Assembly (NCBI RefSeq): GCF_900143265.1
Contig: NZ_FRDJ01000009.1
Location: 1 to 64,000 of the forward strand
DNA from: Fervidobacterium gondwanense DSM 13020
GTDB taxonomy: Bacteria; Thermotogota; Thermotogae; Thermotogales; Fervidobacteriaceae
DNA: 64,000 nucleotides
Direction: 5' to 3'
The notes under the pieces were generated by a model, which was not told where the DNA came from, ran no database searches, and worked only from the letters and a program-made list of their open reading frames with translations. Positions 1 through 64,000 of the stretch are shown piece after piece. Within the stretch, counting starts at the first letter, position 1. Each line of letters starts with the position of its first letter. Both the position numbers and the translations under genes were made by a program.

Positions 1-226
1 CTAAGATTACGTTGTTTAACCCTTCCTTTTGCTTAATAATTCTTATTTTTTCCTCTAACATTTTAATACCATCTATGGTATTATTAATCTTGAAAGGGCT
101 AATCAAATCAATTCCACGATAATCAGTCATCCTAACCCAATGATTTCTTTTAGCAACATCAATACCGACAATTAGAGTGTCTTGAGAAATTCTTGAAACT
201 TTTGGATTAACATACTTTTGTTCCAT
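1..226 (-). CDS. IS110-family transposase, N-terminal part (runs off window)
   Basis: The reading frame starts at an ATG at 226 and stays open to the window edge, so about 75 residues are visible. The protein contains VGIDVAKRNHWV followed by a tyrosine-arginine-glycine turn. This matches the first acidic motif of the DEDD (RuvC-like) domain of IS110-family transposases, which move DNA as recombinases with a serine-containing C-terminal Tnp domain not visible here. A strong AGGAGG lies just upstream at 233-238, inside an inverted repeat. The gene lies downstream of and in the same direction as galT, so galT read-through RNA would enter it. Whether the element is complete cannot be seen. The family call is good; the subgroup (IS110 or IS1111) is not determined. 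Confidence 0.8.
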   Translation of the reverse strand, partial: MEQKYVNPKVSRISQDTLIVGIDVAKRNHWVRMTDYRGIDLISPFKINNTIDGIKMLEEKIRIIKQKEGLNNVIL

Positions 227-227
227 G

Positions 228-284
228 GTATCGCCTCCTGATTTTAGTGTGATGGGGTAATTATATATTATCAGGAGGCGATAC
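228..284. repeat. Perfect 14-bp inverted repeat enclosing the transposase ribosome-binding site
   Basis: GTATCGCCTCCTGA at 228-241 is repeated exactly as its reverse complement at 271-284, with 29 bp between the arms. On the minus-strand RNA the inner arm carries the AGGAGG of the transposase and the outer arm is its exact complement. RNA entering from galT would fold and hide the ribosome-binding site. A TATAAT sits in the loop on the minus strand (265-260), so RNA started there would lack the outer arm and stay translatable. On the plus strand the right arm is followed by six T residues, so the same structure could stop transcription in that direction. Confidence 0.7.
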
Positions 285-318
285 TTTTTTCAAAATCTAT
301 TTTTCCTTACAGGAATGC

Positions 319-1341
319 TTATTTAGATTGTTTTTCTAAAGCTTCTTGGTAATTCTCAGTCAAGTACCTTGCAGCGTCTTCAGGCGGTACTGGGTTGATA
401 TAAAATCCAGAACCCCATTCGAAACCTGCTACACGTGTTAAGCGTGGAATGATCTCAACATGCCAGTGATAGTAAGTCTTGCCTTCCTCAAAAACTGGTG
501 CTGTATGTATTAAGAAATTGTATGGCGGATTGTTGAGAACAACATAAATTCTGTGAAGAACGTCCTTCATTATCCTTGCAAAAGATCTTACCTCATCTTC
601 AGTTATGCTGCCAAAATCATGTGAATGCCTCTTTGGAAGAACCCACGTTTCAAATGGAAACCGAGCTGCGTAAGGTTCAAAAGCTATGAAGTGTTCGTTT
701 TCTTCGATCAATCTTCTGTTTTCTATCTTTTCTTGGTTTATCATATCGCAGAAGACACATCTCTCTTTGTACGAATAGTAATCCTTGGCACCGTCAAGTT
801 CCTCTTGGACAGTCTTTGGAACAACCGGCGTTGCAATAATTTGGCTGTGCGGGTGTGCCAAAGATGCCCCGCCTTCCTTTCCGTGATTTCTGAAGACGAG
901 AATATATTTGACTCGTTCATCTTTTGCCATCGTTCTGAACCTTGTTACGTATGCCCAGACTACTTCCTCAGCTTGCTTGTAATCATACAGAGCAAATGTT
1001 GATTCATGATCTGGAGTTTCAACGATAACTTCGTGGTATCCAAAACCGGTCATAGCATCGTACATTCCATGACCGTACCTATCTACTGGTAACTCTGGAT
1101 CAACAGCTGGAAATTTGTTTGACACAACTCGTACCCACCAGCCTGGCGTGTTTGGTTGGGTATCAGCTGGCCTGAAAGCCAAAATTTCTGGCGGTGTTGT
1201 ATGCTCATTACCGTAGTCGAAAGGACAGAACGCAACTTTAACTTCTTCTGGCTGCACCTGAAAATCATGCGGTCTTTTAGCTCGTTCCGTTGAGATGATG
1301 ACCCATCTTTTTACCACGGGATCTTTTCGGTATTCTGGCAT
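319..1341 (-). CDS. galT: Galactose-1-phosphate uridylyltransferase
   Basis: This enzyme swaps UMP between UDP-glucose and galactose-1-phosphate in the Leloir pathway. The product is about 340 residues, the usual family length. The catalytic HPHSQ motif is present (His163-Pro-His165), as is a C-terminal HWHVEI segment. The start is the ATG at 1341, preceded at the right distance by GGGAGG; a TTG 15 nt further upstream overlaps that site and is unlikely. The usual N-terminal zinc pair CPFC reads CPFD here (Cys39, Asp42), while a separate CVFC pair occurs later. It is the last gene of a run after the metallo-hydrolase and glgA, linking galactose use with glycogen building. Confidence 0.95.
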   Translation of the reverse strand: MPEYRKDPVVKRWVIISTERAKRPHDFQVQPEEVKVAFCPFDYGNEHTTPPEILAFRPADTQPNTPGWWVRVVSNKFPAVDPELPVDRYGHGMYDAMTGFGYHEVIVETPDHESTFALYDYKQAEEVVWAYVTRFRTMAKDERVKYILVFRNHGKEGGASLAHPHSQIIATPVVPKTVQEELDGAKDYYSYKERCVFCDMINQEKIENRRLIEENEHFIAFEPYAARFPFETWVLPKRHSHDFGSITEDEVRSFARIMKDVLHRIYVVLNNPPYNFLIHTAPVFEEGKTYYHWHVEIIPRLTRVAGFEWGSGFYINPVPPEDAARYLTENYQEALEKQSK

Positions 1342-1383
1342 ATGAATTCCTCCCAAGTTTTCATTTCTTGCATTCTATTGGTT

Positions 1384-2838
1384 TTACTGAACTTTAGATT
1401 TCGCACGTTGGTAGAGTTTTACATATTCCTTTGCCGAACTGTCCCAGGTTAAATCTGTAGACATTGCGTTCCTTATCAGAGTACCCCAGTGTTCCTTATC
1501 GTTGTAGAAGTATACGGCCTTCGCTATGGCTTCAAACAGATGAGCTGGATCAAAGCCTTCAAAGCCAAATCCAGTTCCTTCTTTCGTAATCGGATCATAT
1601 TCTTTCACTGTATCTGCAAGTCCACCAGTGTACCTAACGATAGGTATTGTGCCGTATCTCAGGCTGTACATCTGCCCTAAACCGCAAGGCTCATATCTCG
1701 ATGGCATTAAGAACATGTCACTACCTGCGTATATCTTTTGCGCAAGAACCACATCGAATTTCAAGTTTATCGAATACTTATCAGGATATTTTTCACCAAG
1801 TTTCTTAAACATTTCTTCGTATTCTTCATCTCCTGTACCGAGAAGAACAAACTGAATGTCAAGCAAAGACACGTAGTCCATTATTTCAGCCATAATGTCC
1901 AAACCCTTCTGAACTACAAGTCTGTTTATCATACCTATGACAGGTACATCTCTTTCAGGAAGACCGAGCTCTTTTTGAAGCATCCTTTTATTTTCCTTTT
2001 TCTTTTCTATGGTATTTAAATCATAATTGACGTAAATTCGCTTGTCTGTTGCTGGGTTGTACTCTTCGTAATCTATACCATTTAAAATACCATATAAGTC
2101 TGAGGATCTCATTCGCAGCACGCCATCCAATTTTTCACCGTACTCCTTAGTTTGTATTTCCCTGGCGTAAGTTGGGCTTACAGTGTTGATAATGTCTGAA
2201 AATATTATGCCGCCCTTAAGGAAGTTCATTTTTCCATAAAATTCAAGACCGTCTATGTTGAAGAGATAATCAGGTAGCCCAGCAAATCTCATGTACGATG
2301 GTTCATAAATTCCTTGGTATCCTAAATTGTGAATCGTAATCATGGAAGCTGCTCTGGATATTAAATCATCGTTTCTGTAAACAGTTTTCATGTACACTGG
2401 GATCAAAGCGGTCTGCCAATCATTAACATGAACCACATCGTAAGTGAAATTCAGCTTTTTTACCGCTTCAAGAACAGCGTTAGAGAAAAATATCGCTTGC
2501 TCTGCCAAATCAGGTCCAGCGTATACCTCATCTGCACTGAAATAATATTCGTTCGCTATAAGAAAGACATTGACATCTTTCGTTCCTGGCAATTTTGTTT
2601 TGTATATATCAAATTTCTCAGTTGTTGATAGTACTGGAAGTTCAATTCCTTCAGAGAGTTTCTCGATGGTATAACCAAATTTCGCAGCATTTTCGTCTAC
2701 CTTTTTGTGATATGGCATGTAGATATCAACCGTAACGCCTTGTCTTTCAAGATATTTCGGAAGCGCTCCAACTACGTCAGCTAAACCACCAACTTTTGCA
2801 AACAGATAAACTTCATACGACACCATTGCTATCCTCAT
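1384..2838 (-). CDS. glgA: Glycogen synthase (ADP-glucose type, GT5)
   Basis: It adds glucose from a nucleotide sugar to the growing end of an alpha-1,4-glucan. The N-terminal KVGGLADVVG near residue 15 is the sugar-nucleotide-binding signature of GT5 glycogen synthases. The C-terminal half has the second Rossmann domain with PSRYEPCGLGQMYSLRYG, the family's conserved donor-site segment. Length of 484 residues is normal. The start is the ATG at 2838; AGGAGG lies 8 nt upstream and is formed by the last two arginine codons of the preceding gene, so the two are probably translationally coupled. A GTG at 2847 overlaps the ribosome-binding site and is rejected. Confidence 0.95.
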   Translation of the reverse strand: MRIAMVSYEVYLFAKVGGLADVVGALPKYLERQGVTVDIYMPYHKKVDENAAKFGYTIEKLSEGIELPVLSTTEKFDIYKTKLPGTKDVNVFLIANEYYFSADEVYAGPDLAEQAIFFSNAVLEAVKKLNFTYDVVHVNDWQTALIPVYMKTVYRNDDLISRAASMITIHNLGYQGIYEPSYMRFAGLPDYLFNIDGLEFYGKMNFLKGGIIFSDIINTVSPTYAREIQTKEYGEKLDGVLRMRSSDLYGILNGIDYEEYNPATDKRIYVNYDLNTIEKKKENKRMLQKELGLPERDVPVIGMINRLVVQKGLDIMAEIMDYVSLLDIQFVLLGTGDEEYEEMFKKLGEKYPDKYSINLKFDVVLAQKIYAGSDMFLMPSRYEPCGLGQMYSLRYGTIPIVRYTGGLADTVKEYDPITKEGTGFGFEGFDPAHLFEAIAKAVYFYNDKEHWGTLIRNAMSTDLTWDSSAKEYVKLYQRAKSKVQ

Positions 2839-2843
2839 TTCTT

Positions 2844-3482
2844 TCACCTCCTAAAATAATCACTTGCTCTAATAAATTCATCATGAGTAAATACTATGTA
2901 GTCACACTTCGAGCCTATTTTGTTTATGAAGCGTGCACAGTCATCTTTTCTTAACCACCTTATTATATCATAAAACTCTACTTTATTCATTACGATATCT
3001 CCCGTGTAAAGCACACGGCCCATATTGTAAGTTTCAATAACAAAAGACAGATGTTCCTTTGCATGCCAAGGGGTGTGAAAGACAGTTACCTTACCATCGA
3101 AAAGTTTACTTCCAGCATCTATTTCAATTACGCGCTTCCATGAATTAATTATTTCCAAATACAATTTGCTTTTAATTATTCCAAATTTACTGTAAGGCTT
3201 ATTCTTATAAGCTGGGTGGATATAAACTGTAGCATTTGAAAAAAGACGTGTAGCGTATGCGTGGTCTAAGTGCAAATGAGTAAGTAATATATCGGTTATA
3301 TCCTCGAGCTTGATGCTTCTTTTTTCAAATTCTTCTTCCAAGAAATGAAAAGACACATAGTCTCCCGGGTCGATAAGCACCTTACGTTCGTTGTATTCTA
3401 ATAGTACAGGTGTGGAGTAAGCAACTTCTACTGTTTTAGGCACCCTTATGCTACCACCGTAGGATAGTATGTGTATTCTCAT
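2844..3482 (-). CDS. Metallo-beta-lactamase-fold hydrolase
   Basis: A 212-residue hydrolase with a dinuclear metal site. The motif THLHLDHAYA gives the HxHxDH signature. Further ligands fit TPWHAKEH and LYTGDIV, and a late THDEF supplies the last histidine. The substrate cannot be read from the sequence; relatives include glyoxalase II-like and lactonase-like enzymes. The start at 3482 is supported by AAGGAGGA 8-9 nt upstream; the frame is open further back but without a good site. It heads the glgA-galT run and is separated from glgA by only 5 nt. A link to sugar metabolism is contextual only. Confidence 0.85.
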   Translation of the reverse strand: MRIHILSYGGSIRVPKTVEVAYSTPVLLEYNERKVLIDPGDYVSFHFLEEEFEKRSIKLEDITDILLTHLHLDHAYATRLFSNATVYIHPAYKNKPYSKFGIIKSKLYLEIINSWKRVIEIDAGSKLFDGKVTVFHTPWHAKEHLSFVIETYNMGRVLYTGDIVMNKVEFYDIIRWLRKDDCARFINKIGSKCDYIVFTHDEFIRASDYFRR

Positions 3483-3527
3483 GCGTTCATTCCTCCTTGT
3501 ACATCGTGTATTCAACCCATATTCTAT

Positions 3528-3557
3528 ATGATACCACACCACTTTGTAGATTCTCAA
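3528..3557 (-). promoter_or_regulatory. Candidate promoter for the metallo-hydrolase-glgA-galT run
   Basis: On the minus strand TTGAGA (3557-3552) is followed after 18 bp by TATCAT (3533-3528), about 45 bp before the start codon. It lies back to back with the rubredoxin promoter, so the two may influence each other. Confidence 0.5.
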
Positions 3558-3565
3558 GAAACTTG

Positions 3566-3595
3566 TTGAAAATGTCTAAAAGTATATGATATAAT
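3566..3595 (+). promoter_or_regulatory. Promoter for rubredoxin
   Basis: TTGAAA at 3566-3571 and TATAAT at 3590-3595 are separated by 18 bp. This is a near-consensus housekeeping promoter about 33 bp before the rubredoxin start codon. Confidence 0.7.
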
Positions 3596-3628
3596 AAATG
3601 TACCTTAGTACCTAATGGAGGTGGAAAT

Positions 3629-3787
3629 ATGAAGTACAGATGCACTGTTTGCGGTTACATTTATGATCCTGAAGTTGGAGATCCAGATTCCGGCATCAAT
3701 CCAGGCACACCGTTTGAAAATCTTCCAGACGATTGGACATGCCCAGTTTGCGGAGTAAGTAAGGATATGTTCGAACCTCTTGAATAA
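3629..3787 (+). CDS. Rubredoxin
   Basis: A 52-residue electron carrier binding one iron through four cysteines. The protein starts [18 protein letters not shown] and ends with [15 protein letters not shown], giving the two CxxCG iron loops. The [12 protein letters not shown] segment before the second loop is typical of the family, as is the length. GGAGGTGG lies just upstream of the ATG. It has its own promoter and a hairpin after it, so it is probably transcribed alone. In anaerobic thermophiles rubredoxins pass electrons to oxygen- and peroxide-reducing proteins; the partner here is not identified. Confidence 0.96.
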
Positions 3788-3833
3788 TTTCAAACCTATT
3801 CAAGATTTAATTTCAGAAAGACAAAGTCAATTC

Positions 3834-3850
3834 GGGGGGCATGCCCCCCG
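3834..3850 (+). terminator. Hairpin after rubredoxin
   Basis: A G-run, the centre GCATGC and a matching C-run form a fully GC palindromic hairpin about 45 bp after the rubredoxin stop. The T tract after it is weak (ATTTATCC), so it may end transcription only partly before gltX. Confidence 0.5.
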
Positions 3851-3902
3851 ATTTATCCATAAATAATATTATTGAAATATTTGAGAAGGAGTTGATTATA
3901 TT

Positions 3903-5306
3903 ATGGTAAGAGTTAGGTTTGCTCCAAGCCCAACAGGTTATTTACACGTAGGTGGGGCAAGAACGGCTTTATTCAATTACTTGTTTGCAAGAAAGATGGG
4001 CGGAAAGTTTATACTGAGGATAGAAGATACGGACATCGAAAGATCCGAAAAAGTCTTCGAGGAACAACTGATAAGTGCGTTGAAATGGTTGGGACTCGAT
4101 TGGGACGAAGGACCAGACATCGGTGGTGATTATGGGCCATACAGACAGAGTGAGCGCACAGAACTTTATCATAAATATGCACAAGAGCTTGTCAAGCAGG
4201 GAAAAGCTTACGAAGTCTATGCATACCCTGAAGAAATAGAGGCCATGAGAGAGCAGCTTTTGGCAGAGGGTAAGCCACCTCACTATACAAGAGAGATGCT
4301 TGAACCTTATAACACAGAAGAAAGAAAAAGAGAGTACGAAGAAAAAGGATTAAGACCTGCAATTTACTTCTCAATGCCGAGAAAGGATTACATAATAAAC
4401 GATGTTGTAAAAGGTGAGGTCGTTTTTAAAGCTGGTAGCGTTGGTGACTTCGCACTCCTTAGAAGCAATGGCATGCCAACATACAATTACGCTTGTGTTA
4501 TCGATGATGGACTGATGAAGATAACTCATGTTTTGCGTGGTGATGACCACCTTTCAAATACAGTTAAGCAAGTTGCACTCTACGAAGCATTCGGTTGGGA
4601 TACACCTGTTTTTGGACATGTCTCAATGATACTCGGTCCTGATGGAAGTAAACTGAGTAAGAGGCATGGTGCAACTTCTGTAGAAGAATTTAAGTCGAGA
4701 GGCTACTTACCAGAATCATTGGTGAACTTCTTAGCATTGCTTGGATGGTCACACCCAGAAGGAAAGGAAATCTTGACAAAGCAAGAATTAGTAGAAAGTT
4801 TCTCATTGGAAAGATTAGTAAAGAATCCGGCAATTTTCAACCCAGAGAAATTGCGCTGGATGAATTCAGAACACATAAGGATGAAACCGGTTAGGGAAAT
4901 CGTGTTGTTAGCGAAAGAATTCATGAGTAAAGATATTGATGAAAGCTACTTGGAAAAGATAATCCCAGCAGTTAAGGACAGAATAGAAGAACTTTCGCAA
5001 TTGCCAGAACTGACAGAGTTCTTCTTCAAAAGACCAGAAAATTTGCCAGAGAAAACACCAGAAGCGCATGAAACGTACGAAAACTTGTTAAACGAATTGA
5101 AGAACATAGAAAATTGGAACAAGGAAAGTATATATGCAGCGTTTAAAAATGTGATGAAAGGTGCAAAGCTTAAAGGTAAAGATTTCTACATGACGCTAAG
5201 ACTTGTACTCACTGGAAAACACGAAGGTCCTGAGCTAATTGATATATTGGAGATACTCGGCAAAGAAGAAGTGCTTGCAAGGATAGAGCAATTCCTAAGT
5301 AAGTGA
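3903..5306 (+). CDS. gltX: Glutamyl-tRNA synthetase
   Basis: It charges tRNA-Glu with glutamate. The class I motifs are clear: [17 protein letters not shown] holds the HIGH-type motif near residue 10, and SKLSKRHGA is the KMSKS-type motif. The 467-residue length and helical C-terminal anticodon-binding part fit the bacterial enzyme. AAGGAG lies about 10 nt before the ATG. Thermotogales often carry two GltX paralogues, one of which can favour tRNA-Gln; which one this is cannot be told. It heads a run of three synthetase genes with cysS 30 bp downstream. Confidence 0.95.
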
Positions 5307-5336
5307 TAAAGAAATAACATTTGGAGCGTGAGTGGA

Positions 5337-6758
5337 ATGAGCCATAAGGTACATATAACGGACACGCTAACAAAGAATAAAGTACCGCTTGAAACAATCG
5401 AGCCAGGAATAGTTAAGATGTACGTCTGTGGACCTACCGTGTACAACTACATACACATTGGAAATGCCCGTCCAATGGTTGTTTTTGATGCATTTAGGAG
5501 GTTTCTCGAATTTGTTGGTTATAAGGTGATAATGGTTCAGAATTTTACAGACATCGACGACAAGATAATTAACGAGGCTAATGAATGGGGAGTTGACTGG
5601 AAAACAGTTGCAGATACATTTATTGCAGAATATTTCCACGATGCGCATTTACTTGGTGTAAGGGCGGCAAACTATCATCCCAGGACAACCGATTTTGTTG
5701 AAGATATAGTAGAGGCTGTTAAGAGAATTATTGAAAATGGATACGCATATCCTGTTGAGAATGGTGATGTATATTTTAGCGTTAGGAAATTGCCAGGCTA
5801 CGGTAAATTATCAGGGAAAAATCCGGACGATTTACGTGCCGGGGCACGTGTGGATATAAGCGATGCAAAGAAAGACCCTCTTGATTTCGTTTTGTGGAAA
5901 TCGGCCAAGCCCGGCGAGCCAAAGTGGGAAAGTCCATGGTGTGCAGGAAGACCAGGATGGCACATTGAATGTTCAGTAATGTCTCAAAAGCTCCTCGGTG
6001 ATATGTTCGATATCCATGGTGGCGGTGAGGACTTAATCTTTCCGCACCACGAAGATGAGATAGCACAGGGTGAGGCTTTGACCGGTAAGCCACCTGCAAA
6101 ATACTGGATGCACAACGGAATGATCATCGTGCGTGGGGACAAGATGAGCAAATCTCTGGGAAATACATTCATGGTTAGAGAAGCCGTTAGAAAATACGGT
6201 AAAGATGGCGTCAAAATTTTCCTTCTGTCCAAACACTACAGGTCACCTATGGAATTCTCAGATGAAATCTTGAGCGATAACATGAAAGCCGCAACGAGAG
6301 TTCATAATACTTTGAAGAGGTTTACAGAAAAATACAAGTACCCGTTGGTTCCAAAAGAAGATACTGAAATGAAAGAATACATAGACAAGTTTGTTGAAGC
6401 CCTCTCTGACGACTTTAATACACCAATAGCACTTTCGATAATCTTCGACGTGTCAAAAGAATTGAACAAAGCTATGGACAGTGGAGATGATCAGAGGGCC
6501 CTTAAAATGTATCACTTGATTAAGCGTGTTTTCGGACCTGTATTGGGGATATTTGACGCAGAAATTGTCACAACTGAGATTTCATCAGACATAGTCGACA
6601 ATGTAATTCAAAAGGTTATAGATCTGAGAACTGAATTCAGAAAACAAAAGCAATACGATTTAGCCGACAAGGTGAGAAATACACTGTTAGAAGCAGGTGT
6701 GAAGTTACTCGACACACCAGAAGGAACGAAATATGAGATAGTGGAGGGAGAAAAATGA
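5337..6758 (+). CDS. cysS: Cysteinyl-tRNA synthetase
   Basis: It charges tRNA-Cys. The N-terminal [16 protein letters not shown] gives a zinc ligand and the HIGH motif, KMSKSLGN is the KMSKS motif, and WHIECS plus [15 protein letters not shown] supply the other zinc ligands. Length is 473 residues, as expected. The start is the ATG at 5337, 10 nt after GGAG; the GTG at 5328 is too close to that site. Its stop overlaps the proS start as ATGA, so the two are translationally coupled. Confidence 0.96.
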
Positions 6759-8473
6759 GATATACGCAGTTTTACGCGCCAACTTTGAAAGAAGCCCCGG
6801 CAGATTCCGAAGTTCCAAGCCAAGAATTACTCATCAGAGCTGGGTTCATAAGAAAAATAGCCGCAGGTGTTTACACTTACCTACCACTGGGTAGAAGAGT
6901 TCTTTTAAAGATTGAAAACATAGTTAGGGAAGAAATGAACAAAATAGGTGCAAATGAGATTTTGATGCCAATAATTCAACCTGCTGAACTGTGGAAACAA
7001 TCGGGCAGGTGGGAAGATTACGGTCCTGAGATGATGAAGTTGAAAGACCGCCATGGACGAGATTTTACATTGGGACCAACTCACGAAGAACTCGTCACTT
7101 TCCTCGTTCAAAACGAATTGAATAGCTATAGACAGCTTCCAATAACACTTTACCAGATGGCAAATAAATACAGAGATGAAATCCGTCCAAGGTTCGGAGT
7201 CCTGCGCGCAAGGGAATTTATAATGAAAGATGGCTACAGTTTCCACGACAGCTGGGAGTCTTTGGATGAGACTTATCAAGCTCATAGAAGAGCTTATTCA
7301 AACATCATGGAGCGCATAGGTCTGAAATATGCCGTTGTTGAAGCGTCGTCCGGTGCGATAGGCGGTAGCGAAAGTCACGAATTCGTGGCTTTTGCCGACA
7401 CAGGGGAAAGCAATATACTCTATTGTGAGTGCGGTTACGCCGGTAATGACGAGAGAGTACCATATGTTGGTGATATCGTGTACGACAATGAAGATGAAAA
7501 GACCATTGAAAAAGTCTACACTCCAAACGTAAAAACAGCACAAGATGTTGCTGATTTTCTTGGTGTTCCGGTAAGAAAAATCGTTAAAACGTTAATCTAC
7601 AAAGGGCGAAATGGCTATTTCATGGCATTAGTACCTGGCGATAGGGAACTAAACGAAGAAAAACTTAAAGCTTTCATTAATGACCAATCATTAACATTTG
7701 CAACACCTGACGATATATATAGAGATTTTGGAGTTCCTATCGGATTTTTAGGACCCGTTGGAGTCAAGGGTATAAAGATAATAGCGGATAATCAAGTAAA
7801 AGGCATGAAAAACTTTGTTGTTGGTGGAATGGAGAAAGATTACCACTTCGTGAATGTAAACGTTGGGCGAGATTTTGTGCCAAGTGAATGGACAGACTTG
7901 GTTGTCACGACAGCAGGTGACCCGTGCCCACATTGTGGAAAGCCCATGAACATGAAAAAGGGTATCGAGCTTGGGCATATATTCAAGCTTGGCACAAAGT
8001 ATTCAGAAGCTATGGGAACAAAATACATGGATAGAGATGGGCAGCTCAAACCATTCATCATGGGTTGCTATGGTTGGGGTATATCACGAACGATGGGTGC
8101 GATCGTTGAACAACTTTACGACGAAAAAGGTATCATATGGCCGCTATCTGTTGCACCGTTTACCGTTGTAATTACACCAGTGAGCAGTAACGAGAATTTG
8201 ATGAGTTTTGCAGAAAAAGTGTACAAATTCTTGTCAGAAAAAGGCGAAGAGGTTCTCTTCGATGACAGAAATGTCTCTCCTGGCGTAAAATTCAGCGATG
8301 CTGATCTAATAGGTATACCATTCAGAATGACTATAGGTAAGGCATTAAATGAGGGCTTCGTAGAAATTAAACGGAGAACTGGGAAACAATTGAGAGTCGA
8401 AGCCGACTTGGAGAAAATATACGAGGTCTTACAGAAATCAAAAGAAGAATACAGTCCGCACGAAAGGTATTAG
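6755..8473 (+). CDS. proS: Prolyl-tRNA synthetase with editing domain
   Basis: A class II synthetase that charges tRNA-Pro. It is 572 residues long and of the bacterial type. Motif 2 is seen around [17 protein letters not shown] (read here as [10 protein letters not shown]), motif 3 around [13 protein letters not shown], and an insertion of roughly 160 residues between them (about 225-385) corresponds to the YbaK-like domain that hydrolyses Ala-tRNA-Pro. A C-terminal anticodon-binding domain follows. It overlaps cysS by 4 nt and ends just before a strong terminator, closing the gltX-cysS-proS run. Confidence 0.96.
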
Positions 8474-8486
8474 TTTTGAGAGCTCA

Positions 8487-8523
8487 CCACCCTTAGCGTT
8501 TCAAGGCTTAGGGTGGTTTTTTT
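8487..8523 (+). terminator. Rho-independent terminator after proS
   Basis: CCACCC at 8487-8492 pairs with GGGTGG at 8511-8516, extended inward by partly matched bases (one mismatch), and is followed by seven T residues. Confidence 0.8.
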
Positions 8524-8549
8524 AATGCACCAGAAAGGAGGTGTTTTTT

Positions 8550-9965
8550 ATGGCACTTTCGAATATTGAAAAGGAAAGTAAATACATCTACCGAATTAGA
8601 AAAACGGGAAGCATGAAGGTGGATGCTGTTGTTCTTTCTGACTATGAGACGATAGATGAAGACGCTGTAGAACAAATTAAGAACGTTGCCACTTTACCAG
8701 GGATTGTTCATTACGCCTTAGCGATGCCAGATATACATTGGGGATACGGTTTCCCAATAGGTGGAGTAGCTGCCTTTGATATAGAAGACGGTGTTATAAG
8801 TCCTGGTGGAGTCGGATTTGATATAAATTGCGGTGTCAGAATGCTTGTAGTTGAAGGACATAGTAATCTGGTAAAAGATAATTTAGAAGTGATTATTCAA
8901 CGGTTGTATGAAGCAATTCCTGTGGGGGTTGGAGAGAGAAGCGAGAAGAAATTTTCAAGAAAGGAATTTAAGGAAATTGTCGAAAAAGGTGCTAAGAAGG
9001 TTATCGAATTAGGTTACGGCTACCAAGATGATTTGGAAAGAATTGAGGACTTTGGCTGTATAAGAGAGTGCGACTTTTCAAACGTCAGCGAAGAAGCTTT
9101 TGAAAGGGGTAAAGACGAGCTCGGAACACTTGGAGCCGGGAATCATTTCTTAGAGGTTCAGGAAGTTGCGGAAGTTTACGATGAAGAGGTAGCAAAGATA
9201 TTAGGAGTAGAAAAGGGAATGATAACTGTACTGATCCACACAGGGAGCAGAGGATTTGGACATCAAATAGCAACGGACTACATAAAGCTGATGAGGGACA
9301 ACTTAAAAGAACACAACAAAAATCTCCCTGATAAGCAATTAATAAACGCACCATTTAAAAGTGATTGGGGACAGAAATACTACAGTGCGATGAATTGTGC
9401 AGCGAATTACGCTTTTGCAAATAGGCAGATAATAACACATCTTATCAGGAAGGTTTTCAAAACTGTCTTAGGAGTAAATGTAAGGGTTATATATGACATA
9501 GCACACAACATCGCTAAAGTTGAAGAGCATGTTGTAGATGGAAAAAAGAGAAAACTGGTTGTACATAGAAAAGGAGCGACGAGAGCTTTTGGACCTGGCA
9601 ATGACGTACTCCCGGAAATCTTCAAAAGAACTGGCCAGCCAGTCATAATACCTGGAAGTATGGGGACAGCTTCATACTTGCTTGTCGGTACAAAAAAGGC
9701 CGAAGAGATGACATTTGGGTCAACAGCACATGGTGCGGGTAGAGCCCTTGGAAGGAGAGAAGCAACAAGGGAACTTTCAACCGAGAGAGTCCTTAACGAG
9801 CTCAAATCCAAAGGCATAAAAATAATGGCAAAATCTAAAAAAGGTATCGTTGAGGAAGCTCCCGAAGCTTACAAAGACGTCGATAAAGTTGTTCAGATAG
9901 TCGATGAACTTGGAATATCACTCAAAGTGGCAAAATGCATCCCACTCGGAGTGATGAAGGGATGA
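8550..9965 (+). CDS. rtcB: RNA-splicing ligase RtcB
   Basis: RtcB joins RNA ends carrying 3'-phosphate and 5'-OH, using GTP and manganese. Signature segments are GGVGFDINCGVRM, GAGNHFLEVQ, HTGSRGFGHQ, HRKGATRAFGPG and STAHGAGRALGRREA; the last contains the histidine that carries GMP. Length of 471 residues fits the family. The start is the ATG at 8550 with AAAGGAGGTG 8 nt upstream; the GTG at 8541 lies inside that site. No tRNA intron or archease gene is visible nearby, so its role here is probably RNA repair. The stop overlaps the next start as ATGA. Confidence 0.95.
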   Translation: MALSNIEKESKYIYRIRKTGSMKVDAVVLSDYETIDEDAVEQIKNVATLPGIVHYALAMPDIHWGYGFPIGGVAAFDIEDGVISPGGVGFDINCGVRMLVVEGHSNLVKDNLEVIIQRLYEAIPVGVGERSEKKFSRKEFKEIVEKGAKKVIELGYGYQDDLERIEDFGCIRECDFSNVSEEAFERGKDELGTLGAGNHFLEVQEVAEVYDEEVAKILGVEKGMITVLIHTGSRGFGHQIATDYIKLMRDNLKEHNKNLPDKQLINAPFKSDWGQKYYSAMNCAANYAFANRQIITHLIRKVFKTVLGVNVRVIYDIAHNIAKVEEHVVDGKKRKLVVHRKGATRAFGPGNDVLPEIFKRTGQPVIIPGSMGTASYLLVGTKKAEEMTFGSTAHGAGRALGRREATRELSTERVLNELKSKGIKIMAKSKKGIVEEAPEAYKDVDKVVQIVDELGISLKVAKCIPLGVMKG

Positions 9966-11317
9966 GAAATTTTCTGAGATTTCACAAAGACAAGAATGAG
10001 TTTTACTTAACAGTTGAAGGGGTATTTTCGACTCCTTATATAGTCTTAACGCAGACAGCTATATTTACAGCAATTGCAATATACTTCGGTCTGAATGAAG
10101 TATCACTTGGATTAGCAGCCTCATTCCCGATGGCGTTTCAGATATTCCAAATTTTTGCACCATCAATAATAGAAAGGATTCCAAGCAAGAAAATCCTTCT
10201 TGGTTTTTTTAACTCGGGTAGATTTCTCTGGCTCATACTGATACCCTATCTTTTCGCAGAGCATAAGCCCCCGGAAATATTCATAACCGTTTTCGCGATA
10301 AGTCAGATATTCGCCGCTCTTGCTGGTAACGTCTGGATAAGCATTGTTTACGATACAATAAGTCCCGAGAGAAGAGGTAAGTACCTTGGTTTGAGAAATT
10401 TCTTTGTCTCATTTATGACTTTACTAACGTTTTACTCTTTCTCTTTAATAAACGACTCAGTAAAGAAACCTTACAGTTTCTTGTTAATAATACTAGCGAC
10501 AGAAATAACTACCATTATATCTCTGATGGCGATAGCACCTATCGAAGAAAAGAGGTCAAAACGGGCAGGTACATTCAACGATCTAAAGATAGTGCTTTCA
10601 GACAAGAACTTTATCAAGCTCTCAAAGGCATACTTTTTTTGGAATTTTGTTGTACTCATGGCAGCACCATTTTTTCCATACCACCAATTAAATAATTTAA
10701 AATTACCAATGACATATATAAGCTACACATCTATAACGGCTTCCCTGCTCTCTATGTTATTTTATACGCTATGGGGCAAACTTGCAGATGAGTTCGGGCA
10801 CAAAAGTGTGCTTATAACTGGTTTGGCAATAGTATCCATGACACCAGCGATTTGGATTTTGATGAATGAACGTGATTGGATATTGGCTCTTACGCTCGAT
10901 GCTATACTGTCTGGGGTTGGATGGGCTGCTGTTAACCTTTCAATTATCACTTTACCGATGGAAACAGCTTCGACTAGCTCACCGATGTACTTTGCTGTTT
11001 TCTCGGCACTTGGTGGATTAGGTGGTATGCTTGGGTCAATGATTGGTGGGCCTATTGCGAGAATGTTCAACCATTTTGATTTTTACATTGGAGAGTTTCA
11101 TATTTTCGGACTACAGATATTCTTTATCATTGAAAGTATACTCAGATATCTAACTATACCACTCTTTGCAAAGATAACGACTAAAAAGTATGTCACACCT
11201 TCAACTTTGTTCATGAACGCTATATCGATTCTCTCAGGACGCCAAGCAATAAGGATACATGAAGGAACAAGATCAGAGGTTGTTATTGGAAGGAAAAGGG
11301 TCAACAGATGGTGGTGA
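9962..11317 (+). CDS. Major facilitator superfamily transporter
   Basis: A 451-residue inner-membrane protein with about eleven to twelve hydrophobic segments spread over its whole length, as in MFS carriers. The central charged stretch between the two halves (around EEKRSKRAG) and the short WGKLADEFGHKSVL loop after the sixth to seventh segment resemble the MFS loop motif. The substrate is not indicated. It overlaps rtcB by 4 nt, with GGAG upstream, so it is co-translated with it, and it ends at a hairpin shared with the convergent decarboxylase gene. Confidence 0.8.
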   Translation: MRNFLRFHKDKNEFYLTVEGVFSTPYIVLTQTAIFTAIAIYFGLNEVSLGLAASFPMAFQIFQIFAPSIIERIPSKKILLGFFNSGRFLWLILIPYLFAEHKPPEIFITVFAISQIFAALAGNVWISIVYDTISPERRGKYLGLRNFFVSFMTLLTFYSFSLINDSVKKPYSFLLIILATEITTIISLMAIAPIEEKRSKRAGTFNDLKIVLSDKNFIKLSKAYFFWNFVVLMAAPFFPYHQLNNLKLPMTYISYTSITASLLSMLFYTLWGKLADEFGHKSVLITGLAIVSMTPAIWILMNERDWILALTLDAILSGVGWAAVNLSIITLPMETASTSSPMYFAVFSALGGLGGMLGSMIGGPIARMFNHFDFYIGEFHIFGLQIFFIIESILRYLTIPLFAKITTKKYVTPSTLFMNAISILSGRQAIRIHEGTRSEVVIGRKRVNRWW

Positions 11318-11330
11318 ATGGACAAAACAA

Positions 11331-11356
11331 AAGCTGGGATTGATCCCAGCTTTTTT
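11331..11356. terminator. Terminator hairpin between convergent genes
   Basis: AAGCTGGGAT (11331-11340) and ATCCCAGCTT (11343-11352) form a perfect stem. Six T residues follow on the plus strand, ending the rtcB-MFS transcript; on the minus strand TTTTG follows, so it may also serve the decarboxylase gene. Confidence 0.85.
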
Positions 11357-11376
11357 GATATTTCTTATTACTGTTT

Positions 11377-12540
11377 TTATTCCTTTTCAACCTTCACTGA
11401 TTCAGCATATTGTTCCACTTCTGAGATTACTCCATTCTCAAAAACTATCTTTGGTGAAGGAATACCGTTGAAGTTTGTGGCATATTCTGAAGTGTATGCG
11501 CCTGTCGCATGGAAGTAAACAAGATCATCTATTGTGGTGCTTTTCGGCAACTGAGCGTCATAGTACATAACATCAACACTATCACATGTCGGACCTGCTA
11601 AAACAAATGTTTCCAATTCCTCGTCTTCTTTGCCATCAACTGTTATTCTGTATCTGATGTTTTGAATAGTTTCTGTCAAGCCATGGAATACACCTGCGTC
11701 AAGATAAAGCCATTTTTCCTCACTTTTTTGGCTTCTGAGTATAACTCTTGTAATCATTATACCCGCATTTCCAACCATCGATCTTCCAGGCTCAACTATT
11801 ACTGTTATATTATCTCCAAGATACTCTTCAACTGCCTCGTTTATAACCTTTGCAATATCTTTCACCGCCGGAATACTTCTTACGTACTTGACTGGCATTC
11901 CACCACCAGTATTTATCATTGTCATCTTCACACCAAACTCTTTTGCTTCCTCAAAAACGATCGCCGCTTCCCTAATAGCCGTGCGCCAGTTTTCTGGGTT
12001 GTAGTTTTGCGAACCAACGTGGAAACTCAAACCGATAGGATTTAAGCCATTTTCCTTTGCATATTTAACAAGTTCAATGGCATGGCTTACGCTTGTACCA
12101 AATTTCCTTGTTAATGGCCAATCGGCGTCGTCTTCCATTCCATTTGTGCTGATTCTCACGTAAATATTCGATCCCGGTGCAACAGCTGCAATTTTCTCTA
12201 TCTCCATTTCGGCATCTACAGCGAACATCCTAATTCCATTTTCATAAGCGAACTTTATATCTTCTGTTTTCTTTATTGTATTTCCAAAGCTCATTCTATA
12301 GGGTTCAACTCCAAGTGATAGAAGTTTTTCAATCTCGCCTCTTGATGCAACGTCGAAATAACTACCTAAATCCCTTAGAAGTTTCAGAATCTCAACGTGA
12401 GAATTCGCTTTTACTGCGTAATATACTTTACAGTTCTTAATATTCTCCACTAAGTTTAAGTAGTTCTGTCTAACTACTTCTAAATCCATTACTAAGACTG
12501 GTGTTCCGTAATTGCTTGCTATTGTTCTGAGTTTTTCCAT
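11377..12540 (-). CDS. PLP-dependent ornithine/lysine-type decarboxylase (fold III)
   Basis: A 387-residue enzyme of the alanine-racemase-like fold. The PLP lysine is Lys44 in YYAVKANSH; HVGSQ, GGGMP and VEPGRSM bind the cofactor. The C-terminal signature reads AGPTCDSVDVM, with Cys-Asp as in ornithine decarboxylases, rather than the Cys-Glu-Ser of diaminopimelate decarboxylase. This favours polyamine synthesis (putrescine or cadaverine) over lysine synthesis. That choice rests on one motif and is moderately sure. AAGGAGGG lies 9 nt before the ATG. It stands alone, divergent from the long chemotaxis run. Confidence 0.82.
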   Translation of the reverse strand: MEKLRTIASNYGTPVLVMDLEVVRQNYLNLVENIKNCKVYYAVKANSHVEILKLLRDLGSYFDVASRGEIEKLLSLGVEPYRMSFGNTIKKTEDIKFAYENGIRMFAVDAEMEIEKIAAVAPGSNIYVRISTNGMEDDADWPLTRKFGTSVSHAIELVKYAKENGLNPIGLSFHVGSQNYNPENWRTAIREAAIVFEEAKEFGVKMTMINTGGGMPVKYVRSIPAVKDIAKVINEAVEEYLGDNITVIVEPGRSMVGNAGIMITRVILRSQKSEEKWLYLDAGVFHGLTETIQNIRYRITVDGKEDEELETFVLAGPTCDSVDVMYYDAQLPKSTTIDDLVYFHATGAYTSEYATNFNGIPSPKIVFENGVISEVEQYAESVKVEKE

Positions 12541-12623
12541 CTCTTTTGTCCCTCCTTGTATAAATTATCGAACTTATGATAGAATATATATGCCAAAATA
12601 TACATAAACATGAGTTTAAAATA

Positions 12624-12652
12624 TTGTGGTATTATGTTACAATTCATATAAC
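12624..12652 (+). promoter_or_regulatory. Promoter for the GGDEF-truA-tlyA-cheA run
   Basis: TTGTGG at 12624-12629 and TATAAC at 12647-12652 are separated by 17 bp, about 20 bp before the first start codon. No other strong promoter was noticed before cheA, so this may drive the entire 10-kb run. Confidence 0.6.
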
Positions 12653-12672
12653 GTAACATTGGGGGGAAGGAT

Positions 12673-14322
12673 GTGTCTAAAAAAGAACTCTTTTTTGTTA
12701 TTTCGTTATTTCTTATAGGAGGTTTGTTCTTTTTTCTTTCGAGACCTTTGATTGTAAGCTATGATTTAAGACTTTTGATACTCGGTTTCTTAATAATGGT
12801 TTTTGCCCAGTATGTGCAGATACCGATTGCCGGTGTGATATTTAATATGAAGGCATTCGCTGCGCTTTTTTTGCTTCTGTTTTTATCACCTGAAACCACA
12901 GCCCTTTTATCTATTGGTTCAATTCTTGTACAAAGGAAAATCAATTTAAAAAGTTTTGTACTGAGAAGCTCTTTTGAATTAGCGCAATATGGTTTAGCTA
13001 CATTCCTTTTTAAGTTATCATCGACGGATTATTATAGGATACCGTTATTTTCAATATCTTATTTTTCTTTAAACTCGATTCTTACAGTAATTTATGTAAA
13101 GTCATTTGCAAAGGTCTCTGTGAAAAAGTTTTTTCGGGTTACAGCCGTTGTGTTCTTACTTGGCATTTATAGTTCGGCAATACTTACAACCGCGTACCTC
13201 TTTTTAGAATCAAAATTCACAAATTTATCTTTCACATTGCTGCTCTATGCTGGTTTTTTGATCCAGCTGTATTACACTGTGAACGCTCAGGTGTGGTATC
13301 AGGAATTACAATATGAGAAGGAACAGATATCAAGGGAAACAGAAAATCTACTTAAGATGCCCAAGATACTTGAGAGCTTTGGAACAGAGGATGTAGATAC
13401 TATATTGTCAAAGCTGTTAGAAGTAACTTGCAAAATGACAGGATTTTCCGTCTCTTTAATGAGTCTTTTCGACAATAGGACTGGAAAGGTAGTAAGAATA
13501 TCTAAGTATGGTATTACAGACGAGGATTTTGCTATTATAAAGCAAAAGCAACCAGACATAAAAGACACAATTCTCTTAATGCAGAGCCGGTTTGATATAG
13601 GAGGTGCTTTCTTCATACCTAAGGGAAGCTTAGCGCTTGATGAAGAATATACATTTAAACCTTTAGATTATGCCAAACTCGATGCAGAAAACGCATGGGA
13701 TCCCGACGATTTATTTTTAGTTCCTATAGTATACAGTAACAGGATCATAGGTTATATAAGCTTTGATAAACCTTCCAACAAACTTAGACCAACAAAAAGA
13801 GAAGTTGAATTGGCAAAATTTTTTGCCTGGCAGATATTGCAGATACTGAAAGATAGCCATTACAGTATTCTTTTTACAAGCCCTTACGGTAAAGAGATAA
13901 GTTTATCTTCTTTGATGGAGGAAATATCAAAGGCTATAATGTCAAATAGATCATTTACTTTGGTTTACCTTGATATCGATAGTTTCGAAAAAATCAATCT
14001 GGAAAAGGGTTTTAGATTTGGAGATGAACTCATCAGACATGTACAACATACATTAGAGCAAGAGGTGAAAACATTCGGCGTTTATTCTCATCTTGGTGAC
14101 GAATTTATGGTACTCCTTTGGACGAAAAGCAAGTCAGACGGAATGCTCGTTGCAGAAAAGGTTGTCGAAAGTGTTAAGGAAAGATACCCCGGTATAACGT
14201 TCACGGGAGCCATTGTAAAGTACCCAGCTGATGCAACTGACTTAAATGGTATATTGTCCAAAATCAGGACCGCACTAATTGCTGGAAAAAAATCTGGTGG
14301 AGGAAGGATAGTAAATATATGA
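12673..14322 (+). CDS. Membrane protein with GAF-like and variant GGDEF domains
   Basis: A 549-residue protein. Residues 1 to about 210 hold some six to seven membrane helices. A GAF-like sensory region follows (about 240-390), then a GGDEF domain (about 410-549). The GGDEF domain keeps the LDIDSFEKIN metal-site segment and the GFRFGDEL segment, but the active loop reads HLGDEF instead of GGDEF. Such a change can lower or abolish cyclic-di-GMP synthesis. The GTG start at 12673 follows a G-rich site. An ATG one base earlier is in another frame. It is first in the run and overlaps truA by 4 nt. Confidence 0.8.
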   Translation: MSKKELFFVISLFLIGGLFFFLSRPLIVSYDLRLLILGFLIMVFAQYVQIPIAGVIFNMKAFAALFLLLFLSPETTALLSIGSILVQRKINLKSFVLRSSFELAQYGLATFLFKLSSTDYYRIPLFSISYFSLNSILTVIYVKSFAKVSVKKFFRVTAVVFLLGIYSSAILTTAYLFLESKFTNLSFTLLLYAGFLIQLYYTVNAQVWYQELQYEKEQISRETENLLKMPKILESFGTEDVDTILSKLLEVTCKMTGFSVSLMSLFDNRTGKVVRISKYGITDEDFAIIKQKQPDIKDTILLMQSRFDIGGAFFIPKGSLALDEEYTFKPLDYAKLDAENAWDPDDLFLVPIVYSNRIIGYISFDKPSNKLRPTKREVELAKFFAWQILQILKDSHYSILFTSPYGKEISLSSLMEEISKAIMSNRSFTLVYLDIDSFEKINLEKGFRFGDELIRHVQHTLEQEVKTFGVYSHLGDEFMVLLWTKSKSDGMLVAEKVVESVKERYPGITFTGAIVKYPADATDLNGILSKIRTALIAGKKSGGGRIVNI

Positions 14323-15059
14323 AACGCGTTGCGATAGAATTTTCGTACGATGGGACAGATTTCTTTGGCTATCAAAGACAAAACGATGTGAGAACAGTTC
14401 AGGGCGAATTGGAAAAGGCACTCGAACGTGTTTTCAAGACTTCAATTCAAACATATGCAGCCGGTAGAACTGACACAGGGGTACATGCAAGCGGTCAAGT
14501 AGCATCGTTCGATATCCCTTCAGAAAGACTTAGTGAACTAGATATTAGAAACGCCATCAATGCAAACTTACCAAGAGATATCTATGTGAAGAAAGCTTGG
14601 TTTGTACATGAGAATTTTAACCCAAGGTACGAAGCGAAAAAGAGGATATACCACTATTTCATTTTGAATTCCAAAAGTAACGACATATTTTTAAGACGAT
14701 ATACTTGGTGGTTTCCATATAAATTGAATGTAGAGGCTATGCGTGAAGCTGCTACTTACTTAGTTGGAGAGCATGATTTTACAGCGTTCAGCAAGAGGGG
14801 AGAAGATGATACAAATCCTATCCGAACCATCAGTGCTTTGCGTATACTACGTTTAAAAAAAGATCTTATACTGATAAGAGTCGAAGGAATCTCGTATTTA
14901 AGAGGCATGGTTAGAAGTTTAGTGGCTAATTTAATAAAAGTAGGAACAAATCAATGGAAACCAGAACATATTCTGGAGGTGTTAGAATCGAAAGATCGAT
15001 CAAAATCCGCTGGATTGGCACCTGCGCATGGATTGTTCTTATACAAAGTGTTATTTTAG
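14319..15059 (+). CDS. truA: tRNA pseudouridine synthase A
   Basis: TruA converts uridines 38-40 in the anticodon stem to pseudouridine. The catalytic aspartate is Asp52 in AAGRTDTGVHASGQ. The N-terminal FSYDGTDFFGYQRQ and the C-terminal FLRGMVRS-like segment (read here as YLRGMVRSLVANL) are family hallmarks. Length of 246 residues is normal. It starts at an ATGA overlap with the GGDEF gene. Its last 70-105 nt overlap the start of the next gene in another frame. Confidence 0.96.
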   Translation: MKRVAIEFSYDGTDFFGYQRQNDVRTVQGELEKALERVFKTSIQTYAAGRTDTGVHASGQVASFDIPSERLSELDIRNAINANLPRDIYVKKAWFVHENFNPRYEAKKRIYHYFILNSKSNDIFLRRYTWWFPYKLNVEAMREAATYLVGEHDFTAFSKRGEDDTNPIRTISALRILRLKKDLILIRVEGISYLRGMVRSLVANLIKVGTNQWKPEHILEVLESKDRSKSAGLAPAHGLFLYKVLF

Positions 15060-16225
15060 CTTTCAATTTTCTCGGCATATATTTGCCAGACAGAATTTTA
15101 AATGAACAATCCAAAGAAATGATTGAAAAGTGGTACTCGCTTCCACGTGTAGGTATTAAATCAAGGAATATTTCAGTTCAAATTAGAACCTTAGTATCTA
15201 CAAATCTCGTAAAATTTGGTATAGCACCGGATTATTCAATAAATTTTGAAAGTACAACTACTGAATACTTATTTGAGCAAGAAGATGCAAGTTCTACTAA
15301 TGTAAAATACCTTGGGGTGCTTGAGGTAACCGAGAACGTTGATGAGATAGCACTAAATTTTGGTGAAAAATCTTACGTGCTTCCAAAAGAAATTTTTGTA
15401 GAGAATGCAAGTGCGATACTGAAATCCATTTTTAATGTTGATATTCATCGAGAGAAAGCAGAAGACTTGAAAACAATTGTTTTTATACCTAATTCTGAGA
15501 TATTATATGTGTCGTCGTACGGAAAGATCCCAATAATAGTGGTTGAAGACAAGCTGAATTTTTACGAACACTATATAACTATTGATGGTAGCACTTACCG
15601 AAGTGGTGTTCTGACAACTACAAACAGCAGGCAAATTCAGGTGGAAGAAATCCCGATTCTATTATCAACTAATTTTTTGATGACAAAGTCTTATACAATA
15701 TCATTGGGAACTAAAAAGTATAGTTATAATCAATCCGTTCCTGTCTTTGGCTGGAATAAAATAATCTTGTATTCAGACGGAAGCATTACCGACACGACAT
15801 TGAGTTGGAGACTAAAAGTATCGAACACTCCGTTGGATTTCTTACTCAATGAAGACAGATTTTATGTACTCGATATTTCTGGAAATGTTTATTCAGTGAA
15901 CTTAAAAACCAGAAAAGTCAACCATCTGGGTGGTGTTGAAGGAGCTTTCAAGTTTTCTAAACACGGAAGCGACGTATTTCTATGTAGTCAAAACTTATGC
16001 TATCATGTAAGAGAAACCTCTTTGGAGAAGGTAGATCAACACCATATCGAAGAAAGTGAAGCACATTTCTTTTATCCGAGCATAAGTAGCTTACAAAATA
16101 CTGGTTTCGGCGTATTTCTTGGAAAGACTTTCTTAGGCAATGAACTAATCTTCATTTATGTTTTGAACGACAAACTAAGAATTCTTACGGATGTGGGAAC
16201 ATGGGAAGTATTTCTGAAAGAGTGA
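14954..16225 (+). CDS. Membrane-anchored protein of unknown function
   Basis: I do not recognise this protein. A single hydrophobic helix near the N-terminus (WIVLIQSVILAFNFLGIYL) is followed by about 370 residues rich in beta strands, with short repeated strand-turn units late in the chain, suggesting an exported, anchored beta-rich domain. The start is uncertain. The ATG at 14954 has AGGA 9 nt upstream and lies 106 nt inside truA. A much stronger GGAGGTG (14975-14981) stands 7 nt before an in-frame ATC at 14987, which would give a shorter cytosolic tail before the helix. The 3' end overlaps tlyA. Confidence 0.65.
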   Translation: METRTYSGGVRIERSIKIRWIGTCAWIVLIQSVILAFNFLGIYLPDRILNEQSKEMIEKWYSLPRVGIKSRNISVQIRTLVSTNLVKFGIAPDYSINFESTTTEYLFEQEDASSTNVKYLGVLEVTENVDEIALNFGEKSYVLPKEIFVENASAILKSIFNVDIHREKAEDLKTIVFIPNSEILYVSSYGKIPIIVVEDKLNFYEHYITIDGSTYRSGVLTTTNSRQIQVEEIPILLSTNFLMTKSYTISLGTKKYSYNQSVPVFGWNKIILYSDGSITDTTLSWRLKVSNTPLDFLLNEDRFYVLDISGNVYSVNLKTRKVNHLGGVEGAFKFSKHGSDVFLCSQNLCYHVRETSLEKVDQHHIEESEAHFFYPSISSLQNTGFGVFLGKTFLGNELIFIYVLNDKLRILTDVGTWEVFLKE

Positions 16226-17013
16226 GACTCGATATAGCATTACTGCACAAAGGCTTCGCAGAGAGCAGGACAAAAGCACGTCAGATCATCGAGACGGGCA
16301 ATGTTGTAGTAAACGGTAAAGTATGTACCGACCCGTCAAAATTAATAAAAAAAGACGACTCAATCTATCTATTGAAAGAGCTTAAATATGTTAGTCGAGC
16401 TGGATATAAACTTGAAGGATTATTTAACGAATATAACATAGAATTAAAAGACAGGATCGCGTGTGACATAGGTAGTTCAACGGGCGGATTTGTTGACTTT
16501 TTGCTCCAACATGGTGTCAAGAAAGTATATGCTGTGGATGTTAACACAAAACAATTACATCCAAAAGTAGCCACGGATCCAAGAGTATGCAAGATCGAAA
16601 AAAATGCGAGAGAACTGCACTTTGAAGATATTGGGGAAAAGGTGGACGTAGTAACTGTAGATGTGTCTTTCATCTCTGTAACCAAGTTACTTAAACCAAT
16701 TAAAAGTCTTTTAAATTCGAACGGGCATGCTATAATTTTAATAAAACCACAGTTTGAAGTTGGGCACAAGCACTCTGGAGTGGTAAGGAAGAGAGAACTC
16801 CATGTAACGATCTTGGAAAATCTTCTCGATGAATTTATTCATGAAGAATTTATCCCAGATTATTTAACGTATTCAAAGATTCTTGGAGGAGATGGGAATA
16901 TAGAATTCTTCCTTGTAGTCAGATATTATGGAGAAGCGTATTCTGAACCTGAAACGATTAAACAGAATATAATGAAGGTTGTTAACAACGCCTGGGAGGA
17001 ACACCACAAATGA
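16201..17013 (+). CDS. tlyA: TlyA-family rRNA methyltransferase (S4 + FtsJ-like)
   Basis: TlyA enzymes add a 2'-O-methyl group to cytidines in 16S and often 23S rRNA. Residues about 8-65 form an S4 RNA-binding domain (RLDIALLHKGFAESRTKARQ). The methyltransferase domain follows with the SAM-binding CDIGSSTGGFVD and the catalytic-type residues in VTVDVSFIS and LIKPQFE. Length of 270 residues fits. The start could instead be the GTG at 16222, which overlaps the stop of the previous gene as GTGA. It overlaps the next gene by 4 nt. Confidence 0.92.
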   Translation: MGSISERVRLDIALLHKGFAESRTKARQIIETGNVVVNGKVCTDPSKLIKKDDSIYLLKELKYVSRAGYKLEGLFNEYNIELKDRIACDIGSSTGGFVDFLLQHGVKKVYAVDVNTKQLHPKVATDPRVCKIEKNARELHFEDIGEKVDVVTVDVSFISVTKLLKPIKSLLNSNGHAIILIKPQFEVGHKHSGVVRKRELHVTILENLLDEFIHEEFIPDYLTYSKILGGDGNIEFFLVVRYYGEAYSEPETIKQNIMKVVNNAWEEHHK

Positions 17014-18416
17014 TCACAGCATACGCCAGAAGAATCATAATACTTTTGATTACATTTTCATTCATTACATTATCGTTCGCCGATAACGACATATTGGACT
17101 TAGTACACAAAGATTATGACTTTGTGTTAAGAATATCTCAAGCAGGTTCCTGGTACGATGAGATCAAAAAAGTCCCTTTCTTCTCGTTTATATTTGGAAG
17201 AAAGGGTCTCGGATTTGAAGATGCATTCATGAGGATTTTGGAAGACATGCGGTACAAGACAGGTGTGTTACCATCGGTAGTGCAAGACGCTATCTCTAAA
17301 GATATTATCTTTGCTTCCAAGGGTGCAGAAATAAACTTTACCGAGATAATATCGTTCGACTTGAATTTTTACTTTGATTTCGTTAAGTCAATTGCTACAA
17401 ATAGTTTCTTAGCTTTCCAAACAAACAGTCCAGCGCAATTTGTAAAGGCTTTGTCGTTCTTACTATCTGTTAGCTACAAGACTCTTGGAAATAATCAATA
17501 CATACTTGGAGACTCTTTATATTGTGGATTTACTGGAAAATATTTCATAATAGCTGGAAGTAAAACCACTTTGGAGCTTGCTTTGAAGACCTCAAAAACC
17601 CAGGAAATGCAGTTATCAAAGATAACGAAAGTATTTGACCGATTAAGGTCAGGAACATTCTTTATAAGTGGATATGCAAAACCGAATGTAATCAAGTTGA
17701 ATTTACCAGGTGTATCCCAGATAGATGCTGAAGATTCGGAGTATATTCTTTTCTATTCTACAGTATCCGCAGGTAGTTTTTACGCGACTTTTGAACAAAA
17801 AAACAAGAAAGAGGCAGTTAGCAAAAAGGTAACCGAAAATCTTGGGAACATTCCATTTGCTTGGAACTACTACTTGTCAACACCAGCTGGTAATACAGAC
17901 GAAGTAATCAATTCTATCAACCAATGGTTTCAAGGTACATCAAGTGATATGAACAGATTTCTATATTTTGCATCGACTCTTTCAAAATCTTCAACGAACG
18001 TGCACACTGTTGGGCGCATAGATACTGGAGATTTCCTGTTTATCTTTGATAATTACACAGGCAAAAACCTTGAAACAAGTGTATCAAAAATAGGAGGTAT
18101 CTATGACAGCCAAAAACAAGAATGGATCCTGAACCTTCAGGGTAATATAAAGCTTTATATTTACAGTATTTCGAACAGAGTTTTTATTGGAACTTTGGAA
18201 AGATCTAAGTACGAGCTGTACGACAAAACTCGCACGAGATTTAAAGATGTTCCGACTTATTTTGATTTTTCTAAAATTTCAGCATACGAATTTAAACTTT
18301 TTATCGATATTAGTGATATAATTAAGTCGACAATAGGGTTTAATGTACCATCCAAGTTGCTTATGTGGAAATATAACTCAGGGTATTTTAGTTATTATAA
18401 GATAGTAATATCCTAA
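17010..18416 (+). CDS. Exported protein of unknown function
   Basis: Not recognised. A signal peptide ([18 protein letters not shown], cleavage near residue 24) precedes about 440 residues with alternating strands and helices and no cysteine-rich or catalytic signature that I can see. No second membrane helix is present, so it should be periplasmic or attached to the outer sheath. It starts with an ATGA overlap with tlyA and ends 25 bp before cheA. Its place in a chemotaxis-motility run hints at an envelope role but gives no mechanism. Confidence 0.7.
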
Positions 18417-18441
18417 AGCCCGAAAAAGGAGGGATACTCAT

Positions 18442-20460
18442 ATGGGTGAATACAATGAATATCTGAGTGTTTTTATCGATGAATCAAAAGAATATATTCA
18501 GCTTCTAAATGACTCGCTTCTCGAGTTAGAAAAAAATCCATCAGACATGGAACAAATCAATAGAGCTTTTCGGGCACTTCACACACTAAAGGGCATGGCC
18601 GGAACCATGGGATTTGAGAAACTTGCCAAACTGTGTCACAGAATGGAAAACTATCTTGAGGCTGTGCGTGGAGGAAAGGTAGAAATATCAAGCAATGAGC
18701 TTGATTTCTTATTCGCTGGTCTTGATATGATTGAAAAGATGATTGCAGAAATTATGAGCAGTGGCACAGACAATATAAGCGAAGATATCAACGGACTTGT
18801 TGAAATCTTCGAAAGGATAGCCAAAGGCGAAACAGTTTCTAAGGAAGTTCAAAAGGCAGAAAAGAATGTGCGTGAAGAAGAAAAAGTTATGGAGTCAAAA
18901 GATGTAGCAGATACATTCGCGCAAGAAGTAGTGAAGGACGTACTTGAAGAAGCAGCGAAGAAAAATATACCTGCATATCATATTGTTGTTACGCTTCAAG
19001 AAGGGACCCAGCTAAAATCTGCCAGAATGTACATGGTTTTCCACTCGCTGGAAGAACTTGGCGTAGAAATAATCCACTCAATTCCTTCTGTGGAGGATAT
19101 AGAAAATGAGAAGTTTGACCTATCTGTTGAACTGATTGGTGTTGGTAATGTACCGCAAGAAAAAATCTATGAAAAGCTTATGAACGTCTCCGAAGTCAAG
19201 AATGTAGTTGTTAAGCCACTTAAGCAGGTGGCAGCGAAGTCTGAGCAAACTGGTAAAAAAGATGAGAGAGTAACCGAAGAACAAACAAAAGAGCAGAAAA
19301 AAGTCAAAGTAACACAGACTGTGAGGGTAGATACTGAAAAACTTGATACTCTCATGAACTTAATGGGAGAACTTGTGATAGCGCGAAGTCGAATTGCAGA
19401 TATACTCAAGAAATACAATATCAAAGAAGTCGATGAATCCTTGGCACAGCTTAGCAGGATTACTTTGGACTTGCAAAACGTCGTTATGAAGGTCAGAATG
19501 GTTCCTATCGAATTTGTGTTTAACAGATTCCCAAGAATGGTAAGAGATCTGTCAAGATCGTTGAACAAAGAGATAAATTTTGTCATGGAAGGTGAAGAGA
19601 CAGAACTCGACAGAACTTTCGTGGAAGTTATAGGTGATCCATTAGTACATCTCATAAGAAACGCTATAGACCATGGAATCGAAACGAAAGAAGAAAGAAT
19701 AGCCCTTGGAAAACCACCGATCGGCACGGTAAAACTATCTGCTCGCCATGAAGGAAACAACGTAGTTATAGAAGTTGAAGACGATGGAAGAGGAATGAGT
19801 AGAGAAAAGATACTTAAAAAAGCTGTTGAAAGAGGATTAATAACTGAAGAAAAGGCCGCAGGAATGCCTGATGAGAAGATATTTGACTTTATATTCCTAC
19901 CCGGATTCTCAACCAAGGAACAAGTGAGTGAACTTTCTGGCCGAGGAGTAGGGATGGATGTTGTAAAAAACACTGTGGATTCGCTAAATGGCTCGATCTC
20001 AATTGAGAGTAAAATAGGAAAAGGTACGAAGGTAACTATAAGATTACCTTTAACACTTGCTATCATCCAGGCGTTGCTTGTCAAAGTAAATGAATACGTC
20101 TATGCCATTCCTATATCGATAATTGACAGCACGTTAATTATAAGTTCTGAAGACATAAAAGTGGTTCAAAACGAAGAAGTTATAGTCATACGCGGTGAGG
20201 TTATACCTTTGATTAAACTGTGGCACGTGTTTGAAATGAAACACGAAGAAACACCCAAGGAAATGAACGTTGTTGTCGTAAAGTCAGGTACGAGGAAGTA
20301 CGGTCTTACAGTTGATACATTAATAGGACAAGAGGATATAGTTATTAAATCACTTGGAAAGATATTCAGCGACGTCAGAATATTCAGTGGCGGTGCCACA
20401 CTCGGTGATGGTAGTATCGCACTAATATTAGACGTAGCAAATATTGTTGAAAATATTTAG
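18442..20460 (+). CDS. cheA: Chemotaxis histidine kinase CheA
   Basis: CheA phosphorylates itself in response to chemoreceptors and passes the phosphate to CheY. The domain order is complete: HPt with His47 in [12 protein letters not shown], a CheY-binding P2 domain (about 175-260), a charged linker, dimerisation helices (about 290-350), the ATPase with [16 protein letters not shown] and [10 protein letters not shown], and a CheW-like domain at the end. Length of 672 residues is almost that of the Thermotoga maritima protein. AAGGAGGG precedes the ATG. cheW follows within 20 bp. Confidence 0.97.
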
Positions 20461-20478
20461 AAAAGAGAGGTGACAGAA

Positions 20479-20925
20479 ATGAGCGATAAGATCATGGAAT
20501 TCGAAGTGCTTGTTTTCAAAGCTCTCAATCAGGAAATGGCAATTGACGTTGAAATGGTGGAAATTGTAATAGAAAAAACAGAAATAACACCAGTACCAAG
20601 AGCAAGAAAAGTAATAGAAGGTGTGATTAACCTTAGAGGAAAGATAGTCCCGGTAATAAGCTTGCCATTGTTATTGTCGAGCAATGCAGAAAGTAACTAT
20701 AAAAAGATCATAATCGTAAAAATTGAGGATGTTGAATTCGGACTAATGGTTGACGAGGTTATAGGCGTTCTTAGAACCAGTAGCAATGAACTTGAGACAA
20801 ATTTAGGAAAAATGAATACATACGGCAAAAAAGCGAAAGGTCTTATAAAGAAAGATATGAGATTGATAGTTTATCTTAACCTGGAAGAAATATTAAAAGA
20901 GATTATAGGTTCGGAGGTGGCATAA
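20479..20925 (+). CDS. cheW: Chemotaxis coupling protein CheW
   Basis: CheW links chemoreceptors to CheA in the membrane array. The 148-residue product has the CheW double beta-barrel pattern: an opening strand with VLVFKALNQEMAIDV, VIEGVINLRGKIVPVISL, and a closing region with GLMVDEVIGV. The start is the ATG at 20479, 8 nt after GAGAGG; the GTG at 20470 lies within that site. It sits between cheA and cheY, with 1 nt before cheY. Confidence 0.95.
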   Translation: MSDKIMEFEVLVFKALNQEMAIDVEMVEIVIEKTEITPVPRARKVIEGVINLRGKIVPVISLPLLLSSNAESNYKKIIIVKIEDVEFGLMVDEVIGVLRTSSNELETNLGKMNTYGKKAKGLIKKDMRLIVYLNLEEILKEIIGSEVA

Positions 20926-20926
20926 G

Positions 20927-21286
20927 ATGGCACGTGTTTTAGTTGTTGATGATGCAGCTTTCATGAGGATGATGCTCAAAGATATACTTACAAAATCAGG
21001 ACATGAAGTTGTGGGAGAGGCTGCTAATGGCATCGAAGCGGTTGAGAAATACAAAGAACTAAAACCAGATGTAGTAACTATGGATATTACAATGCCCGAA
21101 ATGAACGGAATCGATGCAATAAAAGAAATTAAGAAAATTGATCCGAACGCGACAGTGATAGTGTGTAGTGCTATGGGTCAACAAGCAATGGTTATAGAAG
21201 CAATACAAGCTGGTGCAAAAGATTTCATAGTTAAACCTTTCCAAGCAGCAAGGGTAATAGAAGCTGTTCAAAAAGTCTTGAAATAA
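20927..21286 (+). CDS. cheY: Chemotaxis response regulator CheY
   Basis: A 119-residue single receiver domain that binds the flagellar switch when phosphorylated. The acidic pair Asp8-Asp9, phospho-acceptor Asp53 in VTMDITMPEMNG, the serine in CSAMGQQ and Lys103 in IVKPF are all present. GGAGGTGG precedes the ATG. It follows cheW and comes before the flagellar export genes, the same order as in Thermotoga maritima. Confidence 0.97.
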   Translation: MARVLVVDDAAFMRMMLKDILTKSGHEVVGEAANGIEAVEKYKELKPDVVTMDITMPEMNGIDAIKEIKKIDPNATVIVCSAMGQQAMVIEAIQAGAKDFIVKPFQAARVIEAVQKVLK

Positions 21287-21322
21287 TATCTTTGAAATTT
21301 TGAATTCGAGGAGAGATAAGAA

Positions 21323-21643
21323 ATCGAGAATTTAATAAGTTTCTTTATAGGACTTATTCTAATAATCTTGGTTTTGGTATTCACATATTGGTTCTTGAGA
21401 AGGAAGCTCCCCACAACTGTTGGGGGGCGTTTTGCTAAAGTACTAAGCAAAATCTACATAGACCGAACAACATACTTGGTTTTGGTAAGAATACTGAAAG
21501 AATATTACGTGATATTAGTCAGTCCAAACTACGCACAGGTACTGAAAAAACTAGACATGATAGATGAAGGAGAGATAGAAAAGTTAGAATCCGGAAAAAG
21601 TTTTGAGGATATTCTTAGTAAACTCGTTGGTGGTAAGAAATGA
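21323..21643 (+). CDS. fliO: FliO-like flagellar export protein (probable ATC start)
   Basis: A small protein directly before fliP: one N-terminal membrane helix, then a basic FLRRKLP stretch and a soluble tail of about 75 residues. This layout and position fit FliO, which helps assemble FliP rings. The frame opens after a TAA at 21317. The only standard start is a TTG at 21368, which lacks a ribosome-binding site and would cut the helix in half. AGGAGAG at 21309-21315 stands 7-9 nt before an ATC at 21323, which restores the full helix. I therefore place the start at ATC. Stop and fliP start overlap as ATGA. Confidence 0.7.
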   Translation: MENLISFFIGLILIILVLVFTYWFLRRKLPTTVGGRFAKVLSKIYIDRTTYLVLVRILKEYYVILVSPNYAQVLKKLDMIDEGEIEKLESGKSFEDILSKLVGGKK

Positions 21644-22395
21644 AAAAGTTCCTTACAATATTCTTCTTAATCCTTCTTTTTACATCGTCCTTTCCTCAGG
21701 ATGAAGTTCCATTACCTGGAATAAGTATTCAAGTCAATCCCAATCAATCACCAAGAGACTTAGTCGCTACTTTGGAAATACTTTTGGTGCTAACTGTTCT
21801 TACGTTAGCACCCAGTATTTTGATGCTGTTTACTTCATTTACAAGGATAATAATTGTATTTTCTTTTGTCAGAAACGCACTCGGAACTCGTCAAGTTCCA
21901 CCAAACCAGGTTCTTATTGGTTTAGCATTGATTTTAACATTTTTTATCATGCAACCTGTGTGGAACGATATAAACAATTCTGCGCTTCAACCTTATATGG
22001 ACGGAAAGATAACATATCAAGAATTCTTCTCAAGGACTATGGGCATTGTAAGAACATTTATGATTAAAGAACTTGTCAACCATCACAACGAAGACAATGT
22101 TTTTGTACTTTCACGAGCTTTGAATCAAAACGTGGATAGAGTAGAGGATGCGTCTGATTCGCTATTGACTTCAGCATTCATTTTGGGTGAAATAGAAATC
22201 GGTTTCAAAATGGGAATTTTAATCTACATACCTTTCATAATCATAGACATGGTTGTAGCAAGTATTTTGCTTTCCTTAGGTATGATAATGATTCCACCGG
22301 TTTTAGTCTCTCTACCTTTCAAGATATTAGTATTTGTCCTTGCTAATGGGTGGGAATCTGTAATAGTTAGCTTGGTAAAGAGTTTTGCTGGTTAG
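21640..22395 (+). CDS. fliP: Flagellar export-gate protein FliP
   Basis: FliP forms, with FliQ and FliR, the membrane gate of the flagellar type III export apparatus. The 251-residue protein has a signal peptide, the segment TSFTRIIIVFSFVRNALGTRQVPPNQ in overlapping conserved pieces (TRIIIVFSFVRNALG), LALILTFFIMQPVW, and the late GFKMGILIYIPFIIIDMVVAS helix region. It is the last gene of the run and ends 20-30 bp before a terminator. Confidence 0.97.
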   Translation: MKKFLTIFFLILLFTSSFPQDEVPLPGISIQVNPNQSPRDLVATLEILLVLTVLTLAPSILMLFTSFTRIIIVFSFVRNALGTRQVPPNQVLIGLALILTFFIMQPVWNDINNSALQPYMDGKITYQEFFSRTMGIVRTFMIKELVNHHNEDNVFVLSRALNQNVDRVEDASDSLLTSAFILGEIEIGFKMGILIYIPFIIIDMVVASILLSLGMIMIPPVLVSLPFKILVFVLANGWESVIVSLVKSFAG

Positions 22396-22414
22396 AAAAG
22401 CGCTCGAATAAAAA

Positions 22415-22441
22415 GAAAAGGGGACGTATGTCCCCTTTTTG
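22415..22441. terminator. Terminator between fliP and the lipoprotein gene
   Basis: AAAAGGGGAC and GTCCCCTTTT form a perfect stem with a TAT-containing loop; T-runs follow on both strands, so it can end transcripts from both convergent genes. Confidence 0.88.
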
Positions 22442-22456
22442 TTCTTCGTATCCACA

Positions 22457-25438
22457 TCATCTACCTAAGACTTTCATCATAGGCATGTTAAGAGTAAAGA
22501 GTGGTTGAGGATTACTAATAACAGATATATCGTATATTATCAAGCCATTATCAGTTGATGCATAAAGGTACTTACCATCAGAACTAACACTAAAGGCATA
22601 CGTCATGCCTGAAAACCTTACATCTGCGATGACGCTCTTTGAGAAAACGTCGATTATCTTGTAACCGTAACTACCACATGCTACAAAAATCTTGTCGGCA
22701 TACCAAGTGATATCTCTTGCTGGCGCACTTTCAAACAGCGGGGTTGATGTCAAATTATCTTCAGAGCCACCTATAAGATTTACGCCGTTTTTATCCAAAA
22801 TCCATACCCCATTGTACTCACCATCTGCCACGAACAGCCTGTCGAAATATTTATCTGAAATTATTTTTAAATCATTCCCTGGGTTATACTTTTTCAAAGT
22901 ATAACCCCCGCTTTGTGACTCTGTAACTAAGTAGTACCTTGTTAGTATTGTTTTTTGTTCACTCAGGTCGGCTGATAGCCTCATACTTCCCGCGCTTCCG
23001 AGAGCAACTAAGACAGAAATAACATCTTTGCTCTTTGAAAGAGTGTCTATTACAAGTTCTATTGAATATGGTTCAACAAATTCCGTAATTCCAGAAAAGT
23101 ATGGTATATCCTGATCTATTGTATTTGGAAGAGTTATAGTTTTGTCCAATGATGGTGAAATACCATGCATATACCGTGCAACTATATTGTTCGTCCCATT
23201 ATTTGCAAGAACATACACATTATTGTTGGCATCTACCACAAAATCATATACTTTTGCATATGAACTTAGATCAAGAGACGTAAGAGTGGAAAAATTGAGC
23301 GTACTCATACTAAATGAATAAAGAGTTATTGTTTTATTACTTAGAACGCCTACAGTTGGATTCGATACATATGGATTAATTTTCAGTTTTGAAAAATTAC
23401 CAATTATCTTATCGCGAACAACTGGATTTTTTGGTTCTCTAACATCAACGACATATAGCCCTTCACTATCAATACCATCATGAACAAATCCATCACCAAT
23501 TAAAAAGATGAATTTATTATGGTACTGATGGATAACTGAACGGTAAACCTTATTCGGTTCATGAAGCTTGTAACTTCCTCCTTCTAATCTGAATGTCCAC
23601 AGTCCCTTTGATTCATCAAATACAAAACAATAACCCTGTGAAAAGTAAAAATCCCTGAGGTTGCTGCTTGGCATATACTTAATCAAACGTACAGTAGAAC
23701 CATCCCATACGTAGAATTTGTCCATTGTTAAAATGTACATCTTCTCATCATGAATTTTAACCTTCCTGACAGGTGTATCAAAATCAAAATTCACAGGAGT
23801 TACAACCGAGGAAGATAATATTGGAATATTTACTATTCCAACCGTATATCCTGAGCCATATGCCAAAGTATACTTTCCGTCAAAAATACCTATATCCAAA
23901 GTACTATAGTCACCAGGTATAACATTCTTGATGTCTCTGATTGTCAAATTTGGAATTGAACTCAAATCCAACTCGAATATTCCACCTAAATCTGCAGCTA
24001 TGTATGCCTTGTCTGCGAACAAGACTATATCGTTTATCCTTCCTTGAGTTATGTCAATAGAGTTCTTCATCTTTAAGCTGTTAGTTGATTCTATTTGCGT
24101 TTTCAGAATGGGTAGCTTGTATGAAAATATTTTTTCGCCAAATTTATAACTGTCATATGTTGGTGAGGAGGGAACCGTTAGATTAAGAACTTCAATCTTA
24201 TCATAACCAACCCCCACTACTGCATAATTCTTGTAAACCCTAATAACGGAAAGATTAGAATCAAAAGAAATTTCATTGCTATTGACTGGTTCTGATTTAT
24301 CACGAGCATTAACAACAATTAATTTCTTTCCACTGATAGCATAAATGTAATCTTCAACAACATCAAAATCAGTTATCTCAGAATCATAAACAAAACTTCC
24401 AACGGTATTTAAGGAATCTAAAGTCGTTGCTTTCAAAATTGCTATCATTCCCTTTCCCGAAAAATCCCTACCCAGTGAGTATAGATATCTTTCTCTTAAG
24501 TTTGTCGTAAAAATAACCCAGTCAGTTGCTGAAGCTCTCGCAGTATCGTAAGCCGTTACAGTAGCAACGTATGTTGTACTATTTTTCAAGTTTGGAACGA
24601 TAATTTCTGTTGATTTTGTGTTCTGTAGTTTAAGAATTTCTTCAGAGCTTCCGTATTCCGCAACAGCAACATCGTAAGTTAAAACATCTCCAGCATTTTC
24701 GTCCTTACCCTGGAATCTCAATATAAGGCTTGATGGTGTTATCTCATTCATGAATGGCTGTAAAATTGTAATTTTAGGAGGTGTGTTTTCTTCTTGGATG
24801 CCACCACTTCCCTGAATCTCAAATGAATATTCCGTTTGAGAAACTTCGTCAAATTCATCAGTAGCTTGCGCCACTATTCTATACACACCCTGCGTAAATC
24901 CGGTAACGCTTATTATTCCCTCGGCAACATTACCGACTTCTTTGCCATCTTTGTACAACTTCACATTTTTGAATTTAATTTGGTCACCATCTGGTTCAAC
25001 AATAGATATAGAAATCTCTGTATCACTTTTTTTCTTTATTTCAATTACAGGCTTTTGATTTTGAATTTTTATTGGAACTTCCAGTGTAGCACTTCTTCCT
25101 GACGCAGCCACAGTCATTGTCAAAACATGTTGATTAATGAAAAATTCCTTTGTAAGGTTCAACTTAGCGTTGTAATTCTTAAGTGTTATAAAATTAGTTG
25201 TTGTAGCACTTTCAAGAGAAATCCCGTCAAGTTTATATGAGTACGCATAAGTTCCTTGCGTTTTCATATTTACTGTTATTTGTTTTGAACGAACTACCTC
25301 GATTGGAGTCGTAAACTCAGTATACGTTCTACCATCATAACTAATACTGGCAAATTCTGGTTTTGGTGAATACGTACAGGATGCTAATAATAAGACAAAT
25401 AGAAAGAGAAGAATTTTCAAAAGCTTAGAATCTCTCAT
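22457..25438 (-). CDS. Large beta-propeller lipoprotein (LVIVD-type repeats)
   Basis: A 993-residue exported lipoprotein. The signal peptide ends in LLASC with the acylated cysteine at residue 21. Two Ig/Fn3-like domains occupy about 100-310, the second around TPPKITILQPF. The rest is a chain of strand repeats with units such as DFDVVEDYIYAIS, YLYASTDNGLIIYDIS and LYVVDVREPKNPVV, matching LVIVD-type propellers. It is probably anchored to the envelope and binds a protein or polysaccharide partner that cannot be named. A GGGGGG site lies 6 nt before the ATG. It is convergent with fliP and divergent from fliQ. Confidence 0.8.
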   Translation of the reverse strand: MRDSKLLKILLFLFVLLLASCTYSPKPEFASISYDGRTYTEFTTPIEVVRSKQITVNMKTQGTYAYSYKLDGISLESATTTNFITLKNYNAKLNLTKEFFINQHVLTMTVAASGRSATLEVPIKIQNQKPVIEIKKKSDTEISISIVEPDGDQIKFKNVKLYKDGKEVGNVAEGIISVTGFTQGVYRIVAQATDEFDEVSQTEYSFEIQGSGGIQEENTPPKITILQPFMNEITPSSLILRFQGKDENAGDVLTYDVAVAEYGSSEEILKLQNTKSTEIIVPNLKNSTTYVATVTAYDTARASATDWVIFTTNLRERYLYSLGRDFSGKGMIAILKATTLDSLNTVGSFVYDSEITDFDVVEDYIYAISGKKLIVVNARDKSEPVNSNEISFDSNLSVIRVYKNYAVVGVGYDKIEVLNLTVPSSPTYDSYKFGEKIFSYKLPILKTQIESTNSLKMKNSIDITQGRINDIVLFADKAYIAADLGGIFELDLSSIPNLTIRDIKNVIPGDYSTLDIGIFDGKYTLAYGSGYTVGIVNIPILSSSVVTPVNFDFDTPVRKVKIHDEKMYILTMDKFYVWDGSTVRLIKYMPSSNLRDFYFSQGYCFVFDESKGLWTFRLEGGSYKLHEPNKVYRSVIHQYHNKFIFLIGDGFVHDGIDSEGLYVVDVREPKNPVVRDKIIGNFSKLKINPYVSNPTVGVLSNKTITLYSFSMSTLNFSTLTSLDLSSYAKVYDFVVDANNNVYVLANNGTNNIVARYMHGISPSLDKTITLPNTIDQDIPYFSGITEFVEPYSIELVIDTLSKSKDVISVLVALGSAGSMRLSADLSEQKTILTRYYLVTESQSGGYTLKKYNPGNDLKIISDKYFDRLFVADGEYNGVWILDKNGVNLIGGSEDNLTSTPLFESAPARDITWYADKIFVACGSYGYKIIDVFSKSVIADVRFSGMTYAFSVSSDGKYLYASTDNGLIIYDISVISNPQPLFTLNMPMMKVLGR

Positions 25439-25463
25439 AGATATCCCCCCGATTTTACAGTGT

Positions 25464-25491
25464 TTGAAAAATTATATTGTTTTGTTATAAT
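25464..25491 (+). promoter_or_regulatory. Promoter for fliQ
   Basis: TTGAAA (25464-25469) and TATAAT (25486-25491) are separated by 16 bp, about 40 bp before the fliQ start. It shows that fliQ is transcribed separately from fliP. Confidence 0.65.
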
Positions 25492-25533
25492 TTAATCGTG
25501 TTGATCTAACTGTTTCAGCAAGGAGGTTATGCT

Positions 25534-25800
25534 ATGACTTTAGAAGTCTTCTTAGATGTTGTCAAGCATGGTATACAACTCTTGTTAACTTTAATCACAC
25601 CTCCATTGCTTATAAGCCTTATTGTTGGAATCCTTATAAGCATTTTTCAAGCTGCTACACAAATCCATGAACAGACATTAACCTTTGCTCCAAGGATACT
25701 TGTTGTGTTCTTAACGTTGATGTTTCTCTTTGGTTGGATGATCGAGAGTATGCTTGATTTTTTCAGAGACATAATAGAAAAGTATATGTCAATGATTTAA
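25534..25800 (+). CDS. fliQ: Flagellar export-gate protein FliQ
   Basis: An 88-residue protein with two membrane helices, part of the FliPQR export gate. The segments PPLLISLIVGILISIFQAATQI and QEQTLTFAPR-like (here HEQTLTFAPRI) are the family's most conserved parts. AGGAGG precedes the ATG at a good distance. Its end overlaps the convergent tmk gene by 12 bp. fliR is not next to it. Confidence 0.96.
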   Translation: MTLEVFLDVVKHGIQLLLTLITPPLLISLIVGILISIFQAATQIHEQTLTFAPRILVVFLTLMFLFGWMIESMLDFFRDIIEKYMSMI

Positions 25801-26397
25801 ACTCTTGGTTCTCAGTTCAAAATGCTCTACGATTCTCCTATGGATTTCGTTAATATCATCATTACCATCTATTATAACAAAATTCTTATTGTTTTTTGCT
25901 AACTTCAAGTATGTTTCTCTGACGATTTCGAAAAACTTTGCCCCTTCTTTTTCAATGCGGTCCTTTTGGTTTTTTTCAAGTCTTTGAATAGCAATTTCAA
26001 CAGGAATATCGATGAAGAAGATTAAATTTGGATATACGTTGTCTGTTGCAAAGTCGTTGAGCCGCTGGACAATTTCAACACCAAGCCCTCTTGCTCCGCC
26101 TTGGTAAGCCACACTTGAGTCAGCAAATCTATCTGCTATGACTATTTCTCCTCTCTTCAGAGCTGGTTTTATAACTTCTTCAACAAGCTGTGCTCTTGAA
26201 GCTAAGAAGAGTAAAAGCTCGCTCCTTGAATTCATGTCTTCATTTATAAGAATTTCCCGTATTTTTTCACCTAACTTTGTGCCACCCGGTTCTCGAACAG
26301 TAGTATACTTAAATCCCCTCTTCTTAATATACTCGGCAAAAAGTTGTATTTGTGTGCTCTTTCCACAAGCATCAATGCCTTCGAAAGCAATAAACAT
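25789..26397 (-). CDS. tmk: Thymidylate kinase
   Basis: It phosphorylates dTMP to dTDP using ATP. The P-loop is FEGIDACGKSTQ, the DR(F/Y)-type motif is IADRFADSSVAYQG, and a lid-like basic segment follows near RLEKNQKDRIE. The 202-residue length fits. The start is the second ATG at 26397, 7 nt after GGAGG; the ATG at 26403 is only 1-2 nt from that site. Its 3' end overlaps fliQ on the other strand. Confidence 0.94.
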   Translation of the reverse strand: MFIAFEGIDACGKSTQIQLFAEYIKKRGFKYTTVREPGGTKLGEKIREILINEDMNSRSELLLFLASRAQLVEEVIKPALKRGEIVIADRFADSSVAYQGGARGLGVEIVQRLNDFATDNVYPNLIFFIDIPVEIAIQRLEKNQKDRIEKEGAKFFEIVRETYLKLAKNNKNFVIIDGNDDINEIHRRIVEHFELRTKSLNH

Positions 26398-26433
26398 TGG
26401 CATTCCTCCTTCTGTTAAGCAAGTTTCAAAAAT

Positions 26434-26453
26434 ATTCTATCATATGGTAGAAT
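26434..26453. promoter_or_regulatory. Near-palindromic divergent -10 region (tmk / GlpA-like)
   Basis: ATTCTATCATATGGTAGAAT reads almost the same on both strands, placing a TAGAAT hexamer on each strand over the same 20 bp. Possible -35 sequences are weak on both sides (TTCAAA on the plus strand with 17-bp spacing). Transcription of the two divergent genes would compete for this site. Confidence 0.4.
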
Positions 26454-26491
26454 TAAATTGAATGATTATCAAACATGTTGGGGGTAGAAAT

Positions 26492-27937
26492 ATGAGAATA
26501 GGAATTGTCGGTGCGGGCGTTGTCGGAAGCCTTATAGCAAGGGAATTATGCCGGTACGATGTTGAGGTTATCATTTTCGAAAAAGCTTCTGATGTAGGAA
26601 TGGGAGTCACGAAAGCTAATTCAGCCATTGTGCATGCCGGTTATGATGATGAGCCAGGTACTGTTCGCTCCAAGTTCTGTGTTCCAGGAAATGCGATCTA
26701 TTCGGAACTTTCTAAAGAATTACAATTTGACCTCAAAAGAATAGGTTCCTTGGTGCTTGCTTTCAAAGACGAAGAGCTTAAGACGCTTGAAGAGCTATAC
26801 AAGCGTGGCGAGCAAAATAATGTACCTGGAATAGAGATTTGGGATAGAGATAAGATACTGGCATATGAACCAAACGTAAATCCGGAAGTTATAGCAGCAC
26901 TCTGGGCACCTACAGCTGGTATTACCGAACCATGGATGGTTGCAATGGCAGCGGTAGAAAATGCCATTCAGAATGGTGCAAAGCTTTATTTGAATACAGA
27001 AATACTTGACATATCTACTGTAGACGGAAAAATAAAGAAAGTGATTACAAACATTGGAGAATTTGAAGTAGACGCTTTGGTCAATGCAGCCGGTATGTAT
27101 GCGGATGAAATTGCGAAAAAAGCGGGCGCAGAATACGTGCCACTTCATCCACGTAAAGGAGAATACATTCTCTTAGACAAGCAAGAATTCGGAGGTTTTG
27201 TAAAAAGTGTACTCTTCCCGACGCCTTCAATTCTCGGAAAAGGTACACTCGTGACCCCAACCGTTGATGGTGGAATATTAGTTGGCCCAACTGCCGTGGA
27301 TTTGCCACCTGAAAAAGAGTTTAGGGAAGATACCTCAACAACCTTCGAAGGCTTCGAAGCCCTAATGTCAAAAGCTTTGAGAATGACCCCTCTCATCGAT
27401 TTCAGAGCCTCGATAAAAACGTTTGCTGGTTTAAGGCCAGAAAGTCCGCAAAAGGACTTTTTCATTGGTAGAACGAGCGTTTTCGGATTTTTCAACGTCA
27501 TGGCTATGCGTTCTCCGGGCTTGACTGCAGCACCAGCTATAGCCAAGTACATTGTTGAGGAAATCCAAGAAGCTATGGGAGAAAATTTCACAACTAAGAA
27601 AGACTTTAACCCTTTAAGGGAAAGAATTAAGAAATACGCAGAACTTCCACCTGCTTTGTGGGACGAGGAAATACGGAAAGATCCTCTTGCTGGAAAGATG
27701 ATATGTTTTTGCAATAAAGTGACTGAAAAAGAAATTCTTGAAGCTATAAAGAAAGGTGCCAAAACAATCGATGGAATAAAGTTCCGTACAAGAGCCATGT
27801 TTGGAAGTTGCCAAGGCGGATTTTGCATGCACAGAATAATGAAGATATTAGCGCGTGAATTGAATATAGATATATCAGAAATAAAACTGAGAAGTGAAAA
27901 AAGTCAAATTCTCAACGGGCGGGTGAGGGAAATATGA
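26492..27937 (+). CDS. GlpA/GlpO-like FAD dehydrogenase with C-terminal cysteine domain
   Basis: A 481-residue flavoprotein related to anaerobic glycerol-3-phosphate dehydrogenase. The FAD site is GIVGAGVVGSLIARE at the N-terminus, followed by NSAIVHAGYD. The C-terminal 90 residues contain CFCNKVTEKE and then CQGGFC, a four-cysteine BFD/[2Fe-2S]-like domain. It is the first of three genes whose arrangement I recognise from Thermotoga maritima (GlpA-like, FAD oxidoreductase, DUF1667). No glycerol kinase or uptake gene lies next to it, so the substrate is likely but not proven to be glycerol-3-phosphate. The start at 26492 follows a GGGGG site. It overlaps the next gene as ATGA. Confidence 0.82.
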   Translation: MRIGIVGAGVVGSLIARELCRYDVEVIIFEKASDVGMGVTKANSAIVHAGYDDEPGTVRSKFCVPGNAIYSELSKELQFDLKRIGSLVLAFKDEELKTLEELYKRGEQNNVPGIEIWDRDKILAYEPNVNPEVIAALWAPTAGITEPWMVAMAAVENAIQNGAKLYLNTEILDISTVDGKIKKVITNIGEFEVDALVNAAGMYADEIAKKAGAEYVPLHPRKGEYILLDKQEFGGFVKSVLFPTPSILGKGTLVTPTVDGGILVGPTAVDLPPEKEFREDTSTTFEGFEALMSKALRMTPLIDFRASIKTFAGLRPESPQKDFFIGRTSVFGFFNVMAMRSPGLTAAPAIAKYIVEEIQEAMGENFTTKKDFNPLRERIKKYAELPPALWDEEIRKDPLAGKMICFCNKVTEKEILEAIKKGAKTIDGIKFRTRAMFGSCQGGFCMHRIMKILARELNIDISEIKLRSEKSQILNGRVREI

Positions 27938-29172
27938 CCGAGAAAAATATAGATGTTTTAGTCATCGGTGCAGGTGCAGCAGGTCTTGGCGCTGCGATTG
28001 GCGCAGCCCGGGAAGGAGTTAACAATGTTGTTATAGTAGAACGAGATGATAGAAGTGGTGGAATTTTAAATCAATGTATCCATAACGGGTTCGGATTGCA
28101 CTATTTTAGGGAAGAGTTGACAGGACCTGAATATGCCGAGCGCATAAAAAGTATAGTCGCACAGTATCCAAATATCGATGTAAAAGTCGAACAATATGTC
28201 CATCAGATCGATCACAGAAGGAAAGAAGTCATCGTGGCTTCAACCGAAGGTATAACAATTTACAGGCCAAAGTCTTTGGTAGTTGCCACTGGTGCAAGAG
28301 AAAGACCTATGGGCGGCGTTTTGGTGCCAGGTACAAGACCTGCCGGTGTATTCACAGCTGGTGTTGCGCAAAGGTTCGTAAACTTAGAAAACAGGTTACC
28401 AGGTAAACGAGCTCTTATAGTAGGTTCTGGAGATATAGGACTGATTATGGCAAGAAGGTTGACTTTGGAAGGTGTTGAGGTTGTTGCGGTAGTAGAACGT
28501 ATGCCATATCCTGGCGGTCTGGAAAGAAACATACGACAGTGCCTGAAAGATTTTGATATCCCACTTTACCTTAGCCATACAGTCGTTGGTATTTACGGCA
28601 AAGAGAGGTTAGAGGAAGTTGTGATAGCACAGTTAGACGAAAGTTTTAAGCCTATACCGGGAACTGAGAAAAAGTTTAAAGTTGATACATTAGTTCTCTC
28701 GGTTGGTCTCATTCCACAATCGACACTTTTCAAAGATTTCTTAAAAATAGACTCCTGGACTAAGGGTATAGTTACATCGAGTAGTGGAAGGTCATCTTTG
28801 AATTGGGTATTTGCAGCAGGTAATTGTACTGTCATATATGATTTAGTTGACTGGGTCACAGATGAGGGAACAATCGCTGGAAAATTTGCTGCTATGTATG
28901 CTAAGAACAATTGGGAACCAGCAAGATTTTTTGTTGAGAAAGGTACAAACGTTGGGATATTATTCCCTTCATGGTATGAAGAAGGAACGAACCTTAACCT
29001 GTATCTGAGAGTTAAAAAGCCGATTGCAGAGGGAACAATAAGAGTTAAGCAAAGAAACAACTTGCTTTACAGTAAGAAACATCTCAACCTACTCCCGAGT
29101 GAGATGGTGAGTATAAAGATTCCGGAATCCAAACTTGGTAGCGGTGACATACTCGTGGAGGTGTTAGAATGA
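27934..29172 (+). CDS. FAD/NAD(P)-dependent oxidoreductase of the GlpA-DUF1667 module
   Basis: A 412-residue two-dinucleotide-binding flavoprotein. The FAD motif is VIGAGAAGLGAAIGA, followed by GGILNQCIHNGFG with a single cysteine; the second nucleotide motif is IVGSGDIGLIMARR, and VFAAGNC completes the FAD site. It probably passes electrons between NAD(P)H and the neighbouring GlpA-like protein. It overlaps both neighbours by 4 nt, which points to a complex of the three products. Confidence 0.85.
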   Translation: MTEKNIDVLVIGAGAAGLGAAIGAAREGVNNVVIVERDDRSGGILNQCIHNGFGLHYFREELTGPEYAERIKSIVAQYPNIDVKVEQYVHQIDHRRKEVIVASTEGITIYRPKSLVVATGARERPMGGVLVPGTRPAGVFTAGVAQRFVNLENRLPGKRALIVGSGDIGLIMARRLTLEGVEVVAVVERMPYPGGLERNIRQCLKDFDIPLYLSHTVVGIYGKERLEEVVIAQLDESFKPIPGTEKKFKVDTLVLSVGLIPQSTLFKDFLKIDSWTKGIVTSSSGRSSLNWVFAAGNCTVIYDLVDWVTDEGTIAGKFAAMYAKNNWEPARFFVEKGTNVGILFPSWYEEGTNLNLYLRVKKPIAEGTIRVKQRNNLLYSKKHLNLLPSEMVSIKIPESKLGSGDILVEVLE

Positions 29173-29534
29173 TAACTGAAGAAATGGTGTGCATAATGTG
29201 TCCACTTGGCTGTAGACTAATTGTGACAAAAGAAGACACTGGAGAAATTAAAGTAACGGGTAATAAATGTCCAAGAGGTGTTGAATACGGAAAGCAAGAA
29301 ATGACAGAACCGTTGCGAATTCTAACCTCAAGTGTACTTGTTATAAACGGCGAGATTCCATTAGTTTCAGTAAAAACAACCAAACCTGTTCCAAGAAGAC
29401 TGATAAATGATATTATGAAAATACTTAAACAAACGAAAGTCCAAGCACCTATCAAAGCTGGTGAAGTAATTATAGAAAACATACTTAACACGGGAGTTGA
29501 TATAGTTGCAACAAGAAATGTCGAAAGAATTTGA
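29169..29534 (+). CDS. DUF1667 protein
   Basis: A 121-residue protein with four clustered cysteines: CIMCPLGC near the N-terminus and NKCPRG about 25 residues later. It is the small partner found after the GlpA-like and FAD-oxidoreductase genes in several anaerobes. The cysteines suggest an iron-sulfur centre or zinc site; the remaining domain has no motif I can assign. An electron-carrying role in the complex is inference. It overlaps the mini-RNase III gene at its 3' end. Confidence 0.85.
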   Translation: MITEEMVCIMCPLGCRLIVTKEDTGEIKVTGNKCPRGVEYGKQEMTEPLRILTSSVLVINGEIPLVSVKTTKPVPRRLINDIMKILKQTKVQAPIKAGEVIIENILNTGVDIVATRNVERI

Positions 29535-29940
29535 AGAATCAGAAAGGAGTTTCCTGGATTTTCTTCCAAAACCTAATGTAAATCCAATAGAGCTCTCAAC
29601 AGATACACTCGCCTACCTTGGTGATGCAATTTTTAATCTATTCATAAAAATATATACATTAAAAGACTGGAAAGTTAGAGAATTACACAAAGCAGCGAGT
29701 AAATACGTTTCAAGAGAAGGACAGAGCAGATTTCTTAAAACACTCTTGCCTTTGCTTACTGAAGAAGAACTCGATATAGTAAGAAGGGGCGTGAACAGTA
29801 AGGGAGCAAGAAAGCATGGTAATGACCGCTTTTATATGGAAAGCACAGGATTTGAAGCTCTAATTGGTTATCTTTATTTAGTTGACCAAAAGAGACTAGC
29901 CTTTCTTTTGAAGGAGGGAATAAGATGGGTAGAAGTGTGA
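29506..29940 (+). CDS. mrnC: Mini-ribonuclease III
   Basis: An RNase III catalytic domain without the double-stranded RNA-binding domain, which trims 23S rRNA ends in other bacteria. The motif LAYLGDAIFNLF carries the first acidic residue and FEALIGYLYL the second. The segment VNSKGARKHGN is typical. The 144-residue length fits. The TTG at 29506 has GGGAG 9 nt upstream, better than the ATG at 29518, so I keep TTG. It overlaps DUF1667 by 29 nt and the next gene by 16 nt. Confidence 0.9.
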   Translation: MQQEMSKEFEESERSFLDFLPKPNVNPIELSTDTLAYLGDAIFNLFIKIYTLKDWKVRELHKAASKYVSREGQSRFLKTLLPLLTEEELDIVRRGVNSKGARKHGNDRFYMESTGFEALIGYLYLVDQKRLAFLLKEGIRWVEV

Positions 29941-31646
29941 TTATCGACGGTTCAATCGTATATACGGATTCTAGTGAAATACTTAGTAACCCAGGTTTTG
30001 AAGCACTTCTGAGAGAGTATATAGACGTTTTAAAAGAAAGGAATTCTCCGCTATTAAGAACTTTAGAAGCCTTTCGAATTGGCGAAGATTATGACATTAG
30101 GCATATAGTTGAATACCTTCATTTACTCACCTTACGGAATATCCGCGAGATAACTACTATTATAAATTACGTTAATCCTGAGGATTTAGCAAAATTCGTT
30201 GAGTCTTTTTACTCTTTTTGGAGAAATAAACACAGATTTATGATGAAAAGAGAAAGCTATACGTTAGATAGTGCAAGAAAAACGAGCATTGTGTTTACTG
30301 CAGCAATGGTTGCTGAAGAATTTAAGAATTTAGTCAGAAATCTCTACAGGACAATAATGAAAAATATAATTTCAGATAATACAAATATAATACGTCAGTT
30401 GCCGAGCGGCGCACAGGTTACTTTCCTTGTAGACACATTCGAGTGCACCCAAGAAAAATTGAGACACTTTGATAACGTTCCTGTCATCTGGGGTGCTATT
30501 TTTGATCCGCCTGTTATATTCTATACTAAATCAAACAAGAGAAAAGGAACACTTCCTGTCGTTGAGAATAGAGTATTAGATAGGATAAAGTTGCCAAATA
30601 AAGAACGTGATTGGTACTTGGTGCCAATTTTAGCTGCAGAATTATTAATCTATATTTATGTCCACAAGGAATTCTTGTCACATGCCGCAGGTCTTGGAAA
30701 TCTCTTTCAGTTTGCAGAGCTTATAGACATGAAGAGCAAGCAAGTTTCAGGTGTTCTAATATTCGGGTTACAACCAGAATTGATACCAGACTATAAACCA
30801 GAATGGAAAAACGGTGTGATATTCAAGGAAGAAAACACATACATTGGTGTGATTCCAGCCCTTGATGAGAATGATTATTTTGGATACATGAAAAAAACAA
30901 TACTTACGCTTCACAATTTGATAAGGGTTGATCAAGGAAAACTTCCAATCCATGGTTCAATGGCGAGGATAGTTTTGAAAAATGGCAAGAGTGCAGTCGC
31001 GATGTTCGTAGGTGACAGCGGAGCTGGTAAGAGTGAAACATTAGATGCATTGAACAGATTAGAAGAAGTGGCTTATGTTGACGTTATAATCGATGACATG
31101 GGCTCTTTAGACATCGTAAATGGTAGAGTTGTAGCCTACGGAACGGAAACTGGAGCGTTCGTAAGGCTTGATGATTTACCGCCAGGATACGCTTACTACA
31201 CAATGGACAGAAGTATATTTATGAATCCAGATAAGATAAATGCACGAGTTATAGTACCATTCAACAATTATAAAGAAGTGATAACGCCAACGCCAATTGA
31301 TTTTTTCTTCTATGCGAACAATTACACAGAAACCGATAACGATGAGGATAGGATCGTCTTCTTTGACGATGTAGAAAAGGCACTTGAAGTATTCTCGGCT
31401 GGGCGTCGTATGTCGAAAGGTACAACTTCAGAGGAAGGAATGACAGAAAGTTACTTTGCTAATCCATTTGGCGCCGTACAAAGAAAAGAGGCACACCACA
31501 AAATTGCACAGGTATTCATGAAAAAGATGTTCGAAACCGGGGTGAAGGTTGGAGAGATTAGAACGATGCTTGGCGTTGAGGGATACGAAAAAGAAGGAAC
31601 CTATCTGGCGGCTAAGAGATTGTATAAGATAATCGAGCAGATGTAG
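29925..31646 (+). CDS. HprK/PEPCK-fold P-loop protein of unknown function
   Basis: A 573-residue protein. The N-terminal 330 residues are mostly helical and match nothing I know. The C-terminal part has LPIHGSMARI, then the P-loop GDSGAGKSET, then VIIDDMGSL. This order of histidine, P-loop and acidic pair is shared by HPr kinase and ATP-type phosphoenolpyruvate carboxykinase, and GDSGxGKSET is especially HprK-like. Further on, SKGTTSEEGMTESYFANPFG resembles the PEPCK segment around its GTE-GVTEP motif. It is likely a nucleotide-binding kinase or phosphotransferase. No HPr or carboxylate pathway gene lies nearby. AGGAGGG precedes the ATG. Confidence 0.6.
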   Translation: MGRSVIIDGSIVYTDSSEILSNPGFEALLREYIDVLKERNSPLLRTLEAFRIGEDYDIRHIVEYLHLLTLRNIREITTIINYVNPEDLAKFVESFYSFWRNKHRFMMKRESYTLDSARKTSIVFTAAMVAEEFKNLVRNLYRTIMKNIISDNTNIIRQLPSGAQVTFLVDTFECTQEKLRHFDNVPVIWGAIFDPPVIFYTKSNKRKGTLPVVENRVLDRIKLPNKERDWYLVPILAAELLIYIYVHKEFLSHAAGLGNLFQFAELIDMKSKQVSGVLIFGLQPELIPDYKPEWKNGVIFKEENTYIGVIPALDENDYFGYMKKTILTLHNLIRVDQGKLPIHGSMARIVLKNGKSAVAMFVGDSGAGKSETLDALNRLEEVAYVDVIIDDMGSLDIVNGRVVAYGTETGAFVRLDDLPPGYAYYTMDRSIFMNPDKINARVIVPFNNYKEVITPTPIDFFFYANNYTETDNDEDRIVFFDDVEKALEVFSAGRRMSKGTTSEEGMTESYFANPFGAVQRKEAHHKIAQVFMKKMFETGVKVGEIRTMLGVEGYEKEGTYLAAKRLYKIIEQM

Positions 31647-31654
31647 AAAGAAGA

Positions 31655-31685
31655 CGGCGGTGAGTGACCTCACCGCCGATTTTTC
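31655..31685 (+). terminator. Terminator after the HprK/PEPCK-like gene
   Basis: CGGCGGTGAG (31655-31664) and CTCACCGCCG (31669-31678) form a perfect stem with a 4-nt loop, followed by ATTTTT. Confidence 0.9.
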
Positions 31686-31715
31686 AATTATCATTGTTCA
31701 TTATTAGTGTTTTGA

Positions 31716-32657
31716 TTAAAGTAATGTAGCTATCATTATCGCTTTAATTGTGTGCTTTCTGTTCTCTGCTTCATCCCAAACTCTTGATTGTTTGCCTTCT
31801 ATAACTTCAAATGTTACTTCTTCGCCTTTAACAGCTGGTAAGCAGTGCATAAATATCGTTTCAGGCTTTCCTGTTTTCTTCATAAGTTCTTCGTTAACTT
31901 GATATGGCTGGAGCAATTTTCTTCTTTCTGCAGCTTTGTCTTCTTCACCCATTGAGGCCCAGACGTCCGTATAAATGACATCCGCACCTTTGACAGCCTC
32001 TTCCGGATTATCTGTAAATTCTATCTTTGCCCCACTCTCTTGAGCAAATTTCAAACATTCGTCAACCAACCACTTTTCCGGTCTGAGTGATTCCGGTGAG
32101 CAGATAACGTAGTGCATCCCCATTTTTGCTGCCCCAACCATCAAGGAATTGGCCATATTATTTCTACCATCACCCATAAAGACCATCTTGATACCCTTCA
32201 GCCTTCCGAATTCTTCCTCTACCGTCTGTAAGTCAGCTAAGACCTGTGTTGGGTGGAAAAGATCAGTCAAACCATTGTAAACCGGAACACCGGAATACTT
32301 TGCAAGAATCTCAACAGTTTCTTGTTTGAATCCTCTGAATTCAATAGCATCAACCATTCTTCCAAGGACCCTTGCTGTATCTTCAACAGACTCTTTTGCA
32401 CCAAGTTGAATGTCTTGAATGGAAAGGAATATTGGATGTCCGCCTTCCTCAGCGAAAGCAGTCTCAAAAGCTAATCTTGTTCTTGTTGACCTTTTTTCAA
32501 AAATCAGAGCAAGCGTTTTTCCAACAAATCTCTGGTGTCTTATACCTGCACGGCTCTCTGCTTTGACCTGTTTGGCAATATCAAGCAAGTACCTTATTTC
32601 CTCAGGCGTGTTGTCCATTAAGGAAAGAATAGACTTGCCCTTCATATTTACTGCCAT
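31716..32657 (-). CDS. argF: Ornithine carbamoyltransferase
   Basis: It makes citrulline from ornithine and carbamoyl phosphate in arginine synthesis. The carbamoyl-phosphate site FEKRSTRTR, FHPTQVLAD, and the ornithine-side HCLP motif are all present; MGDGRNNMANS is also typical. The 313-residue length from the ATG at 32657 matches family norms, and AAGGAGG lies 8 nt upstream; the frame extends 6 codons further but without support. No other arginine gene is adjacent. It has its own promoter. Confidence 0.96.
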   Translation of the reverse strand: MAVNMKGKSILSLMDNTPEEIRYLLDIAKQVKAESRAGIRHQRFVGKTLALIFEKRSTRTRLAFETAFAEEGGHPIFLSIQDIQLGAKESVEDTARVLGRMVDAIEFRGFKQETVEILAKYSGVPVYNGLTDLFHPTQVLADLQTVEEEFGRLKGIKMVFMGDGRNNMANSLMVGAAKMGMHYVICSPESLRPEKWLVDECLKFAQESGAKIEFTDNPEEAVKGADVIYTDVWASMGEEDKAAERRKLLQPYQVNEELMKKTGKPETIFMHCLPAVKGEEVTFEVIEGKQSRVWDEAENRKHTIKAIMIATLL

Positions 32658-32704
32658 AAAATATACCTCCTTCAATTAGAAATGTTTACACCATAGGTTA
32701 TGAT

Positions 32705-32733
32705 ATTATAAAAAGACATTTTTTCAACCTCAA
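32705..32733 (-). promoter_or_regulatory. Promoter for argF
   Basis: On the minus strand TTGAGG (32733-32728) and TATAAT (32710-32705) are separated by 17 bp, about 48 bp before the argF start. I saw no clear ARG-box palindrome next to it. Confidence 0.65.
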
Positions 32734-32803
32734 TATAACCTCGCATACTAAAGTAAAACTGTGCATAAAGAAATATAAAAAACTATCAAATTTACCTTTC
32801 AAA

Positions 32804-33256
32804 CTAAAATGTATAACCTATTGAAAATTCAACTCCTTCAAGCTTTGTACTATCTATTAAGTACAATGAGTAAATTCCTGAATTGATAATTATGTTTCCT
32901 ATGTAATATTTCGCTCCAACCCTGACGATGCTCGTGATTTTCTCAAAACCGAATTCAAAAATTGGAAATAACATACCTCCAAAACCGTATAAAGAAATCC
33001 TACCAATTTCAAGGTTAATGTCATACTTTGCCTGCCCACCTATTGCTCCAAAGTGCTTCTCGGCCACATCTGTTATATACATCAAACTGAATCCACTTGT
33101 TGTGCTCGGACCATTAACGAGATTACTAAGAGTATTAAATTCCAGCGCATAGAGCAATTGACCGGAAAAGGAGTACAATACTCCACTGTTCAGCTCAAAT
33201 GCAAAACTTGTTGCAAACAAAAGGAACACGATAGCTAAAAAAACAAACTTCTTCAT
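32804..33256 (-). CDS. Small exported beta-barrel-like protein
   Basis: A 150-residue protein with a clear signal peptide (FVFLAIVFLLFATSFA). The mature part is made of alternating hydrophobic strands with glycine and aromatic residues and ends in IGYTF, a terminal phenylalanine as seen in outer-membrane beta-barrels. In this group of bacteria it would sit in the outer sheath (toga). The chain is long enough for about 8 strands. The function is unknown. It is preceded by AAGGAGG-type sequence (GGAGGTAAAG) and follows the LCP-like gene by 28 bp. Confidence 0.65.
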   Translation of the reverse strand: MKKFVFLAIVFLLFATSFAFELNSGVLYSFSGQLLYALEFNTLSNLVNGPSTTSGFSLMYITDVAEKHFGAIGGQAKYDINLEIGRISLYGFGGMLFPIFEFGFEKITSIVRVGAKYYIGNIIINSGIYSLYLIDSTKLEGVEFSIGYTF

Positions 33257-33284
33257 AACTTTACCTCCTTATTGAAAGAGATTC

Positions 33285-34010
33285 TCATTTTTTCAGTTCT
33301 TCCAAAAATCCAGATAATTTTCCCTCATCCAAATATGTTCTATAATAAATCTTTTCGTCGACAGTAATCTTAAGCGGCTTCTGTGTTAGAAGCGGTAGTG
33401 CGTGTTTTCTGATATTAAACTTCCCAAGTGAACTGTACAGTTTTGCCAAACTCGCATCGGTGATTATAGACTCAGGTCTTAGAATCGAAACTTGTCCCTT
33501 CAGAGAAAAATAATCAAAGATCTGCAACCCTCTCTTGCCATATGTATTAATCATTTCATCAATATTCGAAACACCTATCTTCCTTAAATAATCAGATTTT
33601 AAAGTTACCGTGTATACGTAATCAGATTTTATTTGAAGCAATCCTAAGACAGCCACCGCAAAATCTTTTGGATTTGTATTCAAAGCATCTATTTTCGATG
33701 AGTTTACGAAAAGAGTTGCCGGTATGTCTATGATATCAACGACCCTTTTGTTGCCATCGACTATGACCAAACTATTGTTTGCTTCGACGATCTTGGATAT
33801 GTCAGTTGACAAATCTGGTAAATAAAAATAGTACGCTGAAATCTTCGTTAAATCGAATTCAGGTGAGTTCCGAATGGCTGCAATTTTTACTCCAAAATAG
33901 AGTCCAATAATAACAAGCAGTATCCCAAAAACAATGATAGTAGGTTTTACCCAGTTTACCTCACGTTCTTTCCTTCTTCCAATGTAGGTCTTTTTGCCAC
34001 CAGTTCTCAT
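33285..34010 (-). CDS. LytR/CpsA/Psr-like membrane protein (divergent)
   Basis: A 241-residue protein with a short basic cytosolic tail, one membrane helix (IIVFGILLVIIGLYFGV) and an outer domain. The outer domain has strand patterns like the LCP family (SLVIVDGNKRVVDIIDIPATLFV), but the usual arginine-rich catalytic residues are not evident, so I treat it as degenerate or only distantly related. In many Firmicutes a yqeK gene is followed by an LCP gene, and the same order holds here with an ATGA overlap. The assignment rests mainly on this context. Confidence 0.45.
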   Translation of the reverse strand: MRTGGKKTYIGRRKEREVNWVKPTIIVFGILLVIIGLYFGVKIAAIRNSPEFDLTKISAYYFYLPDLSTDISKIVEANNSLVIVDGNKRVVDIIDIPATLFVNSSKIDALNTNPKDFAVAVLGLLQIKSDYVYTVTLKSDYLRKIGVSNIDEMINTYGKRGLQIFDYFSLKGQVSILRPESIITDASLAKLYSSLGKFNIRKHALPLLTQKPLKITVDEKIYYRTYLDEGKLSGFLEELKK

Positions 34011-34588
34011 GAGTTTCCTCCTTCCACCAAGTTATTCCATGTCTCTAAGGTATATGGTAGCACGTAAAGGTTGTAGTTAACAGCATAGACAATCTTATTG
34101 CGGATTACTTCTTTGTAGGCGATTTCCATATCATAAAATGCAAGTTCTCTTAACTGATTCACTTTGTCGTACACTCTTGTAAATTCAAGCGAGTCAGCCA
34201 GTGCGAGCATTTTAGAATACGTTCCAAAATTCGGATGCCCTGAGGTGTGGTATGCTACTCCTAAGAGTACATCTTCATCGGTAATTCCATACTTGCTCTT
34301 GATAAATTCCGCGGCTACAAGACCGTGTAACAAAATTGGTTTCTTCTGATGTAACTCAGTTATTTGAATATTGTAAGCTCTTGCCATTCTCATGAGCGTT
34401 GTGGCTTCAACATCTCTAAAAACATCATGTGCAAGTGCCATTATCTCAAGAATCTTTGAGTCTACGTTGTACCTTTTAGATAGCCTACGACAAAAATCTA
34501 CAACTCCGTCCACATGTGGCTTGCGTTCCGGAAGAACGAGTTTACTCACCAAATTTCCTAAGTCTTTAATTACTAACTCCAAATCCAT
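34007..34588 (-). CDS. yqeK: YqeK-type HD hydrolase
   Basis: A 193-residue HD-domain protein. YqeK proteins cleave diadenosine tetraphosphate symmetrically. The HD residues are in ALAHDVFRD, with LLHGLVAAEF and AYHTSGHPNFG supplying further histidines, and ALADSLEFTR giving the last aspartate. The start is the ATG at 34588 with GGAGG 6-7 nt upstream; the longer open frame lacks support. It is not preceded by nadD as in Firmicutes but by a DUF503 gene. Confidence 0.85.
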   Translation of the reverse strand: MDLELVIKDLGNLVSKLVLPERKPHVDGVVDFCRRLSKRYNVDSKILEIMALAHDVFRDVEATTLMRMARAYNIQITELHQKKPILLHGLVAAEFIKSKYGITDEDVLLGVAYHTSGHPNFGTYSKMLALADSLEFTRVYDKVNQLRELAFYDMEIAYKEVIRNKIVYAVNYNLYVLPYTLETWNNLVEGGNS

Positions 34589-34622
34589 ATCATACCTCCA
34601 CAAGCCTAAGGAATCACTATAC

Positions 34623-34904
34623 TTAAAAATGGTGAAAATCATATGAAAAATCCTCTATCGTATGGATACTTTCAATGAAATACTCTATATTGTCAAACTT
34701 CGATTCTGCGTCTTTTTCGTAGAGAGTGGCAAAGGCAATACCAATCATAATATAATCTTTTGAATCCTGCCTTCCAGCTTCAATTGCCGAAACTTCAAAT
34801 CTCTTCTTCAATTCGTTCACGATACCACGCACTATGCTTCTTTTCTCTTTTAGAGAATTGACCCCAAACAGCCTTATGAGTATTGTGCCATATCCAACTA
34901 CCAT
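34623..34904 (-). CDS. DUF503 protein (YlxP-like)
   Basis: A 93-residue small protein. The segments NSLKEKRSIVRGIVNELKKRF and SAIEAGRQD are the conserved core of the DUF503 family, often found near ribosome-maturation genes and of unknown function. Length is typical. The upstream GGGGCATTCG is a weak ribosome-binding site. It lies between hslV and yqeK. Confidence 0.85.
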   Translation of the reverse strand: MVVGYGTILIRLFGVNSLKEKRSIVRGIVNELKKRFEVSAIEAGRQDSKDYIMIGIAFATLYEKDAESKFDNIEYFIESIHTIEDFSYDFHHF

Positions 34905-34929
34905 ATCGAATGCCCCTATGAATATTCTC

Positions 34930-35493
34930 TTACTCCAGTTCTTCTATTACGATATTTTCGTTTGTGTAAATACATATTTCTCCTGCAACTTTCATCGATT
35001 CTTCGACAATTTTGCGAGCATCAAAGTCAGTGTTGCGAATCAAAACGCGAGCCGCTGCAAGTGCGTAGGGTCCTCCAGAACCTATAGCAGCTATATCTTC
35101 ATCAGGTTGGATTACTTCACCTGTTCCGGATATTACTAAAAGATGTTCCTTGTCTGCAACAATTAACAGTGCTTCCAACCTTCTGAGCGCCCTATCCATT
35201 CTCCAATCCTTCGCCAGTTCTATCGCAGCTTTGAGTAAATTTCCATTCCACTCTCTATATTTCGTTTCGAATCTTTCCAATAAAGTCATGGCATCGGCAA
35301 CTGCACCTGCAAATCCAGCCAAAACCTTTCCATCACCAATTTTTCTAACCTTTCTGGCACTCGCCTTCATAACTGTATTTCCGTATGTCACCTGGCCATC
35401 CGAAGCCATAACTACCTTTCCATTTCTCCTAACCGCAAGTACGGTGGTTGATCTCCACAATTTCTCATTCTTCTCGAATTTTTCTCTATCCAT
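34930..35493 (-). CDS. hslV: ATP-dependent protease subunit HslV
   Basis: The proteolytic ring of the HslUV (ClpYQ) protease. A short pro-segment ends before Thr16 in [20 protein letters not shown], the catalytic N-terminal threonine after processing. [16 protein letters not shown] and [20 protein letters not shown] are family segments. Length of 187 residues is usual. A GGAGGGAGG sequence precedes the ATG. The unfoldase partner HslU is not encoded next to it or elsewhere in this window. Confidence 0.95.
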
Positions 35494-35535
35494 CCTATGC
35501 TATTCCTCCCTCCACAACCGTCAGGTTCATTTAGT

Positions 35536-36531
35536 TTATTTCTTTATCGCCGCTTTTTTGATGCGATTCATTATAGAAAAGAATAAACCCTCTTCTGGGA
35601 ACTTCTCTATAACAGCATCGGAATAAGGACTCTTGTCTATAAACCTCAGACTTTTATATAAATTTTGCGCAATCGTATATGGCTTTTTAAACTGACCTAT
35701 AATATAAACATTTTCAGCATCCTTAAGTAGCGAATCCTTAGTTTCTTCTGTACACAATATCAGTGTGTTTGTATTAATGAAATCCTTTAGCGCGTTACTT
35801 TCTAAGATTCTTAGCGGCTTATCTGGAGCGTAGTGCCTGTATTTCATTCCAGGAGCAAGTGGTTTGTTGATTTCCATATTTGTTTTGTGATATTCAACTC
35901 CACCAAATTCTTTGAATATCTCGTTCAGTTCTTCAAGTGTTATAGGACCCGGACGGAGTACAACAGGCTTTTCACGAGTGAGGTCAACAATCGTTGACTC
36001 TATTCCAAACGCACTTGGTCCTGCGTCGATGATACATTCTATTAAACCTTTCAAATCTTCAATGACACTCTGAGCATCTGTTGGACTCGGTCTTCCTGAT
36101 AAATTAGCACTCGGTGCAGCGATTGGTCCAGAACAATCTATCAATCTCTGCGCAACAGGATGTGCTGGAATTCGTATCCCAACTGTATCAAGTCCAGCAG
36201 TAACTTCAGCCGGAATGACATCTTTTTTTCTCAAGACGAATGTTATAGGTCCAGGTGAAAGTTTCTTAATTACTGGTACAAATTTCTCATCTAAATATGC
36301 AAAATTGGTGATCTGTTCGATTGAAGAGAGATGGACTATCAAGGGATTATCTTGAGGTCTGCCTTTAACTTCAAATATTTTCTTCACCGCTTCAGGATTA
36401 GTCGCGACTGCACCTAATCCGTAAACGGTCTCCGTTGGAAATGCGACAAGCCCTCCGCTTCTCAGCACTTCACACGCCACATCTATAGAATCTGAGTACG
36501 GGTCTTTAACAACAACTATCTTTGTCTCCAC
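35536..36531 (-). CDS. L-threonylcarbamoyladenylate synthase (Sua5 type)
   Basis: It makes the threonylcarbamoyl-AMP used to form t6A in tRNAs. The YrdC domain (about 10-200) has PTETVYGLGA, KGRPQDNPLIVH, SPGPITFVLR and APSANLSGRPSPT. A linker with APGMKYRHYAPDKPL and a C-terminal Sua5 domain of about 110 residues follow, so this is the long Sua5 form, not TsaC. The GTG at 36531 is 8 nt after AGGTGG and is preferred; the GTG at 36543 is within that site. It overlaps the preceding phospholipase-D-like gene's end region. Confidence 0.93.
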   Translation of the reverse strand: METKIVVVKDPYSDSIDVACEVLRSGGLVAFPTETVYGLGAVATNPEAVKKIFEVKGRPQDNPLIVHLSSIEQITNFAYLDEKFVPVIKKLSPGPITFVLRKKDVIPAEVTAGLDTVGIRIPAHPVAQRLIDCSGPIAAPSANLSGRPSPTDAQSVIEDLKGLIECIIDAGPSAFGIESTIVDLTREKPVVLRPGPITLEELNEIFKEFGGVEYHKTNMEINKPLAPGMKYRHYAPDKPLRILESNALKDFINTNTLILCTEETKDSLLKDAENVYIIGQFKKPYTIAQNLYKSLRFIDKSPYSDAVIEKFPEEGLFFSIMNRIKKAAIKK

Positions 36532-36536
36532 TGTCG

Positions 36537-37460
36537 TTACCACCTTCCGTGAGCTTTCTCATTGTAGAGTTCTAAGAAAACAGTTTCGTAACGCTTTAAT
36601 ATATATTTGTTCTTTGTGCTCCACATCATCTCAACATTTCTGTGAAATCCACTTTCTGTATAATTTGTTGAGCCAGTAATAAGAAGAGAATCAACAATTA
36701 TAAACTTATGATGCAACATTCGACTACTTACGATTACAGAATTGTGCGGCTTGTATTTTAACAAAGGACTTGATAAAAACCATTTATCCGTAACTAATCT
36801 AACATCTACCCCTGTACTTTCTTTGTATTTTAGTGAAGCAAGCAGATTTGAATCAGTAAACGCATAAGCACATATCCAGACCCTTTTCTTTGCATTTTGA
36901 ATAGTTTTTAATACAAATTCTTCTGTCTTATCAACAGGAGATACTTGAAAGTCCTTGACTTTAACAATTGTACCATAATCCCAAGCTTTTAGGAAGAACT
37001 CTTTAAATCTCTCAACGTACTGAACTGAAAAGAATATCATGTCATTTAAGCCACTTTCTAAACCACTTTTGCTGAAATTTGCTGATCCGAAAACCACACC
37101 ATTGTCGTTAACCATGAATTTTACATGGTGGAGTCCTTTTGAGATATCAATCTTCGAATTAATATTTGTAACTGGCTTCTCAGTGAGAACTCTCACGTCT
37201 ATACCATTCTTTTGAAGACTTATCAACGCGTTTAGTATTTCAGGATGTGAAACATCGAGAGAAGAGACGTAAAGGAAGGAATTAGAACCGTACATAAATT
37301 GTAAAATCGTATCTGTTAACGGACCATACTCTGTAAAGCCCACTTTGTAGTCAGACTTTACAGACAGTATCTTGAAAAAGAATATGGTACATATTGGAGC
37401 TACTATGCTAAGAATTACTACGTAGGGTATGATTTTGTATCGTGCAAAATTACCTTTCAT
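36537..37460 (-). CDS. Phospholipase D-like protein with N-terminal membrane anchor
   Basis: A 307-residue protein with one hydrophobic helix (IPYVVILSIVAPICTIFFF) and two HKD half-sites: HHVKFMVNDNGVVFGSANFS in the first half and HHKFIIVDSLLITGSTNYT in the second. The pattern HxKx4-5D is complete in the second; in the first the residue in the aspartate position reads Asn-Asp. Such proteins act as phospholipases, cardiolipin synthases or nucleases; the short, anchored form resembles exported nuclease-type PLDs. It lies between the ABC exporter and the Sua5 gene. Confidence 0.8.
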   Translation of the reverse strand: MKGNFARYKIIPYVVILSIVAPICTIFFFKILSVKSDYKVGFTEYGPLTDTILQFMYGSNSFLYVSSLDVSHPEILNALISLQKNGIDVRVLTEKPVTNINSKIDISKGLHHVKFMVNDNGVVFGSANFSKSGLESGLNDMIFFSVQYVERFKEFFLKAWDYGTIVKVKDFQVSPVDKTEEFVLKTIQNAKKRVWICAYAFTDSNLLASLKYKESTGVDVRLVTDKWFLSSPLLKYKPHNSVIVSSRMLHHKFIIVDSLLITGSTNYTESGFHRNVEMMWSTKNKYILKRYETVFLELYNEKAHGRW

Positions 37461-37473
37461 ATACTTAATCTTC

Positions 37474-38574
37474 TTACACCCCTACAGATAGTCGTTTCCT
37501 GTTGAGTACAACAATTAGAGCAAAAAAGAAAATATAGAGAGTTGGAACAAGCAGATGATTTTGAAATGCTTCAAAGCCGTCTACCTTTCTCAGTGCATCA
37601 ACAGTGTAAGTGATTGGTAAAAATTGAGCTATTGATCTGACTATATGGTTGGCTTGTTTGAGCGGGAAATAAAAGCCTCCAACAAACATCTGGACTTGAA
37701 AAAATATCTGCTCAAATATGAAAAGCCTTGAAGTATTCTTAGATACGGTCAAGATTGCCATTGCCATAGAAATCATGACGGCGGATGCCATAGAAACATG
37801 AATCAGCATCGTCGGGACGTATCTCATAACTTGCACACCTTTCAGTTGCGCAACAAAACTCAGGACTATCAAACCAATCACAAGGACAATCATACAAATT
37901 AGACCGATTAGTGTGTAAAGAGTTATAAGACTCGTCGGAGTTAAATATAACCTTTTAACAATTCCTCTGCGATGCGTATAAGTTAATATATCCAAGAAGC
38001 CAAACAAGAAAGCCGATAGAATCGCCATCCCTATAACGCCCGGATAGATAAAATAGTTGTAATTGAATTGTGTAGCATTCAGCTTATGGACGGCATACTC
38101 AATTCTTTCTGAACCTCCGATTGAACTGAATACTCCATTTAAAATGTCAGCCGCGATCTGCGATTCCTGCCTTACAGGTACGTAGTATATTTCTATATCC
38201 AATTTTCTCATCAATCTTGTGTTTCTCAACAGATTAGCTAACCCGAATCTTGAGTCAAAATCTTTTGGTAACACTACAAAAGCGTTTATCTTCCCATTCT
38301 TAAGTTCTTCCTTGAGAACTTCTATATTTGAATTTTCTACAAATTCAGCTTCGAATTGCTTTATAGACGTAAAAACATCTTTCAGTATTTCGCTTTTCCC
38401 AAGTATTTTAACCTTAAGACTTATATTTTCCCCGACATTTCCAAAAATCGAGGTCAGTATTAAGAATAATAGTGTTGGAAACAAGACCAACCAAAAAACA
38501 CTCTCTTTTGACCTTATGAAAAGTTCCTTAAATAGTGCGCTAAAAATCTCAAAAATATGTGCCAAATTATACAC
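37474..38574 (-). CDS. ABC-2 type exporter permease
   Basis: A 366-residue membrane protein. One N-terminal helix is followed by an outer domain of about 150 residues, then five more helices, with the conserved ABC-2 region around FYFPLKQANHIVRSIAQFLPITYTVDALR in pieces. Together with the ATPase and the second permease upstream it forms a three-gene exporter like the drug or lipid exporters of the YhfH/DrrB type. The substrate is unknown. The GTG start is only weakly supported; a TTG three codons later is an alternative. Confidence 0.82.
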   Translation of the reverse strand: MYNLAHIFEIFSALFKELFIRSKESVFWLVLFPTLLFLILTSIFGNVGENISLKVKILGKSEILKDVFTSIKQFEAEFVENSNIEVLKEELKNGKINAFVVLPKDFDSRFGLANLLRNTRLMRKLDIEIYYVPVRQESQIAADILNGVFSSIGGSERIEYAVHKLNATQFNYNYFIYPGVIGMAILSAFLFGFLDILTYTHRRGIVKRLYLTPTSLITLYTLIGLICMIVLVIGLIVLSFVAQLKGVQVMRYVPTMLIHVSMASAVMISMAMAILTVSKNTSRLFIFEQIFFQVQMFVGGFYFPLKQANHIVRSIAQFLPITYTVDALRKVDGFEAFQNHLLVPTLYIFFFALIVVLNRKRLSVGV

Positions 38575-38622
38575 ATTATCAACCCGCTTTCTTGATTATT
38601 AAAAAGAACAAAATCAATGTCG

Positions 38623-39507
38623 TCAGTCAATCTTTCTACCCGTCAATTTCAAGAAGACATCCTCCAAGGTTGGTTGTCTCACAACGAAGTCATGAATATC
38701 GTATTCAAGCAGTTTTTCCAAAATTGGAACAATGTTTATTGCCGAAATATATACATATTCACCTGAGATTATTACATTTTCAAATTCCTCAAGCTTCAGG
38801 CCTTCCAAATTTTGTTTCCTAACTTCGACAACCGAATGGAGTCCAGAGGAGGTTATAAGCTCTTGTGGTGTCCCGTGTGCGATTATCTTTCCGTGGTCCA
38901 TTATGTAGACCCTATCGGAAAGTTGATGTGCTTCTTCCATATAATGTGTTGTAAGTATTATAGTTTTACCTTTTTGCCTGTAGTGTCTTATTATGTCCCA
39001 TAAGTGCCGACGTATGTGCGGGTCCAATCCAACAGTCGGTTCATCTAAAAAAACTATCTCCGGATCATTGACAAACGCGAGAGCAAGTGCCAATCGTTGC
39101 TTCTGACCCCCTGACAAATTCTTAACTCTTGACTTAAGTTTTTCGTTCAGTTCGAATATTTCAATGATTTCCCCAAGATCAACTTTCTTCTTGTACAAAG
39201 CTGAGTACATGCGGAGCGTTTCCAGAACCGTTAACTCCTCAAAGAAGAAGTTTTCTTGAAGACAAACCCCTATCAATTCTTTAAACTCCTTTGTGCCGCG
39301 GAAAGGTCTATTAAAATAAAATATCTCCCCCCCATCAGGTTTTCTCAAACCCTCGAGTATCTCAACTGTAGTTGTTTTCCCAGCGCCATTTGGTCCGAGG
39401 ATCGATATTACTTCCCCTTTACGGAGCTCTATTGACACACCGTCGACCGCCCTAACTCCTGGATAATACTTTTTTAAATTCTTTGCACTTAATATAATTT
39501 CGCTCAA
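38623..39507 (-). CDS. ABC exporter ATP-binding protein
   Basis: The 294-residue ATPase of the neighbouring exporter. Walker A is GPNGAGKTTT, the signature is NLSGGQKQRLALAL, Walker B is IVFLDEPTVGLDP, and the switch histidine is in LTTHYMEEA. A C-terminal extension of about 70 residues is typical of drug/lipid-type ABC-2 ATPases (DrrA-like). The start is a TTG at 39507 after GGTGGTGAT. It lies between the two permease genes. Confidence 0.93.
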   Translation of the reverse strand: MSEIILSAKNLKKYYPGVRAVDGVSIELRKGEVISILGPNGAGKTTTVEILEGLRKPDGGEIFYFNRPFRGTKEFKELIGVCLQENFFFEELTVLETLRMYSALYKKKVDLGEIIEIFELNEKLKSRVKNLSGGQKQRLALALAFVNDPEIVFLDEPTVGLDPHIRRHLWDIIRHYRQKGKTIILTTHYMEEAHQLSDRVYIMDHGKIIAHGTPQELITSSGLHSVVEVRKQNLEGLKLEEFENVIISGEYVYISAINIVPILEKLLEYDIHDFVVRQPTLEDVFLKLTGRKID

Positions 39508-39548
39508 AGCGTATCACCACCATGGAATATTAATAATTCAGAACAGAT

Positions 39549-40544
39549 TTACCTTTGTTTGAGGTGTAACTTAATGCTATAACTTCCAACGATAAATCCT
39601 AAGAGAGTGAAAGAGGTGACTAAAATAAAAAATGCTGTATTGCTAAGCACGTCTATGTCGTATACTTTTTGGAACAGCATGTGAACGTACCGAGGCGTTG
39701 TGATGTAAGATACTATTCGGTATGATTTTGGCATAAACTCGATCGGAAAGTAAACCCCAGAAAAGAATATGAAGAGAGTGTAAAGAAGCTGTGCTACGCC
39801 TTTTGCAGCCTTTCGAAATGATAAGCCAATCAAGGCTCCAAGGGCTAGATTGAGTAGAACTGACGAGATGACAACTAAGATGTAAATTGGAACTCTCGAT
39901 GGTGGGATAACAATATCTGCTTTAAAGAGAATTTTGGATGTAAGAATCACAAGAAAAGAAGAGATCAGACCAGTGATAATGTTTGCACCAACCGAGCTGA
40001 TAAGCAAGTTCGAAGCACTGATCGGAGTAGTTGCCAATCTCTTAAAAAGTCCATATCTGACATAGTCCGTATATATATTTACACCAGCATTCAGACCAAC
40101 TGAAAGCAGAGAAATGGAAATCACACCTATCATTATGTACTCGAGATCCGAAAGATTCTTGCCGATCGTTATTTGATGAGCTTTCACATTAATAATAGAC
40201 GTTCGATTGGCTGAAGCGTACTTGAGTTTGAAAGCTTCCAAATCATAACTGTTTTCAAATAGCGCAGACTTGATGTAGACATCTATCTTTCCTTCTCTTG
40301 CGACTACAATCGCATCGAATGAACTCTTCTCAATCTCATCGTTGTCCGGTATGTTTTCTAACTCCTGCCACCCAGCTGCTTCAAAAGAAAGCGGCCTGTC
40401 GGAAAAATACCCAACAGACTGACCGCTCTCTTGTTTGCCAAAAACTGCTCCAAATAGTATTATGAAAACAACAGGAAGAAGTATGTTCATAAAAAACAGA
40501 AATTTATTTCTAAAGTTTACAACGAGAAATGAGTAGAATACCAT
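39549..40544 (-). CDS. ABC-2 type exporter permease
   Basis: A 331-residue permease with the same layout as the other one: an N-terminal helix, an outer domain of about 130 residues and five further helices. FSGVYFPIEFMPKSYRIVSYITTP contains the ABC-2 signature region in pieces. Two unlike permeases flanking one ATPase suggest a heterodimeric membrane unit. The start is the ATG at 40544, just after GAGGTG. Confidence 0.82.
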   Translation of the reverse strand: MVFYSFLVVNFRNKFLFFMNILLPVVFIILFGAVFGKQESGQSVGYFSDRPLSFEAAGWQELENIPDNDEIEKSSFDAIVVAREGKIDVYIKSALFENSYDLEAFKLKYASANRTSIINVKAHQITIGKNLSDLEYIMIGVISISLLSVGLNAGVNIYTDYVRYGLFKRLATTPISASNLLISSVGANIITGLISSFLVILTSKILFKADIVIPPSRVPIYILVVISSVLLNLALGALIGLSFRKAAKGVAQLLYTLFIFFSGVYFPIEFMPKSYRIVSYITTPRYVHMLFQKVYDIDVLSNTAFFILVTSFTLLGFIVGSYSIKLHLKQR

Positions 40545-40593
40545 GATACACCTCATAAAACATTAGGTTTGTCTTATATAAACTTAGAAAACT

Positions 40594-43500
40594 TTAGTGA
40601 GTATGCAAAAACAGATACGCACCTAATCCCACAATGGCCAAACCTATTATTACAAGCCAAGTCCTAAGCGTTTCATTTTCCTTCCTGAGTTCTTCCAATT
40701 TATCTTCCATTTTCTTATTATTCTCGTTCAGCAGATTTAGTGTAGAATCTATCCTTTCACCCAATCCTTTTTCACTTTCGTTCAGTAATCCTTTAACAGT
40801 TTCTATTTTCTTCTCAAGTGCCCCAGTTAATTCATACAGTTTTGTTTCAGTGAGCATGATTTTTGTGGTAAGATCCTGTTCCAGCCACTTCATGTCTTCG
40901 TCATAATCTCTTTTGGTAGTGTTGATCTGCTCTAATTGTTTTTCTAAGTCTTCAATTCTCATAAGCATGGCTCCGTAGTTATTCTCAAGCTCCAAATTCT
41001 TGTTTTCGAGATTCTTAATTTCTGAGGCTAAAGCGTCTAACTTTCCACTTACATTTTTGTTTTCGTTCTCTATCTGAATATTCTTATCACCAAGCTCTTC
41101 AATTCTTCTGTTTTGTTCCCGCATCTGGTTTGAGATAGCTTCTAAATCACTGGTTAATCTATTTTGAGTTTCTTTAATAAGTGATAGATCAACACTCATG
41201 TCAATAAATTTCTTTTCAAGATTTTGAGTCCGATTTTCTATCTGAGATATCTTGCTTTCTATTTCTTCAACGTCATTTTGTATACCTTTTAGGTTATCTG
41301 CCAATTCAGAAACAGCAGCAGCGATATTGTTTACTGTGTCATTTAAAATCTCGTCACGGTTTTCGAGTGCACTGATCTTTTGTTCAATATTCTCAACGTA
41401 ACTTGTGATCTCTTCAAGTTTATTCTGAATATTCCCTGAAACACCCTTTATGTAAGCTATGTCTTTTTCAAACATATCTCTCGTAACGTATTTTTCCAGC
41501 ATCTCATCCAGTTGCTCAGTGGGAAGAACTGTCGGCTTTGTCTGTATCTGACTAGAAGAAATCTTTTCAATCTTTTCCATAAGACCGATGTAAATTTTAT
41601 TAAGATTGTTGATTTCTTCCTCCAATGTTTTCATTTTTACTCTTAGTTCGCCCGTATCTGAATTCAAACCCTTTACCTGCCCGGTAAGGATTTTAACATC
41701 TTCTGTAATTTTTGCCTGATTTTGTTCAATTTTAGCAACCTCTTTTTCAATATTCTCCAATTCAGGTACTTTCTGTGCAGAAGCTTCGTCTCTTTTCTCA
41801 GTCGTTTCTGGTTTTATTTCAGACTGTGTTTTCTGGGCCTCTAAGGTTTCTACCCTTTTCGTCAAAACCTTTACCTCATCTTGCAGATTAAGAGTTAGTG
41901 AGAGTACCTTTTGGATATTTTGATTAACGGAATTGAGCTGCGTTGTGGTTACCCTTTTTTGGAGCTCATCGCTAAGTTTGCTTAGTTTATCTTTCAAATC
42001 AGCAATATCAGAAGCAAGAGATTGATAGTCTACGGAATTCGAAAGCTTCTCAACTTTCTCGGCTATGCTTGAAACATTCTTTGTGAGAGATGAATAGGAA
42101 ATGGTCAATTCATCTACCTTTACAGAGAGATTATCAATCATCTGGTTTTTCTGTTGAATCTGTTTGGAAATCTGTGCAATTTGTTCGCTATCTAAAGAAC
42201 TCGCATTTAACTCTCCCAAAAGCTCTTTGAGCGTTTTAACTTCAGCTTTCAACAACTCGACCTCTGATCTCGTTACATAGTTGCCCATAGTTGATATGCT
42301 CTTCTCTATATCTGAAATCTTCAAACTTAAGGAATCAACCTTAGTTTCGAGCTCTACCAATTTCCTTGTCGATTTCATAAGTGCTGTTAGCTCCGCACTC
42401 TCAAGAATTTTCTGTTTAATTATCTCTACAGATTCTGCCAACATCGTTGTATCAGTGCCGTCAGAAATAAGACCATTCTTATCTACTGCTTCTGAAAGAG
42501 TTTGAATACTTGCTTTCAATTGTTCAACTTGTACTTTAACTTCTTGATCGTAAGTTTCCATCTGTGACAATTTAGCACCTAATTCATCAACTTTGGACAG
42601 CAGCATATTTAATTTATCCTTTGAGAGAGTTGCTTCAGTCTTCATAGAAGCTATTTCATTTAGCAACCCTTGGATAGTTCTGAGCATTTCCTCAATTTCC
42701 GTCTCATCAATCTTGGTTTTACTGTCAGCTTGGATAGTTTCTTTTTGTGCTTTAACCTCTGACAATGAGCTCTCAATTTCAGAAACCTTTTTGTTAAGAT
42801 ATTCTATCTCAGTCTTCAATTCCTGAACCATCGTTAGTTGCTTCTGAAGATATTCTATCTTCAATTTAAGCGCATCAATATCTTCACTTCTGTCCTTTTC
42901 AGAGACTGGCTGCAAATTCTTGTTTCCCGCTCCAGCAACACTTTGCTTCAAAGACTCTATTTCTTGATTTACTTTCAATTCTAATTCAGAAATCTTATCA
43001 GACAATTGAAATACGGTTTCTGAAACTTTCTTTGATGATGATTCTAGTTCTTTGAGTTTAAGGTCTAGAACGTTGTACTTAGAATTTAGTTCACTAAGTG
43101 CATTTCGCAAAGCTTCGTAATCTTGTTTAACGCTTGAAAATCTGCTATCTACTGAAGATTTTACATCTGTAATCTCTGACGATAATGAGGAAAGATTCTC
43201 GGTGAGCAGCTTCATATCTTTTGTAAGGAGGGCGAGCGAAGTCTTTATATCAGAAATTTCTTTGTTTATATCCGAGTTTGTCTTTTCTTGACTTTTCTGC
43301 ACTTCAATAAGAACCTTTTGTTGAGACATTTGAGTTTCTGAAGATAATTTTTCTTGAATTGATGTTATTTTCTCATCGATGCTTTTAATGTTTGTCTCAA
43401 ATGCAGTGTATAACCTATAAATCAGTACGACAACCTGAAATCTCGTAACAACTTCGTTCCCCCTAAAAGTTCCATCAGGAAAACCGGTGATAATTCCAAG

Positions 43501-43620
43501 GTCTGACATTTTTTCCACAGCTTCGTAAGCCCAGTGAGATTCTGGTACATCTTTGTATTGAGCAAACCCAGTCAGGCTTAGGAATATCAAGCACAGAAAA
43601 AGAAAAATCTTCTTTTTCAT
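40594..43620 (-). CDS. Giant SLH/coiled-coil envelope protein (Omp-alpha-like)
   Basis: A 1008-residue exported rod. After a signal peptide (IFLFLCLIFLSLTGFA) comes one SLH domain (about 20-75; KDVPESHWAYEAVEKM, GFPDGTFRGNEVVTRFQ). Some 850 residues of almost unbroken coiled coil follow, rich in K, E, S, I and L heptads. The last 20 residues are a membrane helix (LVIIGLAIVGLGAYLFL). This is the plan of Omp-alpha of Thermotoga maritima, which spaces the outer sheath from the cell wall: SLH at the wall, helix in the outer membrane. It is far longer than the roughly 400-residue protein I know. The ATG at 43620 follows a GGGGGGAAGGG site. Confidence 0.85.
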   Translation of the reverse strand: MKKKIFLFLCLIFLSLTGFAQYKDVPESHWAYEAVEKMSDLGIITGFPDGTFRGNEVVTRFQVVVLIYRLYTAFETNIKSIDEKITSIQEKLSSETQMSQQKVLIEVQKSQEKTNSDINKEISDIKTSLALLTKDMKLLTENLSSLSSEITDVKSSVDSRFSSVKQDYEALRNALSELNSKYNVLDLKLKELESSSKKVSETVFQLSDKISELELKVNQEIESLKQSVAGAGNKNLQPVSEKDRSEDIDALKLKIEYLQKQLTMVQELKTEIEYLNKKVSEIESSLSEVKAQKETIQADSKTKIDETEIEEMLRTIQGLLNEIASMKTEATLSKDKLNMLLSKVDELGAKLSQMETYDQEVKVQVEQLKASIQTLSEAVDKNGLISDGTDTTMLAESVEIIKQKILESAELTALMKSTRKLVELETKVDSLSLKISDIEKSISTMGNYVTRSEVELLKAEVKTLKELLGELNASSLDSEQIAQISKQIQQKNQMIDNLSVKVDELTISYSSLTKNVSSIAEKVEKLSNSVDYQSLASDIADLKDKLSKLSDELQKRVTTTQLNSVNQNIQKVLSLTLNLQDEVKVLTKRVETLEAQKTQSEIKPETTEKRDEASAQKVPELENIEKEVAKIEQNQAKITEDVKILTGQVKGLNSDTGELRVKMKTLEEEINNLNKIYIGLMEKIEKISSSQIQTKPTVLPTEQLDEMLEKYVTRDMFEKDIAYIKGVSGNIQNKLEEITSYVENIEQKISALENRDEILNDTVNNIAAAVSELADNLKGIQNDVEEIESKISQIENRTQNLEKKFIDMSVDLSLIKETQNRLTSDLEAISNQMREQNRRIEELGDKNIQIENENKNVSGKLDALASEIKNLENKNLELENNYGAMLMRIEDLEKQLEQINTTKRDYDEDMKWLEQDLTTKIMLTETKLYELTGALEKKIETVKGLLNESEKGLGERIDSTLNLLNENNKKMEDKLEELRKENETLRTWLVIIGLAIVGLGAYLFLHTH

Positions 43621-43652
43621 AACCCTTCCCCCCTTTGAATTTTTCCCTAACA

Positions 43653-43661
43653 ATTATACCA
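43653..43661 (-). promoter_or_regulatory. Extended -10 element before the envelope rod gene
   Basis: TGGTATAAT on the minus strand lies about 33 bp before the ATG, in the short gap after the radical SAM gene. No good -35 is visible; the TGn extension may compensate. Confidence 0.5.
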
Positions 43662-43675
43662 GCTTTTTATTCGTT

Positions 43676-45277
43676 TTAATCCAAGAAATATTTTTTTAGA
43701 AACTCATATGAACTTTTGTCTAAAGTTGTAAAATCTTGCTCCTTGACACGCTGTGCATTCTTCTTACCAATTCCGGGAAGGCAGAGAAGCTCCTCCATTG
43801 TCAGTTCTGAAAAATTGACTTTTCTTACACCCGTCAAAGATCTTTGTCCGTAATCTACAACAACTATGTCTGTTGGAACACTAAATTGGGCAGGAACACC
43901 GACGAGGATCGGATAAGTTCCAAGCTGTCTACCAAATGTTATCCGACCTTCTTGAAATTCAGGAATCACCTCTTTAAGGATCGTACCTTGTGGAAAAACC
44001 CTCTTTAGCATATGATTATCAATGTCTCTTCGAATAATAAATTTATAGTGTTCAAAGAACTGCTTGTTAGGTTTCAGCGTCTTTCTTTTCGCTAAATGCC
44101 ATATAGGAGTTCCTGGAAAGATCATTAACTGACGAAGATTTATCCTCCTAAGCAGATACCCTGAATTTAGGTAGTCCAACAGTTTTCTGTAATTTAACTC
44201 GTATGTCTTCTTAGTCTCTCCGAATAGTCCAAAAATAAGGTTAATGCCAGGAAGCAATTTTGGAACGCCAGTGGCATCTCTTACTGCACCGATTTCGTTA
44301 ACAACTCTGACAGCTGTATCAATATCTTGTACATCTCCGTCTATGTTATTCTTTTTCCTGACTATCGGATCAAAACTTTCAACGCCAAAAGATAAGATAT
44401 CTCCTGAGGTATTGTACTTCACTATAATTTCAAGGATATCAGCTGACTTGGGCAAATTCTTAGATATGTAAGCTGGATTGGCATTATCGGTATGTAAAAC
44501 CTTCAAATCGGGGCATTTTTCTCTTATGCCTTTGTAAAGTTCTTCAACGGCCAAGGGGTTTATGTTATTATCGTTAAAGTCGCTACCATAGGCTATTATA
44601 TTCGCACTTCTGCCAAGCCGGAAAGCTCTCACTCCAGACTTGTAAAGGCTTTCTATTTCATCAATTATATCTTTAACAGGACGTGAGAAGAACTTAGGAT
44701 GTAACAAGGGTTCTGTGCAAAATGTGCAGTAAGTTCTTCTCTCACAACCCAAAGATACTTCGATTTCAGCTATTATATTTGGGAACCTCGGGTGTTTCTG
44801 CACAATTTCTGAACCACTTATTGAGGTAGAGCGTATAGCATCAATATAAGGCTTCTCTAAATACTCTGAAATCCATCTTCCTATATCATCCACTGTCTCT
44901 TCAACTTCTATGTTGTTGGAAATATCCTTTGCTAGACTTCCACCTCTGTTTGAGAAAGCTTTGGCCAATGCTCCCATTAAGATTCGGTAAGAGTTCTTGC
45001 AGTTGCTAAATATTTTTTGAACTTCAAACGGATTTATAGGTGTTCCACCCACATACTTTCCCGGAACAGTTAGACCACCGACTATAACAACAACATCATA
45101 AACAGAAAAAACGTGCCATAGGCTTTTGGCACGTATTTCATCAATTGTGTAATAATCAACCTCATAACCTTTTAGAATGAAAGCTCCTGAAACGTATCTT
45201 ACATAAGTGCTTACGTAAGGCGGTACTCCAAGAACAGCAGGTTCGTCAACATAACCGTCAATTACCACGCAACGCAT
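43676..45277 (-). CDS. Radical SAM protein with B12-like and helix-hairpin-helix domains
   Basis: A 533-residue protein. The first 150 residues resemble a cobalamin-binding-type Rossmann domain (DVVVIVGGLTVPG). The radical SAM core starts at GCERRTYCTFC, a CX5CX2C cluster motif instead of the usual CX3CX2C, and continues with FRLGRSANI and GINLIFGLFGET. The last 50 residues contain LPGIGKKNAQRV, a helix-hairpin-helix that normally binds DNA or RNA. The substrate is unknown; a nucleic-acid target is possible. AGAAGGAG precedes the ATG. It overlaps the RseB-like gene by 20 nt. Confidence 0.8.
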   Translation of the reverse strand: MRCVVIDGYVDEPAVLGVPPYVSTYVRYVSGAFILKGYEVDYYTIDEIRAKSLWHVFSVYDVVVIVGGLTVPGKYVGGTPINPFEVQKIFSNCKNSYRILMGALAKAFSNRGGSLAKDISNNIEVEETVDDIGRWISEYLEKPYIDAIRSTSISGSEIVQKHPRFPNIIAEIEVSLGCERRTYCTFCTEPLLHPKFFSRPVKDIIDEIESLYKSGVRAFRLGRSANIIAYGSDFNDNNINPLAVEELYKGIREKCPDLKVLHTDNANPAYISKNLPKSADILEIIVKYNTSGDILSFGVESFDPIVRKKNNIDGDVQDIDTAVRVVNEIGAVRDATGVPKLLPGINLIFGLFGETKKTYELNYRKLLDYLNSGYLLRRINLRQLMIFPGTPIWHLAKRKTLKPNKQFFEHYKFIIRRDIDNHMLKRVFPQGTILKEVIPEFQEGRITFGRQLGTYPILVGVPAQFSVPTDIVVVDYGQRSLTGVRKVNFSELTMEELLCLPGIGKKNAQRVKEQDFTTLDKSSYEFLKKYFLD

Positions 45278-45992
45278 TCTTAATCTCCTTCTGCGTTTTT
45301 TCAGTTGCTTTTAATATTTTCAAATAGTATGATCCTATTTTGAAATCACCACTTGTTTTGTTTATTTCCATTTCGAGGGGTTTTCCTTCTTTATCATAGC
45401 CGGAAATCCTTATATATCCTTTACCTTCTGACACGGAAGCCCATAAAAAGATATTATTCAAGTTATATACTTCCTCTGGTAAATTAGGGTTTTCAACAAG
45501 TGTAAATTTTGATAAAATACTTTTCATATCAAACTGCTTTGGGAGTTTGTTTATATACATCGTTGTTGAAACGTCTCCAACTTTCCTAAAAATACGAATT
45601 ATCTCTCCTGAAACGACGAAAATTTCTAAAGAAAAGGTATCTTCCGAAAATTTATATACGCCATCAACAGAGATATCTAATTTCTTAGACCTGACATACT
45701 CGTATGCTATATCCGCGAGATCTCTTATCTGAAAAGTCCGTGTTAAATTGTTGGTGTTTCCTATATAGTATTTGTCTTTCACCCTTACCCATGTAAAACT
45801 TTCGGGACTCGTCACGAAAACAACCTTTATATCCCCGCTTTCATAAACCTCTTCACTTCTAAACATAGTGCCGGATTTGGTCGTCTCATAAACCATTCTG
45901 ACATAATAGCCTTCTGAGAAATTGAAACTCGGCACAAGCAATAAAATTATAAATATAGCGAATACAAAGAATCTTCTTGTATGTCTTATCAT
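45258..45992 (-). CDS. Exported RseB/LolA-like protein (tentative)
   Basis: A 244-residue protein with a signal peptide (FFVFAIFIILLLVPSFNFS) and a beta-rich mature part whose opening (VRMVYETTKSGTMFRSEEVY) resembles the curved sheet of LolA/RseB-type proteins. It lies directly after a sigma factor and a small membrane protein, the same place RseB/MucB holds in the sigma-E systems, where it senses envelope lipids and shields the anti-sigma factor. The functional call is inference from position and strand pattern. Confidence 0.5.
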   Translation of the reverse strand: MIRHTRRFFVFAIFIILLLVPSFNFSEGYYVRMVYETTKSGTMFRSEEVYESGDIKVVFVTSPESFTWVRVKDKYYIGNTNNLTRTFQIRDLADIAYEYVRSKKLDISVDGVYKFSEDTFSLEIFVVSGEIIRIFRKVGDVSTTMYINKLPKQFDMKSILSKFTLVENPNLPEEVYNLNNIFLWASVSEGKGYIRISGYDKEGKPLEMEINKTSGDFKIGSYYLKILKATEKTQKEIKNALRGN

Positions 45993-46025
45993 CTTTCTGC
46001 CTCGCTTTTTGGAATTTCTACCTTT

Positions 46026-46439
46026 TTACCACCCACCGTCGCTTGCAATTGCAGTATATCTGATTATTTTGAAAACATCATTTTCTTCGTTCTCAACATT
46101 AGAGTGCTCTAAGGAAGCATCTTCCGAAGCTGGTATAACGCTTGGATTATCATTTTCCGTAAATAATTTAAAGGTCTCTGCTGCTTTGTGAAACATCAGT
46201 GTAAAACTGTTAGTATAGCTTCCAGGCTTAATGTATTCGAAACCAGCGAAAAGTATTGAAATAATTATCAAAATAGCAATACCGTATCTATAAATTAGGC
46301 TTCTGACTTTTCTTCGCTTTATCTTCAAAATGATTTTCTCTTCCATAATCGGCCCAGGTTTGTAAGAATACTCGCTTAACACCAATTTCAAATACTTTCT
46401 TTCCCCGGAGAATTCTTTTGGATCACTCATTATACTCAT
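46026..46439 (-). CDS. Small membrane protein, probable anti-sigma factor
   Basis: A 137-residue protein with about 45 cytosolic residues, one membrane helix (YGIAILIIISILFAGFEYI) and about 70 outer residues. It overlaps the ECF sigma gene by 17 nt, with GGAGG 9 nt before its ATG inside that gene, so the two are translated together. This is the common arrangement of sigma and membrane anti-sigma factors. No zinc-binding HxxxCxxC motif is present, so if it is an anti-sigma factor it is of the non-ZAS kind. Confidence 0.55.
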   Translation of the reverse strand: MSIMSDPKEFSGERKYLKLVLSEYSYKPGPIMEEKIILKIKRRKVRSLIYRYGIAILIIISILFAGFEYIKPGSYTNSFTLMFHKAAETFKLFTENDNPSVIPASEDASLEHSNVENEENDVFKIIRYTAIASDGGW

Positions 46440-47088
46440 TTAAAGACTCCTCCTTAAGTGCCGTCCTTAACTCTTTTTTTATGTAGTGAAGTCTGCTTTT
46501 CACGGTTCCTTCAGGTTTATCAATTATTTTTCCTATTTCAGAATATGTTAACCCATCAACCTCTTTCATGTAGAGAATCATTCTATCAGTTGGTGAAAGC
46601 CTCTCAATTGCTTTTCTAAGCTTTTCGTAAGAAAATTCATTAGCCACGTTTTCCTGAATATCTTCGTCGGTGCTGTACTGAGTTTGATATTCGTCGCTAT
46701 CGTTGGTCTCAGACAAATCAATCAAAACATCTCTACCCTTGTACTTTTTATAGTGATCTCTACAAACGTTAATAGCAATTTTGTATATCCAAGTTGAAAG
46801 CCTTGACTCGCCCCTGAATTTTTTGATGTTTTTATAAATCTTCAAAAATACCTCTTGAATCACATCGTCTACATCGTCTGACCCCATAAAACTTTTAGCT
46901 AAGGCTCCTATCTTTGAAGCATACGTTTTATAGAGGAACCTGTATGCATTTTCATCGCCTTTCCTAAGAGCCTTGATTAATCTATCTTCCGAACACCAAT
47001 TATTTTGACTAACGTTTTCATCAAATCGTTCATTTTGCGAATTAATATCCATTCTTGAAGAGTTGTTAGAAGATTCCAATCTTTTCAC
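46423..47088 (-). CDS. ECF (sigma-70 family group 4) RNA polymerase sigma factor
   Basis: A 221-residue sigma factor that would direct polymerase to stress promoters. Region 2 is clear (AYRFLYKTYASKI, DVDDVIQEVFLKIYKNIKKF, STWIYKIAINVCRDHYKK) and region 4 follows a spacer (RLSPTDRMILYMKEVDGLTYSEIGKII, GTVKSRLHYIKKELR, given in pieces). The N-terminal 35 residues are an extra tail. Start choice is open: GTG 47088 or a TTG at 47079, which has GGGGG at better spacing. It overlaps DUF72 upstream and the probable anti-sigma gene downstream. Confidence 0.9.
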   Translation of the reverse strand: MKRLESSNNSSRMDINSQNERFDENVSQNNWCSEDRLIKALRKGDENAYRFLYKTYASKIGALAKSFMGSDDVDDVIQEVFLKIYKNIKKFRGESRLSTWIYKIAINVCRDHYKKYKGRDVLIDLSETNDSDEYQTQYSTDEDIQENVANEFSYEKLRKAIERLSPTDRMILYMKEVDGLTYSEIGKIIDKPEGTVKSRLHYIKKELRTALKEESLNEYNE

Positions 47089-47878
47089 CCCCTACCTGCT
47101 CTCTAAAAGAACGAGCATTCCTTAGAGCTTGTCCTCTGTAACAATTGTTGAAAAACACAAGGGCTTTCTTTACATTTGGTAAAAGTATACTCTTTGAAAT
47201 CTCATCAAGCTCGTCTTCTGTATAGTAATAATCATATCTTGTTTTTTCATCAGCAGTGAACCAACTTTTCTTACGTCCGTGAAGCCTAACGTATATTTCT
47301 TCGTCCTCACTGTTGTAATACGTATTAAATGGGTACAATCCTGAAATCTTCGGTAAGTCGACGATAACAATACTTACGTTTGGTGAATACTCTTTAATAA
47401 ATTCAACTACATCCTCTTTATAAGACCAACTCAAATGTCGAAATTCTATAAACACCTTTGAGTCTTTAAAGCACTCAGCAATCCTTTTTAGAAAAGTAAT
47501 ATTTTCATCCGAATACTTAAATGTATAGGGAAACTGTGCAAGATAACCAGCAAGTTTGCCTTCATCGAATACTATATGGGTGTTTTTGAGGAAATTGGCA
47601 ATATTCTCAAGATTGCCTTCATGTGTTATTGAGCCGTGTATCTTTAGCGCAAATTTAAAACCTGTAGGTGCCCTCCTTAAAAGAGAAACTATAGACTTAT
47701 AAGACGGCATCTGATAGAAAGTATAATTTATCTCAACTGCGTTGAAACCATAGTGCTGACAATAATACGTAAACATCTCCGAACTCTTGATGCTTTCTGG
47801 ATAAACCGTACCGATCCAATCAGAAAATGAAAAACCACTCGTTCCTATATACCATTTCAAAGTATTTCTTTCATTCAC
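47066..47878 (-). CDS. DUF72 protein (YecE-like)
   Basis: A TIM-barrel-like protein of about 270 residues, family of unknown function. WYIGTSGFSFSDW near the start, VEINYTFYQMP, FALKIHGSITH, VFIEFRHLSW and VRLHGR are typical DUF72 segments. The GTG at 47878 is 5-6 nt after AAGGGA and puts the core near the N-terminus; a TTG 18 nt upstream is also possible. It overlaps the sigma-factor gene by 23 nt. Confidence 0.9.
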   Translation of the reverse strand: MNERNTLKWYIGTSGFSFSDWIGTVYPESIKSSEMFTYYCQHYGFNAVEINYTFYQMPSYKSIVSLLRRAPTGFKFALKIHGSITHEGNLENIANFLKNTHIVFDEGKLAGYLAQFPYTFKYSDENITFLKRIAECFKDSKVFIEFRHLSWSYKEDVVEFIKEYSPNVSIVIVDLPKISGLYPFNTYYNSEDEEIYVRLHGRKKSWFTADEKTRYDYYYTEDELDEISKSILLPNVKKALVFFNNCYRGQALRNARSFREQVGGEKIGIF

Positions 47879-47916
47879 AAAATCCCTTCTTCTCAAACTT
47901 CCAAGTTTCAGTAGAA

Positions 47917-49854
47917 TTATCTAACACGCCAAAATTCTGCAAGGTGTGGAGGGATATCTTTGACAAAATCTCTTTCTATCTTATCGTAACTGATATAATT
48001 TCCTCTTGATAGAACAGAATGAGTTATATACAGCACATCCTTCGCCCGAGTTATCGCAACATAAAAAAGTCTTTCCTCTTCATCCAGCGAATTATCTTTT
48101 AAAGCCAAGAAATGTGGAAAATCTCCCGGATTTACTCCAATAACGAATACCACTTTCCATTCAAGCCCCTTTGCTTGATGTACAGTCGTCAATGTAACTT
48201 TTCCACTATCTTCATCATTTTCAATTGTTATGCCCCGTGCATCTGAAACAATTAATTCACTGAGCAAAGCTTCTGTAGTTTCATAAAAACTCGCCATCTC
48301 GATGAGCCTTTCTATATCTTCTTCTCTATCTCTAAAGTCTTGGTAATGGACTTCTAAGACATATTTGTAAAAATTCTCGTAAAAAGTTCTAATCTGTTCT
48401 TTAGGTGACTTTCCAAGTGATTCGGTAAGTACATTCTTAAGTGATTTGATGTTTTCACTCTTAACATCTACATTTAAAAATGTACCTATTGGGTCTTCAG
48501 TTGATGTTATTTCGCTAATAATTTTCTCAGCTCTAACATTCCCAACATTATCCAACAGCTTTAGTATTCTCATCCACGAAATCGTCTCATACGGGTTCTC
48601 CAATATTTTCAGAAACGCAATAACATCCTTAGCATGTGCGGTTTCTGTGAACCTTAAACCAGAGAGAATTTTGAAAGGAATATTCTTCTTTGCAAGTTCT
48701 ATCTGTAATTCTAAGGAATGGGAATGTGCTCTGTATATAACTGCTATGTCACTGTAACTTGCACCATTTTCGACATGCTCAATGATTCTTTGCGTAACAA
48801 AATGTGCCTCGTCAAAGTGGTCATAGGTATTCACAACAATAGGTTTTTGAACACTACTTCTGACTGCGCGCAAACGTTTCGGAACAGCTGAGCGCGGAAT
48901 CATCGCGTTAACCAAATCAACAATCTTATCCGCACTTCTATAATTCGTCTGTATCTTGAAAATCCTCGCGTCTTTCATTAACTCACTAACGTTTTCAAAC
49001 CTTGCTCCTCTAAAAGAATAAATACTCTGGGCATCGTCTGCCACCACAAAAAGGTTTCCGTGAACCTGACTGAGTAATTCAACGATCCTTAACTGAAGTA
49101 TGTTAGTATCTTGAAATTCATCAACTAAAACCCATCTGAATTGTGAGGAAATCCGCTCTCGTATGTCTGGGTGTTCCTCAAGTAATCGTAACATTTTCAA
49201 GAGTAGGTCGTCGTAGTCAAGCACGTTCTGTTTCTCTTTCTCCAAGATATATTCCTGAAATATCTTTTCGATTATATCGACAACATTAATCCATCTTCTT
49301 GCCTTTTTGAGGAGGACCTCATACGGAGTCTGCATAGTGTTCACCATATAAGAGTACAATGAGTGCAGTTCGTTGTGTGTTGGTAAGGCTTTACCCATTT
49401 GCTTCGACGTGACAAAACGGCTTCTTGCTAATTTCATCAAATCCGTGGCATCTTCTTCATCAAGTATGGTGAAATTTGGTTTTATCCCCATAACCCACCC
49501 ATACTTTCTCAACAAGGCGTTGCAAACGTGGTGAAATGTACCAGCCATCATGCCATCAAGATTTTTCCCAGCAACCTTTTGAGCGCGTTCTATCATTTCC
49601 TTAGCAGCCGCCCGCGTGAATGTAACAAGAAGTATCTCAGAAGGTTTAATCCCGTTCAAAAGCAAATGGGCTATCTTGTAAGTTATTACCTTGGTTTTGC
49701 CACTGCCCGGACCAGCTATTACTATCACCTTTCCAGAAGAATTTATTACTGCTTCTCTTTGCTCGGCATCTAATTCATTAATTATGTTGTCATGAATTGT
49801 TAGCTTTTCAGCTCTTTCAAGTCTGTATTCTTTAACATCCTTTTCTCTGTGCAT
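47917..49854 (-). CDS. UvrD/PcrA-like superfamily 1 DNA helicase
   Basis: An ATP-driven 3'-5' helicase of about 645 residues. Motif I is VIAGPGSGKT with the preceding Q motif LDAEQREAV; Ia is TFTRAAAKEM; II is VLVDEFQDTN; III is VADDAQSIYSFRGA; IV is NYRS; V is TVHQAKGLEW and VI is RLFYVAITRAK. It lacks the long C-terminal tail of PcrA. The ATG at 49854 with AAGGGG upstream leaves a 34-nt gap to the PHP gene; an ATG at 49935 overlapping that gene is less likely. Confidence 0.93.
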   Translation of the reverse strand: MHREKDVKEYRLERAEKLTIHDNIINELDAEQREAVINSSGKVIVIAGPGSGKTKVITYKIAHLLLNGIKPSEILLVTFTRAAAKEMIERAQKVAGKNLDGMMAGTFHHVCNALLRKYGWVMGIKPNFTILDEEDATDLMKLARSRFVTSKQMGKALPTHNELHSLYSYMVNTMQTPYEVLLKKARRWINVVDIIEKIFQEYILEKEKQNVLDYDDLLLKMLRLLEEHPDIRERISSQFRWVLVDEFQDTNILQLRIVELLSQVHGNLFVVADDAQSIYSFRGARFENVSELMKDARIFKIQTNYRSADKIVDLVNAMIPRSAVPKRLRAVRSSVQKPIVVNTYDHFDEAHFVTQRIIEHVENGASYSDIAVIYRAHSHSLELQIELAKKNIPFKILSGLRFTETAHAKDVIAFLKILENPYETISWMRILKLLDNVGNVRAEKIISEITSTEDPIGTFLNVDVKSENIKSLKNVLTESLGKSPKEQIRTFYENFYKYVLEVHYQDFRDREEDIERLIEMASFYETTEALLSELIVSDARGITIENDEDSGKVTLTTVHQAKGLEWKVVFVIGVNPGDFPHFLALKDNSLDEEERLFYVAITRAKDVLYITHSVLSRGNYISYDKIERDFVKDIPPHLAEFWRVR

Positions 49855-49888
49855 GTTTATCTTACCCCTTATTATGGATTTCGGAAAA

Positions 49889-50737
49889 TCAAAAGAGCTT
49901 AGATAAAAATTTTCCAACAGTCTTGAACGGTACATTCATTCCAAGCTTCACGTTAGGTCTGTTATCTCCGTGAAAATCACTACCTGCAGTTATTAACAAA
50001 TCGTATTTCTTCGCTATGCTGAGAAGTTCCTCCGTCTGCTTCGGCAAATGAGTCGAATAGTACGCCTCTATGCCGTCTAAGCCTTTTGATATGAGGTAAC
50101 GAATGAAGCTTTCGAGGTTTTCTACGCCGTCAGCTATAGGATAAGGTAGTCCATCCTTCAGAACTTGGTAGGGGTGTGCCAATATTGCAATACCACCTGC
50201 TTCCTTGATTAATTCTATAGCTTCTTGTGGTTTTAAACGTTTCTTTTCAACAAAAAGAGGTCCGCCATCTTTCAAATAGTTTCTAAAAGCCTCGTCAATA
50301 GTCTGCACGTACCCTTTTTCAACCATCAACCTTGCAAAATGCGGTCTTCCTATAGCTTTACCTTTCGCTATTTTCTTTATTTCTTCCATAGTTGCTTTAA
50401 ACCCGAACTGATTCATTTTTTCCAAGATAATCTCATTTCTTTTGTTTCTATATTCAATAAGTTCGTTTAGCACGTGTGCTACTCTAAGTGAATCCTTAAT
50501 ATTGTACCCGAGTATGTGCAAACTGTCCGTAGGATAATCAGCACTTATTTCAACGCCTTTTATAACGGTTATGTCCGTTTCTTCTACTACAGAATCGAGT
50601 TCGTCAAAGCCAGAAATTGTATCATGATCAGTTATTGCCAACACTTCTAAACCTATCGTTTGTGCTTTTTGTATCAGTTCTTTCGGCTTGAGTGTACCAT
50701 CAGAAGCTGTTGTATGAGTGTGAAGATCCAAAACCAA
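49889..50737 (-). CDS. PHP-domain phosphoesterase (RNase AM / YciV-like)
   Basis: A 282-residue PHP enzyme. DLHTHTTASDGTLKP gives the first metal histidines, AITDHDTISG the second set, KGVEIS the glutamate, ILAHPY and GSDFHGDN the rest. The relatives remove 3'-phosphates from nucleotide bisphosphates or trim RNA 5' ends. The start is a TTG at 50737, 8 nt after GGAGG; the GTG at 50746 lies within that site. It is divergent from the HD gene. Confidence 0.88.
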   Translation of the reverse strand: MVLDLHTHTTASDGTLKPKELIQKAQTIGLEVLAITDHDTISGFDELDSVVEETDITVIKGVEISADYPTDSLHILGYNIKDSLRVAHVLNELIEYRNKRNEIILEKMNQFGFKATMEEIKKIAKGKAIGRPHFARLMVEKGYVQTIDEAFRNYLKDGGPLFVEKKRLKPQEAIELIKEAGGIAILAHPYQVLKDGLPYPIADGVENLESFIRYLISKGLDGIEAYYSTHLPKQTEELLSIAKKYDLLITAGSDFHGDNRPNVKLGMNVPFKTVGKFLSKLF

Positions 50738-50764
50738 TTGAATCACCTCCGATTTTTCGTGTTA

Positions 50765-50773
50765 ATTATACCA
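50765..50773 (-). promoter_or_regulatory. Extended -10 element for the PHP gene
   Basis: TGGTATAAT on the minus strand lies about 30 bp before the PHP start codon. The -35 region is poor (TTAAGT at 16 bp). The same extended form occurs before the envelope rod gene and tRNA-Ser. Confidence 0.45.
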
Positions 50774-50834
50774 TATTTTGTGATATACTTAATATAAGTA
50801 ACTGATAGCGAGAACGCACATGGAGGGATGCAAA

Positions 50835-51377
50835 TTGAACAGAGAAGAAGCTTTAATACTCTTGAGAACGCACGTTTCAAACAAAAATCTTATAAATCAT
50901 TGTCTTGCGTGCGAAGCTATCATGAGAAAATTGGCAAAGCACTTTGGTGAAGACGAAGAGGTATGGGGACTTGCGGGCTTACTCCACGATCTTGATTACG
51001 ACTATACAAAAGACAAACCAGAAGAGCATGGGCTCAAAAGTGTAGAGATTCTTAATGGGAAGGTTTGCGATGAAATAAAAAACGCTATACTAGCTCACTG
51101 CGAGAAGAAAACGCCCGAGACAACTATGGAAAAGGCACTTTATGCGGTGGATCCAACAAGTGGATTCATAGTAGCCGCGGCTTTAATAAGACCTGAAAAA
51201 AAGCTCGAGGTTGTAGATGTTCCTTTCTTACTTAATAGGTTTAAAGAGAAGGGATTTGCAAAAGGTGCAAACAGAGAGCAGATGAAATCTTGCGAAAACA
51301 TAGGGCTTAGCTTAGAGGAATTTTACACATTAGCACTCGAAGCGATGAAAGAAATATCAGATAAGATAGGTCTGTAA
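50835..51377 (+). CDS. HD-domain hydrolase (HDIG type)
   Basis: A 180-residue HD protein with HCLACEAIMRKLA, LLHDLDYDYTKDKPEEHG and ILAHCEKKTPET, the metal-binding set of HDIG-type phosphohydrolases that act on nucleotides or phosphoesters. The frame opens with an ATG at 50820, but its GGAGGG lies after that ATG and 8 nt before a TTG at 50835, so TTG is the better start. It heads the thrS run. Confidence 0.8.
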   Translation: MNREEALILLRTHVSNKNLINHCLACEAIMRKLAKHFGEDEEVWGLAGLLHDLDYDYTKDKPEEHGLKSVEILNGKVCDEIKNAILAHCEKKTPETTMEKALYAVDPTSGFIVAAALIRPEKKLEVVDVPFLLNRFKEKGFAKGANREQMKSCENIGLSLEEFYTLALEAMKEISDKIGL

Positions 51378-51390
51378 AAAGAGGTGTAAC

Positions 51391-51792
51391 ATGAATTTTG
51401 TACCTTGGATTATCTCTTTTTCAGCTGTTTTTGTTGATAACGTTTTTAGAGATTATTTTAGTATAACTCCCTTGTATTTCTTGTTTGAGTCAGTTGTGGA
51501 GGAAAAGCCAACTTTGAAAATTGCAAGGCTGTTGATATTCTCTGTTTCATATCAAAGTTTTGCAGCGATGAATTTAAGTTTAATATGGGTTGCTATTACG
51601 TTTTTTATAATTATGATAGAATTGTACAGAGATAATTTTTATTATCCTTGGAGCGCATCATTGTTACAAGCTGTGATATTTTTGCTACCTTACTATTATC
51701 TCTATCCGTTTTCATATGTTTATGGTTATATTGTTAATGTAATTTTATTCGTTTATGCATATAGAAAATTAGAGCTCGGAGGTGCAAGATAA
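51391..51792 (+). CDS. Small membrane protein of unknown function
   Basis: Not recognised. A 133-residue protein with about four membrane helices and many aromatic residues ([31 protein letters not shown]). AGAGGTG precedes the ATG and the stop shares one base with the thrS start, so it is co-translated with thrS. Size and helix number recall MreD-like proteins, but no sequence motif supports that. Confidence 0.6.
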
Positions 51793-53717
51793 TGGAAATA
51801 AAGTTACCGGATGGAAGTGTAAGAAGATACGAAGGAAGTGTGACGCCAGGACAAATTGCTAAGGACATTTCAGAAGGTCTGTGGAGAAATTCTGCCGGTG
51901 CGTTGGTAAATGGACAACTTTGGGACTTAGAAAGACCTATTGATTACGACTGTGAATTAAAGATTGTTAAATTAGACGACCCAGAAGCGGTAGAGATTTA
52001 TAGACACACGATGTCTCACATTATGGCTCAGGCAGTAATGCGCATCTATGGCGAAGAGAATGTCAAGCTTGGCATCGGTCCAACAATCGAAAATGGTTTT
52101 TACTACGATTTCGATATTGCTAATGCAAAGATCGCTGAAGAAGACTTGGAAAAAATCGAAGAAGAAATGAAGAAGATAATAAAAGAGGACTTAAAAATTG
52201 AGCGTTTTGAGTTGCCAAAGGACGAAGCGATAGAGCTGATGAAGAAAAAGAACCAACCATACAAAGTAGAGCTTATAGAGGAGATACCGGATGAGAAGGT
52301 AAGTTTTTACAGACAAGGAGAATTCGTTGATTTGTGTCGTGGTCCTCATCTACCGAGCACAGGTAAGGTTAAGCATTTCAAATTATTATCTGTTTCTGGT
52401 GCTTACTGGAGAGGCAACGAAAAGAATCCAATGCTTCAAAGAATATACGGAACAGCATTTTCAAAGAAAGATGAACTCGAAAGTTATTTAAAAATGCTTG
52501 AAGAGGCTAAGAAAAGGGACCACAGGAAACTCGGCCCTCAACTAGAACTTTTCTTCATAAATACAGATGTTGCAGCCGGAATGCCGATATTCCTTCCATA
52601 TGGAATGACAATTCTGAAAGAGTTGATGGAGTTATCGAGAAAGCTCCATAAAAAGTACGGTTACAAAGAAGTTGGCACACCACTTATAATGCACGAGAAA
52701 CTGTGGAGGCAGAGCGGACACTGGGATCACTATAAAAACAACATGTATTTCACCGAAAAAGAGGAAGTAACTTACGCTGTAAAGCCTATGAACTGTCCGG
52801 GGCACATTCTTATCTATAAGAATAGACCAATCTCTTACAAAGATCTTCCGATCAGATTGTTTGAATTCGGTAGAGTCCACAGATACGAACGCGGTGGCGT
52901 TTTGCATGGTTTACTGAGAGTCAGAACGTTTACGCAAGATGACGCTCACATATTCTGTCGTGAAGATCAAATTGTCGAAGAAGTAACGAATGTTGTGAGA
53001 TTCATAAACGAATTATACAGCGTGTTCGGCTTCACATACAGGGCAACACTCAGCACTATGCCTGAAGATCATATGGGCGACGAAGCAACTTGGGAAAAAG
53101 CAACCGTAGCTCTAAGAAATGCCCTTGAAGAAACGGGTGTACCATTTGTGGTTGCTGAAGGTGAAGGAGCATTCTACGGACCGAAGATCGATTTTCACGT
53201 ACGCGATGTCATCGGAAGGGAATGGCAGTGTGCAACGATACAGCTCGACTTCCAAATGCCAGAAAGATTCAATATCACGTATAAAGACGCTGACGGTATG
53301 GAAAAAAGACCTGTCATGATCCACAGAGCGCTGTATGGTTCAATCGAAAGATTTTTCGGTATACTCATAGAACACTTCGCGGGCGCGTTCCCAACGTGGC
53401 TTGCTCCGGTTCAAGTAGTTGTATTACCTGTTTCCGAAAAGTACGTGGAGTATGCACGTAATTTATATCAAGAATTAGATAAAAACGGTATCAGAGTTGA
53501 ATTGGATGATAGAAACGAAACACTTGGTTACAGGATACGTGAAAATCAGTTGAAGAAAGTACCATACATGATAATAGTTGGTGAGAAAGAAAAGGAGACG
53601 GGGAAAATATCGCTCAGAACAAGGGAAGGAAAAGATCTCCACGACATAGAGTTGAAAGATTTTGTTGAAAGAGTGAAGCATGAGATATTTGTGAAAAGCT
53701 CAACACTGAGTTTTTAA
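51792..53717 (+). CDS. thrS: Threonyl-tRNA synthetase
   Basis: A class II synthetase for tRNA-Thr, 641 residues. It has an N-terminal TGS domain (about 1-60), the editing domain with [11 protein letters not shown] and the [13 protein letters not shown] zinc-type histidine/cysteine site, the catalytic core with [20 protein letters not shown] and [16 protein letters not shown], and a C-terminal anticodon-binding domain. The start at 51792 is directly at the end of the small membrane-protein gene. Confidence 0.97.
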
Positions 53718-53761
53718 CCCTTAATGTTCAACAATCCGAACGCAAAAAGTGAGGTGGTAAT

Positions 53762-54571
53762 TTGTTACCAGAGAAGCTTTTGAAAGAGTTCAGATCTGCA
53801 TTTGGAATGGATCCAATCTGTCATGACACAGAAAAAGGTACGTGCATATTCGAACAGAATGGATATATAGTCATCAAGACAAATGGTGTACTAATCGCGC
53901 AGTTTAAGGATGATGAATCAAGTTACGGAGACATATTGTCATTCTATGCAAAAAAGGCAGGGTTGCTGTCCCCTGCAGAACGTGATATAGAGAAGATATT
54001 ACGCTCAATGTTTGTCAACCTTATAGTTTTAACAGAAGTTGAAGACAGATATGGTTTTTCACATTCCCAAAGGGTTGCAAAGATAGCGGAAGGCTTTGCA
54101 ATGTACCTTAACATGAAACCGGAAGAAGTAGAGGATTTAAAAAACCACGCCTTGCTCCATGATGTTGGAAAGATAGCAATTGAACAGCTGATGCTTTACT
54201 CTCCAACAAGGTTAAGAACGTTCGAAACGCACTACGAAGACCATCCAACAATGGGAACTATATACCTATCAATACATGAAAGCCTCTGGAGATACATACC
54301 AACAGTTAGGAACCATCATGAAAAATGGGACGGTACAGGTTTTCCGGACAAACTGAAAGGAACAGACATACCGTACTTTGCGAGAATCATAGCTATTCTC
54401 GACTACTATGATGAAGTGACAAATTTCGTCTCTGCAGACTGGGACAGTGAGATAAAGACACCGAAACAGGCGATAAACGAAATTAAGAGAATGGCTGGAA
54501 CATTCTTTGATCCGGATTTGGTTAACAAATTTGTAGAATTCATGCAGACGGTGCACAAAATCGAAGTATGA
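53762..54571 (+). CDS. HD-GYP domain protein
   Basis: A 269-residue protein with an N-terminal region of about 75 residues of unknown type and an HD-GYP domain. The metal set is HSQRV, LLHDVGKIA, HHEKWDGTGFPDKLKG and ARIIAILDYYDE; the GYP triplet reads GFP. HD-GYP proteins break down cyclic-di-GMP. The start is a TTG at 53762 with GAGGTGG upstream. It follows thrS by 44 bp. Confidence 0.9.
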   Translation: MLPEKLLKEFRSAFGMDPICHDTEKGTCIFEQNGYIVIKTNGVLIAQFKDDESSYGDILSFYAKKAGLLSPAERDIEKILRSMFVNLIVLTEVEDRYGFSHSQRVAKIAEGFAMYLNMKPEEVEDLKNHALLHDVGKIAIEQLMLYSPTRLRTFETHYEDHPTMGTIYLSIHESLWRYIPTVRNHHEKWDGTGFPDKLKGTDIPYFARIIAILDYYDEVTNFVSADWDSEIKTPKQAINEIKRMAGTFFDPDLVNKFVEFMQTVHKIEV

Positions 54572-54619
54572 ATCAACGTTTCTTAGCACTGGCAACATTC
54601 AAGTAGAGGGGGGATTGAA

Positions 54620-55081
54620 ATGTTATCACCTGTTGCTTTTTGGATCGTATTTGGGGTCGTGCTAATGGTAATAGAGATATTCACACCCACATTTTTCATC
54701 TTTTGGTTTGGAATCGGTAGTCTTGCTGCTGCTGTTGTTGCGTATTTTTACGAAAACACACTTATCGAACTTCTCACTTTCATAGTGGTGTCTGGAGTAT
54801 TGGTTTTGTTGACAAGAAAATTGGCAAAGAAATTAACAGGTGAAGAAGTTAGAAGCATTAATGTAGATGAAATAATTGGTAAAGAGGCAATAGTAATTGA
54901 GCGTATCGATAACATCAAAGGAAAAGGCGTTGTAAAGGTCAACGGCGATATGTGGAGAGCTGTTTCGATTGAGGATCATATAATAATCAACGAAGGTGCA
55001 AAGGTAATTATAGAAAAAGTGGAAGGAGCACATGTAGTTGTGCGACCATCAAGTTCGGCGGAATCTAAGGAATCTGATTAA
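54620..55081 (+). CDS. NfeD-like membrane protein
   Basis: A 153-residue protein: three to four hydrophobic segments (FWIVFGVVLMVIEIF, FIFWFGIGSLAAAVVAYF) then a C-terminal OB-fold of about 65 residues with IGKEAIVIERI and GDMWRAVS, the hallmark of NfeD proteins. It pairs with the SPFH gene directly downstream; such pairs act in membrane organisation or quality control. GGGGGG precedes the ATG. Confidence 0.9.
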   Translation: MLSPVAFWIVFGVVLMVIEIFTPTFFIFWFGIGSLAAAVVAYFYENTLIELLTFIVVSGVLVLLTRKLAKKLTGEEVRSINVDEIIGKEAIVIERIDNIKGKGVVKVNGDMWRAVSIEDHIIINEGAKVIIEKVEGAHVVVRPSSSAESKESD

Positions 55082-55115
55082 TGGCACTGAAATTATTTGA
55101 AAAGGAGGGGTCGTG

Positions 55116-56036
55116 ATGTACATAGTTCTTCTTGCTATAGCGTTTTTGTTGTTAATAATTGCTGCTACTGGTATCAGAATTGTAAGACCGTACGAACGCG
55201 GATTGATAGAAAGGCTTGGAAAGTTTAAAAAAGAAGTGCGTTCAGGTTTACACTTCATAATCCCATTCTTTGATCGCATGATAAAGGTTGATATGCGCGA
55301 ACATGTTATCGATGTACCACCTCAAGAGGTCATTACAAAAGATAACGTGGTTGTAGTGGTCGATGCTGTTATCTATTACGAAGTAACAGATGCATTCAAA
55401 TCAGTGTACAATGTCAACAACTTTGAATTTGCAACTATAAAACTTGCGCAAACAAACTTGAGAAATGTCATAGGTGAACTGGAGCTTGACCAGACCCTTA
55501 CGTCGAGAGAGAGTATTAATGCAAAGTTAAGAACAGTATTAGACGAAGCGACTGATAAATGGGGAATTAGGATTACGAGAGTCGAGATCAAGAAGATAGA
55601 TCCACCAAAAGATATAATGGAAGCAATGAGTAAACAGATGAAGGCTGAAAGAACAAAAAGGGCAGCAATCCTTGAGGCAGAAGGTATTCGACAGTCTGAA
55701 ATATTGAAAGCTGAAGGTGAAAAGCAGGCTGCGATATTAAAGGCTGAAGGTGAAGCGGAAGCAATAAAGAGAGTCGCAGAGGCTAATAAATACAAGCTGA
55801 TAGCAGAGGCAGAAGGTCAAGCATTAGCTATTGTGAACGTTTTCAAAGCGATCCACGACGGTAATCCAACAAACGACCTAATAGCTATAAAGTACCTTGA
55901 AACTCTTAAAGAAGTTGCTAATGGACAAGCAACGAAGATATTCTTACCTCTTGAAGCCTCATCCGTTTTATCATCTGTGGGTGCTATGGCAGAATTGTTT
56001 AAAGATAGAAAAGTGGAGGACAAAAAGCAACAATGA
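55116..56036 (+). CDS. SPFH/stomatin-like membrane protein (QmcA type)
   Basis: A 306-residue protein. An N-terminal membrane hairpin ([17 protein letters not shown]) is followed by the SPFH domain ([35 protein letters not shown] in pieces), then an alanine/glutamate-rich coiled coil with [20 protein letters not shown]. It forms large membrane-bound rings with NfeD partners. The ATG at 55116 is 7 nt after AGGAGG; the GTG just before it is too close. Confidence 0.92.
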
Positions 56037-56524
56037 TAACGCCTTTTCTAAACATATTGTTCGGTAGTGGCATCAGTACACTTGTTGGAAGTATAGTTGG
56101 GCTCTTAGTTTCTTACAATATAATATCTAAAAGAGCTCGTGTTAGATACCAGCCGCTGTTTCTTTTTAACGACGTGATGATGCTAAGCATCATGACGCTT
56201 GTTTGGTATTACGTCGATAATCTATATCTTGCTTATCTATTCTTTATTATTATGTCTTCCGTCTTCCTGGTCTATAAATTGCTTGTTGCTGTGTACTCAA
56301 TGGACAAGAGATTCAGATTACTTGTACTCTCACTTGGCGCAGATCACTCAGAGTATTCAAGATTTATATTAGAAAAGAATCTGGGAAGATTTTTCGCTAA
56401 TATTTTGAAATTCTACGTGCTTTGTATAATAAGTTTTTTAACTTCACTGACCATTTGCGCTTCTGACATAGGTTTTTTCGGACTCATAGTTGGACTGGTA
56501 TTTTCACTCGTTCAGACTGATTGA
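56033..56524 (+). CDS. Membrane protein of unknown function
   Basis: Not recognised. A 163-residue protein with four to five membrane helices and a charged loop ([20 protein letters not shown]). It overlaps the SPFH gene as ATGA and so is co-translated with it, suggesting a role at the same membrane site. Confidence 0.6.
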
Positions 56525-56552
56525 GTTTAAACTAACGAAAGGAGTTTTAGTG

Positions 56553-57749
56553 ATGAAAAAAAAGCTTTTTGTGAACTATTCTCAGGCTATACTTAAGATT
56601 GGGGTAAACTTGCAAAATCAACAAAAGTTAATCGTGAACGCTTCTGTGGATCACAAAGACTTCGTAAGGATTTTCGTCGAACAGGCTTACGATTTAGGTG
56701 CAAAAGAAGTACTTGTCGTATGGAACGATACTTACATCTCCAGGCAAAAATTACTAAAAGCACCCGAAGAGGTAATTACTAACATATACAACTGGGAGAT
56801 AGAAATGGCAAAAAGCTTTCTCGAAGACGGTGCTGCTACCGTCTCATTGGTTGGTTCGTATGCGGATCTGCTTGCCGACGTACCAGCCCAGAGAATAGGT
56901 GCAGCCACGAAAGCAAGACAAATAGCTTTCAAAGAGATTATGGAACGAACGATGATGAATAAAAACAGGTGGTGCGTCGCTGGCGTACCAAATCCTGAAT
57001 GGGCACGAAAAGTTTACGGCACAGAAGACATTACACAACTTTGGAACGATATCCTATATATGGCAAGAATAGATGAAAATGGATATGATGCGTTACTCAA
57101 GCATCTGGAAAATCTTAAAAATAGAAAGGACTACCTTAATGAGATGAAATTTGAGGCATTGAGATACGAAGGACCTGGTACAGAATTAGTTGTTGAATTG
57201 CCACGCGCTCATCTTTGGCTAAGCGGTGTAGAACACGATGTTAATGGTGTACCTTTCTTACCAAACATCCCAACTGAAGAAGTGTTTACAGCCCCGTATA
57301 AATATGGGGTTAATGGAAAAGTCTCAAGTAGCATGCCGTTGGTATACCAAGGAAATATTATAGATGAGTTCTGGCTCGAATTCAAAGATGGAAAGGTTAT
57401 AAACTTTGATGCAAAGAAAGGAAAAGAGGTCTTACAGCAACTTATAGCTACTGATGAAGGAGCATCATATCTTGGTGAGGTTGCACTTGTCGATGTGACA
57501 TCACCAATATATAAACTTGGAAAAGTTTTCTACAACACACTGTACGATGAAAATGCGGCTTCGCATTTTGCATTGGGACGAGCATACCCAACTTGTGTTG
57601 AGAGCTTTGGTGGAGATCCAGAGAACGCTGGTATAAACATGAGCATTACACATGTAGACTTCATGGTTGGCAATGACAAAATGAATGTCTACGGGATTAA
57701 AGGCGGTAAGGAATATCAATTAATGAAAAACGGCCTTTGGCAAATTTAA
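56553..57749 (+). CDS. M29-family metal aminopeptidase
   Basis: A 398-residue thermophilic aminopeptidase of the AmpS/PepT type. Metal ligands appear in PTEEVFTAP, LGEVALVD, SHFALGRAYP and SITHVDFMVG, in the usual order. These enzymes remove N-terminal residues from peptides and need cobalt, zinc or similar. The ATG at 56553 is 8 nt after GGAG; the frame extends 21 codons upstream into the previous gene but without a site. apgM follows after 90 bp. Confidence 0.93.
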   Translation: MKKKLFVNYSQAILKIGVNLQNQQKLIVNASVDHKDFVRIFVEQAYDLGAKEVLVVWNDTYISRQKLLKAPEEVITNIYNWEIEMAKSFLEDGAATVSLVGSYADLLADVPAQRIGAATKARQIAFKEIMERTMMNKNRWCVAGVPNPEWARKVYGTEDITQLWNDILYMARIDENGYDALLKHLENLKNRKDYLNEMKFEALRYEGPGTELVVELPRAHLWLSGVEHDVNGVPFLPNIPTEEVFTAPYKYGVNGKVSSSMPLVYQGNIIDEFWLEFKDGKVINFDAKKGKEVLQQLIATDEGASYLGEVALVDVTSPIYKLGKVFYNTLYDENAASHFALGRAYPTCVESFGGDPENAGINMSITHVDFMVGNDKMNVYGIKGGKEYQLMKNGLWQI

Positions 57750-57839
57750 ACTTCTCTACACGAATATCAAAAGCTGTGTTATAATATTTTGTGAATTAAA
57801 TCACTTATAGTTTAATTTTTCTAAAAGGAGGTAAAAGTT

Positions 57840-59051
57840 ATGAGCTTTGACAAACAACAGTTCGTTCATGAATTAATAACGCCAAACAGCAGCAAGATTG
57901 TTCTTTTGGTTATGGATGGTATCGGTGATCTTCCAAATGAAGAAGGCTTGACACCACTTATGAAAGCAAATACTCCAAACCTTGATAAAGTTGCACAGAT
58001 GAGTGACCTTGGTCAGACAATCCCAGTTCTTCAAGGAATAACACCAGGTAGTGGACCAGGGCATCTTAGCCTTTTTGGATACGACCCAATTAGATACCAG
58101 ATAGGCCGTGGAATTCTCGAAGCTCTTGGCGAAGATATCGATGTTGGAGAACTCGATGTTGTTGCAAGAGGAAATTTTGCAACAATACAAGGTGACATCG
58201 TAGTTGACAGAAGAGCTGGAAGGCCAGCAACTGAAGAAAGCGCTAAGGTAGTGGAAATTCTTAACGCAAACATCAAGGAAATAGAAGACGTAAAAGTTCA
58301 GTTCTACCCTGGCAAAGAACACAGATTTGTCCTCAAACTAACAGGGGAAGGCCTTTCAGACAAAATTGAAGACGCCGATCCACAAAAAGAGGGGAAGCCG
58401 ATAAAATTCACCTCTGCGCTTTCACCAGAAGCAGAAAAGACAGCAAGGATAGTTAACAAACTTTTGGAGAGAATCAAAGAAGTTCTAAAAGACCAACCAA
58501 AGCTGAACTTCGCACTTGTAAGGGGATTTTCAAAATACCCACAACTTCCACAATTCCCGGAAGTTTACAAATTGAAAGCGGGAGCTATCGCAGTCTACCC
58601 AATGTACAAAGGGTTAGCAAAATTAGTCGGAATGACGATTATTCCAACCGGACAGACAATAGAAGATGAAATCGAGACTTTGAAAACAGAATGGAATGAC
58701 TACGACTTCTTCTTCGTACATATTAAAAAGACGGATTCATACGGCGAGGATGGAAAATTTGACGACAAGGTGCATGTTATAGAAAACGTTGATAAAATAA
58801 TCCCAGAAATACTTGCACTTAATCCCGATGTGTTAGTTGTAACAGGCGACCATTCAACACCATGTGCCATGAAAGGACATTCATTCCATCCAGTACCAAT
58901 TATGTTCTGCGCAAAATACACAAGAAAAGGCCTTTCCAAAGCATTCAACGAATTTGAATGTGCAAGGGGGACAATTGGTACAATTCATGCAACAGACGTT
59001 ATGAACTTAATAATGGCATATTCAGGAAAATTTGAGAAATTCGGTGCGTAA
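57840..59051 (+). CDS. apgM: 2,3-Bisphosphoglycerate-independent phosphoglycerate mutase, archaeal type
   Basis: It converts 3- to 2-phosphoglycerate in lower glycolysis. The 403-residue length and alkaline-phosphatase-superfamily fold fit ApgM rather than the longer GpmI. The first metal site is LLVMDGIGD, the catalytic serine lies in TPGSGPGHLSLFGYDP, and later ligands in KKTDSYGEDG and VTGDHSTPCAMKGHSFHPVP. AAAGGAGG precedes the ATG. A lone TATAAT at 57780-57785 may be its -10. Confidence 0.95.
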   Translation: MSFDKQQFVHELITPNSSKIVLLVMDGIGDLPNEEGLTPLMKANTPNLDKVAQMSDLGQTIPVLQGITPGSGPGHLSLFGYDPIRYQIGRGILEALGEDIDVGELDVVARGNFATIQGDIVVDRRAGRPATEESAKVVEILNANIKEIEDVKVQFYPGKEHRFVLKLTGEGLSDKIEDADPQKEGKPIKFTSALSPEAEKTARIVNKLLERIKEVLKDQPKLNFALVRGFSKYPQLPQFPEVYKLKAGAIAVYPMYKGLAKLVGMTIIPTGQTIEDEIETLKTEWNDYDFFFVHIKKTDSYGEDGKFDDKVHVIENVDKIIPEILALNPDVLVVTGDHSTPCAMKGHSFHPVPIMFCAKYTRKGLSKAFNEFECARGTIGTIHATDVMNLIMAYSGKFEKFGA

Positions 59052-59081
59052 TAAGAAATCCTAAATAATTTAGAGTGAAAT

Positions 59082-60356
59082 GTGGGGGAGTATCTTGGGG
59101 GGATACAAATTTACACATCATTTTACTACTTCGGGTGTGCAATTTTAGGTGCGTTAGTGGGAGCTTATTATAAGTTCCCACTTTTCTTTTTGGCAATTCC
59201 ACTCTTGTTTTTCAAAAAGCCAAGAATTGGCTTGGCGTTTCTTATATTCTTCATTGTAAATCTCGGATTCGTCGGAAATGTGACTGTTAAAACGGAATTC
59301 GTTGGTGTAGTTAAGAGCGTTCAAAACAATTCTTCAATTCTGAAACTATCATACTTTGATGGAGTGAACTGGAAAAAGTTAGGCTTTGATGTTTTATTGT
59401 ACAACGAGGAAAAGTTAGATACCATAGTCTATTTCAAAGGCGAGTTGCGACGCAGAAACAGTTATCCTTTCTATTATGCCAAGCCAACTTACTTAGCAAC
59501 AGCAACGAACTACAATTCCTTCAAACACAGAATTTACAATCACTTCGAAGCCTTTCGAAGGTATGTAAGTAAGATCAATCCATTTTACGAAAGCCTCTTC
59601 GGTTCAGCGGCGAGAGACGAAGATTTTATACAAAGCGGTTTGTATCATATATTTTGTGTTTCTGGCATGCATGTATCTTTGCTATATCTATTCGCTCTTT
59701 CAATAGTGAAACTTGTAACACACAGGAAATTTCTCAGAATAATTTTATCACTGCTATTTCCAACAATTTTTGTCATCGGTTCTGGTATGAACCTTCCTGC
59801 CTTTAGAGCACTTCTTATGTTAGTGCTATCTTCAATCTTTCAATTAGCTGACTATAAGATAAATCCGATAAATACTGTATCTATTATTGGAACAGCGATG
59901 ATCATTGCAAATCCGGAAATCGTTTACTCACTGTCCTTTTACATGACGTTTTTTGCCACAATTGGTGTGCTGGTATGCGACAATAAAATTTTGACAAATG
60001 TCGGAGGTTTTCTTGGTAGTGCTCCTTACGTTTCGCTAATTAATCCAGTTAATCCATTTTCGATAGTAGGCACTATAATTGTCTCCATTCCAGTGCAGAT
60101 AATAATGTTTGGATTAACAATTAGCTATTTACTTTTCTCCAGTAAAATGTACTACCTCTCGTCATTTGTGCTGTATGCACTCTCACCATTTGCTTGGTTT
60201 GTGAAACTCGTTGCTCAAACGCTATCAAAATTCCCTACTATACCGCGACACCCTTCAATAACAATAGCATTTGCATTGACATACGTAATATTCATAGCGA
60301 TAGTTATAGAAAATAAACGCGGTACCAACCTAAATATGGTACCGCGTAATATATAA
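59082..60356 (+). CDS. comEC: ComEC/Rec2-family competence protein
   Basis: A 424-residue membrane protein with an N-terminal helix pair, an OB-like outer domain (about 75-150) and the competence core with YHIFCVSGMHVSLLYLFAL and GSGMNLPAFRALLML, typical of the DNA-uptake channel. It lacks the C-terminal metallo-hydrolase domain of long ComEC. The GTG at 59082 has no clear ribosome-binding site; an ATT at 59109 stands 6 nt after GGGGGG and is an alternative. Its final codons contain a hairpin that probably ends the convergent fur transcript. Confidence 0.85.
   Translation: MGEYLGGIQIYTSFYYFGCAILGALVGAYYKFPLFFLAIPLLFFKKPRIGLAFLIFFIVNLGFVGNVTVKTEFVGVVKSVQNNSSILKLSYFDGVNWKKLGFDVLLYNEEKLDTIVYFKGELRRRNSYPFYYAKPTYLATATNYNSFKHRIYNHFEAFRRYVSKINPFYESLFGSAARDEDFIQSGLYHIFCVSGMHVSLLYLFALSIVKLVTHRKFLRIILSLLFPTIFVIGSGMNLPAFRALLMLVLSSIFQLADYKINPINTVSIIGTAMIIANPEIVYSLSFYMTFFATIGVLVCDNKILTNVGGFLGSAPYVSLINPVNPFSIVGTIIVSIPVQIIMFGLTISYLLFSSKMYYLSSFVLYALSPFAWFVKLVAQTLSKFPTIPRHPSITIAFALTYVIFIAIVIENKRGTNLNMVPRNI
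60311..60346 (-). terminator. Terminator for the fur-family gene, inside the comEC 3' end
   Basis: CGCGGTACC (60318-60326) and GGTACCGCG (60338-60346) form a perfect 9-bp stem with an 11-nt loop. On the minus strand it is followed by TTTATTTTC. It lies in the last codons of comEC. Confidence 0.65.
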
Positions 60357-60369
60357 AGAAAAAATTCTT

Positions 60370-60819
60370 TTATTTTTTCTTCTTCTTTGTACATTTCGGA
60401 CAAAGACCTCTGAACTTTAAATCGACCTCTTCGATAATGTACCCTTTACTACTCATTAGTTGCAAATATTCTCTCATAACATTTTCAGGAGAAAGCTCAC
60501 CCTTCAACTCGTAGATCTTTCCGCATGAAGTACAGATAAAATGTGAATGTTTCTCTTCCTTATCAACCAATTCATATCTGAAAACGCCTTCATCAAATTG
60601 AAGTCTTCTCAAAAAGCCGAGTTCGACGAGTAAATCTATAGTTCTATATACCGTTGCCTTACTGACATTCAATTTTCTGCTTATAAGGTATCTGTAAACC
60701 TCTTCAGCTCCAAGATGCTCACTATTTGTTTCGATAAAGACTTTCAACACTTGTTCACGTTGAGGAGTCATTCGGCATTTCCGATCTTTAAGCTCTTTTT
60801 TTAAGCTATCTACGTGCAT
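60370..60819 (-). CDS. Fur-family metal or peroxide regulator
   Basis: A 149-residue repressor. The winged helix spans about 15-90 (MTPQREQVLKVFIE, VSKATVYRTIDLLVELGFLRR). HSHFICTSCGKI and CPKC give the structural zinc cysteines and the metal histidines. Whether it senses iron (Fur), peroxide (PerR) or zinc (Zur) cannot be settled. The GFLRRLQFDEGVFRYE segment has an aspartate where PerR often has it. It follows nusA by 15 bp. Confidence 0.9.
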   Translation of the reverse strand: MHVDSLKKELKDRKCRMTPQREQVLKVFIETNSEHLGAEEVYRYLISRKLNVSKATVYRTIDLLVELGFLRRLQFDEGVFRYELVDKEEKHSHFICTSCGKIYELKGELSPENVMREYLQLMSSKGYIIEEVDLKFRGLCPKCTKKKKK

Positions 60820-60834
60820 ATTCTCGCCCCTTCG

Positions 60835-61869
60835 TTATGCGTTCATAACAGGCTTAATATCTATTTTCCAGCCTGTAAGTTTTGCTGCAAGTCTTGCATT
60901 CTGTCCTGCTTTGCCAATAGCCAGAGACAACTGATTTGGCGAGACAAGCACTCGCGAAGCCTTTGCCTCGTAGTCGAGAATTTCAACTTCAATGACGGAA
61001 GCAGGCAGCAAAGCGTTTGCAATTAATTCTTTTGGATCTTCCGACCATTTGATTATATCTATCTTTTCTATCTTGAGTTCTTTTAAGACGGATGCAATTC
61101 GAGAACCTTCGTTACCAATACAAGCACCAACTGGGTCTATCTTTGGATCCTTCGAAATGACAGCGATTTTCGTTCTCACTCCTGGTTCTCTCACAACTTT
61201 TACTATTTCGACCGTGCCATTCTCCAGTTCAGGCACTTCAAGTTTAAGTAATCCAGTCACAAACTCTGGATCCGTTCGTGAAACTATTATCTTTGGTCCT
61301 TTTTTATCTTTCTTTACTTCTCTTACATACACCTTTATGAAATCCGATTGCTCAAAGACTTCGCCGGGTATCCATTCCTTTTTCGGTAAGTGCGTCTCGA
61401 GTTTACCTATACGAATATCGAGCCATTCGGGTGTAACTTTCAACACTTCAGCAACAACAACTCGTCCAACAAGCTCTGAATACCGTTCGTACTGCTTTTC
61501 TTTTTCAATCTCTCTAATTTTCTGAACAAGGACCTGTTTTGCAACTTGTATCGCAAACCTGCCGAGTTTTTTAACGTTCATTTTCTTCTTCACAATGTCT
61601 CCGATCACTGCGTCCGGTTTGATTTTCAGTGCCTCATCCAAGGAGATCTGGAGCGTGTCGTTCTCAACCTTGTCGACAACTTCAAGGAGCTGATAAGCTT
61701 CTATCTCTCCTGAAAGTCTGTTAATAACTATTTCGACGTTTCTTTCTCCTGTCTTGTTCTTGTAAGCGCTCATGATAGCTTTCTCGAGTATGCTAATCGA
61801 TTCTTCTACAGAAATTCCTTTTTCTCTTTCAAGTTCTCTCAATGCCTCTAACAACATCGGGCTGTTCAT
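60835..61869 (-). CDS. nusA: Transcription factor NusA
   Basis: A 344-residue elongation, pausing and termination factor. The N-terminal polymerase-binding domain (about 1-125), S1 domain (about 130-200) and two KH domains (GNEGSRIASVLKEL, SLAIGKAGQNARLAAKLTGW) are present in that order. There is no C-terminal acidic repeat, as in most bacteria outside the gamma-proteobacteria. It follows rimP, the normal pairing. Confidence 0.97.
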   Translation of the reverse strand: MNSPMLLEALRELEREKGISVEESISILEKAIMSAYKNKTGERNVEIVINRLSGEIEAYQLLEVVDKVENDTLQISLDEALKIKPDAVIGDIVKKKMNVKKLGRFAIQVAKQVLVQKIREIEKEKQYERYSELVGRVVVAEVLKVTPEWLDIRIGKLETHLPKKEWIPGEVFEQSDFIKVYVREVKKDKKGPKIIVSRTDPEFVTGLLKLEVPELENGTVEIVKVVREPGVRTKIAVISKDPKIDPVGACIGNEGSRIASVLKELKIEKIDIIKWSEDPKELIANALLPASVIEVEILDYEAKASRVLVSPNQLSLAIGKAGQNARLAAKLTGWKIDIKPVMNA

Positions 61870-61898
61870 CGCTCAATCTACCTCCTATCAATCCATTG

Positions 61899-62354
61899 TT
61901 ATTCTTCTATCTCTAAATTAGCAGATTTGATATCTTTGTAATCAAACGTAATTTCTTTTCCATCAACTTCGATTACAATCTTTTCATTTTCGGTATCAAC
62001 GTTTCTAATGTAACCTCTAACCGTTTTTGTGGTCTTAACTTTTGCATAACTTCCAACAAATCTCTTAAAGTCGTCTATGCTTCGTAGAGGTCTATCGAGT
62101 CCTGGTGAAGAAACTTCGAGATAATATCTTCCTGGGATCAAGTCTTCTGAATCTAAGATTCTTTCAACTTCGTACGATACATTTTCACAGTCCTTAGTGC
62201 TAACGTAATCTTCGAGTTTGTCAATCACAATAGTCAGTATCCATCTTCCAGACTGCAATTTGTACTTCACATCAAAGAGTACAAGGCCATGTTTTTCAAC
62301 AACTGGCTTAACCAACTCCGCAACTCTCTTTTCTATTTCCTTCGCACTTAGCAT
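61899..62354 (-). CDS. rimP: Ribosome maturation factor RimP
   Basis: It helps assemble the 30S subunit. The 151-residue protein has the N-terminal alpha-beta domain (VVEKHGLVLFDVKY), the YLEVSSPGLDRPL signature and a C-terminal SH3-like domain. The ATG at 62354 follows GGAGGCGG. The open frame continues upstream through a terminator and a tRNA gene, so longer starts are rejected. Confidence 0.95.
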   Translation of the reverse strand: MLSAKEIEKRVAELVKPVVEKHGLVLFDVKYKLQSGRWILTIVIDKLEDYVSTKDCENVSYEVERILDSEDLIPGRYYLEVSSPGLDRPLRSIDDFKRFVGSYAKVKTTKTVRGYIRNVDTENEKIVIEVDGKEITFDYKDIKSANLEIEE

Positions 62355-62394
62355 TGCAACCGCCTCCACCTCATAATTTTTTTTCGAAAAGGAT

Positions 62395-62426
62395 AATCGA
62401 AAAACCGGGACAGTTGTCCCGGTTTT
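62395..62426 (-). terminator. Terminator after tRNA-Ser
   Basis: AAAACCGGGACA (62401-62412) pairs with TGTCCCGGTTTT (62415-62426). On the minus strand TTTTTC follows. It separates the tRNA from rimP. Confidence 0.85.
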
Positions 62427-62455
62427 ACAAATACACTTTCTCGGCTTCGAAAATC

Positions 62456-62546
62456 TGGCGGAGAGGGTGGGATTTGAACCCACGGGTGGTTTGTGGCCAC
62501 CGCACGCTCTCCAGGCGTGTGCCTTAGACCCCTCGGCCACCTCTCC
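62456..62546 (-). tRNA. tRNA-Ser (GGA), CCA encoded
   Basis: The minus strand folds into a full cloverleaf: acceptor GGAGAGG pairing with CCTCTCC, a D arm with GCCGAGGGGTCTAAGGC, an anticodon loop CTGGAGA giving anticodon GGA, a long variable arm (GGTGG/ACCACC) as in all serine tRNAs, and a T arm with GGTTCAAATCC. The 3' CCA is encoded at 62458-62456. Confidence 0.97.
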
Positions 62547-62574
62547 TTTGTCAGTTCGTGAAATGAGCATTATT

Positions 62575-62602
62575 ATTATACCACATAGTTTCAAAAATTC
62601 AA
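62575..62602 (-). promoter_or_regulatory. Promoter for tRNA-Ser
   Basis: TTGAAT (62602-62597) and TATAAT (62580-62575) are separated by 16 bp, with a TGG before the -10. It lies about 30 bp before the tRNA 5' end. Confidence 0.75.
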
Positions 62603-62639
62603 GATTCAGCGTTACAAAAAACAGATTCTGACAATTTTA

Positions 62640-62671
62640 GAAAAAAGGTATGTCCCATGAGGGACATACCT
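62640..62671 (-). terminator. Terminator after pgk-tpi
   Basis: AGGTATGTCCC and GGGACATACCT form an 11-bp stem with a 4-nt loop (62646-62671); on the minus strand TTTTTT follows. Confidence 0.88.
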
Positions 62672-62695
62672 TTGTCATTCTTCAGGTCTTCGCTC

Positions 62696-63466
62696 TTAGC
62701 AGATTACTTTTGACATAATCTTAGCTAATTCAACAAAGCTTTCTTTTAGGCTTGCTCCTCCAACAAGAGCACCATCGATGTCCTTCTTTACAAACAATCC
62801 GAAGAAATTTTCAGGCGTAACACTACCGCCGTAGAGTATTGTAACTGACTGAGCAACTTCTTCGCCATATATTTGACCGAGCAATTTTCTCACAAATTCA
62901 TGAGCTTCTTGTGCTTGTTGAGGTGTCGCAACAACTCCTGTTCCAATTGCCCATACTGGTTCGTACGCTATTACAACTCTTGTAACCTCATCTGCTGAAA
63001 TTCCGTAAAGACCTTCACGAACTTGCTTTTCCAAGACGCAGAACGTCAATCCTTTTTCCCTTTCTTCCAATGTTTCACCTATACAGAAAATTGGAGTTAG
63101 TCCCTCTTTCAACGCTTTCTTAACCTTCTTGTTGATAAGCTCATCGGTTTCTCCGAATATCTTTCTTCTCTCGCTGTGTCCAATTATAACTGCCTCTACG
63201 CCGAGTTCTTTAAGCATTTTTGGTGATACTTCACCGGTGAAAGCTCCAATATCTTCAAAATACATGTTTTGAGCAGCAAGTTTTATATTGCTTGAACTTA
63301 CTACTTCCCGAACCCTATCAAGTGCAACAAATACAGGGGCTACGTATATGTCAAAAGAATTAAACCCAGCAAGCGCATTCATTAGCGTATTTGCAAAGAA
63401 TTGCGCCTCACTGGGTGTTTTATTCATTTTCCAATTTCCAGCAAGAATAAATCTCCTGTTAATTAT
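62696..63466 (-). CDS. tpiA: Triosephosphate isomerase, expressed by -1 frameshift from pgk
   Basis: It interconverts dihydroxyacetone phosphate and glyceraldehyde-3-phosphate. Catalytic residues are in AGNWKMNK (Asn, Lys), IGHSERR (His), [11 protein letters not shown] (Glu) and LYGGSV. The AGNWK segment lies upstream of the first ATG (63427), which therefore cannot be the real start. Upstream in frame the codons are stop TAA, AAA, AAA, ATA, ATT, AAC, AGG, AGA, TTT, ATT, CTT with no ATG, GTG or TTG. The pgk frame ends GAT AAA AAA AAA TAA, and a -1 slip on the nine A residues enters this frame at ATA. The coding part is listed from that ATA; the product is most likely a PGK-TIM fusion as in Thermotoga maritima. 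Confidence 0.9.
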
Positions 63467-63474
63467 TTTTTTTT
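63463..63474 (-). promoter_or_regulatory. Probable -1 frameshift site (A9) joining pgk to tpi
   Basis: Nine A residues in a row on the coding strand directly precede the pgk TAA stop. tRNA-Lys pairing with AAA can slip back one base, giving Asp-Lys-Lys-Lys-Ile-Ile-Asn-Arg-Arg and then the TIM core. AGGAG lies at 63457-63453, downstream of the slip site. RNA polymerase slippage on A9 would have a similar effect. Confidence 0.75.
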
Positions 63475-64000
63475 ATCTGCGATTGATGTGATACCAGGCA
63501 GTTCTTTACCTTCTAAGAATTCAAGAGAAGCACCGCCACCTGTTGATACATGACTGAACTTCTTCTCAAGACCAAATTGAGAGACTGCTGCTGCGCTGTC
63601 TCCACCGCCAACAACTGTTGTTACACCTTTTTCAGTCAATGAAGCAATGAATTCGGCAACAGCCTTCGTTCCAGCTGCAAAATCTTCGATTTCAAACACA
63701 CCAAGTGGTCCATTCCACACAACAGTCTTTGCATCGGCAAGTTTTGATTTTATAAGCTCAATGCTCGCTGGTCCTACATCAAAACCGCTCCAACCTTCTG
63801 GAATGCCTTCTTCGCATGTGAAGACTTTCTTCTCAACCCCAGCCTCCATCTTCTGTGCACATACAGCATCGGTTGGTATAACAAGCTCAACACCTTTCTC
63901 TTTTGCCTGCTCAAGCATCTGTTTTGCAAGTTCAATTTTATCCTCTTCAACGAGAGAATTTCCTGTCTGTTTGCCGAGTGCTCTCCAGAATGTGAACATC
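63463..64000 (-). CDS. pgk: Phosphoglycerate kinase, C-terminal part (runs off window)
   Basis: About 178 residues of the nucleotide-binding half. [33 protein letters not shown], and [15 protein letters not shown] followed by [19 protein letters not shown] are PGK hallmarks. It transfers phosphate from 1,3-bisphosphoglycerate to ADP. The N-terminal half lies beyond the window. The gene ends with three AAA codons and TAA (63474-63463), which is also the slip site leading into tpi. Confidence 0.96.

Follow-up and report, generated by a model that had tools for sequence, protein, structure and literature searches.

A conserved and very likely non-canonical start codon behind a Shine–Dalgarno sequence for fliO in Fervidobacterium gondwanense and its relatives

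Where does translation of fliO begin in Fervidobacterium gondwanense? The window (the whole stretch of DNA that was analyzed, 64,000 nt) holds the gene run cheA-cheW-cheY-fliO-fliP, with the single FliO match of the genome lying between cheY and fliP. The fliO frame opens after a stop codon and has no ATG, GTG or TTG before codon 16. The initial annotation, made from the sequence alone, proposed that the gene starts at ATC and that its expression may be kept low or controlled. The features of the locus are as follows.

18442..20460, + strand: first gene of the run, from the ORF list; we take it to be cheA from its sequence pattern
20479..20925, + strand: presumably a cheW-like gene, in the ORF list from GTG 20470; SD score of the ATG, 14.3
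20927..21286, + strand: cheY, the control gene, with a canonical ATG start (PF00072, E 6.9e-33)
21309..21315, + strand: Shine–Dalgarno (SD) sequence AGGAGAG, 7 nt before ATC (sequence reading)
21317..21319, + strand: in-frame TAA that opens the fliO frame (sequence reading)
21323..21325, + strand: ATC, very likely the fliO start codon (all 15 FliO-bearing genomes of the family share the codon class)
21323..21643, + strand: fliO, 106 codons (PF04347; TIGR03500 below cut-off)
21332..21397, + strand: FliO membrane helix, partly lost with a start at TTG 21368 (hydropathy, alignment)
21407..21429, + strand: terminator-like hairpin in fliO (folding, frozen synonymous sites, motif search)
21640..22395, + strand: fliP, its ATG overlapping the fliO stop (ATGA, 21640-21643) (PF00813, E 2.7e-71)

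The FliO assignment rests on profile PF04347 (E 3.1e-10, 40.5 bits, passing the cut-off of 22); TIGR03500 also matched (E 7.8e-12), its score of 45.1 falling below the NCBIfam threshold of 55.25. Direct reading confirmed that the frame opens after the TAA, which is followed by GAA and then by ATC 21323-21325. The 7-nt gap from AGGAGAG to ATC bears out the earlier view that the two are well spaced. Pairing with the 16S tail reached −11.0 kcal/mol at best, at spacing register 8, the stacking-energy table and the tail having been entered by hand. To calibrate the register we used the first ATG in each of 61 long frames of the window, a set that certainly includes spurious ones; the frames with a clear SD peak at 6–10. 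The 15-base 16S tail pattern, GGATCACCTCCTTTC, occurs once in the genome. TTG 21368, the only early canonical codon, was said to lack a ribosome-binding site, and we found no SD-like run in the 17 nt ahead of it (gacttattctaataatc). The best 19-residue mean hydropathy is 2.9 from ATC versus 0.65 from TTG. Hence a TTG start removes most of the helix, as had been claimed, and the full N-terminal helix, the protein's only one, ahead of the cytoplasmic domain, is present only with the ATC start.

Is the region upstream of the TTG translated? In 10 genomes of Fervidobacterium and its sister genus, residues F7, I9, G10 and L11 are invariant, while 2, 2, 4 and 5 codons, respectively, are used to encode them. 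This pattern indicates that purifying selection on the protein extends to residues ahead of the gene's first canonical codon, and therefore that translation begins before that codon. Between the stop and residue 7 lie the codons GAA, ATC, GAG, AAT, TTA, ATA and AGT, among which ATC alone would be plausible as a start at the proper spacing.

We then compared the start across relatives, as the initial annotation had suggested. The survey covered the Thermotogota; a FliO match was present in 73 of 103 genomes, all 73 loci were read, and a fliP frame was found in each fetched locus. Eight of the nine Fervidobacterium genomes carry fliO (the ninth is 60% complete), with ATC in six, including that of the window, and ATA in two. 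Both genomes of the sister genus (g2) have ATA. In these ten genomes, four of the relatives being single-contig, the codon is thus ATC or ATA in 10/10 and ATG, GTG or TTG in 0/10, with SD energies of −9.8 to −13.6 kcal/mol at register 7–9. ATC, ATA or ATT (AUH) is found in all 15 genomes of the window's family that have FliO. Another genus of this family (g4; G081–G084, 96–99% complete) gave no FliO match, and may have lost flagella.

Across the three nearest families (f1, f2 and f3, labelled as the family and order of the window; 40 genomes with FliO), we counted 16 ATA, 10 ATC, 4 ATT, 8 ATG and 2 TTG. AUH therefore stands at the same place behind an SD in 30 of the 40, with energies of −8.3 to −14.3 kcal/mol at register 7–11, and these three families account for every AUH genome. 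The canonical exceptions are the ATG starts, in g12 and g13, and the TTG starts, in g10. Of the alignment columns between −6 and +8, that of the aligned codon is the only one that is start-like in all 40. A different conserved start in relatives, which the initial annotation had named as telling against its reading, did not emerge in the genus (8/8) or the family (15/15). The overlap of the fliP ATG with the fliO stop recurs in 15/15, 10/11 and 10/14 genomes of the three families, the window's family first. Over the whole phylum, 39 starts are non-canonical (16 ATA, 10 ATC, 4 ATT and 9 ACG), 33 are canonical (24 ATG, 5 GTG and 4 TTG) and 1 is unassigned. These totals include six automatic calls corrected by hand, with G046, G054, G062, G061 and G013 moved to an upstream in-frame ATG and G100 to ACG; before correction, the script gave 34 AUH, 8 ACG and 31 canonical of 73. 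G049 was left out of the start counts, its frame being shifted upstream of the helix. Compared by eye with sister genomes, its fliO (L101) is shorter by a G and by a C in two runs, which reflects either a genuine change or a mistake in assembly.

The same comparison bears on the quality of the window's own sequence. The assembly consists of 26 contigs, and an assembly or sequencing error, such as one creating the TAA, could in principle have produced the unusual frame. Yet 29 further genomes show the same codon class, and eleven of these are listed with a single contig, leaving an error with a negligible chance. Nor does the argument need TAA 21317, since other genomes have other upstream stops.

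Could the ribosome start elsewhere in the frame? A start much further upstream is ruled out by the stops, which lie one codon before ATC in the window and, as TGA, directly before ATA in G072, G073 and G074. Between the upstream stop and codon 10, no ATG, GTG or TTG occurs in 12 of the 30 AUH genomes. The remaining 18 have at least one canonical codon, and over the range scanned none scored within 2 units of the AUH codon. An in-frame GTG lies three codons upstream, inside the SD, in 9 of the 40 genomes; in G072–G074 a stop follows it, and in the other six, all among these 18 AUH genomes, it could be used in principle.

A start further downstream, at TTG 21368 or later, would yield a short FliO without most of the helix, as some database entries seem to be. 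A 2025 survey describes Thermotogota FliO without a membrane segment and does not decide between annotation error and divergence (PMC12403147). In Salmonella, the cytoplasmic domain of FliO alone is reported to restore motility when overproduced (PMC2947984). However, the amino acids of the helix are conserved while their codons change synonymously, the internal canonical codons lie at differing positions between genomes, and TTG 21368 lacks an SD; we consider an internal start very improbable. A true start that goes unrecognised would yield exactly such entries without a membrane segment. For genomes with an AUH start, this evidence from the genome sequences favors annotation error over divergence, and so offers a concrete answer to the published question. 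Gene callers may truncate or miss such genes.

Another way to do without a start at ATC would be a CheY-FliO product made by stop-codon read-through or frameshifting. In some genomes, e.g. G077–G079, the cheY stop is indeed in the fliO frame. But the frames differ in G080, 3–49 nt separate the cheY stop from the fliO start in the AUH genomes, and the SD is kept throughout, making such a fusion exceedingly unlikely. Taken together, these data indicate that the fliO start at ATC 21323 is very likely real.

Is this start particular to fliO? The neighboring cheY served as a control, and its start is canonical in 73 of 73 genomes (72 ATG, 1 TTG). A conserved non-canonical start with an SD is seen at fliO and is absent from cheY. 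Surveying the window for non-canonical starts flagged 2 of 60 ORFs, fliO included, and eight more stretches of the same genome (152,295 bases, 4,000 of them overlapping the window) gave 3 of 138. Only fliO, among all flagged frames, was shown to be conserved. Two of the four others have a canonical alternative nearby: ORF 36540-37484 (minus strand; phospholipase-D-like by eye) has ATT behind an SD but ATG three codons after it, and the frame at C2 61128-61616 has ATG at codon 1. A third, presumably mnmE (C2 52112-53476; L106:12112-13476), has ATT with a good SD, its one canonical alternative being a TTG in a poor position. We did not retain it as a conserved case, ATG, GTG or TTG lying near the same place in 5/5 readable of 18 relatives. 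The fourth, which we take to be TrmFO-like (L110:10692-12020, minus strand; C9 about 70692-72020), has no plausible start near its conserved N-terminus, perhaps because of a frameshift or deletion.

As a positive control we read infC by eye, without scoring. ATT was seen in 9/9 readable loci of Fervidobacterium and its sister genus (the tenth, L094, was unreadable); the 9 loci from the other genera of the family read ATC or ATT. In five of the nine readable loci, GTG or TTG is also in frame within the SD. In 5/5 genomes of genera g3 and g5 (G077:C18, G078:C4, G079:C1, G080:C1 and G085:C1), infC, on the opposite strand, lies 3.4–3.5 kb downstream of fliO, and both genes have AUH starts.

In two other lineages, ACG seems to take the place of AUH. 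In genus g32, six of seven genomes have ACG (L067, L068, L074, L075, L077 and L100), behind very long SDs at the end of cheY that are the strongest of the set (−21.3 to −25.4 kcal/mol). Three f11 genomes also have ACG, with SDs of −10.3 to −13.2 kcal/mol. These starts are likely, going by sequence, and less certain than AUH, since in-frame alternatives exist. In three g32 genomes the SD itself contains an in-frame GTG, three codons ahead of ACG; the other three ACG genomes of g32 lack this GTG, but two of them carry an ATG shortly before the helix that has no SD. G102, an f11 genome, shows an ATG in frame near the helix, its SD being moderate (−7.6).

Does the weakness of the codon itself matter? 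On a tree of CheY plus FliP, made by a quick method with several deep forks weakly supported and the root not inferred, the start codons need at least 11 changes and the classes (canonical, AUH, ACG) at least 5; AUH codons interchange while the class persists. SDs are stronger ahead of non-canonical than canonical starts (medians, −12.2 versus −7.7 kcal/mol; P 2e-6 over 39 versus 33 genomes, P 0.001 over 13 versus 17 genus means), a test that is biased and partly circular because SD strength helped choose the starts; in the AUH set, alignment fixes the position as well. The trait can be dispensed with, since g12 and Thermotoga use ATG and g10 uses TTG. Here we equate g13 with Thermotoga, as the CheY sequences of G090 and PDB 1TMY are identical, the latter presumably being the Thermotoga maritima protein.

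These patterns also allow the AUH start to be real yet without regulatory meaning: given a strong SD and a supply of ribosomes from cheY, any near-cognate codon would be tolerated, and the codon would drift. Re-initiation is plausible because cheY ends 3–49 nt upstream of the fliO start in the 30 AUH genomes, and the codon does vary among ATA, ATC and ATT. However, the tree shows many codon changes (≥11) yet only 5 class changes, and canonical codons are confined to two groups (g12/g13 and g10) in the three nearest families. ATG, one step away and normally favored, would be expected to recur often under drift, and ACG in two other lineages argues for maintained weakness. We therefore judge drift unlikely, though it is the most serious rival to a role for the start. 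Retention of AUH in 30 of 40 genomes, turnover among ATA, ATC and ATT, and ACG elsewhere point to selection for weak initiation as such.

How might a weak start be used? We favor, as the probable reading, a start at ATC coupled to a dosage mechanism in which weak, IF3-sensitive initiation keeps the level of FliO low. A good SD would place initiator tRNA at ATC 21323, giving a protein expected to carry fMet at position 1; the weak codon would cut initiation several-fold and render it sensitive to IF3. Reporter data from S. aureus are in favor: with AUU and AUA starts and extended SDs, the yield was about 10% of that from AUG in poor medium and, for one gene, up to 30% in rich medium (PMC13009471). 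For E. coli, a paper citing others states that IF3 inhibits initiation at non-canonical starts (PMC2268962). The earlier suggestion of weak or controlled expression fits these AUU and AUA genes, by analogy, and fliO translation is probably low and IF3-sensitive. The start would sit at a step-down in the gene run, with chemotaxis proteins, expected to be abundant, before it, and FliO, a few-copy export-gate scaffold, and FliP after it. Weak initiation would set FliO and, by coupling at the overlapping start, FliP below CheY, and this dosage may be the reason for the codon. Salmonella FliO is needed for efficient FliP ring assembly, according to two reports (PMC2947984, PMC5542437). It is in Salmonella that the dosage need of FliO has been studied. 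Conservation of a rare start suggests that the cells purposely keep FliO scarce, and makes it possible to test directly for a dosage limit on the export-gate scaffold.

A second conserved element lies within the gene. The hairpin at 21407-21429, CTCCCC...GGGGGGCG followed by TTTT, resembles a terminator. Fervidobacteriaceae fliO has CTCCCC(AAC...GTT)GGGGGGCGTTTT or an equivalent at codons 29–37, and the hairpin folds in all 15 family genomes with FliO (−14.7 to −21.0 kcal/mol). In Fervidobacterium and the sister genus, invariant residues with codon choice use a single codon at 5/7 positions within codons 29–38 (21407-21436) versus 1/29 elsewhere (Fisher P 3e-4). Allowing up to 2 mismatches, the motif has one copy in each of the 10 genomes of these two genera and none in the other 10 of the 20 genomes searched. 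In the ATT genus g3 and in g5 the hairpin sequences differ from this motif but fold similarly. Two other roles were considered and rejected: frame shifting on the G run, the minus-one stop of Fervidobacterium being absent from the ATT genus (by eye), and pairing of the SD with the C arm, seen in 9/15 shortened folds but 0/15 longer folds.

This hairpin may add to the effect of the weak start. The two, 84 nt apart, could form a translation-coupled attenuator in Fervidobacteriaceae, an extension of the dosage mechanism that we hold to be doubtful, termination at the hairpin being a guess because the U run is short. When initiation at AUH is rare or blocked by IF3, the nascent RNA would be left bare, the hairpin would form, and transcription would stop short of the remainder of fliO and of fliP; with frequent initiation, transcription would pass. 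Other lineages of the phylum would arrive at the same limit on dosage by other means, ACG with a very long SD or ATG with a weak SD. If true, building of the flagellar export gate would be linked to IF3 and to translation capacity.

To our knowledge, few bacterial genes are known to have a conserved non-canonical start. Translation of E. coli pcnB, unrelated to fliO in function, is reportedly limited by its AUU start, to go by the title of Binns and Masters (2002). In the open literature, subscription papers being mostly outside the search, we found no report of a non-canonical start for fliO or any flagellar gene. The gene joins this class, with unusual breadth and codon turnover. Like FliO of Salmonella and other phyla, the protein described here has one membrane helix and a small cytoplasmic domain and is expected to act on FliP; unlike here, those accounts, in the parts available, mention no non-canonical start (PMC12403147, PMC2947984, PMC5542437). 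Firmicutes ccpN (AUA) and cvfC1 (AUU) likewise have AUH starts that are conserved and follow a strong or extended SD, and their reporters yield about 10% of the AUG level in poor medium; these are other genes in another phylum, studied by ribosome profiling and reporters, whereas the case for fliO is comparative (PMC13009471). The closest parallel in form is infC, with its conserved AUH start behind an SD. As the same paper relates, the S. aureus infC start is AUA and E. coli infC regulates itself through IF3 (PMC13009471). FliO, unlike the infC product, is no translation factor, and so any effect of IF3 on fliO would be one-way.
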